Assembly: GCF_032027425.1 (NCBI RefSeq)
Contig: NZ_JAVSJA010000001.1
Span: 310,001 to 374,000 of the forward strand
Direction of reading: 5' to 3'
Origin: Microcystis wesenbergii NRERC-220
GTDB lineage: Bacteria; Cyanobacteriota; Cyanobacteriia; Cyanobacteriales; Microcystaceae
Length of the DNA stretch: 64,000 nucleotides
Shown one piece after another: positions 1 through 64,000 of the stretch (position 1 is its first letter; each line of letters opens with the position of its first letter). Made by a program: the position numbers and the translations under genes. The notes under the pieces are model-generated. The model was not told the origin of the DNA. It ran no database searches and was given only the letters and a program-made list of their open reading frames with translations.

Positions 1-1
1 C

Positions 2-582
2 AAGGATATTGTCACCTATCAGGATAGAATCGCGGTTAAAGAAAAAAACCGAAGATAAATTCTGGAATTAGAGCAGTTTAAGGGTTATTGTCAAGTATTT
101 GACCAATTTCTTTTCGGTACTGTTACTCAAAGTTTACTGCTTTTACACTGCTATCCTATCGAAAGATTTTTAGTCAACGGTAAACCTTACTTTAGAGGGA
201 ATCACGATATTAGCCTGAGAAAGTTTCAGGCTTATCTAGGCTTAGGGTATTCCTATCAGATTTCTGGGGATACCTCAGCAAAACAAGACAAGGTGAAAAA
301 GTCTTGGAAGGGTTCCGACTTAATGCGCTCTCACTTGTAGGCTCATGCACTGGTGACTATTTGCCCGAATAAACCCGCTAAAACCGAGATTATTGGTAAA
401 CTTAAGCATTCTTGGCTTAATCCCCGTATTTATCTCTATTACGAAACCGAAAACGGTCAAAGAATCGAGAAAAAGAAAGAATTACCCAGTTTTAAGGCAT
501 TAGGTAAGGATGGACTGTGTCGCTTGCTGTTTTACGAGACTAGGCTTTTGTATCAAGTTTTAACGGCTAATTTGGTAAAGTG
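2..582 (+). pseudogene. decayed gene of unknown function, interrupted by two in-frame stops
   Basis: One reading frame stays coding-like from the left edge of the window to a stop at 580-582, but it carries in-frame stops at 56-58 (taa) and 338-340 (tag). Between them the frame reads as a normal soluble protein (for example FKGYCQVFDQFLFGTVTQSL, then IERFLVNGKPYFRGNHDISL). After the second stop it continues as a 76-residue segment containing YLYYETENGQ and ending TANLVK. The 5' end lies outside the window. I do not recognise the family. The 3' end overlaps the convergent universal stress gene by about 30 bases. Decay is the simplest reading; stop-codon readthrough is unlikely but not excluded. 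Confidence 0.55.
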
Positions 583-1062
583 ATGATGTTGAACAATTAA
601 CACAGAACAGGGGGCATGATGGAGAACATAATTACTCACACTACCTAAGAATAACTCTCCTAGACCCGATCGCCCACGCCGACCGATGACAATTAAATCA
701 ATATTTTCCTCTCGCGCCACTTTACAGATAGTTTTGGCGGCATGACCGTAAATTTGCCGGTATTCTCCCTTTACACCCATTTCTACCGCCTGATTAGCTC
801 TTTTTTGCAACATTTCCACCCCTTTCTGCTCAAATTCTTCCCATTGTTGCCGCCAAAAATCGAGAGTGAGATCATTACCCTGGGCGGGGTAAATATCGGC
901 TAAATTGGGTGGAATCGGTAAAGGGCTATAATCTTCTTCAGGGGAAAGGACGTGCAGTAGTAGGAGGTTAGCTTCGTACTTACTGGCTAAGGATACAGCC
1001 TCCTTAAAAACACTATCCCCCATCTCGGACAAATCTATTGCTATCAAGATTTTTTGATACAT
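553..1062 (-). CDS. universal stress protein, single UspA domain
   Basis: This 169-residue protein is a single Usp domain. It starts with the usual beta strand (MYQKILIAIDLSE). It ends with the ATP-binding signature of the UspA family, seen as GRRGRSGLGELFLGSVSNYV (G-2x-G-9x-G-S). That motif places it with nucleotide-binding Usp proteins rather than the non-binding group. Such proteins are cytosolic and help cells survive stress; no specific partner can be read here. It is transcribed away from the exonuclease gene at 1081, with start codons only 18 bases apart, so promoter elements must lie inside the coding regions or be shared. Its 3' end overlaps the decayed gene to the left. Confidence 0.9.
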   Translation of the reverse strand: MYQKILIAIDLSEMGDSVFKEAVSLASKYEANLLLLHVLSPEEDYSPLPIPPNLADIYPAQGNDLTLDFWRQQWEEFEQKGVEMLQKRANQAVEMGVKGEYRQIYGHAAKTICKVAREENIDLIVIGRRGRSGLGELFLGSVSNYVLHHAPCSVLIVQHHHFTKLAVKT

Positions 1063-1080
1063 TTTTCAGCCTCTGCAACC

Positions 1081-1881
1081 ATGCCTTATTTAACGGAATC
1101 CGACGCTATTAGAAATGCGATCGATCACTTTTGTTATTTTCCCATTCTTTGGTTAGATACGGAAGTAGCTGATTACGATAGCAAGACTCCCCGTTTGTCT
1201 CTGATTCAAATTCTTGCTGATTCCACGTACCTAACGGGTGAGCGGGTGACAATTTTGGATGTTCTCGATCGACCCGATCTGACTAACTATTTTATCACTA
1301 AAATCATGCTGGTTGACTGGATAGAAAAGGTTTTTCACAATGCTAGTTATGATTGTAAATTTTTGGGCGGTAAGGGCAAAGTTAAAAAGATTACCTGTAC
1401 CCTAGAGTTAGCTAAAAAGGTTCCCTACTATATTGCTCCTTTACCCAATTATCAACTAAAAACCCTGGCTGAATGTCTTTGTCATTTTCCCCCTATTGAT
1501 CAGACTGAACAGGGGGGTAATTGGGGCAAAAGACCTTTAACGGCGGACCAGCTAGAATATGCACAAAAAGACCCCGTATATAGGGACCAAATCCATCATC
1601 GTCTTTTGCAGCTCTCCCATTTAATTACTCCTGATCCTGCCGGTGAGAATCTGGAAAGATTAACTAATCGTTATTGGGAAATTTACCAGCAATGGAAGCT
1701 TTTAGATCCAGAGATGGAACATCTCAAGGAACGTTTAAAGTCGGCAATTATCCAGCAAGAGGCTGCGGAGATTAACGGGTTTTCGGTCAGTTACCAAAAT
1801 CGCACCAACAAAAAAGTTAAACTGGCCGAATTAGCCTTGTCTATTTATCGGGACAGGATAGCCAAATATCTCTCTCCTTAA
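1081..1881 (+). CDS. RNase D-like 3'-5' exonuclease, probably frameshifted near its 3' end
   Basis: The protein has the three exonuclease motifs of the DEDD family: LWLDTEVA (motif I, D and E), HNASYDCKF (motif II) and YAQKDPVY (motif III, DEDDy type). This suggests 3'-5' trimming of RNA, as in RNase D. The start at 1081 (MPYLTESD) is preferred over an ATG at 1054, which would overlap the divergent stress gene. The frame closes after 266 residues at 1879-1881. The -1 frame then continues without interruption to a stop at 1992-1994, reading TNDFLKELGDLAQGLTIEE, which looks like a natural C-terminus. The junction sits in a TC-rich run (tatctctctcc), so a slippage frameshift is likely. Loss of the tail would spare all three catalytic motifs. 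Confidence 0.82.
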   Translation: MPYLTESDAIRNAIDHFCYFPILWLDTEVADYDSKTPRLSLIQILADSTYLTGERVTILDVLDRPDLTNYFITKIMLVDWIEKVFHNASYDCKFLGGKGKVKKITCTLELAKKVPYYIAPLPNYQLKTLAECLCHFPPIDQTEQGGNWGKRPLTADQLEYAQKDPVYRDQIHHRLLQLSHLITPDPAGENLERLTNRYWEIYQQWKLLDPEMEHLKERLKSAIIQQEAAEINGFSVSYQNRTNKKVKLAELALSIYRDRIAKYLSP

Positions 1882-2108
1882 CTAATGATTTTCTCAAAGA
1901 ATTAGGGGATTTAGCCCAAGGGTTAACCATCGAGGAAACTCCCAAAAAAATTAGTCAATTGACCATCAAACAAAATGAAGCTGACTTGACATGATTACAG
2001 CAGAATTAAGCAGATAGGAGATAGGAGTCAAGACCAAATTGGGTTATACTTGATATTTATGAGAAAGGCTGTAATAGCTAGAAAAAATTGCTTGCGGGGA
2101 TAATCTAA

Positions 2109-2963
2109 ATGACTGTAAAGATCGCTTATCTGGGGCCAGTGGGAACCTATTCAGAAACAGCCGCTTTAGCATTTGCTAATAGTTTACCACCCCAGCCTCA
2201 TCAATTAATACCCTATCCTAGCATTGCCCTAGCCCTGCGATCGGTTGTCCAAAATCAGGCCGATTTAGCAGTGGTCCCGGTGGAAAATTCCACCGAAGGA
2301 AGTGTGGTAATGACTCTTGATGCTTTATGGCAATTACCCGGGTTACAGATTCAACAAGAATTAGTTTTACCGATTTCCCATGCACTTCTATCTCCCAGAC
2401 AATCGCTAACAGAAATTAAAACCGTTTATTCCCATCCCCAAGCTTTAGCTCAATGTCAAAAATGGCTAGAAAATAATTTACCTAACGTGCCGATTATTCC
2501 CACTAATTCTACCACAGAAGCGATTCAAATTCTCGATCGAGAGGCCAATTCGGCCGCTATTGCTTCCCCCCGGGCAGCAAAACTCTATAATGTACCAATA
2601 TTAATACAACCAATTAATGATTATCCCGATAATTGTACCCGTTTTTGGGTAATGGCTTTAACTTCCCATCGCCAAGGTGAGCGAATGTCCCTCGCTTTTC
2701 AAGTTTTAGATCAACCCGGTGCTTTAGTCAAACCTTTAGAAGTTTTTGCCAAACGTCAGCTTAATTTATCTCGGATCGAATCGCGACCAACTAAACGATC
2801 TTTAGGAGAATACATATTTTTTATCGATCTAGAAATTAATCCAGATCAACAGCATTTAATCGCAGAAACTTTAGAAGAATTAACCAATTATACCGATGCG
2901 ATCGATGTTCTTGGTGCTTATCAGGTGGTTAATTTGCCTGTAGAAAGTTTAGAGGAATTATAA
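2109..2963 (+). CDS. pheA: prephenate dehydratase
   Basis: It converts prephenate to phenylpyruvate in phenylalanine synthesis, in the cytosol. The 284-residue length fits the monofunctional PheA family. The N-terminal catalytic domain opens with IAYLGPVGTYSE and contains the substrate-loop motif VENSTEGSV and the catalytic Thr in DNCTRFWVM. The C-terminal ACT domain carries ESRPTK, the signature tied to phenylalanine feedback binding in this family, so allosteric inhibition is expected. There is no chorismate mutase domain, unlike the enterobacterial fusion. Neighbours give no pathway operon; the next gene is convergent. Confidence 0.95.
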   Translation: MTVKIAYLGPVGTYSETAALAFANSLPPQPHQLIPYPSIALALRSVVQNQADLAVVPVENSTEGSVVMTLDALWQLPGLQIQQELVLPISHALLSPRQSLTEIKTVYSHPQALAQCQKWLENNLPNVPIIPTNSTTEAIQILDREANSAAIASPRAAKLYNVPILIQPINDYPDNCTRFWVMALTSHRQGERMSLAFQVLDQPGALVKPLEVFAKRQLNLSRIESRPTKRSLGEYIFFIDLEINPDQQHLIAETLEELTNYTDAIDVLGAYQVVNLPVESLEEL

Positions 2964-3004
2964 ACTAAGTTGCCCAGAAATTACAGTAGTTAAATAGAGA
3001 TATT

Positions 3005-4930
3005 TTAGCTTTTAAGAGAGGGAAGAATCGGCAAAGATGAGTTTTCCTCTGGGGTAGAATCAAGCTTTTTTTCCCCCACTAGAGGAAGAATAATTTCCAC
3101 AGTTGTTCCTAAACCTTGACCTTGACTAGAGATAGTAATATCTCCCTCCATCATTTTCATCAAATTCTTAGAAATAGCTAATCCCAAACCCGTACCGCTA
3201 AATTTTCTGGTTGTGGAACCATCAATCATCACAAAAGGTCGGAATAATTTTGATTGCTGCCGGGGGTCTATACCGATTCCTGTATCGATTATAGTCATAA
3301 TAGCCTGTGGATGTTCTAGGTGAGTTATCAAAGAAATTGTGCCTCTATCAGTAAATTTAATTGAGTTAGAAATAACATTCAAAATTACCTGTTTTAATTT
3401 AGTGGGATCAGCATAAACTATCGGATTTTCTGGACACAAAAGTAGATTGAATTTTAAGCGCTTACGTTGCAGCGATGCTGTTTGTAAATTAATAACTTCA
3501 TTGATAATTTGGTGTAAATCTACTGGTTCAGGATTAACGGAAAGTTTGCCCGCTTCTATTTTAGCAATACTGAGAATATCATCAATAATTCCTAAAAGAT
3601 GTACGGCGGCATTATCCGCTTGTTGCAGATATTCTTTTTCCTCCTCCTCACTATTACAAAATCCATCCATAACGCAACGAATTGAGCCAATAATACCATT
3701 AAGAGGGGTGCGTAATTCGTGGGAAGTATTCGCCAAAAATTGGTTTTTTAATTGATTAGCATTTTCTGCTTCTTGCCAACTCTTAACTATTTCCTCTCCC
3801 CAAAGGCGTAAACGTTCGAGCATTTCCTCTAAGGCCGAGGCTAACTGATTAATTTCTCGAATATTAAAGTTTTGAAGTCCAATCTTTTGCGAAGGAATTT
3901 TATGAATATTTAAGGCATAATCTCGCAGTTTTTCTAAAGGTCTAGCTAAATCCCTGGCAATCAGTACAATAGCTACTAAATAAGCTAATAATAAACCAGA
4001 AATCAGATAAAAAATTGCCTCCCAAATTTGTTGTAGAGGAGCGAGAGCTTGAGGGAGGGGACTAATGGCTAAAACTACCCATTGTTGGGACGATTCTCCC
4101 GTAACTGGACTGGGGAGGGAACTATAACCAGCGACTAATTCTTTGCCATCTTTCTCGAAAGAAAATAAATGCAAGAAATTTTGTTTTCCTCGGATAGCAT
4201 TACTGATAATACTATTTAAGCGTTCAGCATCAGCTTCTTGACTGATATGCTTACCAATGCGATGAAAATAGGGATGAGCGAGAATAATGCCATTTTCAGA
4301 AATAACCACGGGATAACCTGACAAAGAACCGGGTAAAACCTTCTCACCGTAAAGTAGAGAAGTTTGCAGAATCAGACTAGATTGTAATTGTCCTTGATTA
4401 TCGTAGATGGGAACGGCAAAAACTAATTCTAATTGACGATTATTATTGAGAGATTTAATTAGAAATTTTCGGGGTAAACTTCTAACTAAAATATTTTCGA
4501 TATTACCAGCAAAGCTAGTCCGTTTTTCTGCCCATCTTTCTAGAGGCAAAACTTTGATCATTTCTGGTTCACAGGCTCGATTTAATAAAGATTTCTTGGT
4601 CTTAATATCAATTAATTCCACACAGTTAATCTGATTAGGAAGCGGCGCGGTGAATTGTTGTAAAAAAGCTTCTTTTTCGGCTAAGTTTCCCTGTTTTAAA
4701 ACCAGACTTTCGCCAGCAGTGATAAGATTGGCCTGCAAAAGTTGAATTGATTGCTCAATATTATCTGCCTTTCTGATGGCACTTTCGGTAAGATTTTGAC
4801 GGGCCGTTTCCAAAAAAGCTGATCGCGCCTTACGATAGGTGACATAAACTCCCATTAGTAGTACAGGTACACTGACTAGGAGTAGGCGAGAGAGCAGAAT
4901 ACGACGAAAGGAGGATTGACCGATAGGCAT
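3005..4930 (-). CDS. membrane-bound sensor histidine kinase with extracytoplasmic Cache-like sensor
   Basis: This 641-residue kinase has a first membrane segment at about residues 11-30 and a second at about 305-325. The roughly 270 residues between them resemble a double Cache-type ligand-binding region. A HAMP-like linker follows (about 325-380). The kinase core has the H-box NTSHELRTPLNG (His404), the N-box around VISNSIKFT (about 520), the G1 box DTGIGI (about 549) and the G2 box GTGLGLAISKNL (about 579). No receiver domain is fused and no response regulator gene is adjacent, so its partner must lie elsewhere. The ligand cannot be told from sequence. The start at 4930 leaves a short basic leader before the first membrane helix. 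Confidence 0.88.
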   Translation of the reverse strand: MPIGQSSFRRILLSRLLLVSVPVLLMGVYVTYRKARSAFLETARQNLTESAIRKADNIEQSIQLLQANLITAGESLVLKQGNLAEKEAFLQQFTAPLPNQINCVELIDIKTKKSLLNRACEPEMIKVLPLERWAEKRTSFAGNIENILVRSLPRKFLIKSLNNNRQLELVFAVPIYDNQGQLQSSLILQTSLLYGEKVLPGSLSGYPVVISENGIILAHPYFHRIGKHISQEADAERLNSIISNAIRGKQNFLHLFSFEKDGKELVAGYSSLPSPVTGESSQQWVVLAISPLPQALAPLQQIWEAIFYLISGLLLAYLVAIVLIARDLARPLEKLRDYALNIHKIPSQKIGLQNFNIREINQLASALEEMLERLRLWGEEIVKSWQEAENANQLKNQFLANTSHELRTPLNGIIGSIRCVMDGFCNSEEEEKEYLQQADNAAVHLLGIIDDILSIAKIEAGKLSVNPEPVDLHQIINEVINLQTASLQRKRLKFNLLLCPENPIVYADPTKLKQVILNVISNSIKFTDRGTISLITHLEHPQAIMTIIDTGIGIDPRQQSKLFRPFVMIDGSTTRKFSGTGLGLAISKNLMKMMEGDITISSQGQGLGTTVEIILPLVGEKKLDSTPEENSSLPILPSLKS

Positions 4931-5021
4931 AGGCGGAAATTGGTTTGATTCTTGCTATCAAACTCCAGACTATACTAGCCTATTAACCAATCGGACCGGG
5001 TGATATCCCCGAGCATTTGCC

Positions 5022-5702
5022 ATGAATCGTCCTCACACCACCGTTATTTTAGCCATGAGTGCCGATGGTAAAATTGCCGACGCCTACCAGTCGGCGGCCA
5101 GGTTTGCCTCTGCTACCGATAAAATGCGTCTAGAACAACATTTATCCCCCATGGATGCCGCTTTATTCGGTGCTAACACCCTGCGCGCTTATCACACCAG
5201 TCTTCCTATCCGTCATGGCGATTTTCTCGCATACCGTCAACAACGGGGATTATCTCCGCAGCCGATACAGATCGTTTGTTCTTATTCAGGGCAGCTTGAT
5301 CCCCAGATGAAATTTTTTCAGCAGCCTTTCCCGCGCTGGTTAATCACGGCAGCGGAAAAAGTGGCGGCATGGGAAAATCGGGGTTTATTTGAGCTTGTCT
5401 TAGTCTGCGGTGATTGGAAGGCTATTTTTAGTCAATTTACGGTTTTAGGTATTAAAAAGCTGGCGATTCTGGGAGGAGGTGAATTAATTGCCTCTCTTTT
5501 AGCTGAAGATTTAATCGATGAAATCTACCTAACCATTTGTCCGTTGCTGTTAGGAGGCAATAAAGCGGCAACTCCCCTGGGGGGAACTGGATTTATGGCT
5601 GATTCTGCCAGAAAATTACAACTTTTGAGCGTGGAAACCGTACAAGAAGAAATTTTCTTACATTATTCCCTTGAACGAGATTCCCACAAATCTCAAAACT
5701 AG
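5022..5702 (+). CDS. RibD C-terminal-type (dihydrofolate reductase-like) reductase
   Basis: The 226-residue protein matches the stand-alone RibD_C fold. It opens with TTVILAMSADGKIAD, the N-terminal strand and conserved D-G-K-I-A motif. Further in are PMDAALFGANTLRAYHTSLP and the NADPH-site glycines in LAILGGGELIASLLAEDLIDE. It ends with YLTICPLLLGGN. RibD_C proteins reduce the ribosyl side chain of the riboflavin precursor using NADPH. Stand-alone paralogues are common in cyanobacteria, and this one lacks the deaminase domain, so a role in flavin synthesis is likely but not certain. It is divergent from the histidine kinase gene. Confidence 0.8.
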   Translation: MNRPHTTVILAMSADGKIADAYQSAARFASATDKMRLEQHLSPMDAALFGANTLRAYHTSLPIRHGDFLAYRQQRGLSPQPIQIVCSYSGQLDPQMKFFQQPFPRWLITAAEKVAAWENRGLFELVLVCGDWKAIFSQFTVLGIKKLAILGGGELIASLLAEDLIDEIYLTICPLLLGGNKAATPLGGTGFMADSARKLQLLSVETVQEEIFLHYSLERDSHKSQN

Positions 5703-5713
5703 ATTACCTTAAA

Positions 5714-5921
5714 TAGGGTCTGCTGAAAAAGTTTGTTGGTGGGGGCAGGGTGTGGGGTGTAGGGTGTAGGGTGTAGGGTTTTACTGATTTTGAGGTACTC
5801 AGTTACCTAATTTTCAGGGAAAAAGTCCCGGAATTTTACCCCTAATCACTCCCAGTCCGGTACTTTTTGATTGACAAAAAGTCTAAAAGTCTTACCCAAC
5901 AAGGGTTTTAGATTTATTCAG
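5714..5921 (-). repeat. about 210-bp interspersed repeat, copy 1
   Basis: This block recurs in inverted orientation at 19612-19824 and 60680-60891. Shared parts are a core around cctaattttcagggaaaaag, a run of gggtgtagggtgtagggt, and an end reading ttttagatttattcag. No long terminal inverted repeats or target duplications stand out. The copy runs into the 5' end of an open frame continuing to 7148, so the first residues of that frame would be repeat-derived. Confidence 0.8.
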
Positions 5922-5957
5922 CAAACCTTAAATAAAAAGGTTGACTTATCTTGTCCC

Positions 5958-7148
5958 ATGGTAGAACAGCTTAAACCCCAATATTCTGTCGCTTGGATTG
6001 ATAAAATGAGTGAGATTCCCCAACAAAAATGGGATGCTCTCGCTCAACCCCTAACTACTCCCTTTCTCGAGTGGGAATGGTTACATAATATCGAAACTTC
6101 CGGCAGCGCCACGGGACGCACCGGGTGGCAACCTGCTCATCTAACCGTTTGGCGCGGTGCTGAGTTAATTGCCGCCGCTCCTTTGTATATTAAAAGTCAT
6201 AGTTACGGTGAATTTGTCTTTGACCACCAATGGGCAGATCTTTCCCATCGTTTGGGGATTAGATACTATCCGAAACTGTTAGGAATGACCCCTTTTACTC
6301 CGGCGGTGGGTTATCGTTTTTTAATTGCTCCGGGGGAAAATGAACTGGAGATTACTGCTTTAATGATAGCGGCAATTGATCATTTTTGTGATCAAAATAA
6401 TCTGTCGGGTTGTCATTTTCTTTTTGTGGATCCCCAATGGCGAATTTTAATGGAAAATTTTGGCTTTACTCCCTGGTTACACCATAGTTATATCTGGAAT
6501 AACAAAGGTTTTCAAAGTTTTGAAGATTATCTGACGGTTTTTAATGCTAATCAACGCCGCAATATTAAACGGGAACGGAAAGCGGTGACTAATGCGGGGT
6601 TAACTATTAAAACTCTGGCCGCCGAAGAAATTCCCCATCATTTGTTCCCGTTAATTTATCGGTTTTATAGCAGTACCTGTGATAAATTTTACTGGGGAAG
6701 TAAATACCTGACACAGAAATTTTTTGAACAATTATATCCGAATTATCGTCAGCGAGTGGTTTTGATTACTGCCTACCAAAATGAAAAAGATACTAAACCG
6801 GTGGGTTTATCTTTTTGTATTCGCAAAGATACTAATCTTTATGGTCGTTACTGGGGCAGTTTTCAGGAGTACGACTGTTTACATTTTGAAGCTTGTTACT
6901 ATCAACCGATCGATTGGGCAATTAGTCAAGGTATTACCATGTTTGACCCCGGTGCGGGAGGACAACATAAAAAAAGACGGGGTTTTCCTGCCACTGCTAA
7001 TCATAGTTTACACCGTTTTTATCATGGCAAAATGACTCAAATTATCCGCAACTATATCCAGGAAATTAATCAAATGGAACAGGAAGAAATTGAGGCAATC
7101 AATCAAGATTTACCCTTTTCTAAGAGAGAAATTGAGTTTAACGAGTAA
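5958..7148 (+). CDS. FemAB-like acyltransferase-fold protein (peptidogalycan biosynthesis/recognition family)
   Basis: The protein resembles the FemAB_like family (GNAT fold; PF04339 type). The best markers are the C-terminal stretch TMFDPGAGGQHKKRRGFPAT and, in the middle, NANQRRNIKRERKAV. The family is annotated as linked to peptidoglycan or cell-surface biosynthesis, but its substrate is not established. The frame is open upstream to a TTG at 5871. That section lies in an interspersed repeat, so ATG 5958 (MVEQLKPQ) is the better start, giving 396 residues. It has no evident operon partner. Confidence 0.78.
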   Translation: MVEQLKPQYSVAWIDKMSEIPQQKWDALAQPLTTPFLEWEWLHNIETSGSATGRTGWQPAHLTVWRGAELIAAAPLYIKSHSYGEFVFDHQWADLSHRLGIRYYPKLLGMTPFTPAVGYRFLIAPGENELEITALMIAAIDHFCDQNNLSGCHFLFVDPQWRILMENFGFTPWLHHSYIWNNKGFQSFEDYLTVFNANQRRNIKRERKAVTNAGLTIKTLAAEEIPHHLFPLIYRFYSSTCDKFYWGSKYLTQKFFEQLYPNYRQRVVLITAYQNEKDTKPVGLSFCIRKDTNLYGRYWGSFQEYDCLHFEACYYQPIDWAISQGITMFDPGAGGQHKKRRGFPATANHSLHRFYHGKMTQIIRNYIQEINQMEQEEIEAINQDLPFSKREIEFNE

Positions 7149-7477
7149 TTTAGATAGGGTTTGTCCCTGGGTGCCTCTCATTTTTGTAAATCTACTGAGT
7201 TGGGATTTTTAAAGGGAAACTATCTTCTAAAATTGGTCATTACTTCCGATTTTATCACTCAATCCTAGGGTTGATTCATGGTAGGGTTGATTCATGAATC
7301 AACCCTACCCGTTGGGGACGCAAGCGCCGTCCCCAAACCCCGGAGCGCATTAGTTTTTCGGTGGGATGCTTACAGGCAGCTGCTGATATATTTGTAATAA
7401 TTTAAGAGTCACTGATAATTGCTAATTGTCCGTATTTCTGCAAATGCGAGATGGAGCCATTGTCTCTATTAGTGCAA
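7149..7477. other. gene-free stretch with a perfect palindrome and a hairpin
   Basis: No coding frame is convincing here. At 7281-7308 lies a perfect 28-base palindrome with arm GTAGGGTTGATTCA; an identical copy is at 41421-41448. A partial direct copy of one arm precedes it (7266-7280). Right after it, TTGGGGACG (7312-7320) can pair with CGTCCCCAA (7328-7336) around a 7-base loop. No T-run follows, so it is not a standard terminator. Confidence 0.7.
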
Positions 7478-8062
7478 TCAACTATGAATACGAGGTTCCG
7501 GGTGCAGAGTAGTGAGAATTTCACTTTCGATCGCCCCTAGGGTTGCTAAACGTTGCTCGATCACTGTCCGTTCAAAATAATCCGCTGCTAATAGCCAATA
7601 AATACCATAATGACGGGCTTCGGAAGCCATTAAACCGCGATAAAATTGAGCTAATTGAGGATCGGGACAATATTCTCCCAATAAACCTAATCTTTCGTGG
7701 GAACGCGCCTCAATTAAAGCTGATATTAACAGAGAATCCAAAAGGCGATCGGGTTCTTGGTGACGAATCTGGGCCTTTAATTTAGCACCATAGGGGGGAG
7801 AATTCAAGGGAGCGAGGGGAATTCCCCATTTATCTAACCATTGATTGACCTGTTCAAAATGTTCTAATTCCTCTTGGGCGATCGCTGTTAATTTCCGCAC
7901 GAGGGAAGCGTAGGAAGGATAACGAAACATGAGATTTAAGGCCACTCCTGCCGCTTTTCGCTCACAATGGGAATGATCGAGCAGAATAATCTCTAAATTA
8001 TTAATTGCCTGTTCTATCCAATCCTCAGAGGTGGCACTGACTAATAAATTAATCTTTCCCAT
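7478..8062 (-). CDS. miaE: tRNA-(ms2io6A)-hydroxylase
   Basis: MiaE hydroxylates the isopentenyl group of the hypermodified adenosine at tRNA position 37. The 194-residue protein shows the diiron helix-bundle ligands of the family: HSHCERKAAG, EELEHFEQVNQWL, EARSHERLGLL and EARHYGIYWL. The frame is open to a TTG at 8077. ATG 8062 (MGKINLLVSA) is the more likely start. Oxygen and reducing power are needed by the family, which fits an oxygenic phototroph. It is divergent from glyS, with about 130 bases between the two genes. Confidence 0.9.
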   Translation of the reverse strand: MGKINLLVSATSEDWIEQAINNLEIILLDHSHCERKAAGVALNLMFRYPSYASLVRKLTAIAQEELEHFEQVNQWLDKWGIPLAPLNSPPYGAKLKAQIRHQEPDRLLDSLLISALIEARSHERLGLLGEYCPDPQLAQFYRGLMASEARHYGIYWLLAADYFERTVIEQRLATLGAIESEILTTLHPEPRIHS

Positions 8063-8194
8063 CGTCGCTGATTCCAATGTGCTGCATCTTTTACCCTAAC
8101 CCAAAAAGTCGAACAACACCAGTCAAAAACTAAGGACACGGCTTCTGTGATAGCCTAGATGATTGGTGAAGCATAAACACGGCCAATCAATCAG

Positions 8195-10327
8195 ATGGAT
8201 TTTTTACTGGAAGTCGGTACAGAAGAACTACCCGCAGATTTTGTCGATAGCGCGATCGCACAATTGCAGGAAAGAGTTAGCAAGAGTTTAGAGACGGAAT
8301 CTCTGGACGCGACTGCTATTCAAGTTTACGCAACCCCGCGCCGTTTGGCCGTGTTAATCACAGGATTACCGAGGGAGCAAGAGGCTCGCAGCGAGGAGAT
8401 AAAAGGACCGCCAGTTAGTGCCGCCTACAAAAATGGTCAAATTACCCCCGCTGGTGAGGGTTTTGCTCGAAAACAGGGAGTTAGCACCGCTGCTTTCTCC
8501 ATTCGTGCCACAGACAAAGGAGAATTTGTCTATATTGAAAAAACGATTCCAGGTCGTCAAACAGCCGAGATTTTAACTGAATTAATTCCCCAATGGATTA
8601 CCCGTTTGGAAGGAAGACGTTTTATGCGTTGGGGAGATGGAGATTTAAGATTTCCCCGGCCAATTCGTTGGTTATTAACTTTAGTGGATGGGGAAGTTTT
8701 GCCCCTAGAATTAATTAATGGCTCTACCACTTTAACCAGCGATCGCTTAACTTTTGGTCATCGCATTCTACACCCGCAATCCTTAGCCATTAGTCATCCC
8801 CAAGCATATTTAACCAGTTTGCGATCGATTTTTGTGGAAGCGGATCCGCAAGTGCGTCAACAGATAATTACTGATCAGATTACCACCCTAGCCAAAAAGC
8901 TGGAGGGAGTGGCAGAAATTCCCGCAGATTTATTAGCAGAAGTGACTAACTTAGTCGAATATCCCACGGCAATTGTCGGCAAGTTTGACGATGAATTTCT
9001 GGAATTACCCCCAGAAGTAATTATTACCGTGATGGTGACACATCAGCGTTATTTCCCAGTGAAAACTCCCCAGGGTTTGTCACCCTATTTTATTACTATT
9101 TCCAATGGCGATCCCCAGAAATCTGAGATTATTTCCGCGGGAAATGAAAGGGTTATCCGCGCACGGTTAGCCGATGCCAGATTTTTCTATACTGCCGATT
9201 GTGATGAACCCTTAGATAGTTTCCTTCCCCAACTGGAAACCGTCACTTTCCAAGAAGAATTGGGAACCATGCGCGATAAAGTCGATCGAATTATGGAAAT
9301 TGCCCAGATGATTGTCGAACAGTTAAATCTCGATGAACAAAGTCGCAGTGATATAGAGTCCACTGCCATGCTTTGTAAAGCGGATTTAGTTACCCAAATG
9401 GTCTATGAATTTCCCGAATTACAGGGAGTAATGGCCGAAAAATATGCTTTAATTAGTGGTGAATCGGCCGTAGTTGCCCGGGGCATTTTTGAACATTATC
9501 TGCCTCGCAATGCTGGGGATATACTCCCGGAAACAATAACCGGTCAAGTGGTGGGAATTGCCGATCGATTGGATACTTTAGTCGGTATTTTTGGACTGGG
9601 AATGCTGCCCACTGGTTCCTCAGATCCGTTCGCTCTCCGTCGGGCTGCCAATGCAATAATTAGTATTATCTGGTCAGCCAATTTTAATATCAATCTTTTG
9701 GCATTAATTGAGCAAATAGCTAAGGATTTTGTCACCAGTCATCACGATAAAGCTAACCCGGCCAATCTGATTAAAGATTTCTTTTTACAACGTCTGCAAA
9801 CTCTCTTAATTGATGATTTGAGGATAGATTATGATCTCGTTAATGCAGTTTTAGGGGAAAACGATCCGGAGTATAAGTCTCGCGCTTTAGAAAATTTATT
9901 AGATACCCGTGAACGCGCCCGCTTTTTATGCCAAATTCGTCAGGATGGTCAGTTAGCCAACATCTATGAAACCGTCAATCGCTCCACCCGTTTAGCACAA
10001 AAAGGAGATTTAGATACAACTACCCTAGAAGCCAAGGCAATCATCGATACGGAGTTATTTGAACAATCCTCCGAACAGGCATTTTATGACGCTTTAATTG
10101 CCCTAATTCCCGAAACTATCAGCGCAAGAGAGCAAAGGGATTATCAGCGTCTTGTCACTGCTTTAACGGCAATTTCTCCCGTGGTGGCTGACTTTTTTGA
10201 TGGCGAAAATAGTGTGTTAGTTATGGCAGAAAAAGAATCTGTCCGTCGCAATCGTTTAAATCTTTTGGGTTTACTGCGAAATCACGCCCGAGTCCTAGCA
10301 GATTTTGGGGCAATTGTCAAAGGATAA
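8195..10327 (+). CDS. glyS: glycyl-tRNA synthetase beta subunit
   Basis: This is the beta subunit of the tetrameric (alpha2beta2) bacterial glycyl-tRNA synthetase. The 710-residue length and the start [18 protein letters not shown] are typical of the family. Other family stretches include [28 protein letters not shown] and the HD-like region around [19 protein letters not shown]. The beta subunit recognises tRNA while the alpha subunit (GlyQ, not in this window) holds the active site. A run of TATCAGT-type repeats follows directly after the stop. Confidence 0.96.
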
Positions 10328-10622
10328 TTCAGTTATCAGTTATCAGTTATCAGTTATCAGTTATCAGATTTGAGTTTTCAGTTCACTGATTACTGTTCAC
10401 TGAAAACACTTCCTAATTCATAATTCATAATTCCCCACTGGGCTCTCTTATTCTTTGTGTGATAAGTTTAACTTATATAGTAGTGATCGATCTCTGTGTC
10501 CTTTGTGTCTCTGTGATTCCTTCCACTCACTCGCCCGCAAGACTGTATCTTAGAATACATTTTACCCACCAAACCTGGGAGAGCCCCCACTGATTACTGA
10601 TTACTGCTCACTGATAACTGAA
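10328..10622. repeat. intergenic stretch of short TATCAGT-type tandem repeats
   Basis: Directly after glyS the 7-base unit cagttat is repeated about four times (10329-10365). Related inverted phrases follow (ttactgttcactgaaaa, and gattactgctcactgataac near 10590-10620). The same degenerate family recurs before cpcS (47838-47868), at 57096-57120, at 62392-62412 and at 63545-63575. No gene is seen. Confidence 0.65.
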
Positions 10623-11012
10623 ATGGCCGATTCTGAACTACAGCAACAAGTCCAAAGATTACATCGACTGACGGTATGGGGTCGTTGGTTGTTTGTGTTG
10701 GGTTGTTGGTTAGGGATTGGTTCGGCTAGTTTATGGGTTTTACGCGATGATATAGCCTTAATGCGGCAGTATTTTACTTGGACAGCCGTAAGATACGCTT
10801 TAGCTTTCAATTACTGGCCTTCTATCGGTCTAGCCTTTTGTGTTGCCATTACAGGAGCAGTATTAGTCTGGCAAAGTCGCAACATTATTTTAGGACTTTC
10901 CCCCAGAGAAAAACTGCGCTTAGAGCAACGGGTGCAGAAAATTCGGGACAAAGGGCCGCATCATCCCCTCTGGCGCTGGATCTTAAAAAGCAGGGAAAAA
11001 GACTTACAATGA
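10623..11012 (+). CDS. small conserved-looking membrane protein, function unknown
   Basis: The 129-residue product has two predicted membrane helices: about residues 22-40 (WLFVLGCWLGIGSASLWVL) and about 62-80 (WPSIGLAFCVAITGAVLVWQ). The N-terminus is polar with a short coiled-coil-like start (ELQQQVQRLHRL). The tail is basic with SPREKLRLEQRVQKIRDKG. I do not recognise a named family. It lies 83 bases upstream of chlI on the same strand and may share a transcript with it. A functional link to chlorophyll synthesis is only a guess. Confidence 0.7.
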   Translation: MADSELQQQVQRLHRLTVWGRWLFVLGCWLGIGSASLWVLRDDIALMRQYFTWTAVRYALAFNYWPSIGLAFCVAITGAVLVWQSRNIILGLSPREKLRLEQRVQKIRDKGPHHPLWRWILKSREKDLQ

Positions 11013-11095
11013 TAAAGCTTTGCTGAAAGCTGACGGCTAGAACCCCCACTAGATATAATTCTTTACGCAACAACTCTTGACTTTTGAATCCACTT

Positions 11096-12169
11096 ATGAC
11101 CGTGACTCCCCAAGCTCCTCCGAAAACTCGCCGCGTGGTTTTTCCCTTCACCGCTATTGTCGGCCAGGAAGAAATGAAATTATCCCTAATGCTCAACGTC
11201 ATCGACCCCAAAATTGGCGGGGTGATGATTATGGGGGATCGAGGTACGGGAAAATCGACCACAATTAGGGCTTTAGCCGACCTTTTACCGGAGATTGACG
11301 TAGTTGCTAACGATCCCTTTAATTCTGACCCCAATGATCCCGATTTAATGAGCGATGAGGTGCGGCAAAAGGTGGACGAGGCCATCCCGTTGACCATTGC
11401 CAAGAAAAAAGTCACTATGGTAGATCTGCCCCTCGGTGCGACGGAGGATCGGGTCTGTGGCACGATTGACATCGAAAAGGCCCTGTCAGAAGGGGTAAAA
11501 GCTTTTGAACCCGGTTTGCTGGCCAAAGCTAACCGCGGCATTCTCTATGTGGATGAAGTCAATTTACTTGACGATCACCTCGTCGATGTGCTATTGGATT
11601 CGGCCGCTAGTGGTTGGAATACGGTGGAACGGGAAGGAATTTCCATCCGTCACCCGGCCCGGTTTGTTTTGGTGGGATCGGGCAACCCAGAAGAGGGAGA
11701 ATTGCGCCCACAACTGCTCGATCGCTTTGGAATGCACGCCGAGATTCACACCGTCAAAGAACCCCCTCTACGGGTCAAAATCGTGGAACAGCGTGCGGAA
11801 TTTGATGGCAATCCCCTCTCGTTTTTAGAGAAATACAACTTAGAACAGGAAGAACTGCAAAGAAAGCTAGTGGAGGCCCAAAATCTTTTGCCTTCTGTGG
11901 AGCTTGATTATGATCTGCGGGTGAAAATTTCCGAGGTTTGTTCCGAGTTGGACGTGGATGGATTGCGCGGCGATATCGTTACCAATCGCGCCGCTAAAGC
12001 TCTGGCCGCTTTGGAAGGACGGACAACTGTGACGGTAGATGATATCCGTCGGGTAATTGTTCTCTGTTTACGTCACCGTTTGCGGAAAGATCCCTTAGAA
12101 TCGATCGATTCTGGTTATAAAGTCTTGAAAGCTTTTAATCGCGTCTTTGGATTAGAAGAAAATTCCTAA
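11096..12169 (+). CDS. chlI: magnesium chelatase ATPase subunit I
   Basis: ChlI is the AAA+ motor of magnesium chelatase, which inserts Mg into protoporphyrin IX at the start of the chlorophyll branch. Motifs are the Walker [10 protein letters not shown], the Walker [14 protein letters not shown], the sensor-1 region [16 protein letters not shown], and the ChlI-typical [16 protein letters not shown] 11096 gives 357 residues; a frame extension to TTG 11084 is not needed. ChlD and ChlH are not in the window. A clear intrinsic terminator follows. Confidence 0.97.
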
Positions 12170-12179
12170 ATCTAATTTA

Positions 12180-12204
12180 CCCTCTCCCCGAAGAGAGGGT
12201 TTTT
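12180..12204 (+). terminator. intrinsic terminator after chlI
   Basis: CCCTCTC (12180-12186) pairs perfectly with GAGAGGG (12193-12199) around a 6-base loop, followed by five T. It is placed 11 bases after the chlI stop and separates chlI from the defence-like module that follows. Confidence 0.88.
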
Positions 12205-12293
12205 GACTGGATTTAGAGATGAAGACCAAAAAGGGCTAGATGTGGCCAAATAAGCTAGAATTCTATCGACTGCTGTTATCCTCTGGGGGAATG

Positions 12294-13664
12294 TCGATGT
12301 GGGTTGAAAGTATAACACTCGAAAACATTAAATGCTTCCAGAATCAAGAGATTAAATTTATTCGTAATCCCAATAATCAACGTCATTGGCGCGCTAAACC
12401 TTACCATTGGATCACTTTATTAGGAGAAAATGGAGTAGGAAAAAGCAGGATTCTACAGGCTTTAGCTTTGCTGCTCGCAGGACCAGAAGCAGCCAAAGAA
12501 TTATTACCACGTCCGACCGGTTGGATATGTAATCCTAAAACACCGGGTAAATTAACCGCAGTGCTTCATCAGGAAGATGGGGATGCGGGAAAATTTGGTA
12601 CGGATAAAACTCGAAAAACTTTTGCTTATTCCTATTTTGTTACAGGCAAGGAAAGGTTAGAGTTAGGAGGCAGTAAGGACAAACAAACCTATACAGAACC
12701 AGCATTAATCGAAGAAAATACTAAAATTTTAAGTTGGTTGCGAGCCAATGCTTTTGCCTCCGATAATCATGGTTGGTTTGCCGTCGGTTATGGAGCTTTC
12801 CGTCGTTTGACACGAGTGAGTCAAGTGATCATTCCTAGTCTTGAACCTCCGAAACGCTCTAGCAACTTTTTCAGCCAATTTAATGAGGATACATCTTTAA
12901 GTTCTTTTGAGAGATGGATGGTGTATTTAGATTATCGAATAGCCAAAAATCCTGAAGATATTCAAGCCAAACAAATGAAAAAAATCGGCGAAGAAGCAAT
13001 TACTAAACTGTTACCCGGTAATGTAGAAATTGCTGAAGTAACTGCCGATGGCTTGATTCAGTTTCTAGTTAACGGTCAAAAAGTTCCAACCATTAGTTTA
13101 TCCGATGGTTTTCGGAGTATGATTGCTTTAGCCGGGGATTTAATTTGGCGATTATTACAATCCTTCCCCAATCTAGATAACCCCACAGAGGCTTCTGGAG
13201 TCGTCTTAATCGATGAGTTAGATATTCATTTACATCCTTCTTGGCAAAGGGAAATTGCTGGATGGTTACAGGAAGTTTTTCCCAAGCTTCAATTCTTTGT
13301 CGCTACTCATAGTCCTTTAATCGCTGCCGGTGCAGGGCCAAATTCTTTAACCCTACGAATCGATCTGGTAGCGGGTGAATCAGAGATTGTAGAAATTCCT
13401 TATAAAGAATTAGCGGCTAATGTTGATCGTACTTTAACAAGTTCTGCTTTTGGTTTGAAATCAACCTTTCCCACTGAGACAGAAAATAAAATTAAGCGTT
13501 ACCACCAACTAAATCGTAAAAATAAAAATCTGGCAGCAGAAGAAAAGGAAGAATATGAACAACTGTCATTATTTGTTGGAGAAGTTAAACCCTTTAGCGA
13601 AATTATTCAACCTAATAGTTTAGAATCCCGAATTGATGCCTTACTAGAGGAGCGTTTATCTTGA
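12294..13664 (+). CDS. ptuA: AAA ATPase of a Septu-type defence module (PtuA-like)
   Basis: This OLD/RecF-like ATPase has an N-terminal VESITLENIKCFQNQEIKF strand-helix start, Walker A GENGVGKSRILQAL, Walker B VVLIDELDIHLHPSWQ, and the H-loop ATHSPLIAAGAG. The layout is that of SMC-like AAA_21/AAA_15 ATPases. Its stop overlaps the start of an HNH nuclease gene by four bases. This pairing is the known composition of Septu (PtuA plus PtuB), in which the ATPase is thought to sense invasion and license the nuclease. The start is chosen at ATG 12294, shortly after a G-rich stretch; the frame is open to ATG 12240. About 456 residues. The symbol rests on motif and context, not on a search. Confidence 0.75.
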   Translation, partial: SMWVESITLENIKCFQNQEIKFIRNPNNQRHWRAKPYHWITLLGENGVGKSRILQALALLLAGPEAAKELLPRPTGWICNPKTPGKLTAVLHQEDGDAGKFGTDKTRKTFAYSYFVTGKERLELGGSKDKQTYTEPALIEENTKILSWLRANAFASDNHGWFAVGYGAFRRLTRVSQVIIPSLEPPKRSSNFFSQFNEDTSLSSFERWMVYLDYRIAKNPEDIQAKQMKKIGEEAITKLLPGNVEIAEVTADGLIQFLVNGQKVPTISLSDGFRSMIALAGDLIWRLLQSFPNLDNPTEASGVVLIDELDIHLHPSWQREIAGWLQEVFPKLQFFVATHSPLIAAGAGPNSLTLRIDLVAGESEIVEIPYKELAANVDRTLTSSAFGLKSTFPTETENKIKRYHQLNRKNKNLAAEEKEEYEQLSLFVGEVKPFSEIIQPNSLESRIDALLEERLS

Positions 13665-14350
13665 TTCCTGTCACCAGAATATCAGAGCCACCCGTATTAG
13701 CTAAAAATGCCGCTCGTTGGCTAGAGGCTTTAGAATCAATAAAATCAAACAACAAGGCAACTAAAGCTCAAATTAACCAAGCACAAAATAAATACAGTCA
13801 TCCGCAAGTTAAAGACGCATTAGTTAAAATGTTTAATGGGAAATGCGCTTACTGTGAAAGTAAGATTACAGTGGTAACTTACGGAGCGATCGAACATTTT
13901 TATCCAAAAAGCCAGTATCCTGATCTGACTTTTACTTGGGAGAATTTACTGCTTTCTTGTGATAAATGTAATGATGCCAATCACAAAGGCACAAATTTTC
14001 CTCTCGATGATATCACAGGAAATCCTCTGTTAATAGACCCCACGGATGGAGTAACCGATCCGAATACACATCTTGAATTTGTTTGGGATGAAATGGCAAA
14101 ATTGGCCAGTGTTTATGGTCGGGATCGGCGTGGTCAAATTGTTGAAGATTTGTTCGATCTCAATGGTATGCGTGGACGAAAAGAATTAATTAACTATCGT
14201 AGTCAATATATTAAAAGGTTGTTAGCATTATTACGTTTCGCAAAACAAGGAGACTCGGAGGCTTTATCTTTACTGCAAGAAGCTTGTCAACCGGGAGCGG
14301 AATATTATGCTTTTGCTAGTATTTATATACTGCCTCATTTGCCTCCCTAA
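13661..14350 (+). CDS. ptuB: HNH nuclease of a Septu-type defence module (PtuB-like)
   Basis: The 229-residue protein carries an HNH domain with two zinc knuckles: CAYCESKIT then IEHFYPKSQYPDLTF then ENLLLSCDKCNDANHKG. This matches the HNH family found with retrons and Septu (TIGR02646-like). The N-terminus (ISEPPVLAKNAARWLEAL) is typical of that family. Translation appears to start at TTG 13661, which overlaps the ATPase stop (TTGA), so the two are translationally coupled. The likely role is cleavage of nucleic acid, controlled by the ATPase. No reverse transcriptase or ncRNA signature is seen nearby, which argues against a retron. Confidence 0.78.
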   Translation: MIPVTRISEPPVLAKNAARWLEALESIKSNNKATKAQINQAQNKYSHPQVKDALVKMFNGKCAYCESKITVVTYGAIEHFYPKSQYPDLTFTWENLLLSCDKCNDANHKGTNFPLDDITGNPLLIDPTDGVTDPNTHLEFVWDEMAKLASVYGRDRRGQIVEDLFDLNGMRGRKELINYRSQYIKRLLALLRFAKQGDSEALSLLQEACQPGAEYYAFASIYILPHLPP

Positions 14351-14424
14351 AACTAAGGGTAATTATTATCTACGGTCTGAAAAACAAAATTTCTCGCTTA
14401 TTATTCTCACCCTACTTGATATTT

Positions 14425-15516
14425 ATGTCTCGTCCTGTTGTTTATTTTGCCGTTACTAATCATGGTTTTGGCCATGCTGTCCGCAGTGCTTCGGTAGTAG
14501 CTAATATTATTGAACTTAATCCCGAAATTTTGCCGATATTAGTCACCACGGCCCCGCGCTGGTTATTAGATTCCTATATATCCGGAGAATATATTCAAAG
14601 ACCCCGGGGGTTTGATGTGGGAGTAATCCAATCGGATAGTTTAACGATGGATAAATTAGCTACTAAAGAAAAATTAGAACAAATAATTGCTCAATCAAGG
14701 TCAATTATTGCCAGTGAAGTTAATTTTATTAAAACTAATCGTGTCGGTTTAGTTGTGGCCGATTTACCGCCTTTAGCGGCACTAATTGCCAAAAGTGCGG
14801 GGCTTCCTTGTTGGATGATCGGTAACTTTGGCTGGGATTTTATCTATCGTGATTGGGGTGAAGAATTTGCCAGTATTAGTGATTGGATTAGTCGTTGTTA
14901 TAATCAATGCGATCGCTTGTTCAAACTGCCTTTAGCAGAAGCGATGACAGCATTTCCTCTCGTTACCGAGGCAGGTTTAACCGGGGGTACACCCCGCTAC
15001 AGTGAAGAACAATTACGACAGGAATTTAAGCTAAATGCCCCTAAAGAAAAAACTATTTTATTGAGTTTTGGGGGGTTAGGATTAGAAGCAATTCCATATA
15101 ATAACCTCGCCAGTTTTTCCGATTGGCAATTTATCACTTTTGAAAAAAACGCGCCCGAATTGCCGAATTTAGTCCGCTTACAGGATAAACCAGATCGGAG
15201 CTATCGTCCCGTGGATTTTATGCCCCTGTGCGATCAAATTATTTCCAAACCGGGATATAGTACCTTTGCCGAGGCTTTAAAATTAGAGGTGCCGATTGTT
15301 TCCCTAATGCGAGAAGGTTTCGCCGAATCAGCGATTTTATTAGCCGGAATCCAAGATTATAGTGATCATCAAATTATTAGCAGTAAAGAATTTTTTCAAG
15401 GTAATTGGGACTTTTTACGCCAAGCCCCCCAACCGCCCAGATTAAAGGTTAAACCGCCTAAAGATGGTGCAGAATCGATAGCGAGAGCTATCGTAGAATA
15501 CTTTGAGAGGCAATAG
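14425..15516 (+). CDS. GT-B glycosyltransferase-like protein
   Basis: The protein opens with YFAVTNHGFGHAVRSASV, the N-terminal nucleotide-sugar-transferase-like signature also seen in the N-terminal half of arabinokinase-type proteins. A C-terminal donor-site-like segment reads DFMPLCDQIISKPGYSTFAE. Together these suggest a GT-B fold acting on an unknown acceptor. The start is ATG 14425 (MSRPVVYF); the frame is open to TTG 14416. It has 363 residues. It lies 74 bases after ptuB on the same strand but looks like a chromosomal core gene, not part of the defence module. Confidence 0.65.
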   Translation: MSRPVVYFAVTNHGFGHAVRSASVVANIIELNPEILPILVTTAPRWLLDSYISGEYIQRPRGFDVGVIQSDSLTMDKLATKEKLEQIIAQSRSIIASEVNFIKTNRVGLVVADLPPLAALIAKSAGLPCWMIGNFGWDFIYRDWGEEFASISDWISRCYNQCDRLFKLPLAEAMTAFPLVTEAGLTGGTPRYSEEQLRQEFKLNAPKEKTILLSFGGLGLEAIPYNNLASFSDWQFITFEKNAPELPNLVRLQDKPDRSYRPVDFMPLCDQIISKPGYSTFAEALKLEVPIVSLMREGFAESAILLAGIQDYSDHQIISSKEFFQGNWDFLRQAPQPPRLKVKPPKDGAESIARAIVEYFERQ

Positions 15517-15551
15517 TAATGATTAACTTAGCCAATTTAACCTCGGATTAT

Positions 15552-15704
15552 TAAGTAGGTAGGCGTTAAAAATTATCAGACACCCCCCTTATCAAGGGGG
15601 GATTGAGGGGGGATCCCCCCGCCTATCGGCACCCCCCTTATCAAGGGGGGCAGGGGGGATCGAACCTAAAATCCATTTTTAATTTAATTATAACCAGCTA
15701 CTTA
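15552..15704 (+). repeat. hairpin-rich MITE-like repeat, copy A (uninterrupted)
   Basis: The element starts TAAGTAGGTAGG and ends CCAGCTACTTA, so its ends are short imperfect inverted repeats (TAAGTAG). The middle holds two copies of the strong hairpin ccccccttatcaagggggg. The right part reads gatcgaacctaaaatcca. Copies B (36068-37792) and C (41375-44800) are the same element split by insertion sequences. Confidence 0.8.
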
Positions 15705-15969
15705 GCGGTAAATTTAGTTATCGGTCAGCCGTCCCTTGTTTATTTAACAAAGTCCTAGAAACCAGCCAAATTACCGCGCTATTTTTTGACAATCACATTC
15801 GGGATAATCAGGGCAGTATCAGCCTCGAAATCGTCAAAAATACCGAATAACCCCCGGGTAAAGTTGAAGACGAACCTGAGCAGAGAACCGGGGAGACAGA
15901 AACAAGATCGGGCAGAAAGCCGATACTTGTTACAATAGTTTACAAATCACCCTGCCCCGCCACCGAACT
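15705..15969. other. stretch before aarF, possibly holding a gene remnant
   Basis: One frame from the end of the repeat to a stop at 15848-15850 reads FNKVLETSQITALFFDNHIR then a tail ending EIVKNTE. It looks protein-like but has no start of its own, so it may be the 3' end of a gene cut by the repeat. A TACAAT box lies near 15931, about 35 bases before the aarF start, and may be its -10 element. Nothing else is evident. Confidence 0.3.
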
Positions 15970-17961
15970 ATGTCCGAACAGATGATCTCCCCAGAGACGC
16001 AAACCCCAGAACCGATTACTGTTGAAGTGCAGCCCGTCCATATTCCCGAAGAACATCGGGAAGATATTGGCCCCATGGATGACAACGTAGCCGAGAGTTG
16101 GCGCTACAATCCCCAAGTTATTAACGACTATTACCGTCGGCGACCTCTAGAAGTTGTGGGGAGATTAATCGAAATTGCCCTGCCGGTTTTATCTTTTGTC
16201 ATCGGTATCTGGTGGGATAAACTGCGGGGAAAATCGCCGAAAAATGAAATTAGACGGGCCGTACAATTGCGGGAAATGTTGACCAAATTGGGACCAACCT
16301 ATATTAAGATCGGTCAAGCTCTCTCTACCCGGCCTGATTTAGTACCGCCTTTATATTTAGAAGAATTAACCACTCTCCAGGATCAAATTCCCTCTTTTCC
16401 TAATGAAATTGCCTATCGTTTTATCGAAGAAGAATTAGGTTATTCTCCCGAAGAAATTTACGCAGAATTATCCCCCAATCCCATAGCGGCCGCTTCCCTA
16501 GGACAAGTTTACAAAGGTAAATTAAAAACCGGAGAGAAAGTCGCCGTTAAAGTACAGCGTCCCGATTTGATTCGCTGTATAACTTTAGATGTGTATATCA
16601 TGCGTAGTTTGGCGACTTGGGTGAAAGGTAATATTAAAAGACTTCGCTCCGATTTAGTGGCAATTACCGACGAATTAGCCAGTCGCATTTTTGAAGAAAT
16701 TAATTATCTTCACGAAGGACAAAACGCCGAAAAATTCGCTCAACTTTATGGTCATATTGCCGAAATTTACATCCCCAAAATCTACTGGAAATATACCGGG
16801 AGACGGGTTTTAACCATGGAGTGGGTGGACGGCACAAAATTAACTAATATCAAAGAAATTCAGTCCCAGGGTATTGATGCCACCCACTTAGTTAATGTGG
16901 GGGTGCAGTGTTCTTTGCGTCAATTACTTGAACACGGATTTTTCCATGCGGATCCCCATCCGGGTAATTTATTAGCGACTCCCGACGGTAAATTAGCTTA
17001 TCTTGATTTCGGCATGATGAGCAATATTGAACCCTATCAACGCTACGGTTTAATCGAAGCGGTGGTGCATTTAGTCAACCGGGATTTTGAGTCTTTGGCC
17101 AAGGATTACGTTAAGTTAGACTTCCTGTCACCAACTACCAATTTAGAGCCAATTGTTCCCGCTTTTTCGGAAGTTTTCGGTAATGCTTTAGGGGCGAGTG
17201 TGGCAGAATTAAACTTTAAAAGTATCACCGATAAAATGTCGGCGATGATGTATGAGTTTCCCTTTCGAGTCCCTGCCTATTATGCCCTGATTATTCGCTC
17301 GATGGTGACTTTAGAGGGAATAGCGATTGGCATCGATCCTAATTTTAAGGTACTGAGTAAAGCCTATCCTTACATTGCTAAACGTCTGCTCACCGATCCT
17401 TCTACGGAGTTGCGAGATTCCCTGCGGGATTTATTGTTTAAAGACGGTACTTTTCGCTGGAATCGTTTAGAAAATCTCCTGCGAAATGCTAAAGATTCTA
17501 ATGATTTTAACTTCGAGAAAGTCACCGATCAAGCGTTAGATTTTCTCCTTTCAGACAGGGGTATATTTATCCGCGAAAAATTAGTTAATGAGTTAGTAAA
17601 TACTCTCGATAATTTCGGCCGTCGAACTTGGTTTAATCTCACGGTTAATTTCCGGCAACAGGTGGGTTTAGCGGTGCAAGAAACTCCCCCAGAATTATTA
17701 GGTGATGCTAAGAGTTTTGAGCATCTTCGCAACATCTTTAGTATTTTACAGGAAACGAAAGGATTCGATGCCATGGCTATGGTGCCAGTGATGACTAAAC
17801 TAATCGCTAAACCGGAAACCCAACAGATGGGACAAAAAATTGCTGAAGGTTTGCTACAAAAATCCCTAGCGCGTTTAATTCGTTACCTAGTTCTCGAATT
17901 TGATAGACCAAATCATCGGCAAAATGGAGAATTATCGAAAGCTTTACCCGCTGCCGATTAA
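15970..17961 (+). CDS. AarF/UbiB (ABC1) family atypical kinase
   Basis: The 663-residue protein has the family hallmarks: the KxGQ motif in YIKIGQALSTRPDLVPP, the alanine-rich nucleotide loop AAASLGQVYKGKL, the Lys in VAVKVQRPDL, and the catalytic/metal motifs HADPHPGNLL and LAYLDFGMM. Family members support quinone and prenyl-lipid metabolism, and plant homologues act in plastoglobules. The C-terminal part (about residues 480-640) is a cyanobacterial/plastid-type extension. Several such paralogues usually exist per cyanobacterial genome, so a gene symbol is not assigned. Confidence 0.93.
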   Translation: MSEQMISPETQTPEPITVEVQPVHIPEEHREDIGPMDDNVAESWRYNPQVINDYYRRRPLEVVGRLIEIALPVLSFVIGIWWDKLRGKSPKNEIRRAVQLREMLTKLGPTYIKIGQALSTRPDLVPPLYLEELTTLQDQIPSFPNEIAYRFIEEELGYSPEEIYAELSPNPIAAASLGQVYKGKLKTGEKVAVKVQRPDLIRCITLDVYIMRSLATWVKGNIKRLRSDLVAITDELASRIFEEINYLHEGQNAEKFAQLYGHIAEIYIPKIYWKYTGRRVLTMEWVDGTKLTNIKEIQSQGIDATHLVNVGVQCSLRQLLEHGFFHADPHPGNLLATPDGKLAYLDFGMMSNIEPYQRYGLIEAVVHLVNRDFESLAKDYVKLDFLSPTTNLEPIVPAFSEVFGNALGASVAELNFKSITDKMSAMMYEFPFRVPAYYALIIRSMVTLEGIAIGIDPNFKVLSKAYPYIAKRLLTDPSTELRDSLRDLLFKDGTFRWNRLENLLRNAKDSNDFNFEKVTDQALDFLLSDRGIFIREKLVNELVNTLDNFGRRTWFNLTVNFRQQVGLAVQETPPELLGDAKSFEHLRNIFSILQETKGFDAMAMVPVMTKLIAKPETQQMGQKIAEGLLQKSLARLIRYLVLEFDRPNHRQNGELSKALPAAD

Positions 17962-18012
17962 CCTCTGTCAGTTCCACCGACGGCTCAAAATCTGAGCATT
18001 TCCGATAATAAA

Positions 18013-18072
18013 GGCCGTGGAATAAATTTCACGGCTCAGAGAAAAACGTTAAACTTTTTTAAAAGTTTTTTT
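18013..18072. terminator. bidirectional terminator region between aarF and CYP120
   Basis: Two hairpins sit between these convergent genes. GCCGTG (18014-18019) pairs with CACGGC (18030-18035). AAACTTTT (18051-18058) pairs with AAAAGTTT (18061-18068) and is followed by further T residues on the plus strand. The second, A-flanked on one side and T-flanked on the other, could stop transcripts from both directions. Confidence 0.65.
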
Positions 18073-18083
18073 ATCCTAAACGG

Positions 18084-19388
18084 TTAACGGGGTTTAAAGG
18101 TGACTTGTAAACCGTCGCGAGGATGGGGAGTGGGGATAGATGTGAGGGTGAGATCTTGATTGGGGAGTAATTGCCAATCGTATTTTTGTACTAAACGGAC
18201 GGCTAAAATTTTCATCTCTAAACGAGCGAATTCCTTGCCGATACATTCGCGCAATCCCGCACCAAAGGGGATATATCCGTAGGGTTTTTCTTCGGCTAAA
18301 AAGCGATCGGGATCAAAGGTTTCAGGATGGGAATAAATATTATTATCTTTATGGGTATTGCTGATTTGATACTGCACTATCCATCCTTTCGGCAAATGAT
18401 AACCGTTAAATTGACAGTCTTCTATTACCCGACGGAATCCTCCTCCCACGGGGGGAGTAAAACGTAAAACTTCCTTTAAAACGCGATCTAAATAGGTCAT
18501 CTGTTTGAGGGTATCAACGCTTAAAGGAGTGGATAGATCAAAATTAGTTATTTCCTCAAGGACAAGCTGAAAAATATCGGGATGCAGTGCCATTTGTAGG
18601 CAGAAAGTGGCGATAGCAGAGGTTAAAGTTTCATGACCAGCAAAGAGTAATAATAGCACTTGATCCTTTAATTCCGCTAGGGATAAACTTTGACCGTTTT
18701 CGTCTTTAGCTTGTAAAAGGATAGCCAGAGCATCCTGGCCTAAGTCATCATTTTTTTGTCTTTCTAAAATGATAGTTTCTATGGCTTCCAGTAATTCTTC
18801 TCGACAGCGTAATGCTTTGCCGAAAGCTGTCCAGGGAAGGGGAAGGGGAAGAGTAAATAGTCCCGCACACCAAGTATCAAAAGCTTCTCCTAATTTGGTA
18901 GCAGAACCCTGGTCAAGACCGACAAATAATTTACAGGCGATATCGAGGGTATAGTTTCTTAATTCAGGATACCATGACAGGGTTTTTGCGGTTTGCCAAC
19001 GCTCTAAATAGCGAGCGGTAATTGTTTCTACCGTAGGGATATAACTTGCTAGGGACCGGGGTTGAAAAGCTTGATAGATTAAGCGACGACGGGAAGCGTG
19101 GACATCTCCTGTATGCACCGCTAAAGATGCGCTGCCGAGGAGAGTTTTGGTACTTTTGGGCCAAGTTGCCGCAAAGTATTTATTCTCATTGCTGAGGAGA
19201 AACCTGTTAGCGTCGGTACCGGATAAAATAATCGTGGGACTGCCAAAAATATGAGTACGGAAAAGTTGACCATATTTATTATGACGTTTACTGGCAAAAT
19301 CCCCATCGGTCAAAAAAGCGATTGTTTCTCCTAATAGGGGTAATCCGAAACTGCCGGGGGGTAGGGGTAAATCGTTGCTTATAGTCAT
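18084..19388 (-). CDS. cytochrome P450, CYP120 type
   Basis: The 434-residue P450 shows the heme loop FGAGLRECIGKEF (axial Cys), the I-helix oxygen motif FAGHETLTSA and the K-helix ExxR in EVLRFTPP. The N-terminus begins LPLPPGSFGLPLLGETIAFL with no membrane anchor, so it is soluble. Overall it resembles CYP120, whose Synechocystis member binds and hydroxylates retinoic acid. Its substrate here could be an apocarotenoid, but that is inferred. No redox partner gene is adjacent. Confidence 0.88.
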   Translation of the reverse strand: MTISNDLPLPPGSFGLPLLGETIAFLTDGDFASKRHNKYGQLFRTHIFGSPTIILSGTDANRFLLSNENKYFAATWPKSTKTLLGSASLAVHTGDVHASRRRLIYQAFQPRSLASYIPTVETITARYLERWQTAKTLSWYPELRNYTLDIACKLFVGLDQGSATKLGEAFDTWCAGLFTLPLPLPWTAFGKALRCREELLEAIETIILERQKNDDLGQDALAILLQAKDENGQSLSLAELKDQVLLLLFAGHETLTSAIATFCLQMALHPDIFQLVLEEITNFDLSTPLSVDTLKQMTYLDRVLKEVLRFTPPVGGGFRRVIEDCQFNGYHLPKGWIVQYQISNTHKDNNIYSHPETFDPDRFLAEEKPYGYIPFGAGLRECIGKEFARLEMKILAVRLVQKYDWQLLPNQDLTLTSIPTPHPRDGLQVTFKPR

Positions 19389-19822
19389 CGCTGCCTCTAG
19401 GGTAAAACTAATCAGTTGCCGTCGATTAACCCTGTTTATTTTAACCTAAAGCACCGGAGAATTCATCCCCTAATCTAGCCTAGCAATTAGCGATCGCACT
19501 CAGCAACGGTAAGTACCTAAGCAAAGTTAATTACACATCTCACCAGTCAGTCAACAGTAAGAATTGCCGCCAATTGACATTTTTTAAGATCACCGCCATA
19601 ATTAGGGCTTGATCAATAAATCTGAAAACCTTGTTGGGTAAAACTTTTAGACTTTTTAGAAACCAAAAAGTAGCATATATGGGAGTGATCAGGGGGAAAA
19701 TTTAGGTACTTTTTCCCTGAAAATTAGGTAATTGACCCCCTCAAAATCGCTAAAACCCTACACCCTACACCCTACACCCCACACCCTGCCCCCACCGAAA
19801 AACTTTTTGCCGCAAACCCTAA
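19389..19822. repeat. gene-free stretch, mostly interspersed repeat copy 2
   Basis: From about 19612 to 19824 this is a second copy of the roughly 210-bp repeat found inverted at 5714-5921 and in the same orientation at 60680-60891. It includes the C-rich microrepeat accctacaccctacaccc. It overlaps the last bases of the alr coding region. Upstream of it (19389-19611) no gene or clear signal is seen. Confidence 0.75.
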
Positions 19823-21019
19823 TTAGCCTTTGCTAATAGTAATTCGCGGCAAACGATGCTTAAAACCGCAGAGAATCTCCCAGGATATCGTACCTAAATC
19901 CCGCGCCCAATCGTCGGCGGTGATGCACTGCGGGCCGTCTTTACCGATAAGTGTGACGATTTCCCCTGTTTTTACCTCTGGAATCTCGCTCACGTCAATC
20001 ATTAACTGATCCATGGTTATCGCGCCGATTTGGGGTACTAAACGTCCTCTCAGGGATACTTTTAAACGATTGGAGAGATTGCGGGGAATTCCATCGGCGT
20101 AACCGATACCGACCACAGCAATACGAGTATCTTTTGCGGCTATGTACTGATGACCATAACTCACTCCGGAGCCGGCGGCAATGGTTTTGACTTGGGCAAT
20201 GCGCGCTTTTACTTGTAGCACCGGTTGCAAAGGGACTTTATCGGTGAGATGATCGGCGGGATAAAGACCGTAGAGAGCTAATCCGACTCTAACTCGATCG
20301 TAGTGCAGAGATCGATCGCTTAGGGTAGCGGCAGAGTTGGCTAAATGCAGACAGGGGGGATGATAACCTTTTGATCTTAACTCGGCGATCGCTTGTTGGA
20401 ATCTTTGCCGTTGTAACTGCATGATCTCGGGATTGGGATCGTCAGCTGTGGCAAAATGGGAGTATATACTGGCAATTTTCAGGTTAGGAGCCTCTAAAAC
20501 CTGTTCGACGAATTTTGTGCCGTTTTGCCATGGTGTACCTAAGCGAGACATCCCCGTATCTAGTTTGATATGAACCGGCAGCCGCTGTTCTAAGCGTCTC
20601 ATCACGGTGGCAAAAATTTGTACCTGTTCGATTTGCACCAGGGTGGGTTGCAATTGCCAATGGGCTAAGGCTGCCACTTCTTCCGGGGTGTTCACTGCTC
20701 CTAAAATCATAATTGGGGCAACGATTCCCGCTTCGCGTAGTTCGATACCTTCCCCGATAGTCGCGATGGCTAAAGACTGCGCTCCAGCTTCTAAAACGCT
20801 GTTAGCCACCTTAACTGCCCCGTGTCCGTAAGCATCGGCTTTAATTACCGCCATTAATTCCGTTTTTGTGGCTAATAAGGCCTTGACTTTTCGCACGTTT
20901 TGTTGTAAGGCCGATCGATCAATCTCTACCCAAGCACGATAGCGAATTACTTCCGACAATTGATAATCATGACGGTTTTTGGGCGGATTGATAATTTTTG
21001 GTTCGATGCTAAACGTCAC
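19823..21019 (-). CDS. alr: alanine racemase
   Basis: This PLP enzyme makes D-alanine for peptidoglycan. The PLP-lysine motif is AVIKADAYGHG near the N-terminus, and the C-terminal domain has GYADGIPRNLSNR and the active-site strand ITMDQLMIDVS. The best start is GTG 21019, because AAAGGAG (21027-21033) lies seven bases upstream. A longer frame begins at GTG 21037 but that codon would sit upstream of this ribosome site. The result is 398 residues. It ends inside an interspersed repeat. Confidence 0.92.
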   Translation of the reverse strand: MTFSIEPKIINPPKNRHDYQLSEVIRYRAWVEIDRSALQQNVRKVKALLATKTELMAVIKADAYGHGAVKVANSVLEAGAQSLAIATIGEGIELREAGIVAPIMILGAVNTPEEVAALAHWQLQPTLVQIEQVQIFATVMRRLEQRLPVHIKLDTGMSRLGTPWQNGTKFVEQVLEAPNLKIASIYSHFATADDPNPEIMQLQRQRFQQAIAELRSKGYHPPCLHLANSAATLSDRSLHYDRVRVGLALYGLYPADHLTDKVPLQPVLQVKARIAQVKTIAAGSGVSYGHQYIAAKDTRIAVVGIGYADGIPRNLSNRLKVSLRGRLVPQIGAITMDQLMIDVSEIPEVKTGEIVTLIGKDGPQCITADDWARDLGTISWEILCGFKHRLPRITISKG

Positions 21020-21026
21020 TCGCTCA

Positions 21027-21033
21027 CTCCTTT
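21027..21033 (-). promoter_or_regulatory. ribosome binding site that decides the alr start
   Basis: On the minus strand the sequence reads AAAGGAG, then seven bases, then GTG at 21019-21017. This supports GTG 21019 over the upstream GTG at 21037. Confidence 0.7.
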
Positions 21034-21058
21034 GCACGCATAACCCAATTTATCACAG

Positions 21059-22387
21059 ATGTCGGGGTGAAGACCCTCGTACTGACGGGATGAAACCCCG
21101 ACCAATATAAAACAGCGAAGCACGATTAAATCCTTGACAGTTTAGCCTTGCATAGCTTACCATAGTAAATATAGTTTGATAAGCAAAATGTTAAAAGCAT
21201 TCAAGTACAGAATCTATCCGACAAGCGAACAATCAGTTTTGCTCGCCAAGTCGTTTGGCTGTGCTAGATGGTTTTACAATTACGCTCTAAACTTAACATC
21301 CGAAACTTACAAGCAAACTGGAAAAGGATTAAGCAGAAACGAAATAATTAAGCAGCTGCCTTCCCTAAAAAAAGAGTATGAGTGGTTAAGCGAAGTACCA
21401 TCGCAGGTATTACAACAAGCAGCTTTAAATCTTTCTAGTGCTTTCCTTAACTTTTTTGAAGGTCGAGCTAAATATCCTAACTTCAAGAAAAAGCAAAATA
21501 GGCAGTCGATTAGATTTCCTCAGCACTGTAAGTTAAAAAATGATGTTCTGGTATTACCTAAAATTGGTGAAGTCTATTGCCAAGTTTCACGGCCACCAGA
21601 GGGAGACTTAAAGTCTGTTACGGTTTCAGTTAATCCATCAGGAGAATATTTCGCATCTTGTCTTTATGATGATGGTCAGGATTTACCCGAAAAATTAACA
21701 GAAGGAAAAGCTGTTGGGATAGACGTTGGACTAACCCATTTTGCTATTACATCAGATGGGACTAAACACGGGAATCCTCAATACTATCGTAAGTACGAAC
21801 AGAGATTAGCGAGGAGACAGAAGAAACTTAATCGCAAGCAAAAAGGGTCTAACAACCGAAATAAAGCTAGAGTTAAAGTTGCTAAAGTTCACGCTAAAAT
21901 TGTTCGTTGTCGTGAAGATTTTCTGCACAAACTAAGTCGTAAATTAGTTGACGAAAACCAAGTCATAGTGGTAGAAAATCTGGCAGTCAGAACCATGGTC
22001 AAAAACCAGAAACTAGCCAAATCAATTAGTGATGCTGGTTGGGGTCAATTCTGTACCATGTTAAAATACAAGGCTGAATGGGAAGGAAAAATCTATATAG
22101 AAGTTGACAGATTTTTTCCTAGCTCTAAGACTTGTAGTAACTGTTTAAATCGTCTGGATAGTTTAAGCTTAGATATTCGTAGTTGGCAATGTCCTAAGTG
22201 TGGAGAAACCCACGATAGAGATATCAATGCCGCTAAGAATATTCGAGACGAAGGTTTACGAATTTTGGCGGTAGGGCATACCGCTACTGCTTCTGGAGGG
22301 AGAGTAAGACCAAGTAAAGGCACTGCTTTTGCAAGGCATCTCCCCGTGAACGAAGAATCCCTCGCATGAGTGCGATGGGAGTGTCAA
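21059..22387 (+). mobile_element. IS200/IS605-group element with TnpB only (IS1341-like)
   Basis: The coding gene is tnpB alone; no Y1 transposase (TnpA) gene is present. A left-end hairpin is formed by GTCGGGGT (21061-21068) and ACCCCGAC (21095-21102). A right-end hairpin with bulge is formed by CCCTCGCA (22359-22366) and TGCGATGGG (22371-22379), followed by gtgtcaa, resembling right ends of this group. Exact ends are approximate. As in other TnpB loci, a guide-like RNA would be expected to cover the end of tnpB and the right end. Confidence 0.7.
21188..22369 (+). CDS. tnpB: TnpB RNA-guided nuclease-type protein of IS200/IS605
   Basis: The protein starts MLKAFKYRIYPTSEQ, the family-typical N-terminus. 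RuvC residues are all present: Asp in GIDVGLTHFA, Glu in VVENLAVR, and Asp in HDRDINAAKNI. The zinc finger is CSNC then CPKC. TnpB proteins are RNA-guided DNA endonucleases that help retain their elements. With no TnpA beside it, mobility would need a partner in trans. The start is ATG 21188; a TTG at 21176 is in frame but less likely. It has 393 residues. With all catalytic residues intact, it looks functional. Confidence 0.92.
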   Translation: MLKAFKYRIYPTSEQSVLLAKSFGCARWFYNYALNLTSETYKQTGKGLSRNEIIKQLPSLKKEYEWLSEVPSQVLQQAALNLSSAFLNFFEGRAKYPNFKKKQNRQSIRFPQHCKLKNDVLVLPKIGEVYCQVSRPPEGDLKSVTVSVNPSGEYFASCLYDDGQDLPEKLTEGKAVGIDVGLTHFAITSDGTKHGNPQYYRKYEQRLARRQKKLNRKQKGSNNRNKARVKVAKVHAKIVRCREDFLHKLSRKLVDENQVIVVENLAVRTMVKNQKLAKSISDAGWGQFCTMLKYKAEWEGKIYIEVDRFFPSSKTCSNCLNRLDSLSLDIRSWQCPKCGETHDRDINAAKNIRDEGLRILAVGHTATASGGRVRPSKGTAFARHLPVNEESLA

Positions 22388-22730
22388 ACCAAAAGAAAAC
22401 CGAGAGGGCTAGGAAAAAAGCCGGAAACTCCTCTGGATTTCCTCCTTTTTCCAGGCGGAATCTAGGCTTTAAGATGAATGGGATGTTAGGAAGTTCCCGA
22501 AAAAATTGGCAGTTAGGGTTATAAAGTCTAGAAACTAAGTACCTAAAAGCTTTTAGCTTAACCAATTAGGTTTTAGATTCGATCGAGTGACAAGAAAGTA
22601 GCGAAGTTTTCACCTAACACTATCTCAGTGGTTGTACAGAAGTGAAGTTAACTATAGGGTAAGGAATGCCAAAAAGCCTAGACTTAAGATAAAATTATAT
22701 CCAACCACATGCAGTATAGGAGTTGACCCA
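22388..22730. other. gene-free stretch between tnpB and the tandem small genes
   Basis: No convincing coding frame is seen. The last 60 bases (from about 22672) form the leader that is repeated before each of the next three genes (aaagcctagacttaagataa, then tgcagtataggag before the start). Confidence 0.5.
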
Positions 22731-23006
22731 ATGTCTAACGAAACTGTTACTTATTCCCTAGAAGCTGTCCTAACCAGGATTGAGGGGAAGATTGACAAGA
22801 TTGATGAGCGCTTGACAAAAGTAGAAATAGGATTAACCGATCTCAAAGGGGATATTAAAGTGTTAGACGAGAAAATCGAAGGCATCGACAATCGGCTAAA
22901 ATCAGTGGAAGGAACCCAAAAAAATCAGGTCTGGACATTGATCATCCTTTTGGGGAGTGCCATTTTTACGGCCGGATGGAAAGTATTTTTTTCCAGTAAT
23001 ATCTGA
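22731..23006 (+). CDS. small coiled-coil protein with C-terminal membrane anchor, tandem copy 1
   Basis: The 91-residue product opens with SNETVTYSLEAVLTRIEGKI. It has heptad-rich polar helices to about residue 65 and a single membrane segment near the C-terminus (WTLIILLGSAIFTAGWKVFF). This layout, a coiled coil then one membrane helix, resembles XhlA-type or similar small membrane proteins, but I assign no function. It is the first of three tandem paralogues with nearly identical ends. The start is ATG 22731 after a tataggag ribosome-site-like sequence. Confidence 0.72.
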   Translation: MSNETVTYSLEAVLTRIEGKIDKIDERLTKVEIGLTDLKGDIKVLDEKIEGIDNRLKSVEGTQKNQVWTLIILLGSAIFTAGWKVFFSSNI

Positions 23007-23119
23007 TCTTTCTAATTCTCAACAAGACTACAGTTAACCGCTCCTGAAAGAAAATTTTCTTAAAGCCTAGACTTAAGATAAAATTATATCCAACCGGATG
23101 CAGTATAGGAGTTGACCCA

Positions 23120-23428
23120 ATGTCTAACGAAACTGTTACTTATTCCCTAGAAGCTGTCCTCACAAGGATTGAGGGAAAGATCGACTCGCTTGAGAAGCGG
23201 GTTAACGAAAGATTTGACAAGGTAGAAGATCGGTTAACCAAACTAGAAATAGGATTAACCGATCTCAAAGGTGATATTAAAGTGTTAGACGAGAAAATCG
23301 AAGGCATCGACAATCGGCTAATATCGGTAGAGGGAACCCAAAAAAATCAGGTCTGGACATTGATTATCCTTTTGGGAAGTGCCATTATTACGGCTGCTTG
23401 GAAAGTATTTTTTTCCAGTAATATCTGA
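23120..23428 (+). CDS. small coiled-coil protein with C-terminal membrane anchor, tandem copy 2
   Basis: At 102 residues this copy has an extra coiled-coil segment (EKRVNERFDKVEDRL) compared with copy 1. Both ends are nearly identical to the other copies: the N-terminal SNETVTYSLEAVLTRIEGKI and the C-terminal anchor ending WKVFFSSNI. It has its own repeated leader with tataggag before the start. The length change is a whole number of heptad-like units, as expected if only coiled-coil length varies. Confidence 0.72.
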   Translation: MSNETVTYSLEAVLTRIEGKIDSLEKRVNERFDKVEDRLTKLEIGLTDLKGDIKVLDEKIEGIDNRLISVEGTQKNQVWTLIILLGSAIITAAWKVFFSSNI

Positions 23429-23540
23429 GTTCTCTAATTCTCAACAAGACTACAGTTAATCGCTCCTGAAAGAAAATTTTCTTAAAGCCTAGACTAAGAT
23501 AAAATTATATCCAACCAGATGCAGTATAGGAGTTTAGCCA

Positions 23541-23837
23541 ATGTCTAACGAAACTGTCACTTATTCCCTGGATGTCGTCCTTAAAGAAATTAAAGACAGT
23601 ATCAAGGAAGTTAGTCAAAAATTCGATAAGATTGATGAACGCTTGACAAAAGTAGAAATAGGAATAGCTGATCTCAAAGGGGATATTAAAGTGTTAGACG
23701 GGAAAATCGAAGGCATCGACAATCGGCTAATATCGGTAGAGGGAACCCAAAAAAATCAGGTCTGGACATTGATTATCCTTTTGGGGAGTGCCATTATTAC
23801 GGCTGGGTGGAAAGTATTTTTTTCCAGTAATATCTGA
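23541..23837 (+). CDS. small coiled-coil protein with C-terminal membrane anchor, tandem copy 3
   Basis: This 98-residue copy has the most divergent coiled-coil start (DVVLKEIKDSIKEVSQKFDK). It keeps IKVLDGKIEGIDNRLISVEG and the same membrane anchor. The change in one half of the coiled coil, with conserved ends, could alter pairing partners among the three products. It is followed by mnmE in convergent orientation. Confidence 0.72.
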   Translation: MSNETVTYSLDVVLKEIKDSIKEVSQKFDKIDERLTKVEIGIADLKGDIKVLDGKIEGIDNRLISVEGTQKNQVWTLIILLGSAIITAGWKVFFSSNI

Positions 23838-23921
23838 TCTCTCTAATCCTCAACAAAACTACAGTTAACCCAACACAAAAGGATAAAACCTTGTTTCTGG
23901 TTGACCAGATTTCCTCATTGC

Positions 23922-25295
23922 TTATTTACCAATACAAAAACGGCTAAAAATGCGATCGAGTACCGATTCAGTCACTTCTTCGCCGGTAATTTCTCCTAAG
24001 GATTGAATGGCAGTACGCAGATCGATCGACCAAAAATCAAAAGGTAAATTTTGGTCAATTGTTTTTTTGACCTGTTGCAAAGCAATTTTCGCCGTAGTTA
24101 AAGCGGCCGCTTGTCGTTGATTAATGGCTAAATCCAAATTAGCCGCCTGTAATTCTTGATTTTGGACAGCATTAATAATAGTTTTTTCTAAGTCTTCAAT
24201 ACCCTGATTTTGGGCGGCCGACAGCTTGACAACTCGCTTAATTTCTGCTGGGTAAATTACTGTTTCAGGATTGGCTAAATCAATTTTATTAATCACTAAA
24301 ATTAATCGGCGATCGCTGACAGAGAGATAAATTTCCTCATCTTCCTCGGTCCATCCGGACTCTGCCGAGACGGTTAAGAGAACTAAATCAGCAGACCGGG
24401 CCGTTTGACGGGAACGTTCCACCCCAATTTGTTCGACTCGATCGCTGGCCGAGCGAATTCCTGCCGTATCGAGGACTTGTACGGGAATTCCCGCCACAAC
24501 TAGCTGAGATTCGACGATATCGCGGGTAGTGCCGGGTAAATCGGTGACAATCGCTCGATCGCTCCGACTCCAAGCATTTAACAAACTGGATTTACCCACA
24601 TTCGGCCGCCCCACGATCGCCACTTTCAGACCACTACGCAGCAATTCCCCGCGCTCGGCAGTAGCTAAAATTAAATTTACTTGACAAAAAACCTGTTCTA
24701 TGCTATGGAGAACTGCCTCATGATCCAAGGGCGGTAAATCTTCTTCAAAGTCAATACGGGCCTCAATTTCAGCCAAAATATCGAGACAGGTGGCGCGCAA
24801 ATGGCGGATCGGTTGAGCGAGTTTCCCCTGTAAACCGGCGAGGGCAAATTGTGCCGCTTGGGGAGAACGCGCCCCAACGAGATCGACGACGCTTTCGGCT
24901 TGAGTTAGGTCAATTCTGCCGTTAAGAAAGGCACGCAGGCTAAATTCCCCCGCTTGGGCCAAACGCGCCCCATTTTCTAGACATAACTGTAACACCTGTT
25001 GTACGGGCATAATGCCGCCATGACAGTGAAATTCCACCACATCCTCGCGGGTGAAAGAGCGGGGCGCTAACATGAGCAACAGCAAAGCTTCATCGATAAT
25101 TGCTTGACTTTGGGGATGTCGGATATAACCGTAGAGAAGACGATGACTTTGCCATTTTTGACGATTGGGGCTATGAAAAAGGCAACGAGCGATCGCCACT
25201 GCCTCACTACCGGATAAACGGACAATACCGATGCTACCCTGTTCTGGAACGATCGCCGTAGCGATGGCGGCGATCGTATCCCCTGTGTTTAACAT
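23922..25295 (-). CDS. mnmE: tRNA modification GTPase MnmE
   Basis: MnmE works with MnmG to install the carboxymethylaminomethyl group at U34 of some tRNAs. The 457-residue protein has the N-terminal folate-binding domain ([20 protein letters not shown]), GTPase motifs [13 protein letters not shown] (G1), DLPGTTRD (G2), DTAGIR (G3) and NKIDLA (G4), and the family-defining C-terminus FCIGK. It is divergent from the DUF2062 gene with about 50 bases between start codons. Confidence 0.97.
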
Positions 25296-25348
25296 CTCTT
25301 AATCACTCCTTGCTAAAATTGAAGTCGGTATCAATTTTGTCAGCATTT

Positions 25349-25882
25349 ATGCCCGAAAATATGCGCTCACGGTCATTAAAAGCGAGAAAAAGCCGCAAAT
25401 ATTCGAGTAATCGCTTACTGCGATTTTTGCGCTATTGGTATATTCGCTTAATGCGATTACAAGGACATCCTAGGGAAATTGCCAGGGGTTTTGCCTTGGG
25501 AGTTTTTTCGGGATTTTTCCCGTGGATGGGCCTTCAAATCATCATCGCTATCTTTTTAGCTACCCTATTTCGTGCCAACAAAATTGCCGCTGCTGCGGGT
25601 ACTTATATCAGCAATCCCGTGACCGATCTGCCAATTTTCCTGTTTAATTATAGATTAGGAGAGTTTATTCTTGGTCAAAGCGGGCGAGCGAATTTGGGCG
25701 ACATTTTTCAAACTAATCAAAGCTTCACCGAAAAGTTAGCTAGTTCTGGCGGCCAATTTCTTTTGACCCTGTTTTTTGGTTGCTTACTATCAGCGACGGT
25801 ATTTGCTACGATAACCTATTTTGTTAGCTATCGCCTAGTTCATCAACGGTATCACCGGCGACAAACAGGTAGAAAACGCTGA
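25349..25882 (+). CDS. DUF2062 membrane protein
   Basis: The protein has a basic N-terminus and then the DUF2062 core GHPREIARGFALGVFSGFFP, followed by WMGLQIIIAIFLATLF and the motif YISNPVTDLPIFLFNY. Three membrane helices are likely. The biochemical role of the family is unknown. ATG 25349 gives 177 residues and is preferred to TTG 25310. Confidence 0.82.
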   Translation: MPENMRSRSLKARKSRKYSSNRLLRFLRYWYIRLMRLQGHPREIARGFALGVFSGFFPWMGLQIIIAIFLATLFRANKIAAAAGTYISNPVTDLPIFLFNYRLGEFILGQSGRANLGDIFQTNQSFTEKLASSGGQFLLTLFFGCLLSATVFATITYFVSYRLVHQRYHRRQTGRKR

Positions 25883-25885
25883 TAA

Positions 25886-26120
25886 ATTGTAACCGTTCAG
25901 GGGGGGGACGAAATCTGGTAATCTAAGAGGCATGGATGAGAAGCACCTACGGTTGATACCAGGAATTGGCGCAGGGGAGGTAGCCCTGTGAATTCATGAC
26001 CGAAGCGATTTGCGCCCCTAGGAAAGGCAGTGCTTCTCCTTCTCTGCTGCCCCAGGAGAGTCCTTCCACAGAGTCAATGCCACTGGCGGCTTGACATCCC
26101 CCCCCCTGAACGGTTACAAT
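25886..26120 (-). repeat. 235-bp element with 22-bp perfect terminal inverted repeats
   Basis: The arms at 25886-25907 and 26099-26120 are perfect inverted copies beginning ATTGTAACCGTTCAG and ending in eight G. On the minus strand the inside opens with a frame reading VKPPVALTLWKDSPGAAEKE before a stop, followed by a structured-looking region. That suggests a mobile remnant derived from the 3' end of a TnpB-type gene and its right end. No target duplication is obvious. A structured RNA is an alternative. It is not a recognised riboswitch. Confidence 0.5.
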
Positions 26121-26440
26121 GAGACTATACGCCTTATGTAAGTTAAAAGCTGGAATGGTGTAAACTCTTTCGATAGATTATCTCTCTAGTCGGAGTGTTG
26201 GACTCAAACACTTGATCCCTAATTAGGTTGTTTTAGGTCACATCAAGTTTGCTACTTTATTAGGTTTCTTACAGGAAATTTTAAAGGTTTGAGCCTTCGG
26301 TAAATCTTTCGAGGTAGCCTAGTTATCATATCTCAAAAATAGCTTGAGCGATTTTTTCAGGGGATTTTCCTAGTCTAAAGTAATATCCTCTGAATGTTTA
26401 TCATGTTACAAATTAAGTGATTTTTACTCATTTCAGTACA
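26121..26440. other. leader region upstream of the efflux cluster
   Basis: No gene is seen in these 320 bases. The region is AT-rich close to the start of the HlyD gene (tcctctgaatgtttatcatg and following), consistent with a promoter, but no specific operator could be identified. Confidence 0.35.
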
Positions 26441-27973
26441 ATGGCAAAAAATCAAGCCGAATCTATGTCTGATCAGAATCATCAGCAGCCAGATATGGGT
26501 GCGAAGAAAACAACGCAGGCTAGGATAGAAGGTCAGGATAATAAGCAAATAAAAACGGGAATTGATCCTAAAATTGATTCGGAAAAACCGTTTAAATATT
26601 CGGAGCCAACAGGAAGATTAGGGGAGATAATCCTGCGCTTAATGCCGGTGGGTCTTTTGCTCGGAGGACTGAGTTATTGGGCGATAGTTGGCAAGATTCC
26701 GACTCCTGTTCAAGGACGAGCGGTCATTTTGATTCCTCGTTCTATTGTTAATATCGAACCCCGTCAAGGTGGGCGGGTGTTAACCCTCCTGATTCAACCG
26801 GGAGATTCTGTCAAAAAAGGGCAATTACTGGCAACTTTAGAGTTTCCTGAATTAGAAACAGAATTAAAGGATAAAAAGGATAGGTTAGCAGATCTCAAGC
26901 AGCAGGATAAAAGAGTTGACTCTATTGAAGTGAGTCGTCGCCAATTGAATGCAGCCTCAATAGATCGCCAGCAAAAGGCGAATCAGCTTCAGATTAAAGC
27001 ACTTCAAGTTCAATTATCCAGTAATCAAAAACAGCGAGAAGCCTATCTCTCCCATGCTCGATACCTTAAAAATTTCCAGAACTCAACGGATGAAAGACTA
27101 GCCGCCTACGATAAACTTATCGAAGAGGGGGCTGTCGCCAAGCTAGATTTTCCCTCCTATTTGTTTCAGTTCAATAATCTAGAGGCTTCTAATAGTATCA
27201 ATCGCGTCCAAATAGAACTCGACCGCCTGAAGGGGGTTGATGAAAGCCTGCGAGCGCAGATGAACGCATTGACGGCACAGAATAATATACTAAACACAGA
27301 AAAACGGCAAATAGACCTGCAAGATACAGCCAGTGATATTCTTCGTTACAATGCGATCGCTGACCAGCAACGAGAGATTAATACGTTAAGAACCACTATT
27401 CAAGCCAACAAAAATGTAGTGAGTCTGTACAACGGCAAGATTTTAGACTTATCTGTTAATCCGGGGGAAGTCCTGGCTCCGGGGGGGCGCATAGGTACGT
27501 TAGAAGTCTCCAATCTAAAGGCCAAGACCAACGTGGTGGCATTGTTTAAGAGTGGTGATGCCAAACGATTAGAACCGGGCAAGGAAGTAGAAGTCGTTCC
27601 CGATCTCTATGATCGCGAACGCTATGGGGGTATCGTCGCTAAGGTAATTACCGTCGATCAGCAGCCGGTAACTGTGGCAGAACTGGCAAATATAGTCGGA
27701 AGTCATGAACTCGCCAGCAAGCTGTTTCTGGGTAGAGATGAAGACGATCGCGATAAGCCTATACCCGTCAATGCAAGTGTTATCAAAGCCACTTTAGCCC
27801 TGAAGGTCGATCGCAATACACCGAGTGGTTTTTACTGGACCCAAGCCAAGGGAGCGCCCCAAACAATTACCAACGGGACTACCGCAGATGTCCATGCCGT
27901 GGTAGAAGAGCGTTCTTTGGTGAGTTATATAACCCCTGCTTTTCGCTGGATTACAGGGGTGTACGATCGTTAA
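26441..27973 (+). CDS. HlyD-family periplasmic adaptor of an efflux system
   Basis: A polar N-terminus of about 60 residues precedes one membrane helix (IILRLMPVGLLLGGLSYWAI). A biotinyl-lipoyl-like hairpin half follows (SIVNIEPRQGGRVLTLLIQP), then a long coiled-coil region (about residues 135-320), and the second lipoyl half (ILDLSVNPGEVLAPGGRIGT). This is the adaptor architecture that bridges an inner-membrane pump and an outer-membrane channel. ATG 26441 gives 510 residues, longer than AaeA-type adaptors. It leads a same-strand cluster with a 58-residue membrane peptide and a FUSC protein, so joint action is likely. Confidence 0.82.
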   Translation: MAKNQAESMSDQNHQQPDMGAKKTTQARIEGQDNKQIKTGIDPKIDSEKPFKYSEPTGRLGEIILRLMPVGLLLGGLSYWAIVGKIPTPVQGRAVILIPRSIVNIEPRQGGRVLTLLIQPGDSVKKGQLLATLEFPELETELKDKKDRLADLKQQDKRVDSIEVSRRQLNAASIDRQQKANQLQIKALQVQLSSNQKQREAYLSHARYLKNFQNSTDERLAAYDKLIEEGAVAKLDFPSYLFQFNNLEASNSINRVQIELDRLKGVDESLRAQMNALTAQNNILNTEKRQIDLQDTASDILRYNAIADQQREINTLRTTIQANKNVVSLYNGKILDLSVNPGEVLAPGGRIGTLEVSNLKAKTNVVALFKSGDAKRLEPGKEVEVVPDLYDRERYGGIVAKVITVDQQPVTVAELANIVGSHELASKLFLGRDEDDRDKPIPVNASVIKATLALKVDRNTPSGFYWTQAKGAPQTITNGTTADVHAVVEERSLVSYITPAFRWITGVYDR

Positions 27974-28037
27974 CCACAATCTTGCGAGCGTAAGTAGCTG
28001 AAAGAAACAACGACTAGAATAAACGGTTAAACCTAAT

Positions 28038-28214
28038 ATGGAAAATCCGAAAAGACGTTCTCAATGGTGGACTTGGTGGTTTAAGTGGTGGATTATCGCC
28101 GCAGCCTTTGTTTTAGTCATCTTGATCCATAGTGAGCCTCCTCAGCTTTGGTTTTGGTTGGTGACGTTTTTGGCACTAATTTTATATGGGATTGAGCGAG
28201 CGATTAATGGGTAA
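28038..28214 (+). CDS. 58-residue membrane peptide of the efflux cluster
   Basis: This short gene encodes MENPKRRSQWWTWWFKWW, a first membrane helix (IIAAAFVLVILI), a short loop, and a second helix (LWFWLVTFLALILYGIERA). It lies 64 bases after the HlyD gene and 33 bases before the FUSC gene. AaeXAB and YdhIJK systems also contain a small two-helix membrane protein beside the HlyD and FUSC genes, so it is a positional counterpart. Sequence similarity to DUF1656 was not tested. Confidence 0.62.
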   Translation: MENPKRRSQWWTWWFKWWIIAAAFVLVILIHSEPPQLWFWLVTFLALILYGIERAING

Positions 28215-28247
28215 CAATGAGTAGTCGAAAAAGGATATAGAGATACC

Positions 28248-30479
28248 TTGGACAGTAAAAACGGGCTAATGATCAGACAGGGATTGAAATTTTCCCTGGG
28301 TGCTGCTCTCTTAACGAGTTTCTTTTGGCACCGAGGAAATGTATTAGACAACTTTGTCTATCCCGTCTTTGGGTATGTCTCTGTACTGATTGAGCCATCG
28401 ATGGGAGGTGCGATTGCGGCAGGTTTGGGGCGTTTGGGGGGAAGTGCTTTGGGGGGAATCATTGCCGCTATCCTGGTGAACGCCTACGGAATCCAAGGCT
28501 CAAGTTTTTTTGTCATTCCCTCTCTCACCTACATTTTAGCCGCCCTGATCTGTGAAACTTACCGATGGCAAGCCGCTTATTCCCAAGCCACACTACTGGG
28601 CGCTTTAATTGCCATGAGAGTGGTAGGAACATCAGCACAACAAGATATCTGGCTCTATTTGCGGTCGCGCCTGATCGATAACTGGATCGGAATCGCTGTG
28701 GGAATTGCTGTGGCCTTACTATTTTGGCCCCAGAATACTCGATCCGATCTCAACCGGAACTTGATGGGAATCCTTCAAGATATACCGCGCTTGTTCCAAA
28801 AAATCCTCGATCGCTACCTAAAAACTGAGGTCGACGAGCGGGATTATCCTCTTTCTATTGAGCAGAACGAGCTTAACTTACTCAATCAGATTAAAAAATC
28901 AACACAAACTAGCCTTTCAATACTCACAAAAGCAACCCATGAATTCGGTAGTGAGAGATTGGTGGCAGAAAATTGGAGTGAAATCTTGGCAATTCAGAAC
29001 CAATTGACTCGACAATTAGCTGATCTGATGGCTTTTAAGGGCGAAAAGCATGAACAAAATTTAGTGCATCAGTTCAGTGATGAATTAAACCAATTGGCGA
29101 CTCATCTTACCGACAGCTTTGATAGCTTGAGGGATCTGAGTAACGCCAAAAAAATCTTAGCTACCCCTTACCTTAGAGAATTAGAAGAAGATTTAGGGAA
29201 TATTGGGGGTAAACTTGATCATCTCCGAACAAGTGGAGAGATTGACCAGTATGATGTTCAAGAATCACTACAGTTTTATCAATTTATTGAACTTGTATCT
29301 CGATTTATCCAACAATGCGAGGGATTAGGAGGCAGGATAATCGATAAAACGAAAGTAACTGCAACTTTCAGACGAAGACACCTGATTACCTTTCCCAAAT
29401 GGGCCCCTATATCCCTAAAACGCCTGAGAGAAATTGTCAGTCTTGGCGTGGTTATTGGTTTGTTACTGGCTATTATTCGTCACATCGAGTTTCCCTATCC
29501 TTCTGCTTACGAAAAAGTGGCAGATATTGTGATCATAGGTGCAGTGGTCACTGTCATTCAACCGACAAGGGGGCGAGCGATCGCAATCGGTTGGGCGGCC
29601 ACTGTTTCCTTGAGTTTGACGATTCTCTGTATTTACCTGTTGGTCAAGTCCTTTGGTTATAATCCTTTTAGTAGCAGTCTGGCTTATTTTTTCGCCTACT
29701 TCAGTTGTGCTTGGCTGGGGTTTACGCCCATCGCTCGCATCGGTGCGATTGTAGCAGCCGATGCCATCGGGAAGGATATTTTTCCTTTTTTCGAGCAAGG
29801 AATTTGGGCTGCACTGATTTCAGTTCCCGTAGGTGCGTTTCTGGGGGTGTTGCTGACCACTGTATTTATGACAAAATCGGCTACAAACCAACTGGAAACA
29901 GATTTTTCTGTGACTTTTAAGAAAATGGGACAGCTATATCAAAAACTGCTGTCAGGCTATTTTCAGGATACGATGCCACCGTCAGATATCGCCCAACTGA
30001 AGCAGGCCATCACAGTGGCGATCGCTCAACATCCAGCCTCGGTTAAGATTGCCAGTCTCGAACAAATTTCCACAGTTTTAGCAACCAAACACCAAAATTT
30101 TTGGAATTTCTCCATCGGCTACGAACAAAAACTCTCGGCTCAACTGGATGCTTTACAAGATGTGCTACAGCAACCGCTTCCTGAACCGATACGACAAAAG
30201 TTTTTACCTGAATTACAAGCGATCGCACAACAGACCGCGATCGCTTTTGATGAAATGGCTGAGGCGATCGCTGCCCAGGTCATTCTCAACCCACCAAAGT
30301 TAGGATTGCTCATCCAAGAAATTGAATCTCTTGAGAAGCAGTTACTGAGCTTGCGGGTTGAGAGTCGAAGTTATCCCTTAAATGAGCTAATCGCCTTTAG
30401 CTCGGCTTTTATGACGATGAAAGCCATTGCCAGCAACTTAAATCAAATGAGTCAAGACTTACCTGCCTACACCCAATAG
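28248..30479 (+). CDS. FUSC-family membrane protein (aromatic-acid efflux pump-like)
   Basis: The 743-residue protein has two membrane blocks of about five helices each, at about residues 8-165 and 385-550, each followed by a cytosolic coiled-coil-rich domain. This is the YccS/AaeB/FUSC arrangement. The first block includes VLIEPSMGGAIAAGLGRLGG and the second VTVIQPTRGRAIAIGWAA. Family pumps export hydroxylated aromatic acids or related compounds together with an HlyD adaptor. The start is TTG 28248 with aagga upstream; ATG 28269 is the alternative. The last 261 bases (from 30219) are duplicated at 34688-34921. Confidence 0.78.
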   Translation: MDSKNGLMIRQGLKFSLGAALLTSFFWHRGNVLDNFVYPVFGYVSVLIEPSMGGAIAAGLGRLGGSALGGIIAAILVNAYGIQGSSFFVIPSLTYILAALICETYRWQAAYSQATLLGALIAMRVVGTSAQQDIWLYLRSRLIDNWIGIAVGIAVALLFWPQNTRSDLNRNLMGILQDIPRLFQKILDRYLKTEVDERDYPLSIEQNELNLLNQIKKSTQTSLSILTKATHEFGSERLVAENWSEILAIQNQLTRQLADLMAFKGEKHEQNLVHQFSDELNQLATHLTDSFDSLRDLSNAKKILATPYLRELEEDLGNIGGKLDHLRTSGEIDQYDVQESLQFYQFIELVSRFIQQCEGLGGRIIDKTKVTATFRRRHLITFPKWAPISLKRLREIVSLGVVIGLLLAIIRHIEFPYPSAYEKVADIVIIGAVVTVIQPTRGRAIAIGWAATVSLSLTILCIYLLVKSFGYNPFSSSLAYFFAYFSCAWLGFTPIARIGAIVAADAIGKDIFPFFEQGIWAALISVPVGAFLGVLLTTVFMTKSATNQLETDFSVTFKKMGQLYQKLLSGYFQDTMPPSDIAQLKQAITVAIAQHPASVKIASLEQISTVLATKHQNFWNFSIGYEQKLSAQLDALQDVLQQPLPEPIRQKFLPELQAIAQQTAIAFDEMAEAIAAQVILNPPKLGLLIQEIESLEKQLLSLRVESRSYPLNELIAFSSAFMTMKAIASNLNQMSQDLPAYTQ

Positions 30480-30835
30480 GTAATAGGCAAATATTATCAG
30501 CCTGAAGGATTTCTGCTCTCAGGGCTGTATATTCAGTAGAGTGTAGTGGACTGTTTCAACTAAAATAGGGCAATAGATTTCGGCTTAAAGTCTTAGATTA
30601 TAGAATTTATAGCATTTTTCTAATACACCAAATTAGCTGAAACAGTCCAGTAGGGTGCGTTAGGCGGCTATCAATTTAGTCAAAAAACTAAAATTAATAA
30701 TTCGCCGTAACGCACCCTACAAGATCGGCGATCGCACTCAACCAAGTGACGGCGTTCTGGTGCAGCGACTTGTTATACGGCTGTTTTTGTGCAATGTGAT
30801 CTAAAATAAGGGCATCTTACGACTAGGTGACAACA
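30480..30835. repeat. gene-free stretch with a GTAGGGTGCGTTA hairpin repeat
   Basis: GTAGGGTGCGTTA (30650-30662) pairs with TAACGCACCCTAC (30708-30720), followed by aagatcggcgatcgcact, which contains HIP1. Shorter copies with the same ending lie at 31959-32003 and 32079-32125. The hairpin just after the FUSC stop (cagcctga ... tcagggctg) lacks a T-run. No gene is seen. Confidence 0.6.
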
Positions 30836-31060
30836 ATGTATAAAATTTCTGTTAACCCTCAAATTCATTTTGGGAAGCCCTGCATAGAAGGGACGCGCAT
30901 CACTGTGCAGAGTGTTCTTGAGTTGCTAAATGAGGGACTCTCTTTCAGTATAATTATTCAGGATTATTACCCTGATTTACAAATTGAAGACATTCGTGCT
31001 TGTCTGCAATATGCTATCGCTTTAGTAGCGGCTGAAGACATTAAACTCGTGTCGGCTTAA
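30836..31060 (+). CDS. DUF433 protein, probable antitoxin
   Basis: The 74-residue protein is a DUF433 domain: ISVNPQIHFGKPCIEGTRIT followed by VQSVLELLNEGLS. DUF433 proteins are DNA-binding antitoxins usually paired with DUF5615 PIN-like toxins. The toxin frame that follows (31063) is truncated, so the pair looks broken. The start is ATG 30836; a GTG lies nine bases upstream in frame. Confidence 0.85.
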   Translation: MYKISVNPQIHFGKPCIEGTRITVQSVLELLNEGLSFSIIIQDYYPDLQIEDIRACLQYAIALVAAEDIKLVSA

Positions 31061-31062
31061 TA

Positions 31063-31164
31063 ATGAAATTTCTTCTCGATCAAGACGTTTACGCAATCAC
31101 TGCGAGATTTCTAATTGATGCTGGACATGATGTGGTTCTTGTTACTCAGCACCGACCAACCTGA
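31063..31164 (+). pseudogene. truncated DUF5615 PIN-like toxin
   Basis: It starts two bases after the DUF433 stop and reads MKFLLDQDVYAITARFLIDA then GHDVVLVTQ, the DUF5615 N-terminus with its first acidic residue. It stops after 33 residues, where full proteins are around 110-120. The missing part holds the other acidic active-site residues, so no nuclease is expected. The sequence beyond is unrelated. Confidence 0.7.
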
Positions 31165-31251
31165 TACGGTCGGTGTGCAACGGGATTGTTAGACCGTACC
31201 TCACAGATCGCTTATGATCAATTTATTCTCGCATATCTAGAAGTTTAAGCC

Positions 31252-31470
31252 ATGTCACTCACTGAGTTAATTCTTCTGGTCAACAATCTGAGCCAGACAG
31301 ACAAATTATCACTCTTCAAACTCCTAGCTGCACAAATCCCGGATGCTGAACTACAGGTTATCTTTTCCGCATCAGAGTATCCGATTTGGTCGCCCTACGA
31401 TGCCACGGAAGCCGCCAATATTCTGAGGCATATGATTCAGGATGACCGAGAGGCATCTACCCATGCCTAG
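31252..31470 (+). CDS. small protein coupled to a retropepsin-like gene
   Basis: The 72-residue protein (TELILLVNNLSQTDKLSLFK ... SASEYPIWSPYDATEAANIL) shows a helical N-terminus like those of small cyanobacterial antitoxin-like proteins. No family is named with confidence. Its stop overlaps the likely start of the next gene (ATGCCTAG at 31463-31470), so the two are probably translated together. Confidence 0.6.
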   Translation: MSLTELILLVNNLSQTDKLSLFKLLAAQIPDAELQVIFSASEYPIWSPYDATEAANILRHMIQDDREASTHA

Positions 31471-31855
31471 TACAGTCGAATTTCCCCTTTCCGACGATGA
31501 AGCATTACCCACGATTCCCATCACTCTGAGTCATGCAGGCCTTTCTGTTTCTGCGAATGCCCTGCTGGATACCGGATCTACGGTCAATCTATTACCTTAC
31601 CACATCGGGCCGCAATTGGGTGCAATTTGGGAGGAACAAACTGTCCGCTTGCCATTGGCCGGAAATCTTGCAAGGGTTGAAGCACGAGGGTTATTTGTGT
31701 ATGTTCAAATTGGGAATTTGGAACCTGTTCGTCTAGCCTTTGCTTGGGCAAAAACCTCTCAGATACCCTTAATTCTTGGGCAAACGAACTTTTTTCGAGA
31801 ATTTGATGTCTGTTTTCAACGATCGCGATGCACGATTGAAATTATCCGCTTCTAA
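31463..31855 (+). CDS. retroviral-type aspartic protease-like protein
   Basis: The 130-residue protein has one Asp-Thr-Gly motif in NALLDTGSTVNLLPYHIG and a hydrophobic strand before the second motif-like site (PLILGQTNFFREFDVCF). This is the half-size retropepsin layout, in which two subunits form the active site. The start ATG 31463 overlaps the stop of the 72-residue gene. The substrate is unknown. Such small pairs are common in cyanobacteria and may act as regulators; that is inference. Confidence 0.72.
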   Translation: MPSTVEFPLSDDEALPTIPITLSHAGLSVSANALLDTGSTVNLLPYHIGPQLGAIWEEQTVRLPLAGNLARVEARGLFVYVQIGNLEPVRLAFAWAKTSQIPLILGQTNFFREFDVCFQRSRCTIEIIRF

Positions 31856-32265
31856 TAAGGGTGGTTTGATTGCTTACTGTCACCAGCCGAAAAAACCCTC
31901 CTTGAAGATGGAATGGGCTTTACCCCCCGCTGCTTAACCCGAACTGGGGTTAGATAAGGTGCGTTACATTTCATTAACGCACCCTACAAGATCGGTGATC
32001 GCACTTAATCTTGGCGATCGATATGATGTAGCCTGTGTTAGCGTTAGCGTAACGCACGGATTTTGAACATTAGATAAGGTGCGTTCACTTCGTTAACGCA
32101 CCCTACAAGATCGGCGATCGCACTCCAATTAATGACTTGGCAGTTTCGGGTTTTTGTTGGATATGTTCAAATGGATTTGTCATTAGACTTATGCTCCGTA
32201 AAATAGAATTCTGAACCTATTTTAGCTCACAATTTATATTTCGGAGGAGTCTAGTGTAGAGCTTT
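31856..32265. repeat. gene-free stretch with two short hairpin repeats
   Basis: GGTGCGTTA (31959-31967) pairs with TAACGCACC (31975-31983), and a second copy lies at 32079-32103. Both are followed by ctacaagatcgg and an HIP1-like gatcgcact, matching the longer copy at 30650-30735. No gene is seen. Confidence 0.6.
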
Positions 32266-33090
32266 TCACCATGTAATATTAAAACGTTGACAGCTATTGT
32301 AGGATGAACCTGGCCAAATTGAGTCTATTCTGTATATAGATCCAGGAACGCTTGGTTGACCTTTCGGTGAACAAATTAACATAGCTCTACCTTCTGATCC
32401 TTCAGGTATATATAAAGGAACTCCCTCATTTCTACCACTAGGTAAGTTTTGGGGAAATCGGTCAGTTTCCGATAGGAAATTTAATACAGTAGGAGCATCA
32501 TTTTTAATTGCAAAACCGATTAATTGAGGATTTGTAAAACTTGAAGTAGTAGAGACAATCTGATTCCAGAAGCTAGTTGGTCTTTCTGTATAAATAATAA
32601 AAAAAGCACTTAATTCATTGGAAATTGTAAAAGCTCTACCTTCAGTTGTTAGATTTAATTGATAACCTGGATCGACAAATTTTACCTCCACAATCTTTTT
32701 ATTTCCTGATGAACCATCTCTTACATTCGCAATATACCTACCCTGTAGAACAATACCCTGTCCTCTCTGAAAGTAACAATCCACAGAAATACAGTTGAGG
32801 TATCCTGGGCTAAGAATTACAGTATTATCATTCCTTTTATAAGCAAAAACATAAAAATTACTAGCATTTAAAGGGTTAGAAGCAATATCAAACTTCTGCT
32901 TTAAGTTATTTTCAAAATGTAGGTTTTTCGGCTCAATAAAAGCAGTCTTTTCTTTGGTTAAATTGCAAGTGACACCAAGAAAACTACATTCTGCTAAGAC
33001 TTGATTGTTTTTGTTTGGTAAACCAATGATTTGAGCAATAGTCAGAATTGAAGTTAAACCCCATGTTGTTAATAATTGAGAAATTTCCAT
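32266..33090 (-). CDS. orphan protein, probably secreted
   Basis: The 274-residue protein has a hydrophobic N-terminus (about residues 5-25, LLTTWGLTSILTIAQIIGL) that may be a signal or anchor. The rest is strand-rich with several Cys (CSFLGVTCNL, NCISVDCYF, and CSPKG near the C-terminus). I do not recognise a family. Its codons are more AT-rich than those of core neighbours, and it sits between repeats and an IS630 element in the accessory region, so recent transfer is plausible. Confidence 0.6.
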   Translation of the reverse strand: MEISQLLTTWGLTSILTIAQIIGLPNKNNQVLAECSFLGVTCNLTKEKTAFIEPKNLHFENNLKQKFDIASNPLNASNFYVFAYKRNDNTVILSPGYLNCISVDCYFQRGQGIVLQGRYIANVRDGSSGNKKIVEVKFVDPGYQLNLTTEGRAFTISNELSAFFIIYTERPTSFWNQIVSTTSSFTNPQLIGFAIKNDAPTVLNFLSETDRFPQNLPSGRNEGVPLYIPEGSEGRAMLICSPKGQPSVPGSIYRIDSIWPGSSYNSCQRFNITW

Positions 33091-33234
33091 ATGTATAGCG
33101 GTATTCAGACGAATGAGAATAATGAACTCCCTACTGGGTAAGAGTTTTAGCCATTTTATTTGTCCCTCACCAGCGCAAACACCGCTGTAGCAGGCTTAAA
33201 TGGAATGTTTGCGAACCCAGCTAACTACATATTA

Positions 33235-34182
33235 TGGCATAGAACGAGTTAGTTAGGACAGATGCCTGAAGGCTTTACTCACAGCATCCACAAGGTTTTC
33301 ACTATCATTGATAATCTGACTAACATAGTTTTTCAATCTAGCCCAGAACTTTTCAATTTTGTTGAGGTCTGGAGAATAGGCGGGTAAAAATAGCACTTCA
33401 CATCCCGCTTTAGCTAACAATTTTTTGATTCTCTCTTTGGGATGAAAACTGGCGTTATCAATGATGATAATTTGACCGGGTAGTAGTTCGGGTAATAGCA
33501 ATTGTTCTATCCACTCACACACCAACTCTGTATTACAGTACCCCTCAAACACCATTGGCGCGATCGTGGAACCACGCCACCAACCGCTGATCACACTAAC
33601 TCGTTCGCTACAGTGACCTAACTTTAAAGCCTCAAATCTTTCTGATTTGTGACAATATCCATAAGGATAATCGATGGTGTTATCTATTCCAGCTTCATCA
33701 ATATAGACAAATCTTTCCGGGGCATAACCTCTGATTTTTTGGAGAAACTCTTTTCGGGCTTCTTCATCTCTTTCTCTGTAGCCATAAGTTTTTTTTTTCT
33801 AGTAAATCCAATTCTTTTGAGCGCTTGACCAATTCTCATCCTACTGACTGGGTTAGCCCATTTTTGCGCCATTTTTTCTTGGGTCAAATGCCCATATTGT
33901 TCGGCCAACTTTTGAAAGGCTTCTAAATCGTCAATTTTGGGCTTCGGCCCTCGACGATAGTTAGTTTTAGCGGCCACCGTCCCAGTTTGTTTCTTCCGTT
34001 TCAGCCATAGGTCTAATGTATTACGACTAATATTGAGGGTGCGACAGACATGGCTTTTTTTCTCCCCTCGCTCTACGGCACTCACTGCTTTCTGTCTTAA
34101 ATCATCACTATAGGGTGCTGCCATGAAAGCTTCTCCTCATTTCTTTTTCTCTATTATGTCCTAACTATCCCGCTCTTTGCTA
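33235..34182 (-). mobile_element. IS630-family element Y, copy 1 (948 bp)
   Basis: Imperfect inverted ends: one end is TGGCATAGAACGAGTTAG, and the other, read inward, is TAGCAAAGAGCGGGATAG; both continue TTAGGAC. The element is flanked by TA on both sides (33233-33234 and 34183-34184), the IS630 target duplication. The second copy at 41501-42448 has the same length. Confidence 0.92.
33253..34124 (-). CDS. IS630-type transposase made by -1 frameshift (element Y, copy 1)
   Basis: Two overlapping frames make one transposase. The first (34124-33684) encodes the helix-turn-helix part (SHVCRTLNISRNTLDLWLKR). The second ends at 33253 and encodes the DDE catalytic core: FVYIDEAGID, IIIIDNASFH and FLPAYSPDLNKIEKFWARLK. 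The frames meet at a run of ten A (33789-33798 on the minus strand), where a -1 shift joins them in frame. The identical run in copy 2 argues for a programmed shift or polymerase slippage rather than decay. The fused product is about 290 residues. Confidence 0.85.
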
Positions 34183-34325
34183 TATACGGAAATTTTCCGT
34201 GTTATCACGCCAAATACGCATTTTTTTAAGAATCTTTCCGTATATTACGCTCAAATGGAGCGATCACGAGAAGTTTTCCGTATAATATTACGATAAGCGT
34301 GTTATGCCGATTAGCGTACTCTTTT
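34183..34325. repeat. three iteron-like TTTCCGT repeats upstream of an integrase relic
   Basis: Motifs TTTTCCGTGTTATCACGC (34193-34210), CTTTCCGTATATTACGC (34234-34250) and GTTTTCCGTATAATATTACG (34273-34292) share TTTCCGT-TAT-T-ACG and are spaced at about 40 bases. The first overlaps a palindrome acggaaattttccgt (34186-34200). They could be recombination or regulatory sites linked to the integrase; no function is proven. Confidence 0.55.
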
Positions 34326-34679
34326 ATGAACCCTCCCCCACCCCGAAAACTCCTAGACGTAGTGCGAGAGACGATCCGCCCTACCGCATTACTCCTACCG
34401 CACCGAACAAACCTATCTGGACTGGATTAAGCGTTATCTGCTCTTCCATCAGAAAAAACATCCCCGTGAAATGGGGGGTGAAGAAATTAGAGCCTTTTTG
34501 ACCCATCTTGCCGTTGATAAAAACGTTGCCGCCGCCACCCAGAACCAAGCCCTCAACGCCATCCTCTTCCTTTATCGGGAAGTTCTTAAAATTGAACTGG
34601 GTAATATCGGTGCATATTTACGGGCAAAACGCTCCAAACGCCTGCCCACCGTCCTCACCAAAGAAGTAAAAATGGCTGA
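34326..34679 (+). pseudogene. relic of an integron-type tyrosine recombinase (N-terminal part)
   Basis: The first frame reads [20 protein letters not shown] frameshift near 34383 leads into [20 protein letters not shown], then [20 protein letters not shown] and [20 protein letters not shown], ending [10 protein letters not shown]. This is the N-terminal SAM-like core-binding half of IntI-type integron integrases. The catalytic C-terminal half (R-H-R-Y) is missing; the frame runs into the duplicated FUSC tail. The gene is therefore inactive. Confidence 0.78.
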
Positions 34680-34921
34680 TGATTTTAGCGATCGCACAAC
34701 AAACTGCGATCGCTGCCCAGGTAATTCTCAACCCACCAAAGTTAGGATTGCTCATCGAAGAAATTGAATCTCTTGAGAAGCAATTACTGAGCTTGCGGGT
34801 TGAGAGTCGAAGTTATCCCTTAAATGAGCTAATCGCCTTTAGCTCGGCTTTTATGACGATGAAAGCCATTGCCAGCAACTTAAATCAAATGAGTCAAGAC
34901 TTACCTGCCTACACCCAATAG
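34680..34921 (+). pseudogene. duplicated 3' end of the FUSC gene
   Basis: From HIP1 at 34688 to the stop, this is a copy of 30219-30479 of the FUSC gene (for example SLRVESRSYPLNELIAFSSA, ending SQDLPAYTQ). It lacks 27 bases (nine residues, FDEMAEAIA), precisely the interval between two HIP1 sites in the full copy. The start codon of the frame is incidental. It lies three bases before the convergent tandem Usp gene, which suggests it marks the original end of the FUSC gene before the accessory segment was inserted. Confidence 0.88.
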
Positions 34922-34924
34922 GGG

Positions 34925-35779
34925 CTAAATCCCTTCTTTTCTAGCTAAAAGGACAGGACAATTGACATTAACCCGCACATAATCCGAGAGGGAAGTACCG
35001 AGAAGGCGATCGAGATCTGGTAAACTCTTGGCCACGGAAGGACGGCGATCGGGCGAACCCAACAGTAAGAGATCCACATTATAATCATCGACGAGTTTGC
35101 AGAGTTGTTCCCCCGGTTTACCCCCCGTCACCACGCAGCGATAGGGTATATTCATCCGTTTCGCTTTTGCCACTGCCGGCCCTATAATCGGGTTTTCTTC
35201 CATTTCTTTGGGGGAAGTGGGGGCAAATTCCGGTTTTAAGTCGGGGTTGACGCGGGCCAGAATTAACTCTGCTGAAGGATAATCCCGCAGGAGATAAATA
35301 GCCAGATCGAGAGCTAAATCAGCCGAGCTAGACTTATCGAGAGCTACCATCACCTTTTTGATTTTTTTGACGTAAATATCGTCTTTTACCAATAACATCG
35401 GGTGATTAGTCAGTTGAAAGACGTATTGACTGACGGAATTTTCTAGAATTGCCTCCAGTCGCTTCAGTCCTCGGGAACCCATCAGGATCAAGTCTGCACC
35501 GATTTCGTCGGCAACTTGACAGACGGTATCTTTGGGATCTCCTTGACGCAGAATCGTGGAGACTTTGCTGGGTTCAATTTTGACTTCTTGCAGGATTTTA
35601 GTCAGCATTTGGGTCCCTTCTTCCCATTTACTGGCCAGAGCTTCGGTGGTAATCTGAGGGGGAACAACCCGGAGAATGGTAATCGACGCTTTCCGGATAG
35701 CGGGGAGATCCATCAATGCTTGTAGCATTTCTTGGGTTTGACCTGCGCCGGAATCAGCGTATAGTATTTTCTCTAGCAT
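34925..35779 (-). CDS. tandem-domain universal stress protein
   Basis: The 284-residue protein contains two Usp domains. The first has GSRGLKRLEAILENSVSQYV and the second ends GTSLSDYVRVNVNCPVLLAR. The second glycine motif is altered (GSPDRRPSVAKSLPDLDRLL), so ATP binding may be limited to the first half. Tandem Usp proteins act in stress endurance; no partner is visible. It converges with the duplicated FUSC tail. Confidence 0.9.
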   Translation of the reverse strand: MLEKILYADSGAGQTQEMLQALMDLPAIRKASITILRVVPPQITTEALASKWEEGTQMLTKILQEVKIEPSKVSTILRQGDPKDTVCQVADEIGADLILMGSRGLKRLEAILENSVSQYVFQLTNHPMLLVKDDIYVKKIKKVMVALDKSSSADLALDLAIYLLRDYPSAELILARVNPDLKPEFAPTSPKEMEENPIIGPAVAKAKRMNIPYRCVVTGGKPGEQLCKLVDDYNVDLLLLGSPDRRPSVAKSLPDLDRLLGTSLSDYVRVNVNCPVLLARKEGI

Positions 35780-36067
35780 AAGATTAAACTCGGTCTATGA
35801 TCTTAATGGTTTTCGCCAATTTTCAGCATACTGCTAATGTTGTTCCCGAAATTTAACAACTTATTAAGCGCTTTTTCTTAGGTAAATGCGATGCCGAAGG
35901 CACTGCGTAGCAGCTCGCATTTGAGATTATTTTAAGTATTTATGCTCAATTGACTAGAAATACTTGGCTCAAAATCATCGTGTCAAGCGTTCATTTGTAT
36001 TATATTTTGGCTGCAATGCTGGCGCTCTCTTTTAATCACTGCTGCTGCTCACCATTTAATTGATGAT
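35780..36067. other. gene-free stretch before a split repeat
   Basis: No gene is seen. AAATGCGA (35884-35891) can pair with TCGCATTT (35915-35922), enclosing a smaller gccgaaggcactgcgtagc loop. The repeat copy B begins at 36068. Confidence 0.45.
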
Positions 36068-36112
36068 TAAGTAGGTAGGTGTTGAAAGTTGTCAGACACC
36101 CCCCTTATCAAG

Positions 36113-37723
36113 CTATCCATTAGTCACATCTTTCTTAACATAAAATTTGACAAAAAGAGAAAAGTGTGCAAGATGGCTCAAGGGGGTTCTATGGGGGAAC
36201 TAATTTGATGAGATAGTTTCCAAGTCTGGCTGATATCATGTAACCTTCGCAGTCCCAACCAAATAGTTTTAACACCAGGTTCACCGTTGACCCTGAGAGA
36301 AGCCGAAGGGTCACCTTTTCTACCTAAAAACCCCCCAAGAGAAGCAATCATTCTGACCGCTTCCCTAAAGGAGGGCGGCTTTTCAGGTGGCGGACTCTTT
36401 TTATGAATAGTGGCACACAAAGATTGCCATTCATGTTCTTCCAAAAAACTTTCACAACTCTCCTCTCCGTGTAAGCGTGCTTGATAGGTTAACCAGAGTA
36501 ATCTCCAAGCTACAATTGAATAGGTAGCTAAGGCCATCTCAATTCTCCGACCCGTTTCTAATTGCAGTTTTTCTAATCCACAACCACTTTTTAAAACAAA
36601 ATGATAGCGTTCTATCAACCAGCGATAACTATACCAGCGCACGCAGGTTATCGCCGATTCAAAGCTACTAATGTCTAGGCTAGTTAAGAGGAGCCAACTG
36701 ATAGGATTAACTCCGGGATGAGGATTTTCTTCTTCGGCTAAAATTACCTGTAATTTGACAGGTTGACGAGGGTTCGCCTTGGGGTGATGGCTAGGTACTT
36801 GTATTTCAAAACTGGCCAATCTAACTGTTAGTTTAGCTAGTCTAGCCTCGTGATTAGGATTGCGTTTTACTTGCACATCTAGGCTACCACAGGCTTTTAT
36901 TTCTCTGATGGATTGATGTAAATATTTAGGCTCTGGATGCCCTGACCTTTGCTTGTCTTCGAGATAGTTAACTTTTCGGTTATGAGTTCCTCGGATTAAT
37001 AAATGAGAGTTAGGACTTCTTGATTGGGCAAATAAATCAAATATGTCTGCTTCACAATCTCCGATTGTTACTACTTGAATTTCTTCGGGTATTTGTTGTT
37101 GTGTTTCTGACCAAGAATCTAACCATCTTTGACTTTCTTTTTCTTGGGTTTCTCTTTTTTTGCGTTGCTTGGCCATCCCTAAATTCTTTTCTTCTCTTGC
37201 CCAGACATATTGATTAATTAGTCCTAAAGGTATTCCTTGCGGTGACACTCCTAATGTGGTATGAACTTTGAGACCAAAGGATGTTTGACAATCTAGATAA
37301 CCCATGCCTTTTTTGGCTTTTTGCGTCGTAAAGTCTAAACTTGTTGTGTCTTGAACTGCCAAAACTATTGGATGTTCTTTGATTCTTTCTACTGTACTTT
37401 TGGCTTGGGCGGCAATTAGATCTGAGGGGTGAAAATAGGGGGAATTCCAAAAGTCGTAGGTGGCACTCGCTGCGGCTAGATTTCCCGAAGCTTGTGGCAC
37501 ACTTGTACTAGGTTGACTGGCCAAATTTTCCACGATACTGATTAACCTTTTCTTTCTTCTGGTGTCTCCTAGGTCTGCATACTGTAGTTCTTGGGCTGCC
37601 CATTTCTCCATTTTTTTGCTTACCTCCACCTTGATTCCTTCTTTCAAAACTATACCTATCAATCGTTTCCCCTTTTTTTAAGTTTCTTCTCTTTTTGTTA
37701 AGAAAGATGTGACTAATGGATAG
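36113..37723 (-). mobile_element. IS4-family (IS50/Tn5-like) insertion sequence, 1611 bp
   Basis: Perfect 27-base terminal inverted repeats begin CTATCCATTAGTCACATC. The flanking target duplication is ccttatcaag (36103-36112 and 37724-37733). The transposase fills the element on the minus strand. Confidence 0.95.
36178..37662 (-). CDS. IS4-family (Tn5-like) transposase
   Basis: The 494-residue transposase has the N-terminal Tn5-type DNA-binding domain (WAAQELQYADLGDTRRKKRL, then QASGNLAAASATYDFWNSP). Catalytic residues are seen in AVQDTTSLDF (first Asp) and VTIGDCEADIFDL (second Asp). The Y-(2)-R-(3)-E motif is in SYRWLIERYHFVLKSG. The frame is full-length and looks active. No passenger genes are present. 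Confidence 0.92.
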   Translation of the reverse strand: MIGIVLKEGIKVEVSKKMEKWAAQELQYADLGDTRRKKRLISIVENLASQPSTSVPQASGNLAAASATYDFWNSPYFHPSDLIAAQAKSTVERIKEHPIVLAVQDTTSLDFTTQKAKKGMGYLDCQTSFGLKVHTTLGVSPQGIPLGLINQYVWAREEKNLGMAKQRKKRETQEKESQRWLDSWSETQQQIPEEIQVVTIGDCEADIFDLFAQSRSPNSHLLIRGTHNRKVNYLEDKQRSGHPEPKYLHQSIREIKACGSLDVQVKRNPNHEARLAKLTVRLASFEIQVPSHHPKANPRQPVKLQVILAEEENPHPGVNPISWLLLTSLDISSFESAITCVRWYSYRWLIERYHFVLKSGCGLEKLQLETGRRIEMALATYSIVAWRLLWLTYQARLHGEESCESFLEEHEWQSLCATIHKKSPPPEKPPSFREAVRMIASLGGFLGRKGDPSASLRVNGEPGVKTIWLGLRRLHDISQTWKLSHQISSPIEPP

Positions 37724-37802
37724 CCTTATCAAGGGAGGCAGGGGTGATCGAACCTAAAATTCATTTTTAATTTAATTATAACCAGCTACTTAATCATTCT
37801 TA

Positions 37803-38950
37803 TACCAATTCTCCAAAATCTGACTACAAATAGTGTAGAATATCATCTTAGTAGAGTTAAAGGAAAAATATGGCAGGAGTTTCTAAGATAGAAATCAGAG
37901 AAAGCGAAGCAGAACTCAAGGAACTGCTCAGACAAGAAAAAACTGGTTCAGGAAAAGAAAGAATACAAGTATTGTACTTATTAAAGACAAAAAAGGCAAA
38001 AACGGTGACAGAAGCCGCCGAAATGATCGGGAGAAACAGAGTCACCGTACAAGATTGGGTAGGAAAATACCGTCAAGGGGGATTAGAAAAATTATTGTCG
38101 AAAAAAGTGGGTACAGGAAGACCAAGAAAAGTTCCCCAATGGGCAGAAAAAGCCTTAGAAAAAAGATTAAAAGAAAACCAAGGGTTTGATAGTCAGGTCG
38201 AGATTTGTGAATGGTTAGAGAAAAAAATAGGGATAAAAGCAAAGTATAAAACCGTTCATAAATTAGTATATTATAGACTAAAAGCGTCACCAAAAATAGC
38301 GAGACCAAAAAGCCTAGAGCAGTCAGAAGAAAGGTTAGAGTATTTTAAAAAAACTTCTTAGAAAACCTGGCAATGCTGAGTTGGGTGGCAATGATAATGA
38401 TGGGATTAGAGGGAAAAATTCGCTTTTTATGTGAAGATGAAACTCGAATAGGACTGAAGACTATCAGTGGCAGAAAAATCACAGCAAAAGGGATAAAACC
38501 TTATGGGAAGGTGCAGTGGAAATTTCAAGCAACTTATATATATGGAGTGGTAGAGCCGAAGACAGGAGAGCATTTTTTTTACGAATTCACTCATTTAAAC
38601 AGTCAATGTTTTCAGATATTTTTAGAGTTAGTTGCTGAACATTTTGCCGATAGTATTTTAATCATCCAGTTAGATAATGCTCGATTTCATAAGGCGAAAA
38701 AGTTAAAAATTCCCGACAACATTATACTGATATTTCAACCGCCCTATTGCCCTGAATCCAATCCAATTGAACAGATTTGGCAATACTTAAAGAAGGGATT
38801 GAGATGGAAATTACCAGCTTCTTTAGATGAATTAAGAGAATTAATTACCGAGAGACTGAAAGTTATGACCCAGAAGGTAATTGCTTCGATTACAGGACGT
38901 GCTTATATTCTTGAGGCTTTATCTGTAGTCGGTATTTAGAGAATTGGTAT
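37803..38950 (+). mobile_element. IS630-family element X, copy 1 (about 1148 bp)
   Basis: The ends are TACCAATTCTCC on the left and GAGAATTGGTAT on the right, with TA flanks at 37801-37802 and 38951-38952. It lies 8 bases beyond the end of repeat copy B. Copy 2 of the same element (41453-44734) is broken up by two further insertions. Confidence 0.9.
37870..38939 (+). CDS. IS630-type transposase made by -1 frameshift (element X, copy 1)
   Basis: The first frame (37870-38361) encodes the helix-turn-helix part with TVTEAAEMIGRNRVTVQDWV. The second encodes the catalytic core: FLCEDETRIGL (first Asp), IIQLDNARFHKAKKL (second Asp) and FQPPYCPESNPIEQIWQYLK (Glu). They meet at a run of seven A (38347-38353); a -1 shift gives YFKKNFLENLAML. 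The same run exists in copy 2. The fused product is about 355 residues. Confidence 0.85.
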
Positions 38951-39000
38951 TACTTCTCCAGCAACCACAAGAATTTTTTATTTTTACAAGAGGTGTAGTT

Positions 39001-39978
39001 ATGTCTTTATCAATTCGAGTAATTCTCCTAGTAGCGACGACAGTTTATCAGACGTTATCTGTTTGGTTAGAAGAACAAAAAGCACCGCCAGGTAATTTGA
39101 TTAATCTGGGTAAATATCGCCTACATTTTTGTCTAGCGGGAGAGGCTAGTACCACTATTATTATTGACCATAGTTTAGGAGGAATTGAGGGATATTTTTT
39201 GATAGAAGAATTGTCACAATTAGCTAGGGTTTGTATTTATGATCGAGCGGGTTATGGTTGGAGTGATCCTAGTCCCCATCCACGAAATAGCTACCAAATT
39301 GTTCAGGAATTAGATAAATTACTAACCCAAGCAAAAATAGAACCGCCTTATATTTTAGTTGGTGATTCTTTTGGCAGTTATAATGTTCGACTGTATGCTC
39401 ATCTGTTCCCAGAAAAAGTAGTAGGTTTGGTACTCACCGATGGTTTACACGAGAAGGGAATGCTGAAAATGTCGCCAGCATTAAAGGCATTAAAATTATT
39501 TTTCATCTCGGGATTTTGGATGTCGATTATCGGCTCAATTTTAGGCATTATCCGAGTTTTGAAAGTTCTAGGAGTTTTTGAATTATTAAAACCAGAATTA
39601 CGTCGCTTTTCCCCAGATTCTTGTCATCGAGTTAAGCGTTCTTTCTGTCGCGCTAAACACTGGATGACGATGAGTAGAGAAATGCTTAATCTCGACCAAA
39701 GCGCTCGTCAGGTGAGTGAGGCTAACAATTTCGGTAATTTACCGATAGTTAGTATTAAAGCTAATTCTTTTTTTAAACCTTCCCTTTGGACTCGGTTTAT
39801 TCCCCTCAAAAGTGCCAACAGGCTCCGGGAGGAGATGCACCTAGAATTAGGCAAGTTATCCGGAGATTTTATAGAAATACAAGCGGATAAAAGTTGCCAT
39901 TTTGTCTGGATGGATCAACCGGATGTGATGATCGATGCGATCAGAATTTTGCTTGACAAAATTAACTCTGTGTGCTAA
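39001..39978 (+). CDS. alpha/beta hydrolase
   Basis: The nucleophile elbow is LVGDSFGSYNVRLYAH (G-D-S-F-G), preceded by the oxyanion-type motif DHSLGGIEGYF and CIYDRAGYGWSDPSP. The catalytic His is likely in DKSCHFVWMDQP near the C-terminus. The start is ATG 39001 after aagaggtgt; an upstream extension would run into the IS630 end. It has 325 residues. There is a hydrophobic stretch at about residues 170-190. Its native promoter has probably been displaced by element X just 50 bases upstream. The substrate is unknown. Confidence 0.82.
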   Translation: MSLSIRVILLVATTVYQTLSVWLEEQKAPPGNLINLGKYRLHFCLAGEASTTIIIDHSLGGIEGYFLIEELSQLARVCIYDRAGYGWSDPSPHPRNSYQIVQELDKLLTQAKIEPPYILVGDSFGSYNVRLYAHLFPEKVVGLVLTDGLHEKGMLKMSPALKALKLFFISGFWMSIIGSILGIIRVLKVLGVFELLKPELRRFSPDSCHRVKRSFCRAKHWMTMSREMLNLDQSARQVSEANNFGNLPIVSIKANSFFKPSLWTRFIPLKSANRLREEMHLELGKLSGDFIEIQADKSCHFVWMDQPDVMIDAIRILLDKINSVC

Positions 39979-40042
39979 GTAATAGGGTAAAATTAATTTC
40001 TTGCTTAGGATAGGCAAGAGGCAACAGGCAAGAGATAGTTAG

Positions 40043-41364
40043 CTGACTGACGGACACAAGTGGGTCAAAACCTGACAAGACAAGGGTTGCCAAAAAGAAA
40101 AATATCTGGGTAGATAGGGAAAAAGCAAGAATCCCTACAAGATGAAAACCGAGAACAGAATCTTCTCCCAAGTTTATTCCTATCTAGAACAAGGAAGCCG
40201 ATTTGTGGATAAAAGACATTTAACCGTCCTCAGTTGGATGGTGACAGCCCTACTCAGTAGTCAAAGTCTCAATCAAGCCAGATGGGAACCCTTTGTACAA
40301 AGCAGAGCCGAACAAGCCAATAGTTATCAGAGACGGTGGAATCGCTTTTGCCAGAATGGAAGAGTAGCGGTGGAAAAGATATACATCCCCTTAATATTGA
40401 AAGCCATCGAGACTTGGAAGGAGAAGGGGGAAAGACTTTATCTAGCAATAGATACCACTCTGTTGTGGAATCAATACTGCTTTGTCTATCTAGCGGTGGT
40501 CTGCGGGGGGAGAGCCGTCCCCTTGATGTGGATGGGATTAGAACATGGTAGTGCCAGCCTAGCTTTTGAGAAATACGAACCCTTGTTGGACAGAGCCAAA
40601 GGCTATCTTCAGGGCTTTGAGAATGTCATGCTGTTAGCCGACCGAGGCTTTGCCAATCAGCAATTAATTCAATGGCTCAGGAAAAATACTTGGCATTGGT
40701 GTCTTCGCTTACCTTGCGATACCCTCATTTACGGTGTTCGCCGTCGGGGTTTTGGCTATGAGGTCAGAGAACTCTATCCTCCCAAACGGCAAGCCTGCTT
40801 TTATCGCAACGTTCAAGTCTGGCAGGAGGCTAGAATCACTGCTCATCTTGCTTTAGCCTCTGTTCCAGGGGTTAAGGATAATTGGGCAATTCTGAGCCAT
40901 GAACCTCCTACCCTTGACACCTTCTGGCAGTATGGTCTTCGTTTTCCCATTGAACATCTCTTTCTCGACAGTAAATCGGGCGTTTTTGACTGGGAACATT
41001 CTCGTGTTCGCTCTGCTGCTTGTTTAGAACGTCTCTATCTCATTGTTGCCATTTCTATTCTCTTTGCTACTTTAACTGGCATGGCGGTTCAACAATCTGG
41101 CTCTCGCCGTCAGGTTGATGCTCATTTTCGGCGTGGTTTGAGTTATTTGAAAATTGGTTTACGTTGGCTGGCGGGAGTTGTTCATAAGGCGCGTCCCTTC
41201 TTGCGACTTGACCACTTATTTTCTGTTGACCCTTTTCCCTGTTTTGCTTCTCGCAAAGCTCGTCAGGATTATTATGGCAAAATTACCTTTTCTTTTATTC
41301 AGGAGTTTGAGGCTTTCACATAACAGTACTTGTCTTTGTATTGAAAAATGTGTCCGTCAGTCAG
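40043..41364 (+). mobile_element. IS4-like insertion sequence, 1322 bp
   Basis: Perfect 16-base inverted ends CTGACTGACGGACACA. The 9-base target duplication gatagttag is present at 40034-40042 and 41365-41373. The element landed next to repeat copy C. Confidence 0.93.
40142..41323 (+). CDS. IS4-like DDE transposase
   Basis: The 393-residue transposase has LYLAIDTTLLWNQY (first Asp), MLLADRGFANQQLIQWL (second Asp), and the C-terminal region FPIEHLFLDSKSGVFDWEHS, likely holding the Glu. The frame is complete and has no interruptions. Assignment to IS4-like elements is based on the D-x-G-F motif and the 9-base target duplication; the subgroup is not certain. Confidence 0.85.
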   Translation: MKTENRIFSQVYSYLEQGSRFVDKRHLTVLSWMVTALLSSQSLNQARWEPFVQSRAEQANSYQRRWNRFCQNGRVAVEKIYIPLILKAIETWKEKGERLYLAIDTTLLWNQYCFVYLAVVCGGRAVPLMWMGLEHGSASLAFEKYEPLLDRAKGYLQGFENVMLLADRGFANQQLIQWLRKNTWHWCLRLPCDTLIYGVRRRGFGYEVRELYPPKRQACFYRNVQVWQEARITAHLALASVPGVKDNWAILSHEPPTLDTFWQYGLRFPIEHLFLDSKSGVFDWEHSRVRSAACLERLYLIVAISILFATLTGMAVQQSGSRRQVDAHFRRGLSYLKIGLRWLAGVVHKARPFLRLDHLFSVDPFPCFASRKARQDYYGKITFSFIQEFEAFT

Positions 41365-41420
41365 GATAGTTAGATAAGTAGGTAGGCGTTAAAAATTATC
41401 AGACACCACCCTTATCAAGG

Positions 41421-41448
41421 GTAGGGTTGATTCATGAATCAACCCTAC
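41421..41448. repeat. 28-base perfect palindrome inside repeat copy C
   Basis: The arm is GTAGGGTTGATTCA. An identical palindrome is at 7281-7308. Once the downstream IS630 is removed, it is flanked on both sides by cttatcaagg, which looks like a 10-base duplication in the same hairpin hit by the element at 36113. Confidence 0.75.
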
Positions 41449-41500
41449 CTTATACCAATTCTCCAAAATCTGACTACAAATAGTGTAGAATATCATCTTA

Positions 41501-42448
41501 TAGCAAAGAGCGGGATAGTTAGGACATAATAGAGAAAAAGAAATGAGGAGAAGCTTTCATGGCAGCACCCTATAGTGATGATTTAAGACAGAAAGCAGTG
41601 AGTGCCGTAGAGCGAGGGGAGAAAAAAAGCCATGTCTGTCGCACCCTCAATATTAGTCGTAATACATTAGACCTATGGCTGAAACGGAAGAAACAAACTG
41701 GGACGGTGGCCGCTAAAACTAACTATCGTCGAGGGCCGAAGCCCAAAATTGACGATTTAGAAGCCTTTCAAAAGTTGGCCGAACAATATGGGCATTTGAC
41801 CCAAGAAAAAATGGCGCAAAAATGGGCTAACCCAGTCAGTAGGATGAGAATTGGTCAAGCGCTCAAAAGAATTGGATTTACTAGAAAAAAAAAACTTATG
41901 GCTACAGAGAAAGAGATGAAGAAGCCCGAAAAGAGTTTCTCCAAAAAATCAGAGGTTATGCCCCGGAAAGATTTGTCTATATTGATGAAGCTGGAATAGA
42001 TAACACCATCGATTATCCTTATGGATATTGTCACAAATCAGAAAGATTTGAGGCTTTAAAGTTAGGTCACTGTAGCGAACGAGTTAGTGTGATCAGCGGT
42101 TGGTGGCGTGGTTCCACGATCGCGCCAATGGTGTTTGAGGGGTACTGTAATACAGAGTTGGTGTGTGAGTGGATAGAACAATTGCTATTACCCGAACTAC
42201 TACCCGGTCAAATTATCATCATTGATAACGCCAGTTTTCATCCCAAAGAGAGAATCAAAAAATTGTTAGCTAAAGCGGGATGTGAAGTGCTATTTTTACC
42301 CGCCTATTCTCCAGACCTCAACAAAATTGAAAAGTTCTGGGCTAGATTGAAAAACTATGTTAGTCAGATTATCAATGATAGTGAAAACCTTGTGGATGCT
42401 GTGAGTAAAGCCTTCAGGCATCTGTCCTAACTAACTCGTTCTATGCCA
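41501..42448 (+). mobile_element. IS630-family element Y, copy 2, nested in element X (948 bp)
   Basis: It is the same 948-bp element as at 33235-34182, in the opposite orientation. Its TA flanks are at 41499-41500 and 42449-42450. Element X reads cttagtagag at this site when uninterrupted. Confidence 0.95.
41559..42430 (+). CDS. IS630-type transposase made by -1 frameshift (element Y, copy 2)
   Basis: The N-terminal frame (41559-41999) and the catalytic frame (ending 42430) meet at ten A (41885-41894). The -1 frame continues TYGYRERDEEARKEFLQKI into FVYIDEAGID, so the shift restores a full DDE transposase. The protein matches copy 1 over the whole visible length. This suggests recent transposition and an active element. 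Confidence 0.87.
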
Positions 42449-43359
42449 TAGTAGAGTTAAAGGAAAAATATGGCAGGAGTTTCTAAGATAGAAATCAGAG
42501 AAAGCGAAGCAGAACTCAAGGAACTGCTCAGACAAGAAAAAACTGGTTCAGGAAAAGAAAGAATACAAGTATTGTACTTATTAAAGACAAAAAAGGCAAA
42601 AACGGTGACAGAAGCCGCCGAAATGATCGGGAGAAACAGAGTCACCGTACAAGATTGGGTAGGAAAATACCGTCAAGGGGGATTAGAAAAATTATTGTCG
42701 AAAAAAGTGGGTACAGGAAGACCAAGAAAAGTTCCCCAATGGGCAGAAAAAGCCTTAGAAAAAAGATTAAAAGAAAACCAAGGGTTTGATAGTCAGGTCG
42801 AGATTTGTGAATGGTTAGAGAAAAAAATAGGGATAAAAGCAAAGTATAAAACCGTTCATAAATTAGTATATTATAGACTAAAAGCGTCACCAAAAATAGC
42901 GAGACCAAAAAGCCTAGAGCAGTCAGAAGAAAGGTTAGAGTATTTTAAAAAAACTTCTTAGAAAACCTGGCAATGCTGAGTTGGGTGGCAATGATAATGA
43001 TGGGATTAGAGGGAAAAATTCGCTTTTTATGTGAAGATGAAACTCGAATAGGACTGAAGACTATCAGTGGCAGAAAAATCACAGCAAAAGGGATAAAACC
43101 TTATGGGAAGGTGCAGTGGAAATTTCAAGCAACTTATATATATGGAGTGGTAGAGCCGAAGACAGGAGAGCATTTTTTTTACGAATTCACTCATTTAAAC
43201 AGTCAATGTTTTCAGATATTTTTAGAGTTAGTTGCTGAACATTTTGCCGATAGTATTTTAATCATCCAGTTAGATAATGCTCGATTTCATAAGGCGAAAA
43301 AGTTAAAAATTCCCGACAACATTATACTGATATTTCAACCGCCCTATTGCCCTGAATCC

Positions 43360-44532
43360 AGAAGTGTTGAACGTTGAGAAAAGTCAGAAAAAAAATGCTA
43401 TTATAGATAGAATCTAGACAACTTATTCCCCTCACAATAGGGAGTTTGCCCTGATGACGAATTTTTCAAAACTCATAAAAGAGCTTCTCAAACCACTGCC
43501 TAAAAATGACTACCCCGCTTTAGATACTTTTACATTTTTGTCCTGTTGGATTGGTTTTGCTTTAGATAAAAGCATCGTCAGTATGAGGGACTTATGCAGT
43601 AGAATGGTACTTCAAGGAATTAATGTAAATTTATCCACATTTTCTAAGGCAAGCAAAATTAGAGAAACAAGTCCATTTGAGAAAGTCATTGTCGAATTAA
43701 ATAAGCGTTTAGTTGCCAAAAAAGGAATAGAGAATGCGCGAGCTTTATTTCCTATTGACTCAACAATAATTAGCTTAACCAGTAAATTACTATGGTCCCA
43801 GGGATGGCATCAAGTAAAACTATTCTCTGGTCTTAATAGTATCACAACAGAGGTGGTCGGAATACTCATCCATTTTGGTCAAGGTCATGACTCAAAAGAA
43901 GGAGGAAAAACGATAGAAGCAATTCCTGTAAATGGAGTTGGAGCAATGGATAGAGGATTTGCGTCTAATCAAAGAATCACCGAATTATTAGAGAGTAGTG
44001 ACAAGCATTTTGTCTTGAGAGTGAAAAATAATATTAGCCTAGAGATGCTCGAAAATGGCAAGTGTAAACTCGGAAAAGATAAAAGACAAATAGAAGTAAG
44101 AGTAGTCGCTTTTTGCGACCTAGAAAGTCAAACAGAATTTCGGCTGGCGACAGATTTACCTCTAGAAGGAGAAGGAGCAGTTAGTAATGAAGAAGTTGCC
44201 GAAATTTACATCCAAAGATGGCAAATAGAACTGCTGTGGAAATTTTTAAAAATGCATCTAAAGTTGGATAATCTAATCACTAAAAACGAGAACGGAATCC
44301 GCCTACAGATCTATAGTTGCATTATCGCTTATCTGATTCTACAGCTAATAGATATTGAAGAAGGATTTGGGAAAAGCTTATTAGACAAACTGCGCTATTT
44401 ACAGAGTTTCATGTGTCAACATATTAGCTATGTACACTGGTTCCGGAGGATTGTCTATTCAATTTAAAATTTGATGTTATAGGGGTATTATGCTTGTCAA
44501 TGTAAAGTTTTATTACAGGATTCAACGTTTCT
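43360..44532 (+). mobile_element. IS4-like insertion sequence, 1173 bp, nested in element X
   Basis: Inverted ends AGAAGTGTTGAA and AGAAACGTTGAA (read inward) match at ten of twelve bases. The 11-base target duplication gccctgaatcc lies at 43349-43359 and 44533-44543. Element X copy 1 has this site once. Confidence 0.93.
43454..44467 (+). CDS. IS4-family transposase
   Basis: The 337-residue transposase shows LFPIDSTIISLTSKL (first Asp), VGAMDRGFASNQRITELL (second Asp) and the Y-(2)-R-(3)-E motif in IYIQRWQIELLWKFLKMHLK. The complete frame and intact ends suggest an active element. The family call follows from the YREK-type motif and the 11-base target duplication. Confidence 0.9.
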   Translation: MTNFSKLIKELLKPLPKNDYPALDTFTFLSCWIGFALDKSIVSMRDLCSRMVLQGINVNLSTFSKASKIRETSPFEKVIVELNKRLVAKKGIENARALFPIDSTIISLTSKLLWSQGWHQVKLFSGLNSITTEVVGILIHFGQGHDSKEGGKTIEAIPVNGVGAMDRGFASNQRITELLESSDKHFVLRVKNNISLEMLENGKCKLGKDKRQIEVRVVAFCDLESQTEFRLATDLPLEGEGAVSNEEVAEIYIQRWQIELLWKFLKMHLKLDNLITKNENGIRLQIYSCIIAYLILQLIDIEEGFGKSLLDKLRYLQSFMCQHISYVHWFRRIVYSI

Positions 44533-44800
44533 GCCCTGAATCCAATCCAATTGAACAGATTTGGCAATACTTAAAGAAGGGATTGAGATGGAAATTACCA
44601 GCTTCTTTAGATGAATTAAGAGAATTAATTACCGAGAGACTGAAAGTTATGACCCAGAAGGTAATTGCTTCGATTACAGGACGTGCTTATATTCTTGAGG
44701 CTTTATCTGTAGTCGGTATTTAGAGAATTGGTATTATCAAGGGGAGCAGGGGGGATCGAACCTAAAATCCATTTTTAATTTAATTATAACCAGCTACTTA

Positions 44801-45022
44801 TGTGTAATTAATTGTGTCTAGCTACTTAAGAACTTGCCCTCAAAATTAATTTTTGATAATTTTAATTAATATTGTGTCTCCCCACTCTCCTATACCTTTT
44901 AAACAGGATTTAGTATTACAAGCGGTTTTATTAACCCGCAGCAGGGCAAGGGTTAAGGAGACTTAGGGATAATTCCCAGACCTGAACCCGGATTATTATT
45001 AATATTCTCAACCCTAACTTTA
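44801..45022. other. gene-free stretch of degenerate repeats
   Basis: Phrases such as tgtgtaattaatt and tcctataccttttaaa recur near 62490 and 62625, so this is dispersed repeat DNA. No gene is seen. Confidence 0.45.
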
Positions 45023-45667
45023 CTAATTATTGAGGGTAATAATCTGGGCGCTAAAACCCTGTTTAGTTAACTCTTGTACTCTTTCCTTTGCTTGGTATTG
45101 TTGCTGAAATAACCCCGCTTGAATAACATTTTCTCCCGCGCGGATAAATGCGAGGGGTTCAATTTCTTGAATTTTTGCCAACGCTTCTGCACTATTACTC
45201 TGAACTTCAACCCGAAAGAGTTGATTAGTAGCAATAACCCGCTGCTGTGGTGGGGGAGAAGGGGGTTTATTGGCGCGATTTTCAGGTGTGGGTGCCGGTG
45301 GATTGACAGTTTGACGATTATTATTATTAATCACCGTAGCATCGGCAGGACGCACGGGAGCGGGGGCTTGAAAAACGTATTCTCTCAGGGGTTGATTACT
45401 GGAAACTGGGGCAGCCACTGGGGGGTGAACTGAAGGAGAATTAACCGGGAGCAAATTTAAGGGTGGACATCGGGAACAATTAACAGCACTGGGACTGTCT
45501 GAACGTTTAGTTGGTTGTCTCACCGCCGGCGGTGGGGGCAAACGACGACTGGGATAAACATTCTGGGCAAAAGATAAGTTTGCTTTTAGCAGCAGCGTTG
45601 CTTGAGCGATTATACCGACTTTTAACCAAAATAAAGCCGAGAAAAACAGTAGGTTTGTTCTCATCAT
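45023..45667 (-). CDS. secreted proline-rich protein with C-terminal SPOR-like domain
   Basis: A signal-like N-terminus (LLFFSALFWLKVGIIAQATL) is followed by a proline-rich low-complexity linker (about residues 40-145). A C-terminal SPOR-like domain begins LFRVEVQSNSAEAL and has AGLFQQQYQAKERVQELTKQ. SPOR domains bind denuded peptidoglycan at division or sporulation sites, so a cell-wall role is plausible. The 214-residue protein may start at either of two adjacent ATG codons. Confidence 0.75.
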   Translation of the reverse strand: MMRTNLLFFSALFWLKVGIIAQATLLLKANLSFAQNVYPSRRLPPPPAVRQPTKRSDSPSAVNCSRCPPLNLLPVNSPSVHPPVAAPVSSNQPLREYVFQAPAPVRPADATVINNNNRQTVNPPAPTPENRANKPPSPPPQQRVIATNQLFRVEVQSNSAEALAKIQEIEPLAFIRAGENVIQAGLFQQQYQAKERVQELTKQGFSAQIITLNN

Positions 45668-45769
45668 ACTAGCTTGTCCTCACACAAGATTTGGGTACAC
45701 CATGTCCAAATTTTAAAGGAGGAGATGCTAGTCTAGAAAGTATATTGGTTAAAAATCATTACAAGGTTT

Positions 45770-46828
45770 ATGGGAAAAGTTGTTGTCGGTCTATCGGGGG
45801 GAGTAGATAGCTCTGTCGCCGCTGCCGCCTTACACGCTCAAGGTTATGATGTTATTGGCTTGACCCTGTGGTTAATGAAGGGTAAAGGTCAATGCTGCTC
45901 CGAGGGTATGGTAGATGCGGCCTTTATTTGTGAGCAGTTGGGGGTTCCCCATCATATCGTCGATAGTCGCGAGCTTTTCCAAAAAGAAATTATTGATTAT
46001 CTAGTTTCCGGTTACGAAGCGGGAATCACACCGCTGCCCTGTTCTCAGTGCAATAAAGCGGTAAAATTTGGACCGATGCTGCATTATGCTAGGGAAACCT
46101 TAGAAGCGGATACTATTGCCACCGGTCACTACGCTAGAATTCTTTTTTCTCCGGAAAATAACCGTTATCAACTGCTGCGCGCCGTCGATAACAATAAAGA
46201 TCAATCCTATTTTCTCTATGATCTAACTCAAGATGTACTGCGTCGGACTTTATTTCCCTTGGGAGAACAAACCAAGGCAGAAACCCGCAGAATTGCCCAG
46301 GAATTCGGCTTAAAAACGGCAGATAAACCCGATAGTCAGGATTTATGCTTGATTGAAGCTCACGGAACTATGCGATCGTTCTTAGATAAGTATATCGCCG
46401 TTAGTGAGGGCGATATCGTCGATATCGAGGGCAAAGTTTTGGGTAAACATAGCGGTATCCATCATTATACGATCGGACAACGCAAAGGCATCGGCATCGC
46501 CGCCGCCGAACCCCTCTATGTGGTCAAACTGGATCCCGTCATGAATCGGGTTATCGTCGGTAATCGCGAAAGTGCCGTTAGTGCCGCTTGTCTTGTCGGA
46601 CGGATGAACTGGGTTTCTATTGCCGAACCCACCACCCCTATCCGCGCACAAGTGCAGGTCCGTTATCGTTCTCCGGCCGTTCCCGTCAATGTTATTCCCC
46701 TAGAAAATAATCAAGTGAAGCTGGTTTTCGATGAACCACAATTTAGCATCACCCCGGGCCAGGCAGCCGTAATTTATGAAGGGGAAATCGTTCTCGGTGG
46801 GGGGATTATCTCAGGAGCAACCCCATAG
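45770..46828 (+). CDS. mnmA: tRNA-specific 2-thiouridylase
   Basis: MnmA thiolates U34 of tRNA-Lys, -Glu and -Gln. The PP-loop is [15 protein letters not shown]. The catalytic cysteines are in [13 protein letters not shown] (first) and [10 protein letters not shown] (second). The 352-residue length and [16 protein letters not shown] fit the family. It functions in the same wobble-uridine modification pathway as mnmE at 23922, although the genes are apart. Confidence 0.97.
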
Positions 46829-46905
46829 GGAGAGCCACCAATTCACAAAATAACCTGATTATGGTTCGGGGGTCATTCTGCCAATTAGGGACTCTCCCCG
46901 GCAAG
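46829..46905. terminator. possible bidirectional terminator between mnmA and cpcG
   Basis: GGGAGAG (46830-46836) can pair with CTCTCCC near 46896-46902, extended imperfectly inward (ccaccaatt with aattaggg). The genes converge here. The loop is long and T-runs are weak, so this is a modest call. Confidence 0.4.
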
Positions 46906-46917
46906 TTGAGCTAAAAA

Positions 46918-47670
46918 TTAACGACGGGGTACAGAAGCCTCGATGTTAATATTCATAGCGGAGACTCTTGGTACAGGATTTCCTTTGGCGCTACCGAGAC
47001 CCCGGGCCATAGCCAAGAAGCTGGAAGGATCGCCAGCTTTGGGTTTTTGATCTTGGGGAACATAGCGACGGACAGCATTCTGCCAAACGATTTGAGGGAA
47101 GCCCAAAATACCACGATAGTAGCCATCGTAGCGAGGCGAGGTGATGTTGAATGGACGTTCACCGATTTCGCGGCTGGCTAGGGTGCGGCGACGTTGGTAG
47201 GGAACGGTATCATAACCAAAGCTTTGCAGATACTCGTCACTGTTGAGAAGTTGATCAACAAAACCTTGAATCCCTTTGGTGGCAACGACAATCGACCAAG
47301 CAATTTTTTCTCTTTCGCTATAGACATCGCGACCGAGAACTCTTTGTACTACCTGTTCGACAAAGCGATAGTTGCTGTTTTTCTCGTAGAAGCTGTTATA
47401 GAAGGTTTTCGATAACAGTAAACCACGAATGAAATCCCGCACCGATAATTGTCCATTGCGTAATTGGGATTCGAGGAAGGGTTCCCGATCCCATTTGAAG
47501 GCATGGAAGAAAATCTGACGGTAAGCGGCTTCGATTAAATCGTCCAGGTCGCCAGGGGAGAGGACATTTTCCGTCGTGTAAACTTTCGGTTTTTCGTCTC
47601 CACCGACATCATAACCAGCTACCCGCACGTTTTGGGACTTGGGGGCGTAATTTAAAAGAGGAATGGCCAA
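46918..47670 (-). CDS. cpcG: phycobilisome rod-core linker polypeptide
   Basis: CpcG attaches phycocyanin rods to the allophycocyanin core of the phycobilisome at the thylakoid. The start [20 protein letters not shown] is the CpcG signature, followed by the linker domain ([20 protein letters not shown], then [20 protein letters not shown]). The C-terminal region lacks the hydrophobic helix of the CpcG2/CpcL type, so this is the standard CpcG1-like linker. A lyase gene of the same antenna system lies upstream on the same strand. Confidence 0.95.
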
Positions 47671-47871
47671 GGGTAAACCTCCGTATCCTTAGAAATGCTT
47701 AAAAACTTTCCTCCTAATGATAAGGGAGTAGGTGCCAACTAGAAAAGAAATATTAAAAATTCTTACAATTGTTAAGAAAACTTGCTTACCATCCAGGGTG
47801 TTGGGGAGCGCCGGAGCAGGGAGATGGCAGAAAAAAACTGATAACTGATAACTGATAACTGATAACTGAAT
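47671..47871. other. region between cpcS and cpcG with short repeats
   Basis: It holds a run of tgataac/actgata repeats (47838-47868) of the dispersed family described after glyS. No gene is seen. The cpcG leader (47671-47770) is AT-rich. Confidence 0.4.
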
Positions 47872-48453
47872 TTACCAGCCACTAATCGAATAGGATGATG
47901 GTTCGGGGGAATCACTAGAGACTGACTCCGATGACTGATTGCGGGATTCAGCACAAAAAGTGGCCGTATTAAAACCGCCAAAACGTTGAACTGTGCTAGT
48001 GCGGAGACGTAAATCGGCATCGGCAAACCAAAAACGCTCGATCGAGGTCATAGTTTCGTATTCTGTAATTAAGACTAAACCTTCCTGTTCATCAATGTGA
48101 TAACGGCCCGCCACGGGAACGATTTCCGCATAACCTCGCTCCCGCAACAGAACACCAGCTTGGGGATTATCTTCGTCAGGAATTAGCGCAAAAACGGTGG
48201 TTCCTTGATGATTTTCGTTTTCTTTGTCCCACTGCATCGAACCATCCCAACTGACAAAGGCACCCCCCACAGTCTTAGCGGGATCGACTTCGTGCATTTC
48301 ACAGATAGCGATAATTTTCGGGTTATCGGCGCTTAAAGCTTCCACATAAATCTCGGAATCGCCAGTTTCTGAGCGTCGAAAGGGTAAATGATGGGTGGTG
48401 CGCTGAGATTTCCACTGTCCCGCACTTTTCTGAAAAAAGGTCATCCCGTCCAT
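47872..48453 (-). CDS. cpcS: phycobiliprotein lyase, CpcS/CpeS family
   Basis: The lyase attaches phycocyanobilin to Cys84-type sites of phycobiliproteins. The 193-residue protein begins MDGMTFFQKSAGQWKSQRTT, the usual CpcS start, and has the lipocalin-like strand pattern with ERGYAEIVPVAGRYHIDEQE and TSIERFWFADADLRLRTSTV. The C-terminal tail (SSESVSSDSPEPSSYSISGW) is low-complexity. Its position next to cpcG supports an antenna-assembly role. Whether it is CpcS-I or another CpeS-like subgroup is not certain. Confidence 0.85.
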   Translation of the reverse strand: MDGMTFFQKSAGQWKSQRTTHHLPFRRSETGDSEIYVEALSADNPKIIAICEMHEVDPAKTVGGAFVSWDGSMQWDKENENHQGTTVFALIPDEDNPQAGVLLRERGYAEIVPVAGRYHIDEQEGLVLITEYETMTSIERFWFADADLRLRTSTVQRFGGFNTATFCAESRNQSSESVSSDSPEPSSYSISGW

Positions 48454-48526
48454 AGTTTTTATCCTCTATTTTTTCCATCTATTTTAACGCCATCGTTGTT
48501 TTCTGTAACCCTTGTCCCCCTCTCTC

Positions 48527-49450
48527 TCATTCATCCCCAAAATAATCATGATCAATTCTCTTGATTTCATAGATTTTTTGGGTCGATACACCTAAGTTAT
48601 AATCAATCATCAATTGACCTAATTCTTCCCCATCAATCAGCACTATTTTTATCTCATTTCTGGGGGCATATTCTAAAGCCTCTTTGGTAAAATAGTAAGT
48701 AGTAATAAAAATACCTTTTTTGGCTCCTTGTCCCGCTAATGCCCCGACAAATTTCTGGATTTCTGGACGACCAACGGCATTATTATCAGCCCATCTTTTG
48801 GCTTGAATATAGATTATATCTAAACCGAGTCTATCTTCTTTTATTATCCCATCAATCCCTTGATCACCGCTCTTACCCACGGCTTTACCAGCATCTCTAA
48901 TCGAGCCACCATAACCCATTTTTACCAGTAATTTTACTACTAATTTTTCAAAAGCATCTGGGGATAATTTTCGCAGAATAAAAAGTAAGTCTGTTGCTAA
49001 TGCTTGACGAATTTCTTGATAGGAGTTTTCTAGTAATTCCTCGGGATTTTGTTCTTGATCAGAAGTTGATAAATTGCTTTCAAGAGTAATAGTTTCATTT
49101 TGCTTATTGACTCGATTGAATTCTTTAAATTCGGGAAACTGTCTGAGAAATTTGGTATCAATTCCAGCAGGATTTTGAGATAAGATTTCTTTTCCTTTCT
49201 CAGAAATTACAAAAGTTGCCCTTTGGGGTGAGTCAATTAATCCCGCTTTCTTTAAATAGGTTTTTGCCCAACCGACTCGATTAGCAAAAATTTCTTGTTG
49301 TCCACTGGGAAGCATTTCTTTTCTTTCCGCTTCCGTGACTTGAAACTCTCTGACCAAGGCTTCAAGAATTTCTCGATATTTATAAACTTTGCCATCTGCA
49401 AGTATTTTTAATAGAGGCAACATAATCGATTGAAAATCGGGAATGGGCAT
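48527..49450 (-). CDS. Mrr-type restriction endonuclease
   Basis: The 307-residue protein has an Mrr N-terminal winged-helix (YREILEALVREFQVTEAERK) and a C-terminal Mrr-type PD-(D/E)XK domain: FEKLVVKLLVKMGYGG, GKSGDQGIDGIIKEDRLGLD and YIQAKRW (the D...QAK site). Mrr enzymes cut methylated foreign DNA (type IV restriction). No methyltransferase gene is beside it, consistent with type IV. It is 73 bases downstream of the CpcS gene start in convergent transcription order, on the same strand. Confidence 0.88.
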   Translation of the reverse strand: MPIPDFQSIMLPLLKILADGKVYKYREILEALVREFQVTEAERKEMLPSGQQEIFANRVGWAKTYLKKAGLIDSPQRATFVISEKGKEILSQNPAGIDTKFLRQFPEFKEFNRVNKQNETITLESNLSTSDQEQNPEELLENSYQEIRQALATDLLFILRKLSPDAFEKLVVKLLVKMGYGGSIRDAGKAVGKSGDQGIDGIIKEDRLGLDIIYIQAKRWADNNAVGRPEIQKFVGALAGQGAKKGIFITTYYFTKEALEYAPRNEIKIVLIDGEELGQLMIDYNLGVSTQKIYEIKRIDHDYFGDE

Positions 49451-49895
49451 AGTTCGGCGGAAGAGCGGGGGCAGTCATCACAATTATACAGCAACAATCT
49501 CCAAGTATTTAGATAGATAATAATACCAAATCTGTTTTTAATAGTGCGATTATAGTCATTTCAGATAAGTCTGATACAGTCTAGACCGACAAAACCCTTA
49601 TGAACTCTGGGATTGATATTCTCAATCTTAATTGAAATGACTATAACTCCCAATCGAACTTTAAAAACCCACTCCCTACTTCCCTAATTCCCCACTTCCC
49701 AGAAAAGCCTTTTTAGTGCTCAGTAAACAGTGAACTAAAAACTCACATCTGATAACTGATAATTGATAACTGAATATAAAGCGTTTCCTAAGCTAGTGAG
49801 GTACACCTATTTTTCTTAACTTTTGCCTTCTGCCTCTTGCCTTTTGCCTAAAACCCATAACTTTTGTACCTCAGCAGACTGAAAAACGCTATAAC
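49451..49895. repeat. gene-free stretch with a 97-bp MITE-like element
   Basis: TTATAGTCATTTCA (49550-49563) and its exact inverted copy (49633-49646) bound a 97-base element with no coding capacity. The rest is degenerate repeat text (tgataactgataattgataactg around 49750; gccttctgcctcttgccttt around 49830). Confidence 0.65.
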
Positions 49896-50351
49896 TTAAC
49901 TCAGTAAAAAAGACTTATTCGGATGGACAAGAAAGCCCTTTTTCAGGGCCTCTCGTCCTAATAACATCCGAAAACCCATGACATCGCGATTAGTCAAGGT
50001 TAATTCGATCGCCCATTGACGACCGCCAAGCAATACACTTGTTCTAATAACAGGACGTAGTTGACTTTGACCCCCGGAATTTTTTACCCGTCGCCATTCG
50101 AGGATTTCTGCGGTAGTGGTGACAGTGTGGTGACTATCTTTTTGGTAGGGATGAACTTGAAAGCGCAGCCAATTGCGATCGCCATCTCGAAAAGGATGAA
50201 GATGAAAAGCGTGTAGGGCCGAGGAGCGAGCGCCTGTATCAATCTTGGCTTTAATTTTGGTAATGCCTAAATCAGGTAAATCGAGCCATTCTCGCCAACC
50301 GATGATGATTTTATCGGGTTTCATCCGTCTATTTAGTTTTTTCTTCTTCAA
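49896..50351 (-). CDS. RimK-associated pepsin-like protease family protein (DUF785)
   Basis: The 151-residue protein reads KIIIGWREWLDLPDLGITKI, then AKIDTGARSSALHA, the D-T-G-A motif of this family, and later VMGFRMLLGREAL, its companion motif. The family is annotated as ATP-dependent zinc protease or retropepsin-like and often accompanies RimK. Its start overlaps the preceding DUF3007 gene by 23 bases, so the two are probably co-transcribed after ndhL. Confidence 0.82.
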   Translation of the reverse strand: MKKKKLNRRMKPDKIIIGWREWLDLPDLGITKIKAKIDTGARSSALHAFHLHPFRDGDRNWLRFQVHPYQKDSHHTVTTTAEILEWRRVKNSGGQSQLRPVIRTSVLLGGRQWAIELTLTNRDVMGFRMLLGREALKKGFLVHPNKSFLLS

Positions 50352-50634
50352 TCTCCCGCTGCATTTGGGCGATTTCTTCGGGAGTCATCGCTTCCAGACG
50401 TTTTTTAAAGACGGCATCTTCGTAATCCTTGCGCTGTTTGCCGTAGGTCATATTATCGGTGGCGACTCGAAACAGATAGGTAAAAATCCAACCGATGACA
50501 CCACCTACCAACACCGCTTGACTCCAAATTCCCGCCGAAGCACTATCTAAACCGGTTTTTTGCAGGATAATGTAGAGGATGCCGCCCATAGCAAACATCC
50601 CTATACCAATCCCGATGACATCAATGCGTCTCAT
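50329..50634 (-). CDS. DUF3007 membrane protein
   Basis: The 101-residue protein has two membrane helices (VIGIGIGMFAMGGILYIILQ and AVLVGGVIGWIFTYLFRVA) and a charged tail with MTPEEIAQMQREIEEEKTK. It matches the cyanobacterial/plastid DUF3007 family; its function is not established. It sits 20 bases after ndhL and overlaps the next gene, so these three form one operon-like unit. Confidence 0.8.
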   Translation of the reverse strand: MRRIDVIGIGIGMFAMGGILYIILQKTGLDSASAGIWSQAVLVGGVIGWIFTYLFRVATDNMTYGKQRKDYEDAVFKKRLEAMTPEEIAQMQREIEEEKTK

Positions 50635-50654
50635 GGGTTTTTTTTGGTGATAAC

Positions 50655-50894
50655 TTAGGCTTTTAGGGTACGACGTTGGGGACGGAAGTTAAGGAAAGGA
50701 CTTAACAACAGCATCCCGGGGAAGAAAAAGCTCATCAGAAAGTACATAAACCCTCTTTCCCAAGAAGATGCCACATACCAGCGCGTATTGAGGTAGTAGT
50801 AGACAACGGCGGGAATGACGAGCAAATACAAGACACTGAGAGATAGGTAGATCAGGGCGATGATAATGGTTTCTTGCGTCAGAATTGATTGCAT
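50655..50894 (-). CDS. ndhL: NAD(P)H-quinone oxidoreductase subunit L
   Basis: NdhL is a small membrane subunit of the cyanobacterial NDH-1 complex, needed for respiration and cyclic electron flow and associated with inorganic carbon uptake. The 79-residue length and two helices (IIIALIYLSLSVLYLLVIPA and FMYFLMSFFFPGMLLLSPFL) with NTRWYVASSWERGFMYF between them are typical. Confidence 0.92.
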   Translation of the reverse strand: MQSILTQETIIIALIYLSLSVLYLLVIPAVVYYYLNTRWYVASSWERGFMYFLMSFFFPGMLLLSPFLNFRPQRRTLKA

Positions 50895-51066
50895 AAGGAT
50901 TGATTTTTCTCAATGGCTGTCGGTGAACGGCAATTCACCTGCTGATTATTTTACCCTGTCTTTCCCCCTTTGTGGCGATCGAATTGGCGGGCTAAAATAA
51001 TTTACTGAAAATACTCTTGCTAATTAAATTATTTGTGATATGATAGGAAATTGTCGGTTAAATAAC

Positions 51067-51152
51067 GGGGGCGTGGCGGAATGGTAGACGCTACGGACTT
51101 AAAATCCGTTGAGCCTTATAAGCTCGTGAGAGTTCGAGTCTCTCTGCCCCCA
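51067..51152 (+). tRNA. trnL-UAA: tRNA-Leu (anticodon UAA), no intron
   Basis: It folds as a class II tRNA: acceptor stem GGGGGCG with TGCCCCC (ending in a G-U pair), anticodon stem ACGGA/TCCGT with loop CTTAAAA (anticodon TAA), a long variable arm, and a T arm GAGAG TTCGAGT CTCTC. The discriminator is A152; CCA is not encoded. The group I intron that interrupts this anticodon loop in many cyanobacteria and plastids is absent. Confidence 0.96.
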
Positions 51153-51240
51153 TCGATCGAAGTCTATATTCAAACTGAGTATTGGGTATTTTAGTACAAA
51201 TGCCCAATACTCCCTCTCCCTGTCCCCAGAAAAAACTTTT

Positions 51241-51879
51241 TCAGCCGGCCCTATCTAAAATATCCAATAATTCTAGGGGATGATGAATGAGATGATCGGG
51301 GTTAAATTGAGTGAGAATTTGAGGGGAATTAAAGCCCCAAGCGACTGCCACCACCTGCACTTGACTTTTTTGGGCAGCAGTAATATCTCTAGTTTCATCG
51401 CCGACATAAATCATTTCATCGGGACAGAATTTATTTTGTCGGATCAGGCGATCGATAATTTTGTGTTTGCTGAATAAAGGCGTTCCCGAATAGATAAAAT
51501 CAAATAAATTTAATAGTTGATTATTACCTAAAAATAGGGTGACATTTTCTTTGGTATTAGAAGTTATTATTCCCAATCTATAGCCTCTTTCTTTAAGAGT
51601 GGCGAGGCAGTGATGCCAGCCATGGAAAGGTTTCAGACATTCAATTTGTTTATTTAATTCCCGTTTAACTCGATAGAGTAAAAAAGGGATTTTAACGGGG
51701 GAAACTTGGGATTGTTTAATAATTTCTTGGGAACTAAGGTTTTTTAGTCTGGCCAAATCTTCCTCGTTGACGGGTTGATAACCAAAATTTTTAGCCAAAC
51801 GATTGACAATCTCCACGAAAGTATCGTGGGTATCGGCGATAGTACCATCAAAATCGAACAGGACTACTTTAATTGTCAT
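51241..51879 (-). CDS. HAD-family phosphatase
   Basis: The HAD motifs are DFDGTIADT (motif I), [12 protein letters not shown] (motif II), [10 protein letters not shown] (motif III Lys) and [12 protein letters not shown] (motif IV). The size (212 residues) and cap resemble phosphoglycolate phosphatase-like enzymes, but the substrate cannot be told. It overlaps queG by 11 bases on the same strand, so the two are probably co-translated. Confidence 0.85.
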
Positions 51880-52816
51880 CTTGTGGGGGGTTAGGGGAAT
51901 GAGCTAAATTAGCTTGGGCATTACGTCGCCACTGCTGGGGTTTAATCCGACGTAGGGCTGACGAGATGAAACGACGATCCCACTCCTCTATAGTTAGATT
52001 AGCTAATTCCTCCAACCTTGGCGAGAGGTTTTCTGGGCGAGGTTGAAAATCCTCCACGTCGGTAACTTGGGCAAAACGTTGATTCCAAGGACAGACATCT
52101 TGACAGATATCGCAGCCAGCTACCCAACCTTGTAAATTCTTGGCAATTTCTGTAGGCAAAGTTACAGCACGATTTTCGATAGTATGGTAAGCAATACAGC
52201 GATTAGCATCCACCACAGAGGGACTAACTATTGCTTGGGTGGGACAAGCGCTTAAACAACGGCTACAGGTGCCACAATGGGCGCTATGGGGTCGATCGGA
52301 TTCTAAAGGTAAATTAGTTAATATTTCCCCTAAAAAGACCCAACTGCCGTAATTACGGGTAATTAAGTTACCATTCTTGGCAATCCAGCCGATCCCTGCT
52401 CTTTGGGCCCAAACTTTATCCTGTACAGGTCCAGTATCCACATAGTAACGGGTTTGAATTTGCTCCCCCTGACTTTCTAACCATTGACTGAGGGCTTTTA
52501 ATTTTTTACTTAATACTTTGTGATAATCCCTTCCCCAAGCATAACGGGAGATTTTGCCATGGTTTTGTTCTTGACTGTGTTGCTGGGGGGTGTAGTAGTT
52601 AAGGGCGAGACCAATTAGCGATCGCACTTCTGGCCAAAGAGTTTTGATATCCTGTCGTTTCGGGTTAGTCATCCAATCCATATCAGCGTGATAACCCCGC
52701 TCTAACCAGCTTTTTAGATGGGATGCCGCCGAGTCTTGGCTGTCCACAGAGGCAATACCGACCCCATGGAAGCCCAACTCTAGAGCTTTTTCTTTGATTT
52801 GTGTTTCTGTCACCAT
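51869..52816 (-). CDS. queG: epoxyqueuosine reductase
   Basis: QueG performs the last step of queuosine synthesis in tRNA, using cobalamin and two 4Fe-4S clusters. The clusters are coordinated by [16 protein letters not shown] and [36 protein letters not shown] is a family-conserved stretch. The 315-residue length fits. It lies just upstream of the HAD gene and overlaps it. Confidence 0.95.
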
Positions 52817-53010
52817 AGAAATATCTTAAGTCAAGTATTTGTAACAATTATTTACAATGATCAATTTATTGAGCCAAATCCCAGGCTGAACAGTTAGAAA
52901 CCATGATCAACGAAGAAACTGTGGTTCCCGTCCCCGCTATATCGTCCTCATACTAAATCCAGTTATTAAAAACTGATTATTTATTCTCCGTTTTGCATGA
53001 GTGCATGAGT

Positions 53011-53083
53011 AGAAAACGGGTTTCTCCGAGAGAAAACGGGTTTCTCCGAGAGAAAACGGGTTTCTCCGAGAAACCCGTTTTCT
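53011..53083 (+). repeat. three tandem 20-base units ending in an inverted arm
   Basis: The unit AGAAAACGGGTTTCTCCGAG is present at 53011-53030, 53031-53050 and 53051-53070, followed by AAACCCGTTTTCT (53071-53083). The last arm can pair with any of the three units. It has no CRISPR-like spacing. The rest of the 52817-53203 interval shows no gene. Confidence 0.85.
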
Positions 53084-53203
53084 GTGCTTTACTCAACGGA
53101 TTTAGTATAACTATTGACTTGCTCAATTAACACCCGTCCCTACAATGACTTGTACTTTGCCAGTACAATTATAGTAAAATAAGAAAGATTAAAACAAATA
53201 ACC

Positions 53204-53902
53204 ATGTCTCAACCGATTACCATCGAAGATATCTATAAACTTTTTGAGAAAACTAACGAAAAGTTTGAACAATCACGCCAAGAATACGATCGCCGGGCCG
53301 CTGAAGCTAAGGCCGAAGCCGATCGCCGGGCCGCTGAATACGATCGCCGGGCTGCTGAAGCCAAGGCCGAAGCTGATCGCCGGGCCGCTGAATACGATCG
53401 CCGGGCTGCTGAAGCCAAGGCCGAAGCCGATCGCCGTTTAGCCGAGCTAGAGAAAACAGTGGCTAATACCAGTCGTGCCGTGGATAGTTTAACCACTCGC
53501 TGGGGAAGATTTGTCGAGGAATTAGTCGAACCTGCTGTTATTAGCCTATTTCGTGCCAAAGGTATCGATGTTAAAGAAACCTACAGTCGTGCCAGGGTAA
53601 AACGGCAAGGAATAGCCATGGAGATTGACATTTTAGCCGTCGATGAAACCGAGGTAGTTTTAGTAGAATGTAAGTCTCGTTTATCGAAAGATGATGTCAA
53701 TGAGTTTTTAGAAAAATTAAGTCGATTTAAACAAGCATTTCCCCATTATAAAAACTATCAGGCTTATGGTGCAGTGGCGGGAATAGAAATAGACGAAGGA
53801 GTAGATCGTTATGCCTATAAACAAGGTTTATTTGTGATTAAACCATCGGGAGAAACGGTAGAAATCATTAATGATTCTGGTTTCAAGCCTAAATTATGGT
53901 AA
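53204..53902 (+). CDS. PD-(D/E)XK-like DUF3782 protein with an 18-residue coiled-coil repeat
   Basis: The N-terminal 28 residues precede three 18-residue repeats (residues 29-82; DRRAAEAKAEADRRAAEY), a charged alanine-rich helix. The C-terminal domain (about 100-232) includes MEIDILAVDETEVVLVECKS, matching the PD-(D/E)XK site (D then E-C-K). The family is DUF3782 of cyanobacteria. The DNA repeats are 54 bases each (53288-53449) and contain GATCGCC. Copy number probably varies between strains. A nuclease activity is possible but unproven. Confidence 0.8.
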   Translation: MSQPITIEDIYKLFEKTNEKFEQSRQEYDRRAAEAKAEADRRAAEYDRRAAEAKAEADRRAAEYDRRAAEAKAEADRRLAELEKTVANTSRAVDSLTTRWGRFVEELVEPAVISLFRAKGIDVKETYSRARVKRQGIAMEIDILAVDETEVVLVECKSRLSKDDVNEFLEKLSRFKQAFPHYKNYQAYGAVAGIEIDEGVDRYAYKQGLFVIKPSGETVEIINDSGFKPKLW

Positions 53903-53986
53903 GAGAAAGATGGTTCCTTCATCTGGCAAAGTATTGGCAGCCGGTCTAATTTTTCCAACCTAGGACTAGACTAGCCTATGGATAGG

Positions 53987-55084
53987 CTAAGTACAGGACA
54001 AAAAATGTAAGGACTGGAGAAAAAGAGAAAAGTTAGGTAATGAAGGATTGAGAATAAGATGACGAAGGTGGTCTAAACCTAGCCGAAAGAGGCTTTTTGC
54101 TCGGCGACCATGTTTCTTGATAGGAATTGGATTAAGATGATGTATCTCCAATCCTGTCTTGAGAGAGCAGACCAAAGCTAAAGTCAGTAAGGCTAAAAGC
54201 TTACGCAGACGTTTTGGGTCAGTAAAGTGAGTAGATTCTAGACAAAACCCACGGGTCTTAAAGATGCCAAAAAGAGTTTCAATACCCCAACGTTGGGCAT
54301 AATCCTGAATCAGACCCAGACAATCGGGCTGTCCAATGACGATGAGCAAAGAATTATCGGGTAAGCGAAGAGCCTCTACAGAAACGGGATAACCCCAAAT
54401 TAGACAACTCCCCTGCAGACGTTGAGATTCACCAATGGCAAGATGGGCAAAAATAACCTTGGCGGCCAACCGCTTGCCATTGTACTCAATCTTGTCTGTC
54501 GCCCGAATTCTTAAACAGAAAGCCAGCATCGGTTCAAGCAAAAGATACCTCAGCCACGCCAGCCCAATAAACTCACGGTCTCCACACAAGCAACGAATCT
54601 CCGCAGAAGGAAAAATCTTCAGCATCTCCTCAATAAAACGCATCCGTTCATCGCTGTTTGAGTTGCCTTTTTTCTTCTTGAGCATCCACCAGAGAATGGG
54701 AATAGCTACCCCTTCATGGACAATGCCGACTGTGAGGATGTTGTAGTGATGACTACCAAATGACCAATTGGTGCGGTCAATACTCAATACCCAGGGTTGA
54801 GGGATATTGAGCCACTGGACTACAATGCGAGCTATTTCAGGGTAATCTATCTCGAAGTCCCCAAAAAAGCGTTGTAATCGTTTGTAATGGGACTCTACCA
54901 ATACCCGACCTTCAAAACCTAGGGCTAATTCCTTGAGGTTGACGGTTTTTACTTTCAACAGAGCCAGTAAGAATAGAGCGAGGAAAGAGAGTCTTGCTCC
55001 GTGCCATCGCAAATGAGGTTTGAGAGCTTGTTTCAACGCATTATACTGGTTCATAGGGGTTTCGAGATTAGTGCTATTTCTCAT
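53987..55084 (-). CDS. IS4-like transposase ending in the terminal repeat
   Basis: The likely start inside the element is ATG 55084 (MRNSTNLE), or ATG 55054 (MNQYNALK); the open frame extends beyond the element edge. The catalytic stretches are WVLSIDRTNWSFG (first Asp), IRCLCGDREFIGLAWLRYLL (second Asp) and RWGIETLFGIFKTRGF (Glu region). The stop codon TAG is the reverse complement of the first three bases of the left end, CTA. Confidence 0.87.
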   Translation of the reverse strand: MRNSTNLETPMNQYNALKQALKPHLRWHGARLSFLALFLLALLKVKTVNLKELALGFEGRVLVESHYKRLQRFFGDFEIDYPEIARIVVQWLNIPQPWVLSIDRTNWSFGSHHYNILTVGIVHEGVAIPILWWMLKKKKGNSNSDERMRFIEEMLKIFPSAEIRCLCGDREFIGLAWLRYLLLEPMLAFCLRIRATDKIEYNGKRLAAKVIFAHLAIGESQRLQGSCLIWGYPVSVEALRLPDNSLLIVIGQPDCLGLIQDYAQRWGIETLFGIFKTRGFCLESTHFTDPKRLRKLLALLTLALVCSLKTGLEIHHLNPIPIKKHGRRAKSLFRLGLDHLRHLILNPSLPNFSLFLQSLHFLSCT

Positions 55085-55131
55085 AAAACCCCACTCCCGC
55101 CTACTTTTCAAGCTTTTTGTCCTGTACTTAG
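53987..55131 (-). mobile_element. IS4-like insertion sequence, 1145 bp
   Basis: Perfect 18-base inverted ends CTAAGTACAGGACAAAAA. The 9-base target duplication atggatagg lies at 53978-53986 and 55132-55140. It inserted in an intergenic region. Confidence 0.95.
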
Positions 55132-55660
55132 ATGGATAGGATGCAGGATTAGTATTCATATCTTGCTTCAGTAACATCTTACATAATTAATTTTTGAGGA
55201 TTCAAAAACCGCAAAAATAAGGATTAAATGGACTAAAATCTGTGAATAAGCTAAGACGCATTTAAACCGCTTATTCTTAGATTAGCGAACCTCCCCCGCC
55301 CCCCCCGATGTCGGGGGGGGCAGGGGGGGGTGGGGGCAAGGGGGGGTTGCCTTTTGCAAGAGTGCAAGAGGGCCTCGTCTCAACAAGCAATTTAAATTAC
55401 GAACAGCTTAGACCATTTAATTGATTATTATTCATGCTTAATTCTCCTGACTACTGACGACCGGTTCCTAACCCCAACAACAATTTTTGATTTTGACAAG
55501 AGGTCAAGTAAGGTCTTGTCCTAAAATTGTCAATAGCCAGTTTCAATGCACAAATAGCCTGATGGCTAAAAACTGGCTCCAGTTTTTGACCGGGATAGCA
55601 CCGCTTGATCACAGTGGATCGTAAAATGGGATAATGCTAACTTTGAGAGTCAGAGAGACT
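55132..55660. other. region between the insertion sequence and lpdA with a GC-rich hairpin
   Basis: At 55299-55308 CCCCCCCCGA pairs with TCGGGGGGGG (55311-55320) around a two-base loop, with further G-runs to 55347. It could form a very stable hairpin or a four-stranded structure. No gene is seen in the 529 bases. Confidence 0.55.
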
Positions 55661-57091
55661 ATGAGTGAATTCGATTACGATTTAATTATTATCGGTGCTG
55701 GAGTTGGTGGCCACGGGGCAGCCCTACACGCAGTCAAATGTGGGCTAAAAACGGCTATTATCGAAGCCAAAGATATGGGAGGAACCTGTGTCAATCGCGG
55801 TTGTATTCCCTCTAAAGCTTTACTGGCAGCCTCGGGACGAGTGCGGGAATTAGCCGATAGTGACCATCTGAAAAGTCTAGGTATTGCCATCGGTGGCGTT
55901 AATTTTGACCGTCCAACAATTGCCGATCATGCTAACAACCTTGTCAGTAAAATTAGAGGCGATCTCACTAATAGTCTTAAACGTCTCAAGGTTGATACTA
56001 TCCACGGTTGGGGAAAAATCGCTGGCCCGCAAAAAGTTAGCGTCATCGGGGATAGTGGCGAAAAAATCTACACCGCTAAGGATATTATGCTCTGTCCGGG
56101 GTCGGTTCCCTTTGTCCCACCGGGGATCGAGATCGATCATAAAACGGTTTTTACCAGCGATGAGGCCGTTAGATTAGAAACTTTACCCAAGTGGATCGCA
56201 ATTATCGGTAGTGGTTATATCGGTCTGGAATTTTCGGATATATACACCGCTTTGGGTTGTGAAGTGACGATGATCGAAGCTTTAGATAGTCTCATGCCTG
56301 GATTTGACCCAGAAATCTCGAAAATCGCTGAAAGAGTTCTGATTAAACCTAGAGACATCGAGACTTATGTGGGAGTTTTGGCAAAAAGTATTAAACCGGG
56401 GACTCCTGTGGCCATTGAACTGGTGGACGCAAAAAGTAAAGAAGCGATCGAAATTTTAGAAGTAGATGCTTGTTTAGTCGCTACAGGAAGAATTCCGGCG
56501 ACCAAGAATCTCGGATTGGAATTTGTGGGGGTAGAACTGGATAAACGCGGTTTTATTGCCGTTAATGACAAAATGCAGGTAATTCAGGACGGTGAACCGA
56601 TTCCCCATCTCTGGGCCGTGGGCGATGCTACGGGTAAAATGATGTTAGCTCACGCTGCTTCGGGTCAAGGGGTAATAGCCATTGAAAATATCTGTAATCG
56701 CCCAAAAACCATCGATTATCGCAGTATTCCCGCCGCCGCTTTTACCCACCCCGAAATTAGTTATGTGGGTTTAACGGAACCGCAAGCAGAAGTTTTGGCA
56801 CAGCAAGAAGGGTATAAGGTCGCTGCTGTCAAGACCTATTTTAAGGGAAATTCTAAAGCTTTAGCGGAAGGAGAAACGGAAGGCATCGCTAAAGTCGTTT
56901 ATCGTCAGGATACGGGGGAATTACTCGGTGTTCATATTATCGGTATCCACGCATCGGATTTAATTCAAGAAGCGGCCAATGCGATCGCTGAACGTAAATC
57001 TGTCCATGAACTCGCTTTCCGCATCCACACCCATCCAACTCTCTCAGAAGTCCTCGACGAAGCTTATAAACGCGCTGAAGTGGCAGCATAG
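55661..57091 (+). CDS. lpdA: dihydrolipoamide dehydrogenase
   Basis: This flavoprotein is the E3 component of pyruvate dehydrogenase and related complexes, re-oxidising dihydrolipoamide with NAD. Motifs are the FAD-binding [15 protein letters not shown], the redox disulfide [13 protein letters not shown], the NAD-binding [14 protein letters not shown] and the C-terminal active-site [15 protein letters not shown] 55661 gives 476 residues; the frame is open to ATG 55634 but [14 protein letters not shown] is the standard start. Confidence 0.95.
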
Positions 57092-57189
57092 AGTCAGTTA
57101 TCAGTCATCAGTTATCAGTGATCACCGTTAAGTTTCCGACTCCTGAATTCTGACTCCTTTCTCTTTTTTTACTTTTTACTTTCAAGATT

Positions 57190-57366
57190 ATGTTTGGATT
57201 AGGTTGGCCAGAAATAGTAATTATTGCTGTGGTTGTTCTCCTGATATTTGGACCGAAAAAAATACCCGAATTTGGGGCAGCTTTGGGGAAAACTTTACGG
57301 GGATTTAAAGAAGAAATCAATAAAGATGATCAAGAAAGTGAAGACAGTGACGAGAAGATGAGATAA
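57190..57366 (+). CDS. tatA: twin-arginine translocase subunit TatA
   Basis: This 58-residue gene encodes MFGLGWPEIVIIAVVVLLIF then GPKKIPEFGAALGKTLRGFK, the single membrane helix and amphipathic helix of TatA/TatB, and ends with a short acidic tail. The G-P-K-K-I-P-E motif and short tail favour TatA over TatB. TatA builds the pore that moves folded proteins across the thylakoid or plasma membrane. It follows lpdA by 98 bases. Confidence 0.92.
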   Translation: MFGLGWPEIVIIAVVVLLIFGPKKIPEFGAALGKTLRGFKEEINKDDQESEDSDEKMR

Positions 57367-57915
57367 ATTTCCCTCTTGACTAAGTTGGTAGAGCAAGTTT
57401 CTTTGTTCTATGTTAAGATGTTGAGGGCTTCGTTTTTGGGTCTGATTTGTTGTTGTTAATGATCAGACAGTACCTGATGAGTCTTTCTCTGTCAACCCTT
57501 GAGGTTGATGCGTTTCATTCTTGAATTGGCGATGGATAATTCTTGACAAATGAGGTTAAATTTATCTTCAAGAGGTTAGGGAATGGGCTTAACAAAAATT
57601 AACTTGATCAGGGTTGACAAACTTTCCTTGAACCACTTCATCAATTAAGTAGTCGTGCAGAATTTTGCTATTTTTGAGAGAGGCACTCTGGCACGGGGCA
57701 GCTTTTTACGCCATTCCCCATCTCCTAATCCCTGACTGATGACTGATTACTGGTCACTGATAACTGAATATCCCCCAATAACTAAAGGAAAGATAAAGTT
57801 ATCGATCGCCCTCTGGAGCCAGTGTCAGAATAAAAGCAGGGAGATGACTAAGGAAAACCGACAACTCTCCATATTTTTCCCGTCATCGCCCCTAAAATTT
57901 ATTTGGTTCAGATTT
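57367..57915. other. gene-free stretch upstream of hoxE
   Basis: Around 57720-57770 are repeats of the TATCAGT/TGATAAC family. One frame is open from 57739 into hoxE, but the sequence before 57916 does not resemble HoxE and is not counted. Promoter elements for hoxE should be here; none can be fixed by eye. Confidence 0.4.
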
Positions 57916-58425
57916 ATGCAAACTGCCAATCCTCCTCAAACGGAGAAAAAAGAGCATCCCAGTGGCGATAAACGCTTCAAAGTCGTCGAAATTACCATGA
58001 AGCGAGCAGGATATAATCAATCAGCCCTGATTGAAGTCCTGCACAAAGCGCAAGAAGCTTTTGGATTCCTAGAAGAAGATGTTCTCCTCTACGTTGCCCG
58101 GGCGCTAAAACTGCCCCTCAGTCGCGTCTATGGGGTAGCAACCTTCTACCATCTCTTTTCCCTGAAACCGGCGGGAAAACACACCTGTATCATCTGTATG
58201 GGGACTGCTTGTTATGTCAAAGGCAGCGGCAAAATCCTCGAAGACATCGAAAACGCCTTTGATGTCAAAGTGGGAGAAACCACCGCCGATGGAGAAATTT
58301 CCCTAGTGTCGGCCCGTTGTATCGGGGCCTGTGGGATTGCGCCGGCCGTGGTCTTCGATGGAGTCGTGGCCCCTAAACAAGATTCGGAAACTGTCTTAGC
58401 AAAACTACAGAGTTTCTCCCAGTAA
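57916..58425 (+). CDS. hoxE: bidirectional hydrogenase diaphorase subunit HoxE
   Basis: HoxE is the NuoE-like subunit of the cyanobacterial bidirectional NAD-linked hydrogenase. It binds a 2Fe-2S cluster through [10 protein letters not shown] and CIGACGIAP. Its core includes [20 protein letters not shown] and [15 protein letters not shown]. The start is ATG 57916 (MQTANPPQ), giving 169 residues. It is followed by hoxF after 28 bases, so the two share a transcript. Confidence 0.93.
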
Positions 58426-58453
58426 TTTTTCACTCTAGTGGATTGAGAAGAAT

Positions 58454-60061
58454 ATGGACTTACAAGAATTATTGGCAGTGGCCGAGAAGGAAAAAGCTAG
58501 ACAAAAAAGCATCCGGGTGCATTGTTGCACTTCCACCGGTTGCCAAGCTGCTAACTCCCTCCAAATCGAAAAAAACCTCGCCACTGCCGTCAAAGAAGCA
58601 GACCTAGGGGATAAAGTCGAAGTGGTGGGGGTCGGTTGTATGGGTTTTTGTGGTCGCGGTCCGTTGGTGGAAGTGGATCCCCAGGACCTCTTATACGAAG
58701 AAGTCACCCCGGAAAGTGCGGCCAGCATTATTGCAGCCTTAAACGGCGGCAAAACCGAGGTGCAATTAGGGGACTCAAAACATCCCTTTTTCTCCCATCA
58801 AGTCAAAATTGTCCGGGAAAATAGCGGTAAAATCGATCCCGATCGCATTGAGGAATATATCGCCGTCGGGGGTTATCAATCTCTCTACAAGGCCCTCTAC
58901 GAGATGACTCCGGCCCAGGTGGTGGAGGAAATCACCCAAAGCGGTTTGCGTGGCCGGGGCGGTGCCGGTTATCCCACCGGTTTAAAATGGGCGACGGTGG
59001 CTAAACAACCGGGTAAACAAAAATACGTTATCTGTAATGCCGATGAAGGGGATCCCGGGGCGTTTATGGACCGCAGCGTCTTGGAAAGTGACCCCCATTT
59101 AGTCCTGGAAGGAATGGCGATCGCTGCCTATGCCGTGGGGGCCGATCATGGTTATATCTATGTTAGGGCTGAATATCCCCTAGCGATCGATCGTCTGCAA
59201 AAAGCGATTAATCAGGCCAAAAAATTCGGTTTAATGGGTTCCCAAGTATTCGAGTCCACTTTCGATTTTAAGCTGGATATCCGCATCGGGGCGGGAGCTT
59301 TTGTCTGTGGAGAGGAAACCGCTCTCATCCATTCCATCGAAGGCGGCCGCGGCACTCCCCGCACCCGTCCCCCCTATCCGGCCCAATCGGGCCTCGATGG
59401 TTGTCCCACCCTGATTAATAACGTCGAGTCCTACGCTAATATCGCCGCTATTATCCGCGAGGGGGCCGCTTGGTACGCCAATATCGGTACTGCCAGCAGT
59501 AAAGGCACAAAAATCTTCGCTTTAACGGGAAAAATCCGCAATAATGGGCTGATTGAAGTGCCGATGGGTATTACTCTCCGGGAAATTGTCGAGGAGATGG
59601 GGGGTGGTATTCCCGATGGTCAGGTGAAAGCGGTACAAACCGGCGGCCCCTCTGGGGGTTGTATTCCCGCTAATTTACTCGATACTCCCGTAGATTACGA
59701 ATCCTTAGCCAAACTCGGTTCGATGATGGGATCTGGGGGGATGGTGGTCATGGATGATACCACCAGTATGGTGGAAGTGGCGAAATTCTATATGGAATTC
59801 TGTCGCGAGGAGTCCTGTGGTAAATGTATCCCCTGTCGCACGGGAACAGTACAAATGTTTGAATTATTGGCCAAAATTATCGCTCGAAAGGCCGATATTC
59901 ACGACCTCGAAAACCTAGAACATCTCTGTCAAATGGTCAAGGAAACCAGTCTTTGCGGTCTTGGTCAAAGCGCTCCCAATCCGATTTTAAGTACCCTAAA
60001 GTATTTTAAGGAGGAATATCTGGCTCTGTTAGAGGAAATCAAGCACCCCGTCTCTGTTTGA
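58454..60061 (+). CDS. hoxF: bidirectional hydrogenase diaphorase subunit HoxF
   Basis: HoxF oxidises or reduces NAD(H) through FMN for the bidirectional hydrogenase. The 535-residue length fits. An N-terminal thioredoxin-like 2Fe-2S region ([22 protein letters not shown]) precedes the NuoF-like core: [13 protein letters not shown] (FMN/NADH), [20 protein letters not shown], and the 4Fe-4S ligands [10 protein letters not shown] and [13 protein letters not shown]. The partners HoxU, HoxY and HoxH are not next to it; unrelated genes follow. Confidence 0.95.
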
Positions 60062-60085
60062 GAATAACTCGATCGAGGTTCAAGA

Positions 60086-60187
60086 ATGTTCGGCCTCGAT
60101 CAATTTCTTCAGTTACGCGAAGTCTGGTGGGCTGCCGGGTTATCTTGGAGGGAGTTAGCAGTAGTCTCAGGAGACAATAGATTATGA
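60086..60187 (+). CDS. possible 33-residue peptide overlapping the Tic20-like gene
   Basis: The frame reads MFGLDQFLQLREVWWAAGLS then WRELAVVSGDNRL, with gatcgagg upstream and a stop overlapping the next start (ATGA at 60184). It could be a coupled leader peptide or chance. There is no known family. Confidence 0.3.
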   Translation: MFGLDQFLQLREVWWAAGLSWRELAVVSGDNRL

Positions 60188-60669
60188 CTTGGCGCGGCTC
60201 AACCGATACAAAAGATCGCATTTTTGCAGCTTTAGTATATCTTTTACCCTTATATTCGGCTTTTGCCTTCGGTATCTTTATCTTTCAGCAAATCCCTTTC
60301 TTAGGAGCGGCCTTAGTAATAGTTTTAGCTCCCTTAGCTTTTCTCTATAGTTCTCTGGGAAGCTTTGGCAGTTTAATTATCTTTTTCGTCCTCTTTTTCG
60401 CCGTGGTACGCAATCCCCGCATCAGTCATTTTATCCGGTTTAACACCATGCAGGCGATTTTAATCGATATTTTGGTGTATTTATTGGGATTGGTCTTAGG
60501 TTTCGTCGCTAGGGGTTTAGGGGCGAATTTAGTGGTAGAAACTCTTTTTAACGTCGTCTTTTTGGGAGCATTTGCCGCCTGTGTTTACAGCATTATACAG
60601 TCGGTTATCGGCAAATACGCCGATATTCCCACAATTTCCGATGCGGCCTATTCCCAGGTGGGAGGTTAG
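60184..60669 (+). CDS. Tic20-family membrane protein
   Basis: The 161-residue protein has four membrane helices, including ILIDILVYLLGLVLGFVARG. The sequence YLLPLYSAFAFGIFIFQQIP near the N-terminus and HFIRFNTMQAILIDIL match the cyanobacterial Tic20 family (plastid Ycf60). In plastids Tic20 is in the inner-envelope import complex; the cyanobacterial role is not established. Confidence 0.85.
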   Translation: MTWRGSTDTKDRIFAALVYLLPLYSAFAFGIFIFQQIPFLGAALVIVLAPLAFLYSSLGSFGSLIIFFVLFFAVVRNPRISHFIRFNTMQAILIDILVYLLGLVLGFVARGLGANLVVETLFNVVFLGAFAACVYSIIQSVIGKYADIPTISDAAYSQVGG

Positions 60670-60679
60670 GTCAGGCTGG

Positions 60680-60891
60680 CTGAATAAATCTAAAAACCAT
60701 GTTGGGTAAGACTTTTAGACTTTTTGGCAATCAAAAAGTACCAGATATGGGAGTGATCGGGGGGAAAATCCCTGGACTTTTTCCTTGAAAATTAGGTAAT
60801 TGACCTCCTCAAAATCGGGAAAACCCTACACCCCACACCCCACACCCCACACCCTCTCCCCACAAAAAACTTTTTCAGCAGACCCTAATTA
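60680..60891 (+). repeat. about 210-bp interspersed repeat, copy 3
   Basis: It matches 19612-19824 in the same orientation and 5714-5921 inverted. It includes aatctaaaaaccatgttggg and the microrepeat caccccacaccccacaccc. It fills most of the gap between the Tic20-like gene and the YvcK-like gene. Confidence 0.8.
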
Positions 60892-60961
60892 AGCTTGAGT
60901 TTGTTCCCTTTTTCGGCTACAGTCTCTCCAGAATCAATGCGTTCGCTGCCAGGCCACATCT

Positions 60962-62335
60962 ATGAGTCCATTTAAACAGACCCTACGGGAACTCAACGCT
61001 CAGAAGGGGAAAATAGCCGCTTCTGTGGGCAGAAAAACGCCTAAACGGGTTAATCGTTGGTTTAAATGGCTTTCTCCCGGTCTTTTTGTCAAACGCTGGC
61101 TTTTAATCAGTTTAAGCGGCGTTTTTCTCACCTCCTTCGGTTTGGCTATTTGGGTAAAATTAACCCCGGTTAATCGCTTTTTAGAGTTTGTTTCCCAAGC
61201 ATTAGAAACGATCGCCCGTTTGGTCCCCAATTCTGTTTCCGGGCCGCTGGCGGTTTTGTTGGGTGTCTTTTTGTTATTCTGGGGTCAGAGTCGCACCGTC
61301 GAAACGATTACAGAAGCACTACAACCGGACGCATCGGAGGAATTAGTCGATCGCCTACGGGCCCATCGTCGTCTCCATCGCGGCCCGAAAATTGTGGCGA
61401 TCGGTGGCGGTACGGGTTTATCGACGCTTTTACGCGGTTTAAAACAGTATAGTTCCAATATCACCGCTATTGTCACCGTAGCTGATGATGGCGGTTCTTC
61501 GGGCCGATTACGCCGGGAAATGGGCATTTTACCCCCGGGGGATATTCGCAATTGTATCGCCGCTTTAGCCGATGAGGAAAAGTTATTAACGGAATTGTTT
61601 CAATATCGCTTTCATGCCGGGGATGGTTTATCGGGCCACAGTTTTGGTAATTTATTTATCAGCGCTATGACCGAGATTACCGGCGATCTGGAACAGGCGA
61701 TCGATGCTAGTGCCAAAGTTTTGGCGATTCGTGGGAAAGTTCTACCTGCTACCCTTACCGATGTTAGTCTCTGGGCTAAGTTAGCCGATGGGCGCATTAT
61801 TGAGGGAGAATCGAAGATAACCGAAGCTATGGGGCAAATTCGTCAGATTGGCTGTCATCCTGCCGATCCGGTAGCTTTACCGGCTGCTTTAGCGGCGATC
61901 AAGGAGGCAGATTATATTATTATCGGGCCGGGTAGTCTTTATACCAGTATTATCCCTAATTTGTTGGTTCCCGCCATTCGTCAGGCCCTAGCACAGGTGA
62001 CAGTCCCCCGCGTCTATGTTTGTAATATTATGACCCAGCCGGGGGAAACGGATAATTATTCGGTGGCTGATCATATTCGGGCGATCGAAAAAGTCTGCGA
62101 GGAACGCATCTTTGATGCGGTTTTAGCCCAAAGAACTGCACCATCACCCCAATCCCTACAATTATACGCCCAAGAGCATAGTCATCCTGTGTTTTTAGAT
62201 CGCGAGGAAGTGGGAAAAATGGGTTATCGCATTGTTTTAGCGAATGTAATGGCAGAAGATGAAGTTACTGCCAAAGTTAGTCATGATCCCCAACGTTTAG
62301 CCCGAGTTTTATGGCGCTGGTATGCTAAAAAGTGA
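60962..62335 (+). CDS. YvcK/CofD-like gluconeogenesis factor with an N-terminal membrane part
   Basis: After about 130 residues with two membrane helices ([20 protein letters not shown] and [20 protein letters not shown]) comes the YvcK core: [40 protein letters not shown] and [17 protein letters not shown]. YvcK-type proteins bind UDP-sugars and affect carbon flux and cell shape in other bacteria. The membrane extension is typical of cyanobacterial members. It has 457 residues. Confidence 0.88.
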
Positions 62336-62641
62336 AACAATGCCCACTTTTTTATTCCCCTTACGGCAGTTATCTTAATGGTGAGAGTCGTCAGTTATCA
62401 GTTATCAGTTAAGTAGTCGTGCAAAATTAATTTCCTAGTGAAGATAGGCAAGAGGCACTCTTGCAAGAGGCAAGAGGTGGTTAGATATGTGTAATTAATT
62501 TTGCTTAGGTACTTATCAGTTATCAGATTTGAGTTTTTAGTTGTGAGTTTTCAGTTCACTGTTTACTGTTTACTGTTCAATGAAAATGCTCCCCACACCC
62601 CACACCCCACACCCCACACCCCTCTCCTATACCTTTTAAAA
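62336..62641. repeat. gene-free stretch of degenerate repeats
   Basis: It includes tatcagttatcagttaagta at 62396, an aggcaagaggcactcttgca phrase like those near 40020, and a cacaccccacaccccacacc run near 62590. No gene is seen. Confidence 0.5.
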
Positions 62642-63379
62642 TTAATTCTTTCCTGGTGCGCCATGGTGGGCTGCACCGAGGTATAATTCCCCTACTTTCG
62701 GGTTATTGAGTAAATCTTGACCCGATCCCTGAAAACGATCTTGACCACTTTCTAAAACATAACCTCGATCGGACATCATTAGGGCTTTTTTGGCATTCTG
62801 TTCCACTAAAATAATGGCAGTTCCCCTCTGATTAATCGCTTTTATCTGTTCAAAAACGCTGGTTACTAAGATAGGAGATAAAGCTGCCGAAGGTTCATCG
62901 AGAATTAATAATTCCGGCTCCAACATCAGCGCTCTTCCCATGGCTAACATCTGTCTTTCTCCTCCGGATAAAGTGCCAGCTTTCTGACGACGGCGCTCAA
63001 GCAAACGGGGAAACATGGCATAAATACGCTTTTTTAGCGGTTTAATCGCTTCTTTACTGGTAAAAGCCCCCATTTCCAGATTTTCCTCGATGCTCAGGGA
63101 TGGAAAAACATTAGCAATTTGGGGAACATAACCCATACCGAGGGGAACGATTTGATTAGATTTCCAACCAGTGATATTTTTTCCCTTAAAAGTGATAGTT
63201 CCAGCACTGGGTTTTAATAAACCAAAAATCGTCTTAGCGAGGGTAGATTTTCCCGCACCATTGGGACCGATAACCGTGACTAATTCCCCCGGTGCAATGC
63301 GAAAGTTAACCCCTTGCAATATGTATAAATCCTGCACATAACCAGCATAAACTTGTTCAACTTCTAAAAGATAATCCAT
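62642..63379 (-). CDS. natE: ABC transporter ATPase, LivF type (neutral/branched-chain amino acids)
   Basis: The 245-residue ATPase has Walker A IGPNGAGKST, signature LSGGERQMLAM, Walker B ELLILDEPSAAL and the LivF-type VEQNAKKALMMSDRGYVLES. Branched-chain-type ABC systems carry neutral amino acids in cyanobacteria (Nat, N-I permease), and the C-terminus GELYLGAAHHGA resembles NatE. The related urea transporter (UrtE) is an alternative, so the symbol is tentative. Partner genes are not in the window. Confidence 0.7.
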   Translation of the reverse strand: MDYLLEVEQVYAGYVQDLYILQGVNFRIAPGELVTVIGPNGAGKSTLAKTIFGLLKPSAGTITFKGKNITGWKSNQIVPLGMGYVPQIANVFPSLSIEENLEMGAFTSKEAIKPLKKRIYAMFPRLLERRRQKAGTLSGGERQMLAMGRALMLEPELLILDEPSAALSPILVTSVFEQIKAINQRGTAIILVEQNAKKALMMSDRGYVLESGQDRFQGSGQDLLNNPKVGELYLGAAHHGAPGKN

Positions 63380-63574
63380 AATAAGGTAAAAAGGAGATAG
63401 GAGAGAGTAATATGAATTATGAACTATGAATTGGGGAGCATTTTCAGTGAACAGTAATCACTGATCAGTAAACAGTGAAAAGACAGTAGGAAACTGCTAT
63501 TTAATACTGCTCACTTAATACATACTGCTCACTTAAAACTTACATCTGATAACTGATAACTGATAACTGATAAA

Positions 63575-63799
63575 TTAGGGAGTTTTTTGTAAATCGGGAC
63601 GTTCTTGTGGCAGAATTGCACCTTCGACGGGACATACTTGTAGACAGATACCACAGTCGATACAAGTGGCAAAATCAATCCAATACCAATCGGTTCCTTT
63701 AACATTTTTACCCGGTCCGGGATGGATGCAAGCAACGGGACAAGCGGAAACGCAATCGGCAACCCCTTCACAAATTCCAGTGACGATCGAATGTGGCAC
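63575..63799 (-). CDS. 7Fe/8Fe-type bacterial ferredoxin
   Basis: This 74-residue ferredoxin has two cluster-binding motifs: CEGVADCVSACPVACIHPG and CIDCGICLQVCPVEGAI. The first has the wider spacing of the bacterial ferredoxins called FdxB-like in cyanobacteria. GTG 63799 is the start, since AGAGGAGA lies seven bases upstream; an ATG at 63826 in frame lies upstream of that ribosome site. It carries electrons; partners are not evident. Confidence 0.9.
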   Translation of the reverse strand: MPHSIVTGICEGVADCVSACPVACIHPGPGKNVKGTDWYWIDFATCIDCGICLQVCPVEGAILPQERPDLQKTP

Positions 63800-63806
63800 A
63801 GTGTTT

Positions 63807-63814
63807 TCTCCTCT
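63807..63814 (-). promoter_or_regulatory. ribosome binding site that decides the ferredoxin start
   Basis: AGAGGAGA on the minus strand is seven bases from GTG 63799. It would lie inside the coding region if translation began at ATG 63826. Confidence 0.7.
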
Positions 63815-64000
63815 AATTCTTAACATTAGTTTACCACTTTTAGGCGCTGTCCTGCCAGGATTGGAATCATTGTTAGAAAACTTTCCCTTAATTCCCTAAA
63901 ATATTGGGAGTTTTTTCTTGATCTTAGCAAGAAGTAAAATAGGAGTCTTCCACAGGGTTTTTACTATTCCCTTACGGGAAGACAAATAGTTGATTTCTTC

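Follow-up and report, generated by a model that had tools for sequence, protein, structure and literature searches.

How was a nest of mobile DNA at one locus of Microcystis wesenbergii NRERC-220 built, and in what order did its layers arrive? The window analysed here is a 64,000-nucleotide stretch of this genome (G000; 4.68 Mb in 2 contigs), and an earlier note on it had described, at 41375..44800, a MITE-like repeat that holds a 28-base palindrome and an IS630 element, X, which itself holds a second IS630 element, Y, and an IS4-like element. We recovered these layers and their coordinates, with refinements (Table 1), and the sequences argue that the locus was very probably built by successive transpositions: the outer repeat, then the palindrome, then X, then Y and the IS4-like element. 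Considered as a nest, the locus exemplifies well a kind that is already known. The palindrome is its odd layer and the part that would repay work.

Table 1. Features of the nest and its surroundings, in window positions.
Feature	Position	Strand	Basis
Outer repeat, layer 1, MITE with TA at both ends	41375..44800	+	sister copies, empty sites
Parts of the outer repeat	left 41375-41452 (palindrome within), right from 44735 on		
28-base palindrome, layer 2 (26-base core 41422-41447)	41421..41448	.	absent from the G004 repeat, present in G002
Element X, layer 3, IS630 family, interrupted	41453..44734	+	reconstruction and IS630 model
Element Y, layer 4a, IS630 family, 948 bp	41501..42448	+	IS630 model, TA duplication
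IS4-like element, layer 4b, 1175 bp	43359..44533	+	IS4 model, 9-bp duplication
X copy 1, uninterrupted reference, TA duplication	37803..38950	+	
IS4-type element, 10 bp left of the outer repeat	40043..41364	+	sequence; IS4_2 model below cut-off
IS50/Tn5-like element inside the sister outer repeat 36068-37792	36113..37723	-	Tn5-type domains, IS4_3 model
Hydrolase gene, left neighbour of the nest	38944-39978		
tRNA-thiolation-type gene, right neighbour	45770-46828		PF03054; block 44801-46400 leads into the gene

Removal in silico of 950 nt (Y and one TA) and 1184 nt (the IS4-like element and one duplication) from 41453-44734 leaves 1148 nt that are 100% identical to X copy 1 at 37803-38950. The alignment that had been proposed as a check thus showed no poor match at the junctions, and identity letter for letter rules out chance as an explanation. 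The TA pairs described around X (41451-41452 and 44735-44736) and around Y (41499-41500 and 42449-42450) are in place. The letters gccctgaatcc, reported on either side of the IS4-like element, are likewise present at 43349/44533, but the duplication itself is the 9-bp CCCTGAATC at 43350-43358 and 44534-44542. Its length is exactly 9 bp at every one of the 17 distinct sites, which rules out an 11-bp duplication, whose extra matches include the element's own terminal C and G.

The family names given to the three elements also agree with the protein models. X encodes an IS630-type transposase with a DDE_3 domain (NF033545, 141.5 bits in frame 2 against a cut-off of 100, and 70.7 in frame 1; PF13358, 4e-20). 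The two frames of Y score 43.4 and 91.1 bits with NF033545, each below the whole-protein cut-off of 100, and we class Y as carrying an IS630-type transposase on PF01710 and PF13358, both above cut-off. The IS4-like transposase matches NF033592 (151.2 bits, cut-off 115); the element ends CAGAA...TTCTG and has 26 matches in this genome, 24 of them full-length. In X and Y the transposase is split over two frames (163 + 188 aa in X), and the second frame lies at a -1 shift at a run of A, which suggests frameshifting.

Members of the IS630 family are expected to duplicate TA. Six copies of X lie in this genome, four of them uninterrupted, and over their sites the duplication reads TA three times, GA twice and AA once, so X is not an IS630 element by strict TA duplication. 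Judged on these copies it is IS630-like by protein and atypical by duplication, TA not being its fixed target repeat. One GA site is backed by a 280-bp uninterrupted and 100% identical stretch in G001; at the AA site, the G002 sequence differs at the junction. We rejected the alternative that a TA within the ends of X is its duplication, as this implies extra bases that are absent from the uninterrupted sites in G002 (nest locus) and G001 (L029). At L029 (G000:C1 224253-225400) the X copy interrupts a 335-aa reading frame that is intact in G001.

The order of the middle layers can be read from the duplication that flanks the palindrome. The left copy of CCTTATCAAGGG lies at 41410-41421, and the right copy begins at 41448-41452 and continues at 44737-44743, so that it reads CCTTA, X, TATCAAGGG. 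Because X splits this right copy, the palindrome preceded X, and X preceded its two inserts in the layering. The earlier note had called the precedence of X over Y and the IS4-like element certain; the layering bears this out, although X may have brought the inserts with it. It had left the order of these two undecided, and we concur, since they occupy separate places in X and nothing orders them. A second nest, L147, in which X holds Y and Y holds the IS4-like element, was considered as a guide and set aside because its order arises through a composite that recurs elsewhere and is not transferable to the present nest.

Earlier stages at the same place in other genomes make the order of insertion checkable beyond inference. 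In G004 the locus holds the outer repeat and neither palindrome nor X; in G002 it also holds the palindrome and its duplication but no X; G000 has all layers, and the three share the same neighbours on either side. The comparison of strains that had been suggested therefore does reveal intermediate stages. Within the fetched stretch, the hydrolase gene and the 44801-46400 block are adjacent in 7 of 12 genomes (G000, G001, G002, G003, G004, G006 and G007). The outer repeat stands between them in the three genomes just named, and in the other four it is absent and the intervening sequence differs. In the remaining five, including G011, the only other genome of the same species, the fetched stretch does not contain the hydrolase. 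G000 is like G002 in having the palindrome and like G004 in the GGGGAGC of the right half, so the three genomes do not form a simple series of descent. The G004 pattern would look no different had the palindrome been lost precisely between its direct repeats, or had gene conversion from another copy of the repeat taken place.

A model that accommodates these layers has four steps. A TA-specific MITE, the outer repeat, would have entered between the hydrolase gene and the region before the tRNA-thiolation-type gene. A palindrome derived from ISAs1-family ends would have entered the centre of this repeat, leaving CCTTATCAAGGG on either side, and X would have inserted into the copy on the right. 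X would in turn have received Y and the IS4-like element, in either order. The layering, the duplications, the rebuilt X, the empty sites of the outer repeat at other loci and the two earlier stages in other genomes are observed directly. Two parts of the model are inferred: the placing of the palindrome by an ISAs1-type transposase, and the entry of Y and the IS4-like element into X after, rather than before, its arrival at this locus.

The last point has to be weighed against composites found elsewhere in the genome. Y, the IS4-like element and an insert of 101 bp together form a 2235-bp unit that lies at L147, L151, L152 and L153, once within another X; its recurrence at four sites with TA on both sides indicates that it evidently moved as a unit. 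Larger Y mosaics recur as well. Since the composite recurs, X could also have arrived at the nest with Y, the IS4-like element or both already inside, leaving fewer local events than layers. We consider this unlikely, because the five other X copies in this genome all lack Y at X position 48 and the IS4-like element at 948-956. That the nest is an assembly artefact is something we hardly credit: X, Y and the IS4-like element do each occur in several, nearly identical copies, but the genome is in just 2 contigs, each junction shows its family's duplication, and both outer flanks join the repeat in G002 and G004 without a break. Local, successive insertion is thus the reading we retain, with the reservation that a nest can move as one composite, which restricts what layers can tell about dates.

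The outer repeat has two sister copies in the window (15552-15704 and 36068-37792). Among 89 distinct copies the ends read TAAGTAG...CTACTTA, preceded by T in 86 and followed by A in 88. Queries made of joined flanks found uninterrupted sites at two loci: one TA stands in place of two in 5 of 5 aligned relatives of the 15552 copy (5 of the 6 spanning it aligned) and in 5 of 5 aligned relatives, out of 10, of the L015 copy. Short, non-coding, present in 89 copies and restored to a single TA in all 10 aligned relatives, the repeat deserves the MITE-like label it had been given, and by these features of its sequence it is a mobile element. In the sister repeat at 36068-37792 the centre, the same site as that of the palindrome, holds an IS50/Tn5-like element with a 10-bp duplication, CCTTATCAAG; the centre of the outer repeat therefore accepts more than one kind of insertion. 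Just to the left of the nest, the IS4-type element at 40043-41364 has the 9-bp duplication GATAGTTAG at 40034-40042 and 41365-41373 and an empty site in G002. The window also contains repeated units of about 282 nt (three) and 54 nt (three) within 22673-23904 and 53282-53443, and Rfam gave no gathering-level match between 36000 and 46000.

The palindrome was found inside the repeat, as reported, and lies at 41421-41448. The 28-mer starts with GTAG, ends with CTAC and folds into a perfect hairpin, and its 30-base form matches the window at 2 places, where shuffles predict 0.00 matches. The other window copy (7265-7309) has one extra half and no flanking duplication. With up to one mismatch allowed, the 26-base core occurs in 12 of 12 Microcystis genomes (3-95 matches each), whereas the 38 genomes from 13 other genera of the family have none. 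In a genome collection, all 80 listed loci, of at least 120 stretches with the palindrome, are from Microcystis among the matches listed; viral contigs held no exact 26-mer. We read 55 of the 95 palindromes in G000: a strict rule places 26 at the CTTATCAAGGG site of an outer repeat, and a looser one puts 33 in an outer-repeat context. Many of those elsewhere bear extra 16-base copies of one half, and the single-half side is usually preceded by GGG in the target.

To what extent the palindrome inserts was examined by surveying duplications at 165 distinct sites, those less than 60 bases from a locus end having been dropped. By a simple motif rule that misses some outer repeats, 118 of the sites lie outside them. 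An exact 10-bp duplication is present at 12 of the 118, compared with a permuted mean of 1.27 and a maximum of 6 (500 permutations), and exact duplications of 8, 9, 11 and 12 bp number 0, 1, 0 and 2. By the rule used, 91 of the 118 have no duplication, implying that decay or recombination is common. Within the outer repeat the flanking repeat of the palindrome reads 12 bp.

Unpaired halves of the palindrome led to a longer element. Its complete copy at L351 (1418 bp) ends in TAGGGCTGTTTCATT, is flanked by the 10-bp duplication GGGGTTTGGG and encodes a 373-aa ISAs1-family transposase (NF033564, 265 bits). The palindrome half TAGGGTTGATTCAT is one end of the copies at L240, L295, L331 and L417. 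Eight copies have both ends; an exact 10-bp duplication, the length at which the palindrome survey peaks, flanks three of them (L341, L351 and L417), L334 has 9 bp, and L332, L333, L343 and L352 have none. A 175-bp relative at L311 has similar ends and the duplication GGGGTTGGGG. At L013, a palindrome array is one 16-base unit longer in G002, and the same place in G001 holds a full 1419-bp element in a target of the same kind, flanked by the same duplication; as this target is a repeat sequence, a hot spot may have been hit more than once.

Taken together, the palindrome looks like an ends-only mobile element, a putative MITE of the ISAs1-family element. Our specific proposal is tentative and, in our estimate, a little short of probable: the palindrome would be a transposon of 26 bases, one ISAs1-type end fused to its own inverted copy without an interior, which an ISAs1-family transposase would still insert with a 10-base duplication and which would lengthen through tandem 16-base copies of one of its halves. 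Simple deletion of the interior of an ISAs1-family copy does not yield the palindrome, since it has one end twice, inverted, whereas the two ends of L417 differ (TTGATTC and CTGTTTC types). Copy numbers count against an ISAs1 source, as the genomes richest in the palindrome are poor in the element: matches to the element and to the palindrome number 2 vs 95 in G000, 3 vs 76 in G008 and 1 vs 62 in G002. G011 has 22 matches to the element and 40 palindromes. In the better of the G000 copies the gene is broken.

An alternative is that the palindrome was not inserted at the nest locus at all, having come by gene conversion from another outer repeat or having been lost by slippage in G004. Nearly half of the palindromes read share one site of the outer repeats, as this would have it, and the state of the palindrome clusters on a tree of 90 outer repeats (50 with and 40 without it), itself poorly resolved, which requires 16 state changes against 23-35 in 200 shuffles. 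On this basis the palindrome has in part been passed down along repeat lineages and in part been gained or lost, and much of its spread may be by inheritance within those lineages. However, 10-bp duplications are above chance outside the outer repeats, which indicates that the palindrome does insert somewhere; we regard conversion or loss at the nest as a serious contender that is improbable on balance. Palindrome arrays outside the outer repeat gave no clean empty sites at the same locus: joined flanks matched related repeats without the insert, and at the L204 array the relatives are too divergent to be read as an empty site. We see far less merit in a GTAG-tagged REP-type repeat moved by a REP-associated tyrosine transposase. 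A dispersed perfect hairpin bounded by GTAG and CTAC would suit it, and such palindromes are known from cyanobacteria (PMC3733652). Outside the outer repeat, however, the G and C are not parts of the element, the G coming from GGG-ending targets and the arrays ending in CCCTA, and we did not find the GTAG tag conserved as part of the palindrome. The 10-bp duplications and the matching ISAs1-family element favour a DDE transposase instead.

If it is true that two fused ends of 12-14 bases suffice for a DDE transposase, the known size limit would be lowered, and an ends-only palindrome would be among the smallest DDE-mobilised elements described. Ends-only insertion, if true, would also account for a repeat that is specific to one genus and reaches 95 copies in a genome. 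The palindrome arrays share with ISAs1-family insertion sequences an end sequence, the 10-base duplication and the target; the palindrome differs from them in having one end twice, inverted, and no gene.

The very small mobile repeats of Nostoc (SDR) were reportedly presented by Elhai in 2008 with neither a target duplication nor an insertion-sequence parent. They are similarly dispersed and apparently mobile cyanobacterial repeats, 21-27 bases long and often within other repeats, whereas for the palindrome we propose both a duplication and a parent. SDR5, a repeat of this type, is treated in PMC4390886. GTAG-tagged REP palindromes (PMC3733652) are also short and high in copy number; here, in contrast, the target is duplicated and the GTAG letters are not conserved parts. 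PMC11448079 describes a 187-bp MITE of Microcystis driven by an ISL3-family transposase, likewise a non-autonomous element linked to its transposase by ends and duplication length. That MITE has 9-base imperfect ends and 8-base duplications, as opposed to TA for our outer repeat, and 10 bases, ISAs1 and no interior for the palindrome. Nested transposable elements have been used for relative dating, in plants for example (PMC6911290 and PMC3903597), and they resemble the present nest in that layers with intact target duplications give a relative order. The nest differs from these in consisting of insertion sequences and MITEs of a bacterium whose genome is small, and in having earlier stages at the same locus in other genomes. 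A search of the literature by title and abstract returned no description of this palindrome or nest, a result that does not establish absence from print, and the 18-letter palindrome core had no match in the literature text searched.

Y itself is abundant in this genome, with 19 matches over at least 952 of 955 bases and many fragments, and its second window copy lies inside an inverted match at 33230-34184. TA is present at 27 of 27 printed head-tail pairs of Y, some of which join mosaic pieces. An approximately 4-kb mosaic of Y pieces has an identical arrangement at three places, L148, L149 and L165 (G000:C1 at 718400, 796000 and 4279500); it starts with the left end of Y and closes with an inverted copy of that left end. 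A unit with two Y left ends seems to have multiplied, in parallel to the two identical ends of the palindrome. At L156, L157, L160 and L161 of G000, the final 263 bases of a full Y are repeated immediately after it.
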